33,249 bases of DNA, taken from the NCBI GenBank assembly GCA_017448795.1, contig JAFSKV010000082.1, positions 1 to 33,249 of the forward strand, written 5' to 3'. Positions 1-33,249 of the stretch are shown here, one piece after another. Below the pieces are notes generated by a model, which was not told where the DNA came from, made no database searches, and was given only the letters and a program-made list of their open reading frames with translations. Positions within the stretch are counted from its first letter, which is position 1. Every line of letters begins with the position of its first letter. A program made the position numbers and the translations under genes. The DNA is from Synergistaceae bacterium (GTDB lineage: Bacteria > Synergistota > Synergistia > Synergistales > Aminobacteriaceae).

Positions 1-33
1 CAGCGTGAAGCCCTCATGCCTTGTCCTGCTCAC
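1..33 (-). CDS. Type IV prepilin-like protein, N-terminal fragment (cut by window edge)
   Basis: Only the first 11 codons lie in the window. Read on the minus strand from a GTG at 33-31 they give VSRTRHEGFTL, the basic leader plus Gly-Phe-Thr-Leu cleavage site of a type IV prepilin or pseudopilin. An in-frame TGA sits three codons upstream of the GTG, so the start cannot lie much further up. A purine-rich GGGAAGGA about 12 nt upstream is a modest ribosome binding site. It lies 102 nt downstream of the complete pilin gene on the same strand and its GFTL region resembles that gene's, so this is probably a second pilin of the same cluster. Only the leader is visible, so major versus minor pilin cannot be decided. 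Confidence 0.7.
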   Translation of the reverse strand, partial: MSRTRHEGFTL

Positions 34-52
34 AGAAATTCACCGTCCTTCC

Positions 53-100
53 CTAAAACAAATCCCCCCTCCCCTGCATGATACACAGAGAAGAGGGGAG
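53..100 (-). terminator. Possible intrinsic terminator between the two pilin genes
   Basis: On the minus strand CTCCCCT (100-94) can pair with AGGGGAG (75-69). After a short G run comes TTTGTTTT (60-53). The stem is only 7 bp with an 18-nt loop, so this is a weak call. If real it would separate the complete pilin transcript from the downstream prepilin gene. Confidence 0.3.
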
Positions 101-135
101 TACCTTGCTATTTCGCCGGGCTGGGGTAGGTCTGC

Positions 136-627
136 CTAGCGGACGAACATGGCAACAACGGCTGTCTGTGTGCCGTAATTATCTTTGGAGGCAACCGAAC
201 TTGTAGCAACTCCTCCACAAAGCCCAACGGATTTTGCGCGTCCTTTGAGCTTGTTGATGATGCCCGCCTGTTCTGTAGCCGAATTTCTCGTATTATTGAT
301 GGTGTAGGTTACATACCACTCGCCGCTACTATTTATTACAACGTCATAGCCTGGTTCGCTGATGTTGTTCTTGTTGCTCAAGTATCCTGCTACGTCCTTG
401 CTGAAAGTGGAAGGAGCAGTTGTTACGCCTTCCATATCATCCATGTGATCCGTGTAATACGCCAACGCCGCCGTCTTCAGATTCCGCAGGTTGCTCACGA
501 TGTTGCTGGCCTTCGCTGACGTTACCGCCTCAGTGCTCGACAGCATCATCATTGCCGACAGAATCCCAATCACCACGATGACAATCAGCAGTTCCACAAG
601 CGTGAAACCCTTGCGCGATTTCTTCAT
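136..627 (-). CDS. Type IV prepilin / pseudopilin (N-methylation domain protein)
   Basis: The 163-residue protein begins MKKSRKGFTLVELLIV. It has a short basic leader, the prepilin peptidase site Gly7|Phe8, the conserved Glu at mature position 5, and a hydrophobic helix to about residue 30, as in type IV pilins and type II secretion pseudopilins. The remainder is a small globular domain with few cysteines. The protein should be inserted in the inner membrane, cleaved and methylated by a prepilin peptidase, and assembled into a pilus or pseudopilus. The ATG at 627 is preceded by AAGGAG 10 nt upstream. A second prepilin start lies downstream at 33. No assembly ATPase, platform protein or peptidase is visible, so pilin versus pseudopilin is open. 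Confidence 0.88.
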   Translation of the reverse strand: MKKSRKGFTLVELLIVIVVIGILSAMMMLSSTEAVTSAKASNIVSNLRNLKTAALAYYTDHMDDMEGVTTAPSTFSKDVAGYLSNKNNISEPGYDVVINSSGEWYVTYTINNTRNSATEQAGIINKLKGRAKSVGLCGGVATSSVASKDNYGTQTAVVAMFVR

Positions 628-647
628 GATAAATCTTCTCCTTCTAG

Positions 648-668
648 TTGTGTGTTGTGTGTTGTGTG
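648..668. repeat. Three perfect 7-nt tandem units (TTGTGTG) in the pilin leader
   Basis: TTGTGTG occurs three times in a row, followed by TGTT. On the pilin coding strand this is an ACACACA-rich stretch directly upstream of the ribosome binding site, in the 5' untranslated leader. Confidence 0.75.
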
Positions 669-792
669 TGTTATTGTCCCCTTGGAGGACTCCCGCCAGA
701 AATGCCCGAAGCCCCTGTCACTTCAGCTCCCGCATTCCTGAAACCCTTTCAGCAAAATTTTTCCCTCACTATCACCCCTTCAATGTATGTCC

Positions 793-798
793 ATTATA
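793..798 (-). promoter_or_regulatory. Candidate -10 box for the pilin gene
   Basis: A perfect TATAAT on the minus strand, about 165 nt upstream of the pilin ATG. The -35 position (around 816-821, TGTGAA) matches the sigma-70 consensus poorly. If used, it gives the pilin mRNA a long leader containing the 7-nt repeats. Confidence 0.35.
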
Positions 799-985
799 CT
801 CCAATTGCTGAAGCGTTCACAGCCTCACATAAAGTGAATCGGACAGCCTCCCGCAAAACTTGAACGCCAAGAATCACCGTGATACACGCAGAATTATACA
901 CGCGTTCCTGCCTGACTTACAGCGAAATTATCTCAGAACTTGACTCGCTAGCACCCTCTGACATTGCCGGCAAAAAGCAGCAGGC

Positions 986-1019
986 TGACTCGGTGAAGGA
1001 CTGCCGGGTCAATTTTTTT
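986..1019 (+). terminator. Intrinsic terminator with no gene upstream
   Basis: TGACTCGG (986-993) pairs with CCGGGTCA (1004-1011), 8 bp with one T-G wobble and a 10-nt loop, and is followed by seven T (1013-1019). It reads on the plus strand, 120 nt before the nfnA start. It has the form of a rho-independent terminator, but no plus-strand gene precedes it. Confidence 0.6.
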
Positions 1020-1052
1020 GTCCATCCCGCAAAATTAACCTGTGATAGTTGC

Positions 1053-1081
1053 TTGTGCAATCGCGGATTTTGCCTTATCAT
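1053..1081 (+). promoter_or_regulatory. Candidate sigma-70 promoter for nfnAB
   Basis: TTGTGC (1053-1058), a 17-nt spacer and TATCAT (1076-1081). The -10 matches 5 of 6 consensus bases; the -35 keeps TTG only. It lies downstream of the orphan hairpin at 986-1019 and about 58 nt before the chosen TTG start. Confidence 0.4.
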
Positions 1082-1138
1082 GTGCTAGTTATTATCCCAT
1101 TTCCACAATAATATACTTTGTATGAGGGGGAACAGCTT

Positions 1139-2011
1139 TTGCATAAGATACTTGAGAAACGCCAGCTCTCTTACGACAAGGAAAGAGATCAGAGCGTCTA
1201 CTACTTCAAGGTTGAAGCACCCGAAATCGCCCGCAACAGGAAAGCAGGACAGTTCATCATCTTCCAGATTGATGAGGATTACGGCGAACGTATACCTCTG
1301 ACCATCGCGGACGCAAGCGCAGAAGAAGGCTGGATCGCAATCGTATTCCAGACAGTCGGAGCAACAACACGCAGATTCTCCGAGACATTCAACGTAGGCG
1401 ACAACATCCCGGTACTCGTCGGGCCTCTCGGAAAACCCACGCACATCGAGAAGAAAGACGGCATCGTTCTCTGCGTTGGCGGCGGAATCGGAATCGCACC
1501 TCTTCACCCAATCGTCCAGGCTAACCACGCAATCGGCAACAAAGTCGTAACCATCATCGGCGCAAGGACTAAGGATCTCCTCTTCTTTGAGGACGAAATG
1601 AGAGCGGCAAGTGATGAGCTTATAGTCGTTACGGATGACGGCTCATACGGTCGCAAGGCAGTCGTTACCGTTCCTCTCACGGAAATCTGCGAGAAGGAGA
1701 AAGTCAGCGAGATAGTCTCAATCGGCCCGGCCATCATGATGAAGTTCTGCGTCTCAGCTGCAAGACCGTTCAACGTACCCATCACCACGTCGCTCAACAC
1801 GATTATGATTGACGGCACGGGGATGTGCGGTTGCTGCCGCGTGAAGGTCGGCGACAAGACAAAGTTCGTGTGCGTTGACGGCCCGGAGTTCAACGGCTAC
1901 GAGGTTGATTTCGACAACATGATGCAGAGGATGACGGCCTTCAAGGACAAAGAGCGCGAGGCAGACCACAAGTGCCGTATCGGACTCGACGCAGCGAAGA
2001 AGGGGGCGTAA
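1139..2011 (+). CDS. nfnA: NfnA / sulfide dehydrogenase beta-like subunit: NADH-dependent ferredoxin-NADP+ oxidoreductase, FAD and 2Fe-2S subunit
   Basis: This is the small subunit of the cytoplasmic NfnAB complex, which couples NADH, ferredoxin and NADP+. The 290-residue protein has an N-terminal FAD-binding barrel (APEIA..AGQF, then RIPLTIAD), a nucleotide-binding Rossmann part (VGGGIGIAPL) and a C-terminal 2Fe-2S motif. That motif reads GTGMCGCCRV with a later Cys in KFVCVDGPEF. The second Cys of GCCRV replaces the Ala or Gly I recall as usual. I chose TTG at 1139 because GAGGGGG lies 8 nt upstream and the product MHKILEKRQLS aligns with the family N-terminus; a TTG at 1118 would put that ribosome binding site inside the gene. 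nfnB follows 3 nt later. Older databases call the family ferredoxin-NADP reductase subunit alpha; a sulfide dehydrogenase role is not excluded. Confidence 0.88.
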   Translation: MHKILEKRQLSYDKERDQSVYYFKVEAPEIARNRKAGQFIIFQIDEDYGERIPLTIADASAEEGWIAIVFQTVGATTRRFSETFNVGDNIPVLVGPLGKPTHIEKKDGIVLCVGGGIGIAPLHPIVQANHAIGNKVVTIIGARTKDLLFFEDEMRAASDELIVVTDDGSYGRKAVVTVPLTEICEKEKVSEIVSIGPAIMMKFCVSAARPFNVPITTSLNTIMIDGTGMCGCCRVKVGDKTKFVCVDGPEFNGYEVDFDNMMQRMTAFKDKEREADHKCRIGLDAAKKGA

Positions 2012-2014
2012 CTC

Positions 2015-3505
2015 ATGAGCGAACACAAGACAACAGAAATGTTACAGGAAGAAGCCGCGAAAATCTGGGCAGGACTTGAGGGAAAAACTCTGACCAACAA
2101 AGACAGGTTTGCGATTCCTCAGCAGGAAATGCCCTCGCAGGAGCCGGAAGTACGCGCACATAACATGTCGGAAGTCGCGCTAGGCTACACTGAGACACAG
2201 GCAAGAGTCGAGGCTGAACGCTGCATACAGTGTCCGACAGCCCCGTGCAAGAAAGGCTGCCCCGTCGGAGTGCCTATACCTGAGTTCATCAAGCACATTC
2301 AGGCAGGAGACTTCAAGGGAGCAATCGACACCATCAAGACAACCAACCTTCTCCCGGCAATTTGCGGCCGTGTATGCCCTCAGGAGAAGCAGTGCCAGGA
2401 TCATTGCACAATCGGGAAGATGCTCAAGTCCCCGGAGAAAGCTGTAGCAATCGGCAGGCTTGAACGCTACGTTGCCGACTGGGAGAGAGCCAACGACAAA
2501 ATCACCGTCCCGACTCCCAAGCCCGACACAGGGAAGAAAGTTGCGGTTATCGGTTCAGGCCCGGCAGGACTCACTGTTGCGGCGGATATTCGCAGGGAAG
2601 GCCACAGCGTTACGGTGTTCGAGGCGTTCCAGAAGACCGGCGGAGTCATGGTGTACGGCATTCCTGAGTTCCGTCTTCCGAAGGCACTAGTCGCAAAAGA
2701 AGTCGAGAACCTCAAGAGGATGGGCGTTGAGTTCAAGACCAGCTTCCTTGTTGGACGCACTGCCACTCTTGAGCAGCTCCTCAAGGAACAGGGATTTGAC
2801 GCGGCATTTATTGGGACTGGTGCAGGGTTGCCCAAGTTCATGCACATTGAGGGCGAGAATCTCATCGGCGTATTCAGCGCAAACGAGTACCTTACACGCT
2901 CCAACCTCATGAAGGCCTATGACCGCGAACACGCAGACACCCCCATGTATGACGCGAAGAGGGTTGCTGTTTTCGGCGGCGGAAACGTGGCTATGGACGG
3001 CGCAAGGACAGCGTTGCGTCTCGGAGCCGAGAAGGTCTACTGCGTCTACAGAAGGACACGCGCAGAGATGCCCGCGAGAATCGAGGAAGTAGCCCACGCA
3101 TTCGAGGAAGGAGTCGATTTCCACTTCTTGGAGAACCCGACAAAGTTCATCGGCGACGACAAGGGAAGGCTCGTAGGAGTTGAGCTTCTCACGTATGAGC
3201 TTGGCGAGCCCGACGCATCAGGACGCAGAAGGCCGGTAGCAATTCCGGGAACTGAACACGTCCTCGACATTGACGCGGCGGTTATAGCACTCGGCAATGA
3301 CAGCAATCCGCTCATGTCCCAGACAACAGAAGGCCTCAACGTAACCAAGTACGGCAACATCATCGTCGACGAGAACCAGAAGACGAGCATCCCGCGTGTG
3401 TGGGCTGGCGGAGACATCGTGCTTGGGGCGGCAACTGTCATCCTCGCAATGGGTGAGGGCAGGAGAGCGGCGGCCAGCATGAATGAGTACCTCGCGGGCA
3501 AATAG
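2015..3505 (+). CDS. nfnB: NfnB / glutamate-synthase-small-chain-like oxidoreductase (FAD, two 4Fe-4S)
   Basis: The 496-residue partner of NfnA carries the bifurcating FAD, two 4Fe-4S sites and the NADPH site. N-terminal cysteines 70, 73, 78 and 82 (CIQC...PCKKGCP) and 117, 121, 127 and 131 (CGRVCP...C...C) fit the two-cluster domain of GltD-like proteins. GSGPAG at about 180-185 is the FAD dinucleotide fold, GGGNVAMD at about 321-328 is the NADP(H) fold, and AGGDIVLGAATV near the C-terminus is the usual closing FAD motif. The length is normal for this family. Spacing of 3 nt from nfnA indicates translational coupling. Annotation as glutamate synthase small subunit is a common misnomer: no large GltB subunit is present here. 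Confidence 0.9.
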   Translation: MSEHKTTEMLQEEAAKIWAGLEGKTLTNKDRFAIPQQEMPSQEPEVRAHNMSEVALGYTETQARVEAERCIQCPTAPCKKGCPVGVPIPEFIKHIQAGDFKGAIDTIKTTNLLPAICGRVCPQEKQCQDHCTIGKMLKSPEKAVAIGRLERYVADWERANDKITVPTPKPDTGKKVAVIGSGPAGLTVAADIRREGHSVTVFEAFQKTGGVMVYGIPEFRLPKALVAKEVENLKRMGVEFKTSFLVGRTATLEQLLKEQGFDAAFIGTGAGLPKFMHIEGENLIGVFSANEYLTRSNLMKAYDREHADTPMYDAKRVAVFGGGNVAMDGARTALRLGAEKVYCVYRRTRAEMPARIEEVAHAFEEGVDFHFLENPTKFIGDDKGRLVGVELLTYELGEPDASGRRRPVAIPGTEHVLDIDAAVIALGNDSNPLMSQTTEGLNVTKYGNIIVDENQKTSIPRVWAGGDIVLGAATVILAMGEGRRAAASMNEYLAGK

Positions 3506-3539
3506 CCAGTCAGCAGGAATCATAATCACGTGAAATTTT

Positions 3540-3576
3540 GCGGAGGAGTCAGAATCACGGCTTCTCCGCTTTTCTT
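3540..3576 (+). terminator. Intrinsic terminator after nfnAB
   Basis: GCGGAGGAG (3540-3548) pairs with CTTCTCCGC (3561-3569), 9 bp with one wobble and a 12-nt loop, followed by TTTTCTT. It lies 34 nt past the nfnB stop and ends just before the AAGGAGGG ribosome binding site of the next gene. Confidence 0.65.
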
Positions 3577-3592
3577 AAGGAGGGATATTTTC

Positions 3593-4381
3593 ATGACAGA
3601 GGAACGGCGGGGGAAGGTTCATCTCGCGCTTGACCCTGAGAATTGCCCGGAGGCTATAGCGTACTTCGAGCGCATGAAAGATGCAGACTCTGTACCGTCA
3701 TACCAGCTGGCCTCAGACCTCGTGAACTGCGACAAGGATAAGGACATGCCCCGCGAGCTGTTCGGCTTCATCGTCAGCCTGTACGAGGACTCAATCAGCA
3801 AGGGCAACACGGACGCGATGAATGATCTCGGCGCGCTGTACTATGACGGGCGGGGTTGCTGCCAGGATTTCGCGAAGGCTGTCCACTACTACACGATGGC
3901 GGCTGAACACGGCCACGAGCTTGCTACTGAGAACTTGGGCTACTGTTACTACTACGGCAGGAGCATCCCGGTCGACTACGAGAAGGCGTTTCAGTGTTTT
4001 GCGCGTGGGGCGTTCACGGGGCGGCTGGTCTCACTCTACAAGATAGGCGACATGTACCGCAAAGGCTATTTTGTCGACAAGAACCCGGAGGAAGCCTTCA
4101 AGATTTACGAACGCTGCCTTGAGCTTATGACCGGCCATGATGAATGGTACGTTGCTGGCCCGGTGTACTTGCGCTTAGGTTACATGTATCTTGACGGTTT
4201 CGGCACGGAAAAGGACGCGTTCATTGCGCTGAAGTGCTTTCAGGAGGCGGAATGTTTCCTGTACAACATGGTTGCCGACTGTGATGTCATGTACACGGGA
4301 AGCCTCAAGGCCTCAGTCTCAGGTCAGGAACGCGCAAGGTCAGAGCTGGCCGGGAAATTGCACGTTAGGAGCTGGCCATAA
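3593..4381 (+). CDS. Sel1-like repeat protein, cytoplasmic
   Basis: The 262-residue protein has at least four Sel1-type helical repeats. Recognisable units start near AMNDLGALYYDGRG, ATENLGYCYYYGRS, SLYKIGDMYRKGYF and LRLGYMYLDGFG; each has the Ala/Gly pattern and ends in a Lys-Ala-x-x-x-Tyr helix. Such repeats are protein-binding scaffolds, and no enzyme domain, signal peptide or membrane helix is visible. ATG 3593 is chosen because AAGGAGGG lies 8 nt upstream; an in-frame GTG at 3530 would place the nfnAB terminator inside the gene. The stop codon TAA (4379-4381) overlaps the apparent ATA start of the methyltransferase gene. Function unknown. Confidence 0.8.
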   Translation: MTEERRGKVHLALDPENCPEAIAYFERMKDADSVPSYQLASDLVNCDKDKDMPRELFGFIVSLYEDSISKGNTDAMNDLGALYYDGRGCCQDFAKAVHYYTMAAEHGHELATENLGYCYYYGRSIPVDYEKAFQCFARGAFTGRLVSLYKIGDMYRKGYFVDKNPEEAFKIYERCLELMTGHDEWYVAGPVYLRLGYMYLDGFGTEKDAFIALKCFQEAECFLYNMVADCDVMYTGSLKASVSGQERARSELAGKLHVRSWP

Positions 4382-5313
4382 ACAGGCCGTCTTGCGTTGA
4401 GATATGCGCGGGGGCAGGAGGGCAGGCATTAGGGCTTGAACGCGCCGGATTCCGTCATTCCGTGCTTGTCGAGCATGAGCCGGAATACTGCGGAGTCCTG
4501 AAGCGCAACCGTCCGGGCTGGAATGTGCTTTGCGGGGATGTCCGGGATTTTGACGGCAGGAATTACGCGGGGGCGGATCTTCTTGCGGGGGGTGTGCCGT
4601 GTCCTCCGTTCTCTGTTGCAGGGAAGCAGTTAGGCCGCAATGATGAGCGCGACTTGTTCCCCGAAGCTATCAGGCTTATACGCGAGATTTCCCCGAAGGC
4701 CGTGATGCTGGAGAACGTGCGCGGCTTTCTTGGACGCAGGTTTGATTCTTACAGGCGTGAAATTCTGAATGATATTGAGGCTCTCGGCTACACAGTGCAT
4801 ATCAGGCTGCTGAATGCGTCATGCTTCGGCGTTCCTCAGTCAAGATTGCGCGTTGTGATTGCCGGCATAAGGAATGACCAGAATATATTTTTTGCGTACC
4901 CTGAAGGAAACAACAGGCTCGTAACAGTCGGTGAGGCTCTGCGTGATTTAGTTGCGTCCAGAGGCTGGGAGGGCGCGGAAGAATGGGCGGAGCTTGCGGA
5001 CAAACCAGCTCCCTCAATCGTGGGCGGCTCAAAGAAACACGGCGGCGCGGACCTGGGGCCGGTGAAGGCGCGTGAGGCTTGGGCGTTGATGGGGGTTGAC
5101 GGAAGGGGAATAGCAGACGAGCCTCCAGACCCCGGACATACAGGAATGATACGGTTGACCTCAAGAATGCTGGCACGGCTTCAGGGCTTTCCTGACACGT
5201 GGACATTCAGCGCAAAGAAAACCGTAACCTGCCGCATGATAGGCAATGCTTTTCCCCCGCCTGTTGCCGAAGCTGTCGGACGGCAAATAAGGAAGTGCTT
5301 AATTCATGAGTGA
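4378..5313 (+). CDS. C5-cytosine DNA methyltransferase (NgoMIV-type), with non-canonical or mutated start
   Basis: This enzyme would methylate cytosine C5 in a type II recognition site. Numbering from codon 4378: motif I CAGAGGQALGLE (about 9-20), catalytic PCPPFS with Cys75, ENV at 112-114, QSRLR at 154-158, a target-recognition region, and GNAFPPPVAEAVG from about 289. The 311-residue length is normal. The only way to include motif I is to begin at 4378, which reads ATA-AAC-AGG; AGGAG lies 6 nt upstream, and an in-frame TAG at 4366-4368 blocks longer forms. The first canonical start is GTG 4462, which loses motif I and therefore SAM binding. The ATA overlaps the upstream TAA as ATAA, suggesting a former ATGA overlap. 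Its endonuclease partner overlaps the 3' end by 8 nt. From memory it most resembles M.NgoMIV/M.NaeI-type enzymes (GCCGGC); that specificity is inference. Confidence 0.85.
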   Translation: MNRPSCVEICAGAGGQALGLERAGFRHSVLVEHEPEYCGVLKRNRPGWNVLCGDVRDFDGRNYAGADLLAGGVPCPPFSVAGKQLGRNDERDLFPEAIRLIREISPKAVMLENVRGFLGRRFDSYRREILNDIEALGYTVHIRLLNASCFGVPQSRLRVVIAGIRNDQNIFFAYPEGNNRLVTVGEALRDLVASRGWEGAEEWAELADKPAPSIVGGSKKHGGADLGPVKAREAWALMGVDGRGIADEPPDPGHTGMIRLTSRMLARLQGFPDTWTFSAKKTVTCRMIGNAFPPPVAEAVGRQIRKCLIHE

Positions 5314-5803
5314 GGCGTTAATCCCTGAAGCAAGGAAAATTTTTCACAGCAGACTTATTGAGACTGACACATTAACTGTTTCTGACGGATGCGTATCGAA
5401 CGCGGACACTTCGAGTGCGTCATCAAAGGCAATCGCGCTCAGGACGGCAGAAATCATTTCACGGGAATGCAACCATGAGCTTCACACTGCGGGCAAAATT
5501 TCAGGGCAGACTCTGGGACGGCAGTTTGAGGTTCTAGTGTCGGAATTCCTGCAAGATACTTTCCTGAAGATGCATGACCTGCGTCCGGGTAAATGGTTTG
5601 TCTCACGCGGGGCAAAGACAAATTATTTCTCCCAGTATGAACACCTCGCCGCCTTGAACAGCCTCATCAGCGAGAATATACAGCTTGCGGCCATATTAGG
5701 GAATGACTACATCGTAGCTCCTGACATTGAGTTATTGCGGACGCTAGAAGACGGAAAACGCCTGAAGGATATTTCTGACTTGCCGCTTGATTTGATACTA
5801 TAG
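5306..5803 (+). pseudogene. NgoMIV-like type II restriction endonuclease with large internal in-frame deletion
   Basis: The 165-residue product aligns, from memory, with both ends of NgoMIV (286 residues, cuts GCC^GGC) but lacks the middle. The N-terminal part keeps VSNAD, the helix with Glu75 (GRQFEVLVSEF), and the first active-site acid in YIVAPD (Asp140, the same number as in NgoMIV). About eight residues later it jumps to GKRLKDISDLPLDLIL, which matches the extreme C-terminus of NgoMIV. The missing stretch of about 120 residues contains the Ser-Cys-Lys catalytic motif and the downstream Glu, so the protein should be inactive. The frame is intact and the ATG overlaps the methyltransferase stop by 8 nt, so it may still be translated. 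An alternative is an unrelated short family member, but the conserved tail argues against it. Confidence 0.72.
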
Positions 5804-5826
5804 CTATGAACATGGAGGCGTTGAAT

Positions 5827-7680
5827 TTGAGAAAAATTTTTGTGTCATTGCTGGTGCTCGTGATGCTCACCGTGAATGCTCATGCTGAAGACTCCTATGA
5901 CCCCCAGCACACTATGCTCGCCCTGAACATGGCCGTTGTCTCAGTACACAGGATACTATCAGCCCAAGACCGGATAATCCTCGACGCTGAATATCAGAAC
6001 ATCATCAACAACCTTAGCATAGGCAATATCCGTTCAGATCCCGAAATCACCGGGCTGTACAGGAAATTGCTCGACTCGGCTCAAGGCAAGAAGCTCCGTC
6101 AGGAAGAAGCCGCCGAACTCCGCAGGCAGTACGACAACCAGAGCAGCAGCCGCATAAAGTCCGCGCTCTCAGAGATGGCCGAAAACTCCCGGAAAATGCT
6201 CACGGGTGAGACGGGAATCAGCTCGTTCTTCACGGGGCTCGGACGATTGGCGGGGGCATGTATGGCCAGCTACTTCAAGCACCAGTCAGCAAACAGCGAT
6301 ATCAACCTAGGCGCGGAACTCTACAGGCTCAAAGCTGAGGACATGGCCGACTTCAACGACCTGCAGAAGCAGCTGCTCTCCTCCTCGTGGGAACTGCTCA
6401 ACAAGTACCACCTGCCCGACGAATACAGGCTGGTGCAGCGCGCCCTTGATGACTTCTACCGGGCTGTCGAGGAACCTGACACGGCATCACGCAGACTCCG
6501 TATGCTGAAGGCTCTTGAGGATGACTTCCGTGTGTACCCTCCCTACTGGTATTACCGCGCGAAAACAGCCCAGGAAGTCGGCGACATTGACGAGACGGAG
6601 AAATCTTTTGCGCGTTTCAATGAGGCTTGGCGGCCTGTTCTCAGGAAAGATCCCTACATGTTGGAGGCGGTGAAGTACAGGATTAACACTATGCTTGCTG
6701 ACGGAATCCCGGATGATGCCCGGACACGTGATGAGATACTCGCTCTTGCAGGGACTATGAGGGACAACACTCTCCGTGAGGACTGGGAGAATAACCTTTA
6801 CGCGGCGGCACTGTACTACACGTTAGGCGACAAGGAATCGGCCATGAAGTGCGCTGAGGTCAACCTAGATTTCGGCTACGAGAGCGAGCTTACTTCGGCC
6901 ATGATCTCGCAGATGAGGGCGGGCGTTGCTTTCCCCATGCTCCCGGAGGACACATTGAGGGCGGTGAAGCTGAATGCGTTTACGGCGGGCATGACTTCAC
7001 AGGACAGGGAAGCGGCGTTCATTGTGGCGGATTTCTTTGACGGCAGGGACGGAGCATCGGAGAGACTCGCGGGGAACGATAACCCTCTTGCTGTTCACGC
7101 ACGGAGGATTGACGCATATATGAGGGCTGACGGCTCGGCATTCGGGGATATACTGGGGCTTGCGGAGATTCCGGGGGATTTTGCGGGGGCGTATTCTGGA
7201 GCGTTGGAGATGGTGCAGGATTATGCTGACCGTGAGAATGTCAGGGCGGAAATCTACCTTGCTGACATGTACAATTACGGGCTCGGGACGGACAAAGACT
7301 CACAGTCGGCCATGAAGTATTACAGGCTCGCGGGCGTGAACGGGGACATATATTCGCAGTTCATGTACGTGAATCTTGCGCTTATGTCGCGGGATTACGG
7401 GGCGGAGTCTCAGTCCCCCGAAGCTCTCTACAGCTCGGCCATGAGGCACTACAACAGGAAGGATTACGCGAAGGCGGCGGAAATCTTCACGCTGGCGGCG
7501 GAAGAAGGTCATCCTCAGTCCCAGTACATGATAGGCAGGATGTATGAGCATGGGCAGGGTGTCAGCAAGAATATTGACACGGCTCGTGAATGGTACACTA
7601 AGGCGGCGGATAATGGAGAGTCCCGCGCAAAGAAGGCAATGAACAGGCTGTCAGGAAAAAAATCGTGGTGGCCGTTCTGA
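5827..7680 (+). CDS. Exported Sel1/TPR-repeat protein
   Basis: This protein of about 617 residues starts with a signal peptide, MRKIFVSLLVLVMLTVNAHA then EDS, with an AHA-like cleavage site. The long middle part is helical and charged. The C-terminus carries Sel1-type repeats around AEIYLADMYNYGLGTDKD and SQYMIGRMYEHGQGVSKN, and ends in a basic SGKKSWWPF tail. I prefer TTG 5827 because GGAGG (5814-5818) lies 8 nt upstream and the signal peptide then has a normal length; ATG 5806 gives a seven-residue longer form without a good ribosome binding site. It follows the endonuclease remnant by 23 nt. It is probably a periplasmic protein-interaction scaffold; no catalytic domain is recognised. Confidence 0.75.
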   Translation: MRKIFVSLLVLVMLTVNAHAEDSYDPQHTMLALNMAVVSVHRILSAQDRIILDAEYQNIINNLSIGNIRSDPEITGLYRKLLDSAQGKKLRQEEAAELRRQYDNQSSSRIKSALSEMAENSRKMLTGETGISSFFTGLGRLAGACMASYFKHQSANSDINLGAELYRLKAEDMADFNDLQKQLLSSSWELLNKYHLPDEYRLVQRALDDFYRAVEEPDTASRRLRMLKALEDDFRVYPPYWYYRAKTAQEVGDIDETEKSFARFNEAWRPVLRKDPYMLEAVKYRINTMLADGIPDDARTRDEILALAGTMRDNTLREDWENNLYAAALYYTLGDKESAMKCAEVNLDFGYESELTSAMISQMRAGVAFPMLPEDTLRAVKLNAFTAGMTSQDREAAFIVADFFDGRDGASERLAGNDNPLAVHARRIDAYMRADGSAFGDILGLAEIPGDFAGAYSGALEMVQDYADRENVRAEIYLADMYNYGLGTDKDSQSAMKYYRLAGVNGDIYSQFMYVNLALMSRDYGAESQSPEALYSSAMRHYNRKDYAKAAEIFTLAAEEGHPQSQYMIGRMYEHGQGVSKNIDTAREWYTKAADNGESRAKKAMNRLSGKKSWWPF

Positions 7681-7699
7681 AATTTAAGGAGTGATAATC

Positions 7700-8851
7700 A
7701 TGGAACTAGCAGCAAGATTCAGCAAGCAGAAACCCTCCGGCATGGTCCGGGTATTCCAGGCAATCGAGAAGATGCAGGGAGTCCTCAACCTCAGCATTGG
7801 CGAGCCCGACTTCGTCACAGAACCCGACATAGTCGACGTGGCGGCAAAAGCAGCAAAAGAAGGCTTCACCCATTACCCCCCGCTTCAGGGCTATCTTGAC
7901 GTGAGGGAGGCGGCCTGCTCATACTGGGAGCGTCACCACGGACTCAAGTCATCACCCGACAACGTGTATATCTCCGTCGGCGGGCTTCATATTCCGTGGC
8001 TGGCGTTCGGGGCATTGCTCAACCCCGGCGATGAGGTCATGCTCATAGAACCGTACTTCACACCGTACGAGGCACAGATCCGCGGCAACGGAGGAGTCCC
8101 CGTGACCATAAGGACACGCGAGGAGAATAATTTTGCCCCCACTATTGACGAACTCAGGGCGGCGGCAACCCCACGCACACGCGCAATCATCCTCAACTAT
8201 CCCGGCAACCCTTCAGGCAGAGTCGCAACACGCAAACAGCTCGAAGCCATCGCGGAATTTGCCGAGGAACGGGACTTGTTCGTTCTCAGCGATGAGATAT
8301 ATGAGTCTATGGTCTTCAGCGGTGAACACGTGTGCTTCGCCAACATTCCCGGCATGAAGGAACGTACCCTACTCGCCGCGGGAGTCTCGAAGTCCCACTG
8401 CATGACAGGCTGGAGGATAGGCTACCTCTTCGCCCCCCAGAACGTCATCAACACAATGTGCGTGCTGTCATCGTTCCAGACTTACGGGGTGAACTCGCTC
8501 TCACAGAAGGCCGCCGCTTATGCCCTAAACACTCAGGATGACAAGGTGAAGGAACGGGCAAAGATTTTCGGCGAGAGGATGAAGGCTGTCGAGGCAAGAC
8601 TGAACGCGATGAAGGGGGTGAAGTGCCACAGGGCGGAAGGAGCGTTCTACCTTTTCCCGGACATCTCAGGCACAGGGCTGACGAGCGAGGAGTTCACGTG
8701 GCAGCTGCTGAACGGGGCGAAAGTCGCGGTGCTTCCGGGAAGCGCATTCGGTGAGACTGGCGAGGGATATTTGCGTCTTGCCTGCACCCAGTCAATGGCG
8801 ACTCTTATGGAGTCAATGGACAGAATGGAAGAATTTTGCAGGGGGTTATAG
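7700..8851 (+). CDS. Class I/II PLP aminotransferase (aspartate aminotransferase-like)
   Basis: This fold-type I PLP enzyme of 383 residues probably transaminates aspartate or a related amino acid with 2-oxoglutarate. Visible family signatures are LSIGEPDF near the N-terminus, YPGNPSGR, the Asp/Tyr of LSDEIYESMVF, the PLP-Schiff-base lysine in GVSKSHCMTGWRIGY, and the substrate-carboxylate Arg in YLRLACTQS near the C-terminus. ATG 7700 has AAGGAG 8 nt upstream; a GTG at 7691 overlaps that ribosome binding site and is rejected. The next gene starts 1 nt after the stop, so the two are co-transcribed although their functions look unrelated. Substrate specificity cannot be read from sequence alone. 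Confidence 0.85.
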   Translation: MELAARFSKQKPSGMVRVFQAIEKMQGVLNLSIGEPDFVTEPDIVDVAAKAAKEGFTHYPPLQGYLDVREAACSYWERHHGLKSSPDNVYISVGGLHIPWLAFGALLNPGDEVMLIEPYFTPYEAQIRGNGGVPVTIRTREENNFAPTIDELRAAATPRTRAIILNYPGNPSGRVATRKQLEAIAEFAEERDLFVLSDEIYESMVFSGEHVCFANIPGMKERTLLAAGVSKSHCMTGWRIGYLFAPQNVINTMCVLSSFQTYGVNSLSQKAAAYALNTQDDKVKERAKIFGERMKAVEARLNAMKGVKCHRAEGAFYLFPDISGTGLTSEEFTWQLLNGAKVAVLPGSAFGETGEGYLRLACTQSMATLMESMDRMEEFCRGL

Positions 8852-8852
8852 C

Positions 8853-10685
8853 ATGAAGGCAGGAAGATTCTGGATTTGCATTGCGGTTACATGTCTGCTT
8901 GCGTTCGCGGTCATGGGTTCGAGCTGCGGAGGGTCAAGCAACGGAAGTCTTGGACTCGTTGACGAGGACACGGACGGAAGGGACGCTGAGACCCAGGCGC
9001 TGGTCGACCAGCTCATAGCGGAGGGCGGCCTCACGGCTGATGAGACGCTCCCAGACAGCGCGGTCAACTACAACGTCGGCGCGTCAGCAAAATCACTCTC
9101 CAAGTCAGCAACAACCCAAGTGACTCAGGGCGAAGCGTTAAGCCCGGTAACATTGTCGCCAGCGTTTGAGACGGAGATATGGCGGGTATACGTCAACGAT
9201 GAGCTTGCGGCCTCGGCGTATTCACCGGGCGTGTCAGGCGGGGAGTTCACATCGTCAGCATCAGGCGTAACTATCACGGCGAGTTCGTCATCATCGGCGC
9301 AGATCACGTTCACGACTTCGGCCATGAGCGCGGGAAGCAATCAGATTGAAGCAGCGTTTGTCCCCAATGCGTCAAAGCCAGCGCAGGAAATCGGCAGAAC
9401 CGTTCTCGGACTCGTCAGCGTGTCTTCAGGCAGCAGCAACGGCAACACAACGAGTGATGACCAGTCAGGCACGGACACAGACACTACGAGCGACGACCAG
9501 ACTTCGGACGACAGCGGCACAACCAGCGATGACCAGTCAGGCACTACAACAGCCACAACCTACACGTCAACAACAGCAGGCACACACGCATTGTCCCTCA
9601 CGTCAGGCTCGGCGACCTACAGCAACATCACCGTAACCAAGACGGGCGACGCTACAGGCTCAAGCGACGGAACAAGCGGCTATGACTGGACAGGGTCAAA
9701 CGCGGCAGTCTTCGCGAGCGGCGGCGGGACTCTCACCATCACAAGCGCGGACATCTCAAGCAGTGCTGTGGGAGGAAACGCGGTATTCTCTTACGGCGGC
9801 AACCTCAGCGGCAGCAACTCAGGCAACGGCACAACGGTAGCAATCTCCGACTCCACAATCACGACCACAAAGAACAATTCCGGCGGCATCATGGCTACAG
9901 GAGGCGGCATCATCAACGCAAGCAACCTCACAATCACGACGGCAGGCGGCTCATCTGCGGCTATTCGTTCGGACAGGGGCGGCGGTACTATCACGGTCAA
10001 CGGCGGAACTTACACGGCAAACGGCCAGGGTTCACCCGCAATATACTCGACGGCGGAAATCACCGGCTCGGACGTAACACTCACTTCCGGGATTGCTCAG
10101 GTTGTCGTAATCGAGGGCGGAAATTCCGTAACACTCACTGACTCAACCCTCACAGCAAATCACACCAGCCTCAACGGCAACGACTCCTACTATCAGGCGG
10201 TGCTAATCTACCAGTCGATGTCGGGCGACGCTTCTGACGGCTCATCATCATTCACAATGACTGACGGGAGCATCACCAACGCTAACGGCGACATATTCCA
10301 CGTAACCAACACAACGACAACAATCACCCTCTCAGGCGTGAGCATCACCAACAATGACACGTCCGGGAATTTCCTCCGTGCATCGTCAGGCAAGTGGGGG
10401 ACATCCGGGAGCAACGGCGGCAAGGTTACACTCAACGCGTCAGGGCAGGACATGGCCGGGAATATCATCGTCGACAGCTCATCAACCCTCGCGCTCAGCC
10501 TGAAGGATTCCTCAACGTTCAGCGGAGCAATCAACACTTCAGGCACGGCCGGTACAGTCAGCGTTACGATAGAAGCCGGGTCAACATGGACTCTCACGGG
10601 CAACTCCTACGTAACCAGCCTCACCAACAACGGCACAATCAACAAGGGAAGCTACACTCTCTACGTGAACGGAACAGCTCAGTAA
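8853..10685 (+). CDS. Secreted Ser/Thr/Gly-rich beta-helix-like protein with acidic linker
   Basis: The 610-residue protein begins MKAGRFWICIAVTCLLAFA followed by VMGSSCGGSS, a signal peptide possibly with a lipid-attachment Cys, although Gly-Ser-Ser before Cys is a poor lipobox. After about 170 residues comes an acidic repeat linker (TSDDQSGT repeated three times with TDTDTTSDDQ variants). The remainder has many short imperfect repeats, such as ITSADISSS, VAISDSTITTT and ASNLTITTAGG, typical of right-handed parallel beta-helices in surface adhesins. No C-terminal autotransporter barrel or sorting signal is seen. AGGGGG lies 7 nt before the ATG. It ends at an intrinsic terminator. Probably a surface-exposed adhesin-like or glycan-interacting protein; the ligand is unknown. 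Confidence 0.75.
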   Translation: MKAGRFWICIAVTCLLAFAVMGSSCGGSSNGSLGLVDEDTDGRDAETQALVDQLIAEGGLTADETLPDSAVNYNVGASAKSLSKSATTQVTQGEALSPVTLSPAFETEIWRVYVNDELAASAYSPGVSGGEFTSSASGVTITASSSSSAQITFTTSAMSAGSNQIEAAFVPNASKPAQEIGRTVLGLVSVSSGSSNGNTTSDDQSGTDTDTTSDDQTSDDSGTTSDDQSGTTTATTYTSTTAGTHALSLTSGSATYSNITVTKTGDATGSSDGTSGYDWTGSNAAVFASGGGTLTITSADISSSAVGGNAVFSYGGNLSGSNSGNGTTVAISDSTITTTKNNSGGIMATGGGIINASNLTITTAGGSSAAIRSDRGGGTITVNGGTYTANGQGSPAIYSTAEITGSDVTLTSGIAQVVVIEGGNSVTLTDSTLTANHTSLNGNDSYYQAVLIYQSMSGDASDGSSSFTMTDGSITNANGDIFHVTNTTTTITLSGVSITNNDTSGNFLRASSGKWGTSGSNGGKVTLNASGQDMAGNIIVDSSSTLALSLKDSSTFSGAINTSGTAGTVSVTIEAGSTWTLTGNSYVTSLTNNGTINKGSYTLYVNGTAQ

Positions 10686-10703
10686 CATACACACAGCAAT
10701 CCG

Positions 10704-10739
10704 GCATCCTCTCTCAATACGGGGGAGGGTGCTTTTTTT
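10704..10739 (+). terminator. Intrinsic terminator after the beta-helix protein gene
   Basis: GCATCCTCTC (10704-10713) pairs with GGGGAGGGTGC (to 10732) using two G-T wobbles, and is followed by seven T (10733-10739). It lies 19 nt after the stop codon. Confidence 0.8.
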
Positions 10740-10750
10740 GCGGCTGATTC

Positions 10751-10759
10751 TGGTACAAT
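10751..10759 (+). promoter_or_regulatory. Extended -10 promoter for pgi
   Basis: TGG-TACAAT is an extended -10 box (TGn plus 5 of 6 of TATAAT), 37 nt before the pgi ATG and 12 nt after the preceding terminator. No clear -35 is visible, as expected for an extended -10 promoter. Confidence 0.55.
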
Positions 10760-10795
10760 ATAAGTATCCCAAAAATTTCACAGGAGGCAGGATTC

Positions 10796-12103
10796 ATGAC
10801 AGGCTTCGACTATTCAAACGCGATGAAATTCGTACGTCCCCATGAAGTAGACAGCATGAAGGCAATCACCCTCGCCGCGGCAGATCTGCTCAAGTCCCGC
10901 AAAGGAGCAGGCAATGACTTTCTCGGCTGGATAGATCTCCCTGTTGCTTACGACAAGGACGAGTTCAACCGCATCAAGATGGCCGCAAAGAAAATCCAGA
11001 GCGACTCAGAGATTCTCCTTGTGGCAGGAATAGGCGGCTCATATCTCGGCGCAAGGGCGGCTATCGAGTTCCTGAGACACGGCTTCTACAACGACATTAC
11101 CCCCGAAGCACGCAAAGCCCCACGCATCTACTACATCGGCAACAGCATGAACAGCACCTACATTCAGGACGTTATTGACCTGCTGGAAGGACATGACTTC
11201 TCCGTCAACGTAATCTCAAAGTCAGGCACAACGACTGAGACCGCAATAGCATTCCGTGTGTTCCGGGACTTGCTCATCAAGAAGTACGGGGCGAAAGAGG
11301 CCGCAAAACGCATCTACGCTACGACCGACAAGGCAAGGGGCGCGCTGAAGACTCTTGCTGACACTGAGGGCTACGAGTCGTTCGTGATTCCTGATGACGT
11401 GGGCGGAAGGTTCAGTGTGCTTACGGCTGTGGGACTTCTCCCGATTGCGGCTTCTGGTGCTGACATTGATGCTCTCATGGCCGGGGCTGCGGAGGGTCGT
11501 GGTGTCGCGCTGAACAATGCGTTCGAGGACAACCCTGCGCTACAGTATGCGGCACTGAGGAACATTCTTCACCGCAAGGGCAAGACGGTCGAGATTCTCG
11601 CCAACTACGAGCCAGCGATGCACTACATCTCGGAGTGGTGGAAGCAGCTTTACGGCGAGTCGGAAGGCAAGGACCAGCGCGGAATCTTCCCGGCTTCTGT
11701 CGACCTGACGACTGACCTTCACTCGATGGGTCAGTTCATACAGGACGGCGACAGGATAATGTTCGAGACGGTCATGAAGATTGAGACGGCGCGGAAGGAT
11801 TTCGTTCTACAGTCTCAGGACAACGACCTTGACGGGCTGAACTACCTTGCGGGTAAGAACATGAGCTGGGTGAACCAGTGCGCTATGCAGGGGACGATAG
11901 CGGCGCATGTTGACGGGGGAGTCCCGAACATGATGGTGAGCATTCCTGCGCAGGATGAGAGATCACTCGGCGGGCTGTTCTACTTCTTCGAGTATGCCTG
12001 CGGTGTGTCGGGGTACATCAGCGGAATCAACCCGTTCAACCAGCCCGGCGTTGAGTTCTACAAGAAAAATATGTTTAAGCTGCTCGGCAAGCCCGGTAAT
12101 TAG
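10796..12103 (+). CDS. pgi: Glucose-6-phosphate isomerase
   Basis: Pgi interconverts glucose 6-phosphate and fructose 6-phosphate in the cytoplasm. The 435-residue length matches the short Bacillus-type form. Signatures include the sugar-phosphate-binding [31 protein letters not shown] (SIS-domain phosphate loop), [17 protein letters not shown], and [24 protein letters not shown] near the active site. AGGAGG lies 8 nt before the ATG. It is a single-gene unit, with its own extended -10 promoter and a GC-rich hairpin after the stop. It is convergent with the glycosyltransferase remnant. Confidence 0.96.
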
Positions 12104-12117
12104 GGATGAGATGACCT

Positions 12118-12148
12118 GCCCCCGGTGTGAGAGTGCCGGGGGTATTCT
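12118..12148 (+). terminator. Hairpin terminator after pgi
   Basis: CCCCCGG (12119-12125) pairs perfectly with CCGGGGG (12136-12142) around a 10-nt loop, followed by TATTCTGT. The T tract is weak. It sits between convergent genes. Confidence 0.6.
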
Positions 12149-12151
12149 GTA

Positions 12152-13039
12152 TCAAAGCCAGCCCAGCAGAGCCTTGAATTTCCCGACAAGAGTCAGCCTT
12201 ATGTCACCTGTCCTGAATTTTGGCGAGAAGAGAATAACCAGCCTGTAAAGAAAGTTTGTCCTGTGCCCTGAAACAATCTTGAGCGTTCTCCTTGAGGACG
12301 GGGGAATCTCACCGCCGCCGTAACTGAGAAGCTGGCTCGCGAACCTTGCCTGCCATCCCTTAGCGTCATGCATCTTCTTCAGCTCGTCCCTCAGCCTACG
12401 CGAGAATGTCAGCGGAACATGGCTTGTGTTGCTGCTGTGCTGCCTGTAGAGAACGTAAGCCTCCCGCGCGAACATCACTTTCCCCCCCGAAAGCATAAGT
12501 GACAGCCATCGCCATAATGTCGTGGCTTGTGCGGACAATGCCGGAACCGTCAGCCCCGAGGACAAGCCCGCGGATCCTCGCGTTGAACACCATAGCGCAG
12601 CCCCTGCCCTGAAGCCTGAGCATGAAGCTCTCAAGAGTGGCGGCCCGTTTGTCCATCCGCCTGACGAACATAGGCTCAAGGCTGCTTGTCACGAACTCAA
12701 GGCTTGAATGCCACAGGGCGGGGAAATTTTTCCCGTGAAGCTCCTCCTGATGCCTTACAGCCTTCACCCCAGTGACCAATTTCTCCGGCTTCCACACGTC
12801 ATCCTGGTCACAGAAAGCGTAGTAACTGAAGCCTTCCGCCGAATCTAACACCGTGAAGAAGCTCCTGACCTAGTATATATTTTCCCCGAAGTCCGCTCAG
12901 ATGAGCCGTCATCCCTGATGTAAAGCTCGACATTCACGCCCTCCTGCGCAAGTATGCTGTCTAACTGCTCGCGTAGATATTCTTCACCGTTGTATGTCGA
13001 CATTATGACCGCTACTGTCGGGACTGCCGCGCCAGTCAT
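12152..13039 (-). pseudogene. Family 2 glycosyltransferase (rhamnosyltransferase-like), disrupted
   Basis: Three minus-strand frames together spell one GT2 glycosyltransferase. Frame 1 (from ATG 13039) has VAVIMSTYNGEEYLREQLDS and ELYIRDDGSS, the nucleotide-sugar site. Frame 2 (from about 12885) has GENIY, then a stop TAG (12872-12870), then VRSFFTVLDSAEGF, the metal-binding FCDQDDVWKPEKL and HDIMAMAVTYAFGG. Frame 3 (from about 12488) has KVMFAREAYVLYRQHSSN, the acceptor-side end. The change from frame 2 to 3 falls at a run of seven G (coding strand, 12488-12482); six G would join them. The change from 1 to 2 seems to be a deletion of very roughly 16-20 residues plus a stop. The ATG overlaps the stop of the upstream editing gene (ATGA). 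Intact relatives add sugars to cell-surface polysaccharide. Confidence 0.85.
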
Positions 13040-14250
13040 TCACTCATCCCCGCCTTCAGCTCATTCACAGCCGCGTTGACAGCCTCATTCACTGCCTGCG
13101 GATTTTTCCCCCAGCCCTGCGCGCTGAAAGGCTGGCCTCCTCCCTTGCCGCCTAGAATCTCAATGGCTTTCCTGAACGCCGGACGTACATCAACACCCTT
13201 GCTGCCCCTGTCAGTCCCAAGAATCACGAAAACTCCTTCAGTGTTCACGCAGGCTATCACGGCTATTGCGTCCTTGTCGGCGGTGATGAGGCGGAATAAG
13301 TGCTTGGCCTCGTCCTGTGAGGAGTCATTCATGACATGGCGGACGATTTTGTGAGTCCCGGAAATTTCAGCGTCCTTCACGAGCGAGTCAGCAAGAGGCT
13401 TCAGGAATCGCAATGTCGTTGCCTCGTTCTGTGATTTCAGGGCGTGAATCTGGGACTTAAGCGCGGCTATTTTCTCGTTGATGCCCTCGTAGCCGCACAC
13501 TAATTCAGCTTCTGCCTTCCTGACTTCGTGATGTACTGACGCAATCCACCTGTAAGCCGCCCGGCCGCAACGCAGGTATATCCTTGAGCCTCCTTTGTGG
13601 TTCTCGCAGGAGATGACTTTTACGGGGCCTGCCTGACCTGTTGATGACACGTGAAGTCCACAGCACGGCACGTAGTCGACACCTTCAACCTTGACGATTC
13701 TGACGGGGGGGACTGCGTTATCGGGCGGGAGTTTGCGGGCATGTTCGCGGATTTCGGCCATGTCAGGATACACAACTTCGACGGGAATATCTGCCCAGAC
13801 GGCCTCGTTTGCGGCTGACTCTGCCTCAAGGATCGCGCTAACGTCGGCGGGAATGTCGGTGTCGATTGATACGTTGCCGCCCTCGATTCTCATTCTTGCC
13901 GTGTGAATGTGGTGAATGTTCCACAAGCAGCCCGCGAAGAGATGCTCGCCTAAGTGCTGCTGCATAAGCTCGAATCTGCGCCCCCAGTCCAAGACTCCGT
14001 GAACATGGCCGGGGTCTAACGGTGAGGCTGTTACGTGGATGATTTCGCCGCCTGCCTCGTGAACGTCAAGGACTTCAACGCCACCTAGAGTCCCCAAGTC
14101 GCAGGGCTGTCCTCCTCCTGAAGGGTAGAATAGCGTTCTGTCGAGGATGATGTGATATTTGCCGTCATGCTCGGACTGAGAGAGGATTTCCGCGTCAAAT
14201 TCCCGCGCGTAAGGGTCATCATAGAATAATTTTGCGGTCAATGGCTTCAC
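13036..14250 (-). CDS. AlaX-type alanyl-tRNA editing protein with C-terminal DHHA1 domain
   Basis: This free-standing relative of the AlaRS editing domain probably hydrolyses Ser-tRNA(Ala) or Gly-tRNA(Ala). The 404-residue length fits the long AlaX class. The N-terminal part has FYPSGGGQPCD. The zinc site is formed by His99-x3-His103 (QQHLGEHLF) and Cys196-x3-His200 (PCCGLH). The C-terminal DHHA1 domain ends in the Gly-rich GGKGGGQPFSAQGWG, as in AlaRS. A heptad-like segment (IAALKSQIHALKSQNEA) links the two parts. The start is a GTG at 14250 with only a weak ribosome binding site. It is divergent from serC and overlaps the glycosyltransferase start by 3 nt. DHHA1 also occurs in other nucleases, but the two zinc motifs favour editing. 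Confidence 0.85.
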   Translation of the reverse strand: MKPLTAKLFYDDPYAREFDAEILSQSEHDGKYHIILDRTLFYPSGGGQPCDLGTLGGVEVLDVHEAGGEIIHVTASPLDPGHVHGVLDWGRRFELMQQHLGEHLFAGCLWNIHHIHTARMRIEGGNVSIDTDIPADVSAILEAESAANEAVWADIPVEVVYPDMAEIREHARKLPPDNAVPPVRIVKVEGVDYVPCCGLHVSSTGQAGPVKVISCENHKGGSRIYLRCGRAAYRWIASVHHEVRKAEAELVCGYEGINEKIAALKSQIHALKSQNEATTLRFLKPLADSLVKDAEISGTHKIVRHVMNDSSQDEAKHLFRLITADKDAIAVIACVNTEGVFVILGTDRGSKGVDVRPAFRKAIEILGGKGGGQPFSAQGWGKNPQAVNEAVNAAVNELKAGMSE

Positions 14251-14276
14251 TTCCCGGGAAAATTTTATGGGTGAAT

Positions 14277-14282
14277 TATAAT
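14277..14282 (+). promoter_or_regulatory. -10 box for serC-serA
   Basis: Perfect TATAAT 30 nt before the serC TTG start, in the 62-nt gap between divergent alaX and serC. No good -35 is visible at the expected distance, so an activator or a weak promoter is possible. Confidence 0.5.
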
Positions 14283-14312
14283 ACAGGCATAGCAGCGAAA
14301 GGAGATAATACT

Positions 14313-15395
14313 TTGAGCAGGGTATACAACTTCAGCGCGGGCCCGGCGGTTTTGCCGGAGGAAGTCCTGCGTGAGGCACAAGCAGAAATGTTAGAGTACG
14401 GAAATTCCGGCATGTCAGTAATGGAGATGAGCCACAGGTCAAAGGATTTCGAGGATATTCTTTTCACGGCAGAAGATGACCTGCGCGAACTCATGAACAT
14501 TCCGGGAAATTACCGGGTCTTGTTCCTTCAGGGCGGAGGATGCACACAGTTCGCAATGATTCCGATGAACCTCATGCGCACAAAGTCAGCCGATTACATC
14601 ATCACAGGCCAGTGGTCAAAGAAAGCCGCACAGGAAGCCCGGATATTCGGCAGCGTCAGCGTCATAGCCAGCTCTGAGGACAGGAATTACGCCTACGTCC
14701 CGGACATGTCAGCCGTGAAAGTTTCACCCGAAGCCGATTACGTCTACATGTGCCAGAACGAGACCATTCACGGCACAACCATCCGCCAGCTCCCGGACAC
14801 ACAGGGCAGGCCTCTTGTCGCTGATGTCTCGTCAATGTTCCTGAGTGAGCCTGTTGACGTGAGCAGGTACGGCGTAATCTGGGGCGGTGTACAGAAGAAC
14901 GTGGGCCCGGCTGGCGTTACCATCGTGATTATCCGCGATGACCTCATCACAGAAGACGTTATGCCCTTCACCCCGACAATGCTCAAGTACAAGACTCATG
15001 CTGACAGCAAATCGCTCTACAACACTCCCCCGTGCTACAACATCTACATATGCGGGCTGGTCTTCAAGTGGCTGAAGAAGCTCGGCGGTACTGAGGCAAT
15101 CCACGAAATCAACAAGGCTAAAGCCGGCCTCCTCTATGACTACTTGGACGGCTCGAAGATGTTTCACGGGACTGTCGACAAGAAAGACCGCTCGCTCATG
15201 AACGTTCCGTTTGTTACGGGGGACAAGGCACTTGACGCTGAGTTTGTGGCCGAAGCAGAGAAAGCCGGACTCCGCAACATCAAGGGTCATCGTTCAGTCG
15301 GCGGAATGAGGGCATCACTCTATAACGCTATGCCGCTTGACGGGGTTAAAGCTCTGGTTGACTTCATGGCCGGGTTCGAGAGGAGACACGCCTGA
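14313..15395 (+). CDS. serC: Phosphoserine aminotransferase
   Basis: SerC converts 3-phosphohydroxypyruvate and glutamate to O-phosphoserine, the second step of serine biosynthesis; the same family acts in pyridoxine synthesis. The 360-residue protein starts MSRVYNFSAGPAVLPEEVL, the family's hallmark N-terminus. FLQGGGCTQFAMIPMNL binds PLP phosphate, YGVIWGGVQKNVGPAG carries the Schiff-base Lys, and GHRSVGGMRASLYNAMPLDGV is the conserved C-terminal part. TTG 14313 is chosen because AAGGAG lies 8 nt upstream and the product begins exactly at the family start; the upstream ATG at 14232 would give a non-conserved extension overlapping the divergent gene. It overlaps serA by 1 nt (TGATG). Confidence 0.96.
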   Translation: MSRVYNFSAGPAVLPEEVLREAQAEMLEYGNSGMSVMEMSHRSKDFEDILFTAEDDLRELMNIPGNYRVLFLQGGGCTQFAMIPMNLMRTKSADYIITGQWSKKAAQEARIFGSVSVIASSEDRNYAYVPDMSAVKVSPEADYVYMCQNETIHGTTIRQLPDTQGRPLVADVSSMFLSEPVDVSRYGVIWGGVQKNVGPAGVTIVIIRDDLITEDVMPFTPTMLKYKTHADSKSLYNTPPCYNIYICGLVFKWLKKLGGTEAIHEINKAKAGLLYDYLDGSKMFHGTVDKKDRSLMNVPFVTGDKALDAEFVAEAEKAGLRNIKGHRSVGGMRASLYNAMPLDGVKALVDFMAGFERRHA

Positions 15396-16582
15396 TGCTC
15401 GCGCCGAAGGAACGCAGAATTTTCTGCCTCAACAACATTTCCCCCGTTGGACTCGCAAAATTCCGGAAGGGCTACACGGTAACAGACAAGGCAGACGATG
15501 CCGCCGGGATTCTTGTTCGTTCAGCAGACATGAAGGACATGAAATTTCCCGACGGACTCCGCGCAATCGCAAGAGCCGGGGCAGGTGTCAACAACATTCC
15601 TATTGACCGTTGTTCGGAAGCAGGCGTTGTCGTCTTCAACACTCCCGGTGCGAACGCAAACAGTGTGAAGGAACTCGTCATTGCCGGGCTGTTGCTGGCA
15701 TCGAGGGACATTTACGGCGGAATATCGTGGGTACGTGAGAACGCAAAGAATGCTGACGTGTCAAAGCTCGCGGAGAAGGCGAAGAAGAATTTTTCCGGCC
15801 ACGAAATCAAGGGAAAGACGCTCGGAATTATCGGGCTTGGGGCAATCGGTGTACAAGTCGCAAACGCCGCCGTGAGTCTTGGAATGAACGTTCTAGGCTA
15901 TGACCCCTATCTGTCGCTCAAATCAGCGTGGATGTTAAGCCCCCTCGTGAAACACGCCGACATACCCGATGAGGTCTACGCTGCCAGCGACTTCATCACG
16001 ATACATGTCCCGGCTATGGACTCAACCCGCCACATGCTCAACGCTGAGGCAATCGCGAAGATGAAGCCGGGCGTGAAGATACTGAACTTTGCGCGTGATG
16101 TTCTTGCTGACGAGGAGGCTGTGAGGGACGCAATGACTTCCGGCCATGTCGCGGCTTACGTGTCAGACTTCCCGAACGCAACGGGCGCGAACATTCCGGG
16201 CGCAATCGTGCTGCCACATTTGGGAGCGTCAACAGAAGAGGCCGAGGAGAACTGCGCAGTGATGGCGGCTGTTCAGTTGCAGGATTACCTGGACAACGGC
16301 AACATAACCAACTCGGTGAACTTCCCGGAGATCAACGGGGGGCTGTGCGGTGCTGAAGCAAGGGTTGTGATACTTCACCGCAACATTCCGGCCATGCTGT
16401 CGGGGATAACGTCATTCTTCGGTGATAACGGCCTGAACATCGAGAACCTGATTAACCGTGCGAGGGGGCAATATGCTTACACGCTGGTTGACATTTCGCA
16501 CAAGATGCCGGATGACACTACAGAGAGATTACGCGAGATTAACGGGGTCTTGAGGGTGAGACGGGTGAAAGAGAGAAGCTAG
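15395..16582 (+). CDS. serA: D-3-phosphoglycerate dehydrogenase, short form with ACT domain
   Basis: SerA oxidises 3-phosphoglycerate with NAD+ in the first step of serine synthesis. The 395-residue protein has a split catalytic domain (ARAGAGVNNIP; NFARDVLADEEAV with the substrate Arg; PHLGASTEEAEENCA with the catalytic His) and an NAD-binding fold (LGIIGLGAIGVQVANAA). A C-terminal ACT domain (HRNIPAMLSGITSFFGDNGLNIENL) may allow serine feedback. The arrangement lacks the intervening domain of long SerA forms. ATG 15395 overlaps the serC stop by 1 nt, so the two are translationally coupled. A strong hairpin terminator follows. Confidence 0.95.
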   Translation: MLAPKERRIFCLNNISPVGLAKFRKGYTVTDKADDAAGILVRSADMKDMKFPDGLRAIARAGAGVNNIPIDRCSEAGVVVFNTPGANANSVKELVIAGLLLASRDIYGGISWVRENAKNADVSKLAEKAKKNFSGHEIKGKTLGIIGLGAIGVQVANAAVSLGMNVLGYDPYLSLKSAWMLSPLVKHADIPDEVYAASDFITIHVPAMDSTRHMLNAEAIAKMKPGVKILNFARDVLADEEAVRDAMTSGHVAAYVSDFPNATGANIPGAIVLPHLGASTEEAEENCAVMAAVQLQDYLDNGNITNSVNFPEINGGLCGAEARVVILHRNIPAMLSGITSFFGDNGLNIENLINRARGQYAYTLVDISHKMPDDTTERLREINGVLRVRRVKERS

Positions 16583-16603
16583 ACTTTGAGAAGGTAAAGA
16601 AAT

Positions 16604-16637
16604 TCCCCCGGCCTTTTGAGACTGGGGGATTTTGTTT
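16604..16637. terminator. Bidirectional terminator between serA and the Pro-rich gene
   Basis: TCCCCC (16604-16609) pairs with GGGGGA (16624-16629). TTTTGTTT follows on the plus strand; on the minus strand the stem is followed by ATTTCTTT. It therefore can serve both serA and the convergent minus-strand gene. Confidence 0.65.
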
Positions 16638-16643
16638 GTCGTT

Positions 16644-17258
16644 TTACTCGTTGCTGACTTCCTGCATTCCGCTGAAACCTGCCGGGTCTCTCATGCCGCC
16701 CATTCCTCCGGGTTCCTGCATTCCGCCGAATCCTCCGGGCATTCCCTGGGGAGGCTGGGGCATATCGCCGTCTGACTCGTCAGGCTTTGCGGGAGGCTCT
16801 TCACCTGCTGGGATTTCGGGCATTTCACCGGGACGCTGTGGGACTCCGTCAATTCCTTCCTCACCTTCGGGCTTCTCAGGGGGCTCTTCACTTTCCGGGA
16901 TTTCCGGGAGCTGGTCGGGCATCTGTCCTCCGGGCATTCCGTCAAGGGGTTCGGGCATGTCGTCGGGCTTCTCCGGGGGGGTCTCTCCGTCAGGCATTTC
17001 TGGCATCTCCGGCATCTCGCCGCCTGGCATGTTGAACGGCATATTGACCACGCCGTTGAACCCGCTGAAGCCGCCGGGCATCATCTGGGTCTGCTGTGTC
17101 TGCTGGGACTGCTGGAGGCCGCCTGCTGTCATTCCCTGCTGGCTGTTCATGTTGCTCTGGAGGGCTGTGCTGAAGCTGGGGGTGTTATTGCGGATATTGC
17201 TCTGTCTCTGGGAAGCCTGGAATACTACTGAGTTGCTATACTGGTTTACGCGCACCAT
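16644..17258 (-). CDS. Pro/Met/Gly/Glu-rich low-complexity hypothetical protein
   Basis: The 204-residue product begins MVRVNQYSNSVVFQASQRQSN, a Gln/Asn/Ser-rich non-repetitive N-terminus. A Gln-rich stretch (LQQSQQTQQTQ) and a long Pro-Glu-Met-Gly region with units such as GEMPEMPEMPDGE, EPPEKPEGEEG and GGMQEPGGMGGM follow. It has no signal peptide or membrane helix and is probably disordered. I do not recognise a family. The minus strand is favoured over the long plus-strand frame across the same DNA because a bidirectional terminator follows at 16604-16637, a promoter-like pair lies at 17335-17363, and the N-terminus looks like normal protein. The ribosome binding site (GGAG, 13 nt upstream) is weak, so the gene could be spurious. 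Confidence 0.55.
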   Translation of the reverse strand: MVRVNQYSNSVVFQASQRQSNIRNNTPSFSTALQSNMNSQQGMTAGGLQQSQQTQQTQMMPGGFSGFNGVVNMPFNMPGGEMPEMPEMPDGETPPEKPDDMPEPLDGMPGGQMPDQLPEIPESEEPPEKPEGEEGIDGVPQRPGEMPEIPAGEEPPAKPDESDGDMPQPPQGMPGGFGGMQEPGGMGGMRDPAGFSGMQEVSNE

Positions 17259-17334
17259 AGTGATACTTCAACTCCGAAAACCGTACATCCGTGATACTGA
17301 ATTTCCATCCGTGTTGTGTTTCTTGTCGGCGGGA

Positions 17335-17363
17335 ATTGTAGCAGGTTTTAGTTTTCCGCGCAA
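17335..17363 (-). promoter_or_regulatory. Candidate promoter for the Pro-rich gene
   Basis: On the minus strand TTGCGC (17363-17358), a 17-nt spacer and TACAAT (17340-17335). The -10 is good and the -35 keeps only TTG. It lies about 75 nt before the proposed ATG. Confidence 0.35.
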
Positions 17364-17409
17364 GATGGAAGCACCTGGACGTGAAAATGGCCATGAAAAA
17401 AGCAAGGTG

Positions 17410-17418
17410 TGCTATAAT
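17410..17418 (+). promoter_or_regulatory. Extended -10 promoter for the sorting-signal protein
   Basis: TGC-TATAAT matches the extended -10 consensus exactly. It would give a leader of about 140 nt before the ATG at 17566; that leader holds no recognised element. With the minus-strand promoter above, it accounts for the 307-nt gap between the two divergent genes. Confidence 0.5.
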
Positions 17419-17565
17419 TATTTTATTCAGGAATAGTTATTGCACATGGCGAGAAAGAATCCCGTCTCCCTTGCTTTATGTTGCTATTATACCATAACCC
17501 AAGGGGACGCGGTCATGTGTATTGTGGATTTTGCGGCAAAACAATTCATGACTGGAGGAGATAGC

Positions 17566-17858
17566 ATGAAGAAGTATGCGGTGATGGTGCTGGCTGTAAT
17601 GCTGGTTGGGGTCATGGCGGCGGGTGCGTGGGCAGTCAGTAGCGTATGGGAAAATGAAGTAAGTGCTCCAGATGATGTGAAAATTTCACAGGATATTGAC
17701 ACAGAGGCCACGTACATATACGACGCAGATGGTGGGGGGGGGAGGAAGACGGTGATGAGTATCGTACACCTATCTTTGACAATGGCTGTAACTCATGTTT
17801 CTCCATTCTCAGCCTTATTCTTACGTCTCTGATCCTTCTCAGGAAGTCCCACAGGTAA
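17566..17858 (+). pseudogene. Short exported protein with Synergist-CTERM-like sorting tail, frameshifted at a G9 run
   Basis: ATG 17566 has GGAGGAG 5 nt upstream and opens a signal peptide, MKKYAVMVLAVMLVGVMAAG then AWA. As written, the frame passes through nine G (17734-17742) and ends at 17832 in a meaningless tail. With one more G, or two fewer, it continues as acidic EEDGDEY, then DNGCNSCFSILSLILTS, then LILLRKSHR, stopping with TAA at 17856-17858. That end (Gly-Cys-Asn, hydrophobic helix, Arg-Lys cluster) has the layout I recall for the Synergist-CTERM protein-sorting domain. The full product would be about 97 residues, exported and processed or anchored at the envelope. The change may be real, phase-variable, or a sequencing error in the homopolymer. 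Only the sorting tail is recognisable, so the function is unknown. Confidence 0.75.
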
Positions 17859-17870
17859 CACACACAACAA

Positions 17871-17903
17871 ATCCCCCGGCATGTCCGCGACCGGGGGATT
17901 CTT
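17871..17903. terminator. Bidirectional terminator between convergent genes
   Basis: ATCCCCCGG (17871-17879) pairs perfectly with CCGGGGGAT (17891-17899) around 11 nt, followed by TCTTT on the plus strand and TTGTTG on the minus strand. It separates the sorting-signal gene from argD. Confidence 0.75.
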
Positions 17904-17917
17904 TCACTCTTCACACT

Positions 17918-19078
17918 CTACGCGCAGCACTTCTTGATGACTTCTGCGGCCTTAGCGAGCAAGTCATCCGGGATATTCAGCGCAGGCAACAATCTCACCC
18001 TGTCCTTCGCTGTCAAACACAACACTCCCTCAGCAATGCACGCGTTCACAACATCCTTCGCGGGCTTCGTGGTCTTCAGCCCCATCATCAGCCCCATTCC
18101 AGTAACAGCCTCAATTCCCGGAACCCCGGTGAAAGCCTCAAACAGGAACTTGCTCTTGCGCCTGACCCCCGCCAGAAGCTCATCATCAATCCGTCCGAGA
18201 ATGCTGACTCCTCCCGCGCAGGCTACAGGATTCCCGCCGAACGTTGAGCCGTGATCCCCTGGCTTGAGCGTGTCCTTGACCTTTTCCCCCAGCAGCGTAG
18301 CACCAAGAGGCAATCCCCCCGCGAGTCCCTTTGCGGTTGAGACTATATCAGGCTGAATGCCGTAGTTCATGTAGCTGTAGAGCTGGCCTGAACGCCCGTT
18401 GCCCGTCTGTACCTCGTCAACGATAAGCGCAATGTCATTCTCACGCGCGAACTCAGCGACTCCCTTCACGTAGCCAGCATCAAGAGCGACGACTCCCCCT
18501 TCTCCCTGGACGCACTCAATCATGATGGCCGCGGTCTTGTGAGCGTCAGCAAGAGTCTTCATGTACTCCAGATTGTTGGCTTCAGCGTGGACAAAGCCCG
18601 GTGTCAACGGCCGGAAAAGCTCGTGATAGTGATCCTGCCCGGTAGCAGACAGCATAGTGATTGTGCGACCGTGAAAGCTGTTCTTGAGGGTGATTACCGT
18701 GCTGTAGTCCGGGCCTTTCGTGTCGGCGGCGTATTTCCGGGCGACTTTGACCGCGCACTCGTTGGCCTCGGCTCCTGAGTTCGAGAAGAAGACCTTGCGC
18801 ATTCCCGTTCGTGTGCATAACATTTCGGCGAGCTTTGCGCACGGCTCTGTGTAGAACAGGTTGGACATGTGCTGAATCTTCGCGGCCTGCTCACAGATTG
18901 CCTTGTACCAGACATCATCGCAAGCCCCGAATGACGTTACCGCTATTCCTGACGTGAGGTCGATATAGTCCTTGCCGTCAACATCCGTAACGAGTGATCC
19001 TTTCCCGGCGGTGATTGTTACGGGGAAGCGGGCGTAAGTTCCGGCGACATATTCGCGGTCGAGTTCCTGAATGTTCAT
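17918..19078 (-). CDS. argD: Acetylornithine aminotransferase
   Basis: ArgD transaminates N-acetylglutamate semialdehyde to N-acetylornithine in arginine synthesis, and may also serve succinyldiaminopimelate in lysine synthesis. The 386-residue class III PLP enzyme shows DLTSGIAVTSFG, FFSNSGAEANECAVKVAR, SFHGRTITMLSATG, the PLP Asp in LIVDEVQTGNGRSG, the Schiff-base Lys in STAKGLAGGLPLGA, and GDHGSTFGGNPVACA. Length is normal. The ATG at 19078 has AAGGAGG about 12 nt upstream. It is the last gene of argC-argB-argD, 18 nt after argB. No argJ, argA or argE is in the window. Confidence 0.94.
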   Translation of the reverse strand: MNIQELDREYVAGTYARFPVTITAGKGSLVTDVDGKDYIDLTSGIAVTSFGACDDVWYKAICEQAAKIQHMSNLFYTEPCAKLAEMLCTRTGMRKVFFSNSGAEANECAVKVARKYAADTKGPDYSTVITLKNSFHGRTITMLSATGQDHYHELFRPLTPGFVHAEANNLEYMKTLADAHKTAAIMIECVQGEGGVVALDAGYVKGVAEFARENDIALIVDEVQTGNGRSGQLYSYMNYGIQPDIVSTAKGLAGGLPLGATLLGEKVKDTLKPGDHGSTFGGNPVACAGGVSILGRIDDELLAGVRRKSKFLFEAFTGVPGIEAVTGMGLMMGLKTTKPAKDVVNACIAEGVLCLTAKDRVRLLPALNIPDDLLAKAAEVIKKCCA

Positions 19079-19096
19079 GTGTGTGCAAATCCTCCT

Positions 19097-19945
19097 TTAG
19101 GCGAGAAACATTGTTCCGGCTCCCTCATCCGTGAGAAGCTCAATCAGTATCGAGTGAGGGACTCTTCCGTCCATAATTATAACTTTGTTCACGCCCTCTG
19201 TGATTGCCTTGATGCAGCAGTCAGCCTTCGGAATCATCCCGCCGGTTATCACGCCTGACGCTTTGAGGCTCTGTGCTTCTGACACTGTGATTTCTGGGAT
19301 GAGGGTTGACGGGTCTTTGGGGTCGCGGAGAATCCCGGCTATGTCGGTCATCATGATTAGGCGTTCAGCGTGGAGAGCTCCTGCGATGTAGGCGGCGGCA
19401 GTATCACCGTTGATGTTGAAGATTTCGCCGTTCTCGCCAGTTGCTATTGTGGAGATGACCGGGATGTAGCTTTTCGCGAGGAGGTCATAGACGCATTCCG
19501 GGTTGATGCCTGTGATTTCGCCCACGAGTCCGAGTCGTTCGTCCTTGAATTTCGCCTGAATGAGCCTGTCATCAATCCCTGAGAGTCCGACAGCCCTTCC
19601 GCCCTTCGTCTCAATGAGATTCACGAGGGACTTGTTGACCTTCCCCGCAAGAACCATCTGCACAACGTCAATAGTCTCCTGGTCTGTTACCCTGAGTCCG
19701 TCCACAAACTCCGGCTTCTTTCCGAGCTTGTCCATGAGGGCGTTAATCTCCGGGCCGCCCCCGTGAACCAGCACGACATTCACCCCGACCAGCCGCAACA
19801 GCACAATATCCTCCATGACCTGCTGCTTGAGGGACTCGGATGTCATTGCGTTTCCGCCGTATTTCACGACGACGATTTTCCCGGTGTACTTGCGTATGTA
19901 TGGCAGCGCCTGCACGAGAATTTCAGCGCGCTCTGTTGCCTTCAT
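19097..19945 (-). CDS. argB: Acetylglutamate kinase
   Basis: ArgB phosphorylates N-acetylglutamate with ATP, the second step of arginine synthesis and the usual target of arginine feedback. The 282-residue amino-acid-kinase-fold protein has VVKYGGNAM (phosphate binding), VLVHGGGPEINALM (substrate loop), NINGDTAAAYIAGAL, and TGGMIPKADCCIKAI with the ATP-site Lys. The N-terminal helix (AEILVQALPYIRKYTGK) of the hexameric, arginine-sensitive class is present, so feedback inhibition is plausible. AGGGAG lies about 8 nt before the ATG. Confidence 0.95.
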   Translation of the reverse strand: MKATERAEILVQALPYIRKYTGKIVVVKYGGNAMTSESLKQQVMEDIVLLRLVGVNVVLVHGGGPEINALMDKLGKKPEFVDGLRVTDQETIDVVQMVLAGKVNKSLVNLIETKGGRAVGLSGIDDRLIQAKFKDERLGLVGEITGINPECVYDLLAKSYIPVISTIATGENGEIFNINGDTAAAYIAGALHAERLIMMTDIAGILRDPKDPSTLIPEITVSEAQSLKASGVITGGMIPKADCCIKAITEGVNKVIIMDGRVPHSILIELLTDEGAGTMFLA

Positions 19946-19980
19946 TAGTGTATCTCCCTTCGTTGTTCTTGTTTTCTCCA

Positions 19981-20001
19981 GCCACTAATCACTAATCATT
20001 A
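19981..20001 (-). repeat. Three degenerate 7-nt tandem units at the end of argC
   Basis: On the minus strand: TAATGAT, TAGTGAT, TAGTGGC. The units form the last codons and stop of argC (…Ile-Ser-Asp-stop) and run into the argC-argB gap. The same unit recurs at 26307-26334. Confidence 0.65.
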
Positions 20002-20902
20002 GCCCCTCGTTTTCGTTCACTCCAAGCAGTATGTTCATGTTCTGGATTGCCGCCCCAGAAGCTCCCTTGCCGAGATTGTCGAAACGCGAGACCAATAATA
20101 TCCGCTCGTCATTCCCGCAAACAGAAATCTCCAGGTCATCACGCCCCGCGAATTTCCCCGCCGACATGAACCCGCCCTCGTCAGCATTCTCCGTGAAGCG
20201 AACGACTCCGTCCTTGTAGTAGTCCCTGTAACACTCGCACACGCTCTTGATGTCCCGGCTGAAGAGTGAGACTGTAACCTCCATTCCGGCGTAATACGGC
20301 GCGACAATGGGGCAGAATACGGGCGGCACTGTGAGGCCTGAGACCTGCGTCATTTCCGGGAGGTGCTTGTGCTTCTGGGTGAGGCCGTACTGTCTGGGAG
20401 CGTCAAGCAGTGAGTCGCGTGAAGAGTCCTCGTACTGTGCGATCATCTTTTTCCCGCCGCCTGAATACCCCGTGAGAGAGAAACACGACAAGCATTCATC
20501 CTTCGCGATTATCCCGGCTTCAACCAGCGGAGCGACAAGAACGATGAATCCTGTTGCGTGGCATCCCGGGTTGGCGACTCTCTTTGAGGCCTTCACACGT
20601 TCGCGCTGGCCTGAGAGCTCAGGGAGTCCGTACGTCCATCCGGGACTCACCCTGTGTGCTGTGGATGTGTCAATGATGGCTGTGCTGCTGTTGCTGACGA
20701 GTGAGACTGACTCCTTCGCCGCGTCATCCGGCAGGCACAGGAACGCAATATCCGCGCTGTTGAGTGCATCACGGCGGGCGTTAATGTCCTTGCGTGTCTC
20801 GTCTGAGAGCGTGAGAAGCTGAATGTCCCTACGCGAGCTGAGACGCTCATAGATTCTGAGGCCGGTTGTTCCTGCGCTTCCGTCAATAAATACTTTCTTC
20901 AT
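19985..20902 (-). CDS. argC: N-acetyl-gamma-glutamyl-phosphate reductase, short (type 2) form
   Basis: ArgC reduces N-acetylglutamyl phosphate with NADPH. The protein of about 305 residues starts MKKVFIDGSAGTTGLRIYERL, the NADP-binding loop of the shorter ArgC class, and has the catalytic Cys in ANPGCHATGFI and the conserved SLTGYSGGGKKM. ATG 20902 is preceded by GGAG at 10 nt; an ATG three codons further up (20911) is too close to that site. It is the first gene of argCBD, led by a perfect -35/-10 pair and a palindrome resembling an ARG box. Its last codons lie in a 7-nt tandem repeat. Confidence 0.93.
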   Translation of the reverse strand: MKKVFIDGSAGTTGLRIYERLSSRRDIQLLTLSDETRKDINARRDALNSADIAFLCLPDDAAKESVSLVSNSSTAIIDTSTAHRVSPGWTYGLPELSGQRERVKASKRVANPGCHATGFIVLVAPLVEAGIIAKDECLSCFSLTGYSGGGKKMIAQYEDSSRDSLLDAPRQYGLTQKHKHLPEMTQVSGLTVPPVFCPIVAPYYAGMEVTVSLFSRDIKSVCECYRDYYKDGVVRFTENADEGGFMSAGKFAGRDDLEISVCGNDERILLVSRFDNLGKGASGAAIQNMNILLGVNENEGLMISD

Positions 20903-20937
20903 GTGTAGCATTCTCCATTGTGATTTTGTTGGAGCGT

Positions 20938-20967
20938 ATTATAACCGCCAGTGAAATTTTCTGTCAA
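20938..20967 (-). promoter_or_regulatory. Consensus sigma-70 promoter for argCBD
   Basis: On the minus strand a perfect TTGACA (20967-20962), an 18-nt spacer and a perfect TATAAT (20943-20938), about 36 nt before the argC ATG. It is the best promoter match in the window. Confidence 0.85.
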
Positions 20968-20980
20968 CAATTCCTGAACT

Positions 20981-20998
20981 AGTGAACAAAAGTTTACT
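20981..20998. promoter_or_regulatory. Candidate ARG box (ArgR/AhrC operator)
   Basis: AGTGAACAAAAGTTTACT is an 18-bp imperfect palindrome that fits the ARG box pattern wnTGAATwwwwATTCAnw except at three positions. It lies 13 bp upstream of the argC -35, between the divergent argC and SGNH hydrolase genes. ArgR binding is inferred from form and position only. Confidence 0.45.
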
Positions 20999-21021
20999 GA
21001 CTTAATTTCGTGCTGTTAGTG

Positions 21022-21027
21022 TAGAAT
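21022..21027 (+). promoter_or_regulatory. Weak -10 candidate for the SGNH hydrolase pair
   Basis: TAGAAT, 33 nt before the ATG at 21061. No good -35 is visible. Confidence 0.3.
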
Positions 21028-21060
21028 GTGGCAATCCATATTTCGAGGAGGCATTAACAC

Positions 21061-21750
21061 ATGAAGCTGTGTAAATATTTTGCCGCTGCTGCTGTTACGG
21101 CGGTGATTTGCGTTTGCGGGATGAGCTGGCACTATGCGGGGGCGGTTCTTCCAGAAAAGAGGGCTGACACTGACATTCTCAACACTGCGTTCTACAAGAT
21201 CAAGAGGAGCATTCACGAGGCCATGCCGGGAAATGAAGGGTGCGTTGTGTTTCTTGGGGACAGCCTGACGGATTACGTGCCTTTCAGCGAGCTTCTGCCG
21301 GGAGTCCGTGCGGTGAACAGGGGAATTGCCGGGGACAACACGCTTGGCGCGCTCCAGCGCATCGACGGGGTGGCCAGCCTCAAGCCCGCAAAGCTCTTCA
21401 TCCTTCTCGGCACGAATGATATTGTCTACAACATGACAGCCGACACGACCGTTGCGAACCTCACAGCAATAATCCGCCGCGTACAGGAAGCCTCACCGTC
21501 AACAAAAATCTTCCTCGAAACAATTATGCCCGTGAACCCTGAGCTTGAGACTCGCAGAACCAACGACGTAATCAACGCCCTGAACGTGAGAATCCGGGCT
21601 GTAGCGCAGGAAACAGGAGCTGAACTTGTCGACACTCATTCACACATGGCCGAAAATGGGGTGCTGCCGCTGAAATGGACGGTTGACGGACTTCACCTCA
21701 ACGGCGCGGGAGTCGTGAGATGGGTCGAGTTCCTCAAGACGCTTCTGTGA
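21061..21750 (+). CDS. Exported SGNH/GDSL hydrolase
   Basis: The 229-residue esterase-type hydrolase has an N-terminal hydrophobic segment (about residues 7-27, signal peptide or anchor). It then has the four SGNH blocks: GDSLTD with nucleophile Ser68, the Gly of NRGIAGDN, GTND with Asn119, and DGLH with Asp209 and His212. This family includes platelet-activating-factor acetylhydrolase-like and carbohydrate O-acetylesterase enzymes, so it probably deacylates a glycan or lipid outside the cytoplasm; the substrate is not deducible. AGGAGG lies 9 nt before the ATG. A closely related but leaderless copy follows 9 nt downstream, implying tandem duplication and co-transcription. Confidence 0.87.
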   Translation: MKLCKYFAAAAVTAVICVCGMSWHYAGAVLPEKRADTDILNTAFYKIKRSIHEAMPGNEGCVVFLGDSLTDYVPFSELLPGVRAVNRGIAGDNTLGALQRIDGVASLKPAKLFILLGTNDIVYNMTADTTVANLTAIIRRVQEASPSTKIFLETIMPVNPELETRRTNDVINALNVRIRAVAQETGAELVDTHSHMAENGVLPLKWTVDGLHLNGAGVVRWVEFLKTLL

Positions 21751-21759
21751 GGGCAGATC

Positions 21760-22353
21760 ATGGATGACTATTACAGCATAAAGCGCAGTATGTTCCTCAG
21801 CACCCCAACGAGTGAAGGCAGCGTGATATTCTTGGGGGACAGCCTCACGGACTGGTTGAGTCTCAGCGAGCTTCTTCCCGGTGTCCGCGTCCTCAACAGG
21901 GGCATTGCAGGCGACACAACTACAGGAGTCCTTCAGCGTCTGGACGAGGTCATAAGGCACAAGCCCGCAAAGTTATTCCTCCTCATCGGCACGAACGACA
22001 TAGCTCTTGGCACGAGCGAGCGCAAAATCACAGGCAACATCCGCGAGATCATCACACGCATTCAGGAAGGCTCGCCTGAAACTGTCATATACCTTCAGAC
22101 ACTCATACCCGTAAATTCCCGGTACATGGGCTGCAGGCACAACATGAAGATTGAGGCTGTCAATGAGGGATTGAGGGGGATTGCGGAGGAGAAGGGGTGT
22201 GTTCTTGTGGACTTGCACGGATTGTTTGAGGAGAACGGGGAGCTTCCTATGAGTTGCAGTTTTGACGGCCTTCACTTGAACGGTGAAGGGGCTGTGAAAT
22301 GGATTGAGTTCGTCGCGCCTATGGTGATGCCGCGCAGCCAGAAACAGGACTAA
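21760..22353 (+). CDS. SGNH/GDSL hydrolase, cytoplasmic paralogue
   Basis: The 197-residue protein is a tandem paralogue of the preceding hydrolase. The same blocks are present: GDSLTD with Ser28, NRGIAGDTT, GTND with Asn79, and DGLH with Asp169 and His172, in the same order and spacing. It starts MDDYYSIKRSMFLS and has no signal peptide, so unlike its neighbour it should act in the cytoplasm. It lies 9 nt downstream of the first copy; a GAGGG is close to the ATG. A bidirectional terminator follows. Both triads are complete. Confidence 0.85.
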   Translation: MDDYYSIKRSMFLSTPTSEGSVIFLGDSLTDWLSLSELLPGVRVLNRGIAGDTTTGVLQRLDEVIRHKPAKLFLLIGTNDIALGTSERKITGNIREIITRIQEGSPETVIYLQTLIPVNSRYMGCRHNMKIEAVNEGLRGIAEEKGCVLVDLHGLFEENGELPMSCSFDGLHLNGEGAVKWIEFVAPMVMPRSQKQD

Positions 22354-22388
22354 ATCCCCCTCACTCTTTCCGCAAGGGGGATTCCTTT
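22353..22388. terminator. Bidirectional terminator between convergent genes
   Basis: AATCCCCC (22353-22360) pairs with GGGGGATT (22376-22383) around 15 nt, with CCTTTCC after it on the plus strand and TAGTCC on the minus strand. It has the same CCCCC/GGGGG core as the hairpins at 12118, 16604 and 17871. Confidence 0.6.
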
Positions 22389-22395
22389 CCTGCTC

Positions 22396-23247
22396 TCACC
22401 GTATCAATTCCTCAAGAAACGGCGGCAATATGAAGCTGGCACGGTGAATCTTGTCCGTGTAGTACTGTGTAGGCGTTACAGTCCTGAGCGGCTCAAACTC
22501 ACATTCACGCATCGACGCAAGCCCGTATGTCCACATCCCTGAAGGATACGTGGGCACGACTCCCCAGTACATCCGCACGCAGGGAAACACCTTCCTCATC
22601 TCGCGGATTGCCTGAGTCATTATGTCCGTGTCAGTGAAGGGCGACTCCGTCAGCTCAGACAGCATGGCCGAGTGTGTCATGACCCGCTTAACGTCCGCGT
22701 AAAATCCAGACTGGAACAACCCCGCCGCAAAGTCCACAGGGTCAGTGCTGTCCACAATCACCACATCGTAACGCTCGCTCGTCTCACGTATATACTTCAT
22801 TGCGTCCATGCATTTCACATCTGCCCTTCCGTCAGCAAACGAACACCCTGCGAACGGCAGAAATTTTTTCGACGACTCAATCACGCGCTCGTCAATGTCA
22901 ATCAGGGTGCACTTCTTCACGCATTTATGCTTCAGAACTTCACGCATAATCGCCCCGTCTCCGCCCCCGATTATCATCACGTTCTTGGGGTCAGGGTGAG
23001 CGCAAATCGGGACATGCGCCATCATCTCGGAGTATGTGAACTCGTCGCGCTCGGTGAGCTGATACGCCCCGTCAAGCATGAGAGTCCGCCCGTACTCGTA
23101 AGTGTCAGCGACAAGAAGCTCCTGGTACGGTGTCTTCTCGGAATGGAGAATGTTCTTGACGCGCATTGAGAGCTTCAGGTTGTCGGTGCTGTACTCGGTC
23201 AGCCAAAGCTCATTGTCCCTCTTAGGCCTCGTAACATACCCGCTCAT
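22396..23247 (-). CDS. speE: Polyamine aminopropyltransferase (spermidine synthase)
   Basis: SpeE transfers the aminopropyl group of decarboxylated S-adenosylmethionine to putrescine. The 283-residue protein has YQELLVADTYEYGRTLMLDG, the substrate-site DEFTYSEMMAHVP, the nucleotide loop VMIIGGGDGAIMREVLKH, the acidic DIDERVIE, and the catalytic region VIVDSTDPVDFAAGLFQ (typical DSSDP). Its ATG overlaps the fprA stop by 4 nt (ATGA), so the two are translationally coupled. No speD or arginine/ornithine decarboxylase is nearby. Confidence 0.94.
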   Translation of the reverse strand: MSGYVTRPKRDNELWLTEYSTDNLKLSMRVKNILHSEKTPYQELLVADTYEYGRTLMLDGAYQLTERDEFTYSEMMAHVPICAHPDPKNVMIIGGGDGAIMREVLKHKCVKKCTLIDIDERVIESSKKFLPFAGCSFADGRADVKCMDAMKYIRETSERYDVVIVDSTDPVDFAAGLFQSGFYADVKRVMTHSAMLSELTESPFTDTDIMTQAIREMRKVFPCVRMYWGVVPTYPSGMWTYGLASMRECEFEPLRTVTPTQYYTDKIHRASFILPPFLEELIR

Positions 23248-24437
23248 GCCAGGATTGCTTCTCCCAAGTTCGCGCCAAGCTCCGCGAGCTTCGACAGGTC
23301 ATCAGCTGTAGGGGACGCGTAAACCTCGACTTCCGGGCCGACGAGTTCCAGCTTGCTCTTCTCCGCGTAATCGTGAAGGGCGGTTAATGCTCCCTTGCTC
23401 CACGAGTAGCTTCCGGCGATGCCGATAACTTTGTTCTTGGGCATACGGTTGAGGAGCTTTGAGCATAATGCTTCCATCGGCGGGAAAAGCATCGTGTTGT
23501 AGGTGCAGGCCATGAGCGCGAAGCCCCGGAACCTCCAGATGTCCCGGAGAATATATGACGGGTCTGTGCGTGATACGTCGTAGAGTCTCACGTCCTGTAT
23601 TCCCGCCCCTGAGAGTCCCGCGCAGACTGCCTCAGCCATCATTCTTGTGTGGCCGTACATTGAGCCGTAAGCGACAACCGCGCCCGTCTCGCCGTCATAC
23701 CTGCTCCACTTGTCATAGAGTGAGACTACCTTCTTGATGTCCTTGCGGAAGAGAGTGCCGTGCGAGGGGAATATGTTTGTGATTGGGAGCGCGCCGAGCT
23801 TCTTCAGGGCGACCTGCACAATGTTTGAGTATTTCGCGACAATGCAGGCATAATATCTCAGCATCTCATCTTCCCAGCGAGCCGGGTTCTTCTGGTCGTC
23901 AAAGATCCCGCCCTCGTGAGCACCGAAGCCCCCGAATGAGTCGTTGGAGAAGAGAACGCCCGTTGTCGTGTCGAAAGTAACCATGCTTTCCGGCCAGTGC
24001 AGCATAGGGACTGTGAAGAAGCGCAGGACATGGCCGCCAAGGTCGAGGGTGTCTCCGTCCTTCACGCTGATAACGTCGTCAGTGATTCCGTGATAGCCCT
24101 TGAGCATTGGGAGGGTCTTTGCGTTGCCGATGAATTTCAGCGACGGCCATACGGATTTTAGCTGTGAGATGAGTCCGGCGTGATCCGGCTCCATGTGGTT
24201 GACGACAAGGTAATTCAGCGTCCTGTGTCCGAGTGCCTGTGTGAGCTTGCTGACGTAGTCGTCGAGGTACGGGCCTTTCACCGTGTCAATCGCGGCGGCT
24301 GCTGTAGTGCCTAGTACTGCGTAGGCGTTGTAGGCGACTCCCTGGGGCAGCGGCCAGAGGGACTCGAACATGTCAGTCTCATGGTCATTCACTCCGAGCC
24401 ACCATGTATCTTTGTTCACCTGAATGGGCTTGTACAT
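23244..24437 (-). CDS. FprA-family flavodiiron protein (A-type flavoprotein)
   Basis: Flavodiiron proteins reduce O2 or NO in the cytoplasm of anaerobes. The 397-residue protein has a beta-lactamase-like diiron domain with ligands His81-x-Glu83-x-Asp85-His86 (NHMEPDHAG), His147 (MLHWPE), Asp166 (SNDSFGG) and a His in FPSHGTLFR. A C-terminal flavodoxin domain follows (VAYGSMYGHTRMMAEA for FMN phosphate, then GSYSWSKGA). All expected ligands are present. AAGGAGG lies 12 nt before the ATG. No rubredoxin gene is adjacent, so the electron donor is unknown. speE follows in an ATGA overlap. Confidence 0.92.
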   Translation of the reverse strand: MYKPIQVNKDTWWLGVNDHETDMFESLWPLPQGVAYNAYAVLGTTAAAAIDTVKGPYLDDYVSKLTQALGHRTLNYLVVNHMEPDHAGLISQLKSVWPSLKFIGNAKTLPMLKGYHGITDDVISVKDGDTLDLGGHVLRFFTVPMLHWPESMVTFDTTTGVLFSNDSFGGFGAHEGGIFDDQKNPARWEDEMLRYYACIVAKYSNIVQVALKKLGALPITNIFPSHGTLFRKDIKKVVSLYDKWSRYDGETGAVVAYGSMYGHTRMMAEAVCAGLSGAGIQDVRLYDVSRTDPSYILRDIWRFRGFALMACTYNTMLFPPMEALCSKLLNRMPKNKVIGIAGSYSWSKGALTALHDYAEKSKLELVGPEVEVYASPTADDLSKLAELGANLGEAILA

Positions 24438-24504
24438 TGGGTGATTTTTCCTCCTTCGTGGGATTATTGAGCGTCATTGTATCATGCAAAGGGTCAAGGC
24501 ACTG

Positions 24505-24510
24505 TATAAT
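24505..24510 (+). promoter_or_regulatory. -10 box of the toxin-antitoxin operon
   Basis: A perfect TATAAT 47 nt before the antitoxin start, between divergent fprA and the TA genes. CATTGTA (24475-24481) and TATAATG (24505-24511) form an imperfect inverted pair around it that might bind the antitoxin; this is weak. Confidence 0.45.
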
Positions 24511-24556
24511 GTCGCTGTTCAAGGCAGGCGGAATATTGCAACAGGAGGGGAAAATT

Positions 24557-24814
24557 TTGGCGGTCGTAACAGTTAATCTTGATGACAACATGAAGACTGA
24601 GCTTGAGGACATAGTCAGCGCAATGGGAATGAGCATGTCAACATTCTTCATGATATACGCCGTAAGGGTGCTGAGGGACAGGCGCATACCATTCTATATA
24701 GAGGCTCCCGAAGATCCGTTCTACAGCCCCGCGAATATAGAGCGTCTGAAGAAATCTATAGCACAGCTTGAGGCAGGAGGCGGAACAGAACATGAGCTTA
24801 TAGAGGCTGACTGA
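24557..24814 (+). CDS. RelB/DinJ-family antitoxin
   Basis: The 85-residue product MAVVTVNLDDNMKTELEDIVSA… has the ribbon-helix-helix start typical of RelB/DinJ antitoxins: a short beta strand (VTVNLDD), a helix (MKTELEDIVSAMG), MSMSTFFMIYAVRVLRD, then a toxin-binding tail with PFYSPANIERLKKSIAQLEAG. TTG 24557 is chosen because AGGAGGGG lies 6 nt upstream; upstream in-frame starts would give a non-conserved extension overlapping fprA. The stop overlaps the toxin ATG by 1 nt (TGATG). It should neutralise the toxin and repress the operon. Confidence 0.88.
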   Translation: MAVVTVNLDDNMKTELEDIVSAMGMSMSTFFMIYAVRVLRDRRIPFYIEAPEDPFYSPANIERLKKSIAQLEAGGGTEHELIEAD

Positions 24815-25077
24815 TGCGCAAAATATGGTCTGACGAGGCATGGGAGGATTATTTGTACTGGCAGGGGCAGGACAAGAAAACCCTGAGGAAAATAAATTCT
24901 CTCCTTAAGGACATAGACTGCAACGGCTACGAATGCGAAAGGCATCCCGAAAAACTCAGCGGAGACTTGGCGGGCTTCTACAGTGTACACATCGACAAGA
25001 AGAACCGCATCGTCTTCAGGATAAAGGACGGCATTCTTGAGATTTCGCAGTGCGGCTCGCATTACAGGGACAAATAA
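24814..25077 (+). CDS. yoeB: YoeB/Txe-family mRNA interferase toxin
   Basis: YoeB-type toxins cleave mRNA in the ribosome. The 87-residue protein MRKIWSDEAWEDYLYWQ… matches the family along its length. The catalytic residues known from E. coli YoeB are present at identical numbers: Glu46 (HPEKL), Arg65 (NRIVF), His83 and Tyr84 (SHY). The C-terminus has three extra residues (RDK) after HY. It is encoded directly behind a RelB/DinJ-type antitoxin rather than the YefM/Phd type normally paired with YoeB. It appears intact. Confidence 0.93.
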   Translation: MRKIWSDEAWEDYLYWQGQDKKTLRKINSLLKDIDCNGYECERHPEKLSGDLAGFYSVHIDKKNRIVFRIKDGILEISQCGSHYRDK

Positions 25078-25129
25078 AGCAACATAAGCTATCATAACGC
25101 AAAATATCTCACAGACAGGTGATGACATC

Positions 25130-26296
25130 ATGCAAAATTTCATGTGGCACAACCCCACAGCCGTAATATTCGGCAAAGACACAGTGAAGGAACTTGCCCC
25201 CCGTCTCAAAGCTGACGGCATCAAGGGAGTCCTTCTCGTTTTCGGCGGAAAAGGAACGTTCAAGAGCGGAGCTTACGCGCAGGCAACAGACATGCTCAAC
25301 AAGGCCGGAATATCCTTCTCCGAGATCAACGACGTGAAGGCCAATCCCCTAATCGGCAAGGTGAGGGACGGAATCTCACGCGTGAAAGCAGGAGGAATTG
25401 ACGCAATTATGCCAGTCGGCGGCGGAAGCGTCTTCGACACAGCAAAGGCAATCGCGGCAGGTTCATGTTACAGCGGGGACGTGTGGGACTTCTTCACAGG
25501 CAAGGCAAAAATCACAAAGGCTCTCCCGATTTACGGCATTCTCACAGCGTCAGCATCATCAAGCGAGGTCAACAACATTGCAGTAGTCAGCAACCCGGAG
25601 TCAGAACTCAAGACCTCAATCACAAGCCCGTTCATTTACCCCAGAGTCTCAGTGATTGACCCCTCGTTTCAGTTCACGCTGCCGACAAAGCAGACTGTCT
25701 ACGGAGGAATTGACATTATCGCCCACGTTCTGGAGAGAGTCCTTGACGGCGACGAGGGAAGCGAGCTGATGGACGAGCAGGGTTACGCGTTAATCCGCAC
25801 GATGATGAGGGTACTGCCTGAGCTTGTCGACAACCCGAAAGATTACGACCTGCGGGCAGAATACGCTATGGCCGGGATGATGGCTCATTGCGGCTTCCTG
25901 TCTATGGGACGGGCGGCAAGGGGTGATTTCTCGTCTCACAGGATGGGGCATTCACTCAGCATGTTATACGGGGCGGCACATGGTGCAACACTGGCGGTGA
26001 TTATGCCTGCGTGGGCCAGGTATCTCTATGAGGATAACCCGGTGCCATTTGCGAGGCTTGCAGAAGGAGTGTTTGAGATTTTTGACGGGACTGACGAGGA
26101 GAAGGCACTTGAGGCGATCGAGGCACTAGAGGATTTCTTCAGGGATGTCAACGCCCCCACAACCCTCCGTGAATTGGGCATCAAGGAGGAAGACATAGGG
26201 AAGATCGCTGAGAACGCTTCACGCGGGGAATCATTCGGGGTATTGTCGGAGCTTACGCCGGAGGATGTGCTGGAGATATTCAAGCTGGCATATTGA
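25130..26296 (+). CDS. Iron-containing alcohol dehydrogenase (YqhD/BdhA-like)
   Basis: This NAD(P)H-dependent reductase of aldehydes (butanol dehydrogenase / YqhD class) has 388 residues. It starts MQNFMWHNPTAVIFGKDTV, typical for the class. It has the nucleotide-binding PVGGGSVFDTAKAIA (Gly-Gly-Gly-Ser), TASASSSEVNNIAVVSN, and metal ligands Asp and His in GGIDIIAHVLE, His in SSHRMGHSLS and His in AAHGATLAVIMP. All four ligands are visible. AGGTGATG precedes the ATG. A terminator follows about 30 nt after the stop. The physiological substrate cannot be read from sequence; detoxification of aldehydes or fermentation are both plausible. Confidence 0.9.
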   Translation: MQNFMWHNPTAVIFGKDTVKELAPRLKADGIKGVLLVFGGKGTFKSGAYAQATDMLNKAGISFSEINDVKANPLIGKVRDGISRVKAGGIDAIMPVGGGSVFDTAKAIAAGSCYSGDVWDFFTGKAKITKALPIYGILTASASSSEVNNIAVVSNPESELKTSITSPFIYPRVSVIDPSFQFTLPTKQTVYGGIDIIAHVLERVLDGDEGSELMDEQGYALIRTMMRVLPELVDNPKDYDLRAEYAMAGMMAHCGFLSMGRAARGDFSSHRMGHSLSMLYGAAHGATLAVIMPAWARYLYEDNPVPFARLAEGVFEIFDGTDEEKALEAIEALEDFFRDVNAPTTLRELGIKEEDIGKIAENASRGESFGVLSELTPEDVLEIFKLAY

Positions 26297-26306
26297 GACC
26301 AGTGTG

Positions 26307-26334
26307 TAGTGATTAGTGGCTAGTGGATAGGGTA
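26307..26334 (+). repeat. Four degenerate 7-nt tandem units after the alcohol dehydrogenase gene
   Basis: TAGTGAT, TAGTGGC, TAGTGGA, TAGGGTA, one after another. The last units overlap the 5' arm of a terminator hairpin. AGTGATTAGTGGCT (14 nt) is shared with the repeat at 19981-20001 in inverse orientation. Confidence 0.65.
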
Positions 26335-26366
26335 TAGAGAGCAGGAACTTATGCCCTATCCTTTCT
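26325..26366 (+). terminator. Intrinsic terminator after the alcohol dehydrogenase gene
   Basis: GGATAGGGTATA (26325-26336) pairs with TATGCCCTATCC (26350-26361), 12 bp with one wobble, followed by TTTCT. The 3' arm is also the last codons and stop of the convergent small membrane-protein gene. Confidence 0.7.
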
Positions 26367-26576
26367 ACTTGGCCATTTCGTGAGGAACAGCCACCCCTGC
26401 CACATCCCGAACGCCGCAACAACAGGTACAGCCATCAACGCAACTAGGACATTCCAGCCGTCAGCAACAAGCCAGTTCGACAGCCACACGCCAAGGAACG
26501 CGTACCCTGCCACAACAAGCCCCGCCGACAATACCCGCCCGAACATCAACGCATCACGCAGACCCTTCATCTTCAC
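26349..26576 (-). CDS. Small two-helix membrane protein, AtpZ/AtpI-like
   Basis: The 75-residue product MKMKGLRDALMFGRVLSAGL… has two predicted membrane helices (about 13-33 and 41-65) joined by a short loop and ends in a basic KWPSRKDRA tail. The layout resembles AtpZ/AtpI-type proteins, which assist ATP synthase or ion transport, but without a search this is only a resemblance and no atp genes lie here. The start is GTG 26576 with GGGAG 9 nt upstream; it lies 6 nt after rsmG and is the last gene of the operon. Its final codons overlap the terminator of the convergent gene. Confidence 0.6.
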   Translation of the reverse strand: MKMKGLRDALMFGRVLSAGLVVAGYAFLGVWLSNWLVADGWNVLVALMAVPVVAAFGMWQGWLFLTKWPSRKDRA

Positions 26577-26582
26577 GCACCA

Positions 26583-27230
26583 TCACTCCCAGAAAAATTT
26601 TGTCCCTGCAAGCCCGGTTCTCCGCGGAAAATTCACCGGGCATTTCGCGACTTTCTCCCACGTAACAATACACCTAGATGAATCTTCCCCGCCGTAAAAG
26701 TGCAATGACGGTTCAGATAGTCCGAGCTTCCGCCAGTTTTTGCCGACCGCTGACAGTTCCTCGTTCACTTTTTCGCCCTTGAAGGTAAGAACACACCCGC
26801 CGACTTTCACGAGAGGAGACAACAATTCTGCTGTAACTCCTGCTGACGACAAAGCACGAGCCCCGGCCATGCTGAACACTTCACGCTGAGTCCTAGCGTA
26901 ATCCTCGCTTCTTGCGCAGACAACTTCAACATTCCCCAGCCCTAAAGCGTCAATAATTTCGCGGACAGCCTCACACTTTTTCCCGATGCTGTCTATCAGT
27001 GTTACGCGCAAATCAGGACGGTAAACAGCCCACACGATACCCGGCAATCCTCCCCCGCTCCCAACGTCAGCAACACGGCCATGTTCCGGCAAAAACTCAA
27101 CAGACGGCAGGCAGTCAGCAACCTGAAGCGAAAATATTTCGTCCGCTCCCCTTGTTCCTGTGAGCCTTGCGCGTGTGCATGAGGCGAGAAGCTGGGCGTA
27201 TCTATACAGTGTGGACTCTTGAGGGTTCAT
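26583..27230 (-). CDS. rsmG: 16S rRNA (guanine527-N7)-methyltransferase
   Basis: RsmG methylates N7 of G527 in 16S rRNA using SAM. The 215-residue protein has the family pattern: the LQVADCLPSVEF segment, SAM motif I RVADVGSGGGLPGIVWA, the acidic VTLIDSIGKKCEAVREI, the central ARALSSAGVTAELL, and the C-terminal FPRRTGLAGTKFFWE (usually YPRRxGxPxKxP). The start ATG 27230 lies inside the nitroreductase gene, a 29-nt overlap. It belongs to the hisC-to-26349 operon. Confidence 0.93.
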   Translation of the reverse strand: MNPQESTLYRYAQLLASCTRARLTGTRGADEIFSLQVADCLPSVEFLPEHGRVADVGSGGGLPGIVWAVYRPDLRVTLIDSIGKKCEAVREIIDALGLGNVEVVCARSEDYARTQREVFSMAGARALSSAGVTAELLSPLVKVGGCVLTFKGEKVNEELSAVGKNWRKLGLSEPSLHFYGGEDSSRCIVTWEKVAKCPVNFPRRTGLAGTKFFWE

Positions 27231-27696
27231 AGCGGTCTTCTTGGGGGTGCTTGCTGACCGGGTAACCTACCGGGATTATCGTGAAGGCCTTGAAGTTTTC
27301 CGGGAGCTTCAGGACTTCGGCAACGGCATTCATTCTTTCTTCCAGCGGGGCAACCCCAATCATCACAGCACCGAGTCCCAGCTCTTCGGCCTCAAGCAAA
27401 ATATTTTCCGTGCATATGGCCATGTCTATTTGCACCATTGACGGGGCGACAAGGTCATTCGTTCGGTAGCAGGGGACGATAACGGCGGGGGCATTCTTGA
27501 CCGGGTCGGCGTAAGGTGAGACCTGAGACAGGCGGGCGATGATTTCCGGGTCATCCGTAACGTAGAACTCCCAAGGCTGCTGGTTGCACGCTGAGGGGGC
27601 GGCCATTGCTGCGCGGAGTATCTTGACTATGTGCTTGCTGTCGACTTTTTCGGGGGTAAAGCGGCGGGTGCTGACTCGTGTGAATATTGCGTTCAT
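27202..27696 (-). CDS. Nitroreductase-family FMN oxidoreductase
   Basis: The 164-residue flavoprotein starts MNAIFTRVSTRRFTPEKV, the typical nitroreductase opening with the FMN-phosphate Arg-Arg. It has AAMAAPSACNQQPWEFYV, the dimer/FMN segment MAICTENILLEAEELGLGAVMIGV, and the C-terminal IIPVGYPVSK. GGAGG lies just upstream of ATG 27696; an upstream in-frame ATG (27729) would start inside the HEPN gene and is rejected. It overlaps the HEPN stop by 4 nt (ATGA). The substrate is unknown; such proteins reduce nitro compounds, quinones or flavins. Confidence 0.9.
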   Translation of the reverse strand: MNAIFTRVSTRRFTPEKVDSKHIVKILRAAMAAPSACNQQPWEFYVTDDPEIIARLSQVSPYADPVKNAPAVIVPCYRTNDLVAPSMVQIDMAICTENILLEAEELGLGAVMIGVAPLEERMNAVAEVLKLPENFKAFTIIPVGYPVSKHPQEDRYEPSRVHTV

Positions 27697-28118
27697 GATT
27701 TGTCCTCCTGTTCTATTTCTGCCCAGCATGACTCCAAGTAGGGCTGTATTATGCTGATTATGTATTCGGCGTTGCTGATTTGCTCCTGCGCTTTTTCTGG
27801 TGAAACCTCGTAATAGTCCTCGTAATCTGCGTTGCCCCTGACATTGAAAGCGTCATCGATTATTTCCGAGACACCGGGAGGGAATATCTTGGTCTTCACA
27901 TAGTGCTGGTTGAAGTATGAGATTATCCCCTTGTGCTTCTTGGAGTCTAAGCCGTCAAGCGCGGTAACAGCACGCAGGGCATGGAATATAGCGTAGTATG
28001 AGCTGTTCGCTGACTTGTTGAAATTCCCTAGAGCGGATAGGTGTCGCGAAATATCAGCTTCTTCCTTTGCTCTTCCAAAGCGGTATCGAGACAAATCCGC
28101 CCGTTTTCTCTCGTCCAT
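27693..28118 (-). CDS. HEPN-domain protein (toxin-like partner of MNT)
   Basis: The 141-residue helical protein has the HEPN core SANSSYYAIFHALRAVTALD followed by HKGIISYFNQHYVK and the C-terminal RGNADYEDYYEVSPEKAQEQ, as in HEPN proteins paired with minimal nucleotidyltransferases. These pairs act as toxin-antitoxin systems in which the nucleotidyltransferase modifies the HEPN ribonuclease. The classical Arg-x(4-6)-His catalytic motif is not obvious: Ser-Ala-Asn precedes the SYYAIFH segment. RNase activity is therefore uncertain. It overlaps the MNT gene by 91 nt and the nitroreductase by 4 nt. Confidence 0.85.
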   Translation of the reverse strand: MDERKRADLSRYRFGRAKEEADISRHLSALGNFNKSANSSYYAIFHALRAVTALDGLDSKKHKGIISYFNQHYVKTKIFPPGVSEIIDDAFNVRGNADYEDYYEVSPEKAQEQISNAEYIISIIQPYLESCWAEIEQEDKS

Positions 28119-28462
28119 AAGACTACCCCCTCTATGTCAATATTGTGGTAGAACGGCAGATCATCTACCCAGTCATAAAAACGCTTCTCATCAATCGTAG
28201 TAACCGAGATAAGTGTTTCATGCTTCCAGTTGAGCGGGCTTATGACATCGCGGACTCTGCGTCTGTCGTTGTCATCGTATTTTCTCGTGGTCAGCACGGC
28301 AATATCCACGTCTGACTCCCAAGTGTTGTCGCCCCGTGCAACTGACCCGTAAAGTATTATCCTCACAGCCTCATCACCCATGACCGACAATATAGCCTCT
28401 ACGATTTCGTCAAACATCTCCGTATCGTCGAGCGTCTTGCGTTCGGGCAGATCCACAGTCAT
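28028..28462 (-). CDS. Minimal nucleotidyltransferase (MNT), antitoxin-like
   Basis: The 144-residue protein has the pol-beta-type nucleotidyltransferase motif: Gly39-Ser40 then the Asp51-x-Asp53 metal pair (ILYGSVARGDNTWESDVDIAV). A later acidic residue in the ETLISVTTID segment may complete the site. MNT proteins paired with HEPN can adenylylate and silence the HEPN toxin. The last 30 residues (TRENGRICL to the end) are encoded in the 91-nt overlap with the HEPN gene and probably lie beyond the enzyme core. The ATG overlaps the hisB stop by 4 nt (ATGA). Confidence 0.88.
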   Translation of the reverse strand: MTVDLPERKTLDDTEMFDEIVEAILSVMGDEAVRIILYGSVARGDNTWESDVDIAVLTTRKYDDNDRRRVRDVISPLNWKHETLISVTTIDEKRFYDWVDDLPFYHNIDIEGVVLWTRENGRICLDTALEEQRKKLIFRDTYPL

Positions 28463-29046
28463 ATCACCCCTTTTGTTGACGGGATTTCGTCCCCAAGCTC
28501 AGGGTTTATCCTCACCGCCTGAGAGATGCTCCGGGCCGCTGACTTGAACGCGCACTCTATTATGTGGTGTGAGTTTTTCCCGGCAAGCTGTCTCACGTGG
28601 AGGGTACAAAGCGAGTTCCCCGCGAATGCCCGCCAGAATTCCTCGGCAAGTTCCGTGTCAAAATCCCCGACCTTCTCAGCAGGAATCTCCACGTCCCACG
28701 CCAAGAACGCACGCCCTGAGAAATCCACAGCCGTCATCACAAGTGCCTCGTCCATCGGGAGAAGCATACTGCCGTAACGGTTAATGCCCCTTTTTCCGCC
28801 CAACGCCTCACGGAACGCAAGCCCTAAGCATATTCCCACGTCCTCCGTCGTGTGGTGATAGTCCACGTCATAATCACCCCTGCACTTCACGGACAAGTCA
28901 AACCGGCCATGAGCGGCAAAAAGCGTCAGCATGTGATTCAGGAAACCGCATCCCGTATCAATGTCAGATTTCCCCGTCCCGTCAAGCTCAAGCCTCAGCG
29001 TTATATCAGTCTCCTTAGTGGCGCGGTGAATCTCACTGTTTCGCAT
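28459..29046 (-). CDS. hisB: Imidazoleglycerol-phosphate dehydratase
   Basis: HisB dehydrates imidazoleglycerol phosphate to imidazoleacetol phosphate in histidine synthesis. The 195-residue monofunctional form starts MRNSEIHRATKETDI and has the duplicated metal-binding motifs GFLNHMLTLFAAHGRFDL and DVDYHHTTEDVGICLG, followed by the second-half pair with LHVRQLAGKNSHHIIECAFK. The ATG lies inside hisC (14-nt overlap), and the next gene starts at the hisB stop. The product of HisB is the substrate of HisC just upstream, so the two adjacent genes encode consecutive steps. Confidence 0.96.
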   Translation of the reverse strand: MRNSEIHRATKETDITLRLELDGTGKSDIDTGCGFLNHMLTLFAAHGRFDLSVKCRGDYDVDYHHTTEDVGICLGLAFREALGGKRGINRYGSMLLPMDEALVMTAVDFSGRAFLAWDVEIPAEKVGDFDTELAEEFWRAFAGNSLCTLHVRQLAGKNSHHIIECAFKSAARSISQAVRINPELGDEIPSTKGVI

Positions 29047-30100
29047 TCTTCGTTATCCCTCTCATTATCTCAAGGAAGATTTGCATCTGTTCGGGCGTTC
29101 CTACTGTGATTCGGTTGTAGTCGGATATTGCCGGGGGGTTGCTGAAGTGCCGGATCATTATCCTGTATTTCTTGAGACTGCTGAAGATTTCTTCCCCGCT
29201 TATCGTCTCATGCTTGGCGAAAAGGAAGTTTGTTGACGAGTCCAGTACCTCAAATTCCATCTCCTGAAGACGGCTCTTCGTGTTGCCGCGTATCATCCGT
29301 ATCATGTCTATGTTCTTGCGGGTATATTCCTCGTCGTCAAGAGAGGCTAACCCGGCGGCCTGAGTCATCGCGTTGATGTTGTAGGGCGTGAGGGTGTTCT
29401 TGATGTTGCGCATGTCAGCGGCGGTTTCCTCACTGGTCATGCACCAGCCCAGCCTTGCGCCTGCCAGTGAACGCGACTTCGAGAACGTCCGGGTGATTAC
29501 TAGGTTGCCGTATTTCGGGAGGAGGGTAACCGCGCTGTCAGCACCGAAATCAACGTACGCTTCATCCACGACAACGAGGCTTTCAGGGTTGGACGTTAGT
29601 ATCTCCTCAATCTCACTCAGCGGCATTGCGAGGCTTGTGGGAGCGTTGGGGTTTGCGAGGAAGATTGTGCGTCCCTTTACGTTCTTATAGTAGGAAGGGT
29701 CAACCCGGAAATTCTTCAATGGGACGGGGATATAGTCAACGCCGTGAAATTTCGCCAGTATCTTGTAGAAGGAGTATGTGATGTTGGGGAAGGCAGCTCC
29801 CTTTTCGCAGAAGGCCATGAAGAGGAAGTTGAGTATCTCATCCGAGCCGTTGCCGAATACAATCTGAGAGGGCTTCAGGCTGAACATCTCCGCGATTTTC
29901 GCCGCGAGCTGGGAGCATTCCGGGTCGCAGTAGTAGTTGAGGCCGCGTGATGCTTCGAGGACTGCCGACATGACTTTTGGGGACGGGGGGAAGGGGGATT
30001 CGTTTGTGTTGAGGCGGATATAGCCCTTCATGCTCTCGACTTCGCCGGATGTGTCATAGGGAGTCAGTGAGTCATATTTCGTGTGGAGAAACTTGCTCAT
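29033..30100 (-). CDS. hisC: Histidinol-phosphate aminotransferase
   Basis: HisC converts imidazoleacetol phosphate to histidinol phosphate. The fold-type I PLP enzyme of about 355 residues has YIRLNTNESPFPPSP near the N-terminus, FGNGSDEILNFLF, LANPNAPTS, the PLP Asp/Tyr of VVVDEAYVDFG, the Schiff-base Lys in RTFSKSRSLAGARLGW, and the C-terminal substrate Arg in NRITVGTPEQM. I start at ATG 30100 (MSKFLHTKYDSLTPY) because the longer frame to 30211 adds a non-conserved segment covering the divergent promoter. AAAGGA is 14 nt upstream, so the ribosome binding site is only fair. It heads the seven-gene minus-strand operon. Confidence 0.93.
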   Translation of the reverse strand: MSKFLHTKYDSLTPYDTSGEVESMKGYIRLNTNESPFPPSPKVMSAVLEASRGLNYYCDPECSQLAAKIAEMFSLKPSQIVFGNGSDEILNFLFMAFCEKGAAFPNITYSFYKILAKFHGVDYIPVPLKNFRVDPSYYKNVKGRTIFLANPNAPTSLAMPLSEIEEILTSNPESLVVVDEAYVDFGADSAVTLLPKYGNLVITRTFSKSRSLAGARLGWCMTSEETAADMRNIKNTLTPYNINAMTQAAGLASLDDEEYTRKNIDMIRMIRGNTKSRLQEMEFEVLDSSTNFLFAKHETISGEEIFSSLKKYRIMIRHFSNPPAISDYNRITVGTPEQMQIFLEIMRGITKNAKQ

Positions 30101-30142
30101 CTTGCGTGTGAAATCCTTTCGGGAAAATTTCCGTAATGATAG

Positions 30143-30155
30143 CACAACACACAAC
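30143..30155. repeat. Short TTGTGTG-type repeat upstream of hisC
   Basis: CACAACACACAAC, the complement of GTTGTGTGTTGTG: nearly two units of the same heptamer seen three times at 648-668. It sits in the 76-nt gap between hisC and the divergent methyltransferase. Confidence 0.45.
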
Positions 30156-30161
30156 CCGCGA

Positions 30162-30167
30162 TATAAT
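30162..30167 (+). promoter_or_regulatory. -10 box directly before the methyltransferase gene
   Basis: Perfect TATAAT only 9 nt before ATG 30177. Transcription would begin around 30174, at or next to the start codon, suggesting a leaderless mRNA. No ribosome binding site is present between them. Confidence 0.5.
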
Positions 30168-30176
30168 ACGCTCATC

Positions 30177-30935
30177 ATGTACACAATCGACGAGGTCAGA
30201 AACACATTCATTTGCGGCGACTCTCTTCAGGAGATGAGGAAATTTCCTGACGGCTGCTTTGATTTGGTCGTTACGTCCCCTCCCTACAACCTCAAGAACT
30301 CGACAGGCAACGGAATGAAGAACGGAACGGGCGGAAAGTGGTCAAAGGCGGCACTGCTTGAGGGCTATTCTACGTATGATGACGATATGCCCTATGATGA
30401 ATATTGCGCGTGGCAGAGGGAGTGCCTTGCCGAGATGATGAGGCTGACACGTGATGACGGGGCGGTGTTCTACAACCACAAGTGGCGGGTGCAGAACGGA
30501 CTCATTCAGGACAGGCGCGAGATAGTCGGGAGCTTCCCTGTGAGGCAGATCATCATCTGGAAACGCAAGGGAGGAATCAACTTCAACCCGGGATATTTCC
30601 TGCCTACGTATGAGGTGATATACATGATAGCGAAGCCGGGCTTCAGGCTCGCGGACAAGGCCAACCGTTACGGTGATGTGTGGGAGTTCCCGCAGGAGAT
30701 GAGGAACAATCACCCGGCACCTTTTCCCGTCGCATTAATCGAGCGCATAATCTCCAGCACCAGCGCGCAAATCATCCTTGATCCTTTCATGGGGAGCGGG
30801 ACTACAGCGGTTGCGGCCAGGAACTTGGGGAGGGATTTTGTGGGCATTGAGATTTCAGCGGAATATTGCGAGATGTCATCTGAGAGACTGAAAGGAGGCC
30901 ATGAATCACAGTCCGGGCAGTTGTCGCTGTTCTGA
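30177..30935 (+). CDS. Beta-class site-specific DNA methyltransferase (N6-adenine or N4-cytosine)
   Basis: The 252-residue enzyme has the beta-class order: catalytic motif IV TSPPYN near residue 40, then the target region, then the SAM-binding motif DPFMGSGTTAVAARNLGRDFVGIEI near the C-terminus. Ser-Pro-Pro-Tyr rather than Asp-Pro-Pro-Tyr is common in N4-cytosine enzymes but also occurs in N6-adenine ones. MYTIDEVRNTFICGDSLQEM is the usual start. No restriction gene is adjacent, so it may be an orphan epigenetic methyltransferase or of mobile origin. ATG 30177 is chosen because a longer frame from 30081 would overlap hisC. The TATAAT lies too close for a leader. Confidence 0.92.
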   Translation: MYTIDEVRNTFICGDSLQEMRKFPDGCFDLVVTSPPYNLKNSTGNGMKNGTGGKWSKAALLEGYSTYDDDMPYDEYCAWQRECLAEMMRLTRDDGAVFYNHKWRVQNGLIQDRREIVGSFPVRQIIIWKRKGGINFNPGYFLPTYEVIYMIAKPGFRLADKANRYGDVWEFPQEMRNNHPAPFPVALIERIISSTSAQIILDPFMGSGTTAVAARNLGRDFVGIEISAEYCEMSSERLKGGHESQSGQLSLF

Positions 30936-30963
30936 TTGACAGAGCGGTTTTCTGCGCTATGAT
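30936..30963 (+). promoter_or_regulatory. Sigma-70 promoter for the tRNA nucleotidyltransferase gene
   Basis: Perfect TTGACA (30936-30941) directly after the methyltransferase stop, a 16-nt spacer and TATGAT (30958-30963), 33 nt before the ATG. Confidence 0.7.
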
Positions 30964-30996
30964 TTCCCCATCCCATCATAAAGAGAGAACACGACT

Positions 30997-33249
30997 ATGC
31001 AATTAATCACAAGCCATCTCAACACAGATTTTGACTCGCTCGCAAGCATGATAGCAATCCAGAAATTATATCCCGACGCTGTAATCTGCCCTCCCGGCTC
31101 ATTCTCCCGGAAAGTCCGCGACTTCATGGCCAAGCAGGGAAGACCTTTTGCCTCCCGCCTCACCAAACCCAAGAAAATCCCACTCGATGAAGTTACCCTC
31201 ATGGTAGTAGCCGACACACGTTCACGCACAAGAATAGGACCGTTCGCGGCACTGGCTGGACGTCATGACGTAGAAGTCCACGTTTACGACCATCATCCCG
31301 CAACAGCCGATGACATTCCCGCCGACAAATTCACCTATGAGCAAATCGGAGCGGCAACAACAATGATACTCGAACAGCTCCTCCTCAACCGCAAGGAAAT
31401 CACCCCGGAAGAAGCTACCCTCTTCGCAATTGGGATTTACGACGACACAGGGGCATTCACCTTCGAGACCACGACGGAGCGCGACATTGCCGCCGTGAGT
31501 TACCTGCGTGAACTGGGGGCTGACTTGTCGGGGGTATTGGCTCAAGTTGAGTCTGAGACCTCGCCGGATGACAGGAAACTTCTTGATACCCTCGCCGAGA
31601 ACATCCGCGAGAAATACATCAACGGCGCGAAAGTCTGTCTTACTTGGGCGGAAACAGAAAACTACGTCAACGGCCTGGCAGTCTTCGTGAACAGGCTCAA
31701 GGAGTACAGCGACTCCCACGTAACAATTGCAGTCGTCAGCAACGGCGGAAAGAAGACCAACATCATAGCCCGCAGCGTTGAAGGCATCCTGAACGTCAAG
31801 GAATTTCTCGCGCCTTACGGAGGGAGCGGCCACTATCAGGCTGGAAGCGCAACAGTCGCAGACAGGGACGCAAAGGAACTCCTCGCAGAAATCGAGTCTC
31901 GTCTTGCTGGTGCAATCACTCCCATGATGAAGGTGTCCGACATAATGACCTCGCCCGTAATAGCTGTCGGCACTGAAGCGAAGGTTGACGAGGCTTACCG
32001 GACGATGCTGAGATTCGGCGTGAAGTCCCTCCCTGTAATCAGCGAGGCAGGTGAAGTAGCCGGAATGATGACGCGCAAGGACCTCGACAAGGCTCACCTT
32101 CACGGCCTCGACCGGGCGAATATCTCGGACTTCATGACGCAGGGGGTAATCTCGCTTTCAGCGGAAGCGTCAATCGATGAGGCTCACAGGATGATGGCGA
32201 CATACGGCTTCGAGAAGATGCCGGTGCTTGACGTGAACGGTAAACTTGTCGGCACACTCTCACGCGCTAACCTGTTGAAGGCTCTGTATCATTCCGGGCA
32301 GTTCGCGGGCGAGGACAGCAAACGGGACTCAACGGGCTTCCTTTGGGTTGAGAACGTAGCGCATCTCATGGAGGAGTCATTCAGCCTCAAGACGCTGTCA
32401 CTTCTGCGGAGGGTCGGCGCAAAGGCTCACGAGCTGGGTATGAGGGCTTATCTTGTCGGCGGGACTGTTCGCGATATTCTCATGGGCGTGAAGAACACTG
32501 ACATTGACATATCGGTTGAGGGAGACGCGGAAAAGCTCGTGATGTCGTGGGATGAACCGGGCTGTAAGGCTACCCTTCACGGACGCTACAAGACCGGGAC
32601 AATCACATTCCCTGACGGCGAGAAGGTGGACGTTGCGACAGCACGCCGGGAGTTCTACGAGTATGCGGCGGCGACTCCTACCGTGCAGAACAGCTCGCTG
32701 CGCCAGGACCTAGGCAGGCGGGACTTCACCGTAAACGCAATGTCAATCTCACTCAGCGAGGATGACTGGGGGACTCTCACGGACAATTACGGCGGGCGCG
32801 CTGACCTCAAGGACAGACTGCTTAAGATTCTCCACAACCTTAGCTTTGTCGAAGACCCGTCAAGAGTCCTACGCGGCATTCGTCTTGAGCAACGACTCTA
32901 CATGAGATTTGAGGATAACACGATGAGACTGCTGAAGAGCGCGGTGAAGGGCGGGCTGCTTGAGCTTTTGTCGACAACAAGAATCCGGGCGGAGCTTGAG
33001 TCGGACGCGAAGGAGGAAGGCTTCAGCAAAATCGTCAAGAGAATGCAGGAGCTTGGGGTGTGGGAGGCATTATTTCCGGGCGTTAAGGTTACGGATGACA
33101 CTGTGAGGCGGCTCCGTGTGATGTCGCACTACATGAGCCAGATGAAGCGGCACGGCGTGGATTTTCGCGGAATGGAGTGGATCGTGAAGATGGCCGTCGT
33201 CCTCTCAGACTCGAAGCCTGAAGTGAGATTCTCAGCGATGGACAGAATG
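30997..33249 (+). CDS. DHH-CBS-CCA-type tRNA nucleotidyltransferase (3' end beyond the window)
   Basis: At least 751 residues are encoded before the edge. The N-terminal DHH phosphoesterase domain has SHLNTDFDSLAS, VVADTRSR and DHHP (Asp98-His99-His100), and a DHHA1-like GGSGHYQAGSATV. Two CBS domains follow at about 310-435 (KVSDIMTSPVIAV and ISDFMTQGVISLS). The class II nucleotidyltransferase domain begins near 480, with LVGGTVRD (about 486-493), the metal pair in NTDIDIS (Asp502/Asp504), RRDFTVNAMS, and EDPSRVLRGIRLEQR. This architecture occurs in tRNA CCA- or A-adding enzymes of Aquifex- and delta-proteobacteria-like lineages; the DHH part may act as an oligoribonuclease. Whether it adds CCA, CC or only A is not decided by sequence. 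The ribosome binding site (AGAGAG) is weak. No stop is in the window. Confidence 0.93.
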   Translation, partial: MQLITSHLNTDFDSLASMIAIQKLYPDAVICPPGSFSRKVRDFMAKQGRPFASRLTKPKKIPLDEVTLMVVADTRSRTRIGPFAALAGRHDVEVHVYDHHPATADDIPADKFTYEQIGAATTMILEQLLLNRKEITPEEATLFAIGIYDDTGAFTFETTTERDIAAVSYLRELGADLSGVLAQVESETSPDDRKLLDTLAENIREKYINGAKVCLTWAETENYVNGLAVFVNRLKEYSDSHVTIAVVSNGGKKTNIIARSVEGILNVKEFLAPYGGSGHYQAGSATVADRDAKELLAEIESRLAGAITPMMKVSDIMTSPVIAVGTEAKVDEAYRTMLRFGVKSLPVISEAGEVAGMMTRKDLDKAHLHGLDRANISDFMTQGVISLSAEASIDEAHRMMATYGFEKMPVLDVNGKLVGTLSRANLLKALYHSGQFAGEDSKRDSTGFLWVENVAHLMEESFSLKTLSLLRRVGAKAHELGMRAYLVGGTVRDILMGVKNTDIDISVEGDAEKLVMSWDEPGCKATLHGRYKTGTITFPDGEKVDVATARREFYEYAAATPTVQNSSLRQDLGRRDFTVNAMSISLSEDDWGTLTDNYGGRADLKDRLLKILHNLSFVEDPSRVLRGIRLEQRLYMRFEDNTMRLLKSAVKGGLLELLSTTRIRAELESDAKEEGFSKIVKRMQELGVWEALFPGVKVTDDTVRRLRVMSHYMSQMKRHGVDFRGMEWIVKMAVVLSDSKPEVRFSAMDRM

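Follow-up and report, generated by a model that had tools for sequence, protein, structure and literature searches.

An out-of-frame Synergist-CTERM-type tail behind a G9 run in a ruminant Synergistaceae genus: possible loss of a membrane anchor by slippage

Poly-G contingency loci are well known in Campylobacter and Helicobacter, whose genomes carry many tracts of G9 to G14 in glycan and surface-protein genes. Poly-G switching of a C terminus as such is already known from Helicobacter canadensis, in which a tract near the 3' end of a gene changes the C terminus only and variation in tract length was seen in reads (PMC2823697). The MYXO-CTERM/myxosortase system depends on a three-part tail with an invariant Cys, and loss of this tail releases the myxobacterial protein TraA (PMC11980579). 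Literature searches found no paper on Synergist-CTERM by name and none on poly-G contingency tracts of the genus considered here; among papers on phase variation that mention Synergistetes, none was about poly-G tracts in that phylum, judging by titles and the openings of abstracts.

The window, i.e., the whole stretch of DNA analyzed (33,249 nucleotides), is contig C75 of a 2.54-Mb draft genome in 86 contigs. The closest relatives of this genome are uncultured Synergistaceae from goat, sheep, and deer guts, deposited as MAGs, and the host genus is an uncultured ruminant genus of that family.

Gene layout and products by G count

The open reading frame at 17566 to 17832 consists, behind a Shine-Dalgarno sequence, of a predicted signal peptide and ~33 further residues leading to a G9 run. 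The features of the locus are as follows.

17410 to 17418, plus strand: TGCTATAAT, an extended -10-like element belonging to the common leader and the same or nearly the same in six aligned family leaders
17440 to 17565, plus strand: 5' untranslated leader with the Shine-Dalgarno sequence GGAGGAG at 17554 to 17560, conserved by DNA identity of leader plus signal peptide
17566 to 17634, plus strand: predicted signal peptide MKKYAVMVLAVMLVGVMAAGAWA, common to paralogues and orthologues
17635 to 17733, plus strand: mature N-terminal segment with Asp-Gly at its end, coding-like in codon usage (+10.6 bits)
17734 to 17742, plus strand: G9 homopolymer (sequence count), which determines the C-terminal frame
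17743 to 17832, plus strand: C terminus in the assembled frame (RKTVMSI...LFLRL, stop TGA), poor in codon usage
17745 to 17858, plus strand: sorting-type tail in the other frame, with an acidic linker, GCN (17784 to 17792), a hydrophobic stretch, RKSHR, and stop TAA
17870 to 17900, plus strand: terminator-like hairpin between the tail-bearing gene and the aminotransferase gene, conserved in sister species
17918 to 19078, minus strand: class III, argD-like aminotransferase gene (PF00202), convergent to the tail-bearing gene and used as synteny anchor

The DNA of leader plus signal peptide is 96% identical to that in the corresponding slot of a sister species and 95% identical to that of a paralogue on contig C86 of the same genome. 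No Rfam family matched the leader (17440 to 17565), and because a consensus promoter scanner gave no site, the promoter at TGCTATAAT is a putative one. Translation of the leader, which is open as a reading frame from 17440, was considered and rejected: homologues differ by single bases in the length of a T run, and since such differences disrupt the frame, the leader is taken to be untranslated. Past the signal-peptide region, pairwise comparisons gave no worthwhile match to the mature segment at 17635 to 17733, and Pfam and NCBIfam searches with the product and with the tail gave no usable match.

The run of nine G residues reported in the earlier note was confirmed by counting. With nine G, the product has 88 amino acids and ends in RKTVMSIVHLSLTMAVTHVSPFSALFLRL, and the tail is out of frame with the N-terminal signal peptide. 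With 7 or 10 G (two removed or one added), the product has 96 or 97 amino acids, ends in EEDGDEYRTPIFDNGCNSCFSILSLILTSLILLRKSHR (C-terminal end ...GCNSCFSILSLILTSLILLRKSHR), and stops at 17856 to 17858; with 8 or 11 G, translation stops after GGRR. The note was thus right that either change opens an acidic linker, Gly-Cys-Asn, a helix, and Arg-Lys. The order in this frame is GCN-SCFSILSLILTSLILL-RKSHR-stop, with a GC motif, a hydrophobic helix, and a basic end directly at the C terminus. The strong terminator that it had placed soon after the tail stop corresponds to the hairpin at 17870 to 17900 (−19.1 kcal/mol; z, −4.1), 11 nt past the stop of the long form.

In those sister species that have the slot, the aminotransferase is 92 to 97% identical. 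The window also holds, at 16644 to 17258 on the minus strand, a 204-amino-acid low-complexity open reading frame rich in Met, Pro, Gly, and Glu, for which Pfam gave no match; comparable low-complexity stretches adjoin the aminotransferase gene at three other loci (L087, L088, and L094).

Homology of the tail and the family around it

Several lines of evidence, from profile, synteny with homology, and codon usage, support the claim that the tail is a sorting tail of the Synergist-CTERM kind. First, an HMM specific to the genus, built on 46 other CTERM tails from the examined loci and queried against 8,755 stop-terminated reading-frame tails, gave 17745 to 17855 as its sole significant match (22.9 bits; E, 3.1e-5), still at 19.6 bits (E, 3.4e-4) when two syntenic homologues were removed from the model; the runner-up had an E of about 2. 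Second, the DNA encoding LRKSHR/S-stop, together with the terminator, is ~90% identical to its counterparts at the same slot in the sister species G028 (60/65 positions) and G003 (65/72). Third, when codon usage over 17743 to 17855 was scored on the genes of the window, the tail frame received +1.3 bits versus −19.8 for the written frame, an advantage of 21 bits that is due in part to an internal stop in the written frame.

The curated model TIGR04564, proposed in the earlier note as a check on the restored C terminus, gave no match to 17745 to 17855 at E ≤10, and its search of the whole genome listed no match on C75; the syntenic tail of G004 scores 23.5 bits, above the curated cutoff of 22.5 bits. 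The silence of the curated model could suit a tail that is a chance hydrophobic stretch and no sorting signal. This alternative is extremely improbable: the tail is unique among the 8,755 with the genus-specific profile, and the homology of its RKSHR/S-stop and terminator in syntenic loci already disfavors chance. By these sequence comparisons, the tail is homologous to in-frame CTERM tails of relatives, and its reading as a sorting signal has support, although formal membership in TIGR04564 does not.

The conserved ends belong to a wider family. Leader plus signal peptide is 88 to 96% identical between the tail-bearing gene, the C86 paralogue, and genes of other species, and the cargo between the conserved ends is unrelated from gene to gene. 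Beside the aminotransferase gene, G028 has a full-length CTERM protein that is long, contains GLUG-like repeats, and ends in GGGGGGCNTFAGLTAILLAAITLRKSHS; G026 and G004 have full-length CTERM proteins with Ig-like cargoes and CTERM tails (both names were given by eye from the sequences, without a profile search). Roughly 200 to 450 residues precede the tail in the sister loci, versus the ~33 between signal peptide and G9 here. The tail-bearing gene is probably, to judge from these lengths, a shrunken family member whose cargo is down to a remnant.

Two further members have a broken frame and no tract. The paralogue on contig C72 of the same genome (L045:5561-5976), which is secreted and DnaJ-zinc-finger-like, has its CTERM tail out of frame with no intervening homopolymer, and in the G003 slot the tail frame is lost, again with no tract. 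Because codon usage in the tail frame of the present gene is acceptable and the Cys-helix-basic layout is intact despite divergence of the helix from those of the sisters, the tail may have been functional until recently.

As a separate observation, the leader plus signal peptide (~190 nt; 17380 to 17640 in the window) recurs nearly identically ahead of unrelated cargoes at six other loci (L056, L057, L058, L071, L072, and L079). In the syntenic slot, the 3' tail and terminator are shared as well. Cargo has seemingly been swapped between the conserved ends.

The G9 run among the poly-G tracts of the genus

The genome contains 156 runs of G7, 9 of G8, and 31 of at least nine G, versus about 0.6 of the last when expected counts are extrapolated from the drop in run number between lengths 7 and 8; for exact G9, 5 runs were observed and about 0.5 expected. 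The 31 long tracts are 9 to 14 G in length with a peak at 12, and the distribution of run lengths is bimodal. They lie in genes for capsule synthesis, glycosyltransferases, and sugar-modifying enzymes and also in those for acyl-chemistry enzymes (MBOAT and GDSL), LRR proteins, and lipoproteins, and the two sides of a tract are often in different frames. Four paralogous lipoproteins carry poly-G at the same Gly-rich place just past the lipobox, with 9, 10, 12, and 14 G. Runs of at least nine G were present in 43/43 genomes of the genus searched, and the tracts are rarer in 24 genomes from other genera of the order, which have 0 to 6 runs of at least ten G each. Given the genes in which such tracts lie, their presence across the genus, and their scarcity elsewhere, it is plausible that long G runs of this genome are mutable.

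Seen as a whole, the 31 places in the genome (among them L036, L039, L044, L046, L047, and L048) look like a large poly-G contingency system of the genus. Upstream flank words were compared for the tracts of G000 (L025 to L048) and G032 (L195 to L214). GTA-N4-TAC stands ~16 nt upstream of 10 of 49 tracts of unrelated genes (about 0.1 expected from shuffles), TTACTCTTGC or a near variant precedes the G tract in five, and in most the base at +1 is C or T and that at +2 is A. In G031, G061, and G016, these words are faint or missing; they may act in cis or reflect how the tracts arise. The exact 17-mer preceding the G9 occurs in six viral contigs of IMG/VR, which were regarded as chance matches.

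The earlier note had suggested that slippage at the G9 could switch the anchored form on and off. Under selected phase variation of this kind, a contingency G9 would determine whether one and the same secreted peptide is anchored in the membrane (G7, G10, or G13) or released (G8, G9, or G11). The abundance of long tracts, with bimodal lengths as in contingency loci, their presence throughout the genus and rarity in other genera, and the shared post-lipobox position in four lipoproteins all favor it, as do the C-terminal switching of H. canadensis (PMC2823697) and the freeing of TraA by removal of its tail (PMC11980579). With an expectation of only about 0.5 exact G9 runs for the whole genome, the run itself may be selected.

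The surroundings of the run argue against such a switch. The G9 is the shortest of the long-tract class, at its lower edge, and its flanks have a GC content of 0.58 versus a class mean of 0.36, like the flanks of ordinary G7 and G8 runs. The flank log-likelihood ratio for the long-tract class is −1.4 to −3.1 bits, which brings the odds of membership from about 9:1 by counts to between 3:1 and 1:1. No second case was found: in 43 genomes, no run of at least eight G lies within about 60 nt before the Cys motif of any other CTERM tail (search pattern GGN-TGY-RAY, which covers Gly-Cys-Ser tails only in part); among the 46 other CTERM tails, no G run within 150 nt exceeds 6; and none of the 89 other poly-G tracts is followed by a CTERM tail within 400 nt. 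The linkers of homologues contain no G run, and the position of the tract is not conserved. Poly-G combined with CTERM is therefore a single case, and poly-G before CTERM tails was rejected as a general device of the genus. For the suggested switch speak the richness of the genus in long tracts and a length that the background does not predict; the atypical flanks, the lack of a second case, the tract-free out-of-frame sister tails, and the remnant cargo speak against it. We regard selected phase variation as possible but doubtful.

Two other explanations concern the G9 as read or as expressed. It could be an artifact of assembly or consensus, with a true run of G10 (or G7) and an intact gene for a short CTERM protein. 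The genome is a draft of 86 contigs whose close relatives are MAGs, G runs become error-prone when long, a variable run yields one arbitrary consensus, and the tail frame is coding-like; short-read indel error is low at nine bases, which counts against an artifact and leaves it rather improbable. Alternatively, RNA polymerase or the ribosome might slip on the G run and generate both forms from one DNA sequence. Runs of at least nine identical bases are known slippage sites of RNA polymerase, but slippage of either kind is best known for A/T runs and no second conserved case was found; we consider it very improbable.

Possible anchor loss and comparison with known systems

We propose the following. 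(i) The family combines one common leader and signal peptide with exchangeable cargo and a tail of the Synergist-CTERM type, in which Gly-Cys-Asn/Ser is followed by a hydrophobic helix and a basic end. (ii) By analogy with MYXO-CTERM, this tail would hold the protein in the membrane, its Cys probably lipidated and its helix cut by a sorting protease. (iii) Slippage at the G run may have produced the present out-of-frame state and, because the tail would thereby have left the frame, the product would now be a short exported peptide without an anchor. (iv) The anchor could be regained if the run slipped again, to G10 or G7.

We judge it about as probable as all else together that the gene is a shrunken member of the family and that slippage, which may be reversible, cost it the anchor. 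The homology and frame of the tail, the full-length CTERM proteins in the same slot of sister species, the loss of cargo, loss of the tail frame without a tract in the C72 paralogue and the G003 slot, and a genome with long G runs that appear to vary in length argue for slippage loss. Against it count the signs that the tail was functional until recently, the low expected number of exact G9 runs, and the chance that frame-broken loci in draft assemblies are in part sequencing errors. A dedicated switch is less likely than a G9 state that arose as a side effect of slippage after the cargo was gone. A live switch would be a simple genetic means to alternate display and shedding of one protein and would offer a test bed for the uncharacterized Synergist-CTERM pathway. 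Even if the locus is decaying, it draws attention to a rumen genus in which the genomes of many species each hold numerous long poly-G tracts, seemingly undescribed in the literature searched.

Compared with Synergist-CTERM (TIGR04564), the locus has the N-terminal signal peptide, the Gly-Cys-(Asn/Asp/Ser) motif, hydrophobic helix, and basic end and comes from the same bacterial family; unlike it, the tail lies outside the assembled frame, has no Gly-Gly-Cys run immediately ahead of its Cys, and receives no curated-model score. With MYXO-CTERM it shares a three-part tail with Cys, but the phylum differs and no match of the tail to the MYXO-CTERM model was observed. As in H. canadensis, the tract lies near the 3' end and alters only the C terminus, whereas in the present gene the alternative tail would serve as an anchoring signal and the tract is known from one assembly, the comparison covering one genome per species. 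In contrast to the Campylobacter and Helicobacter contingency loci, the host is an uncultured ruminant Synergistaceae bacterium whose tracts share flank words, which the G9 at 17734 to 17742 lacks; in common with those loci, the genus has many tracts of G9 to G14 in glycan and surface-protein genes.
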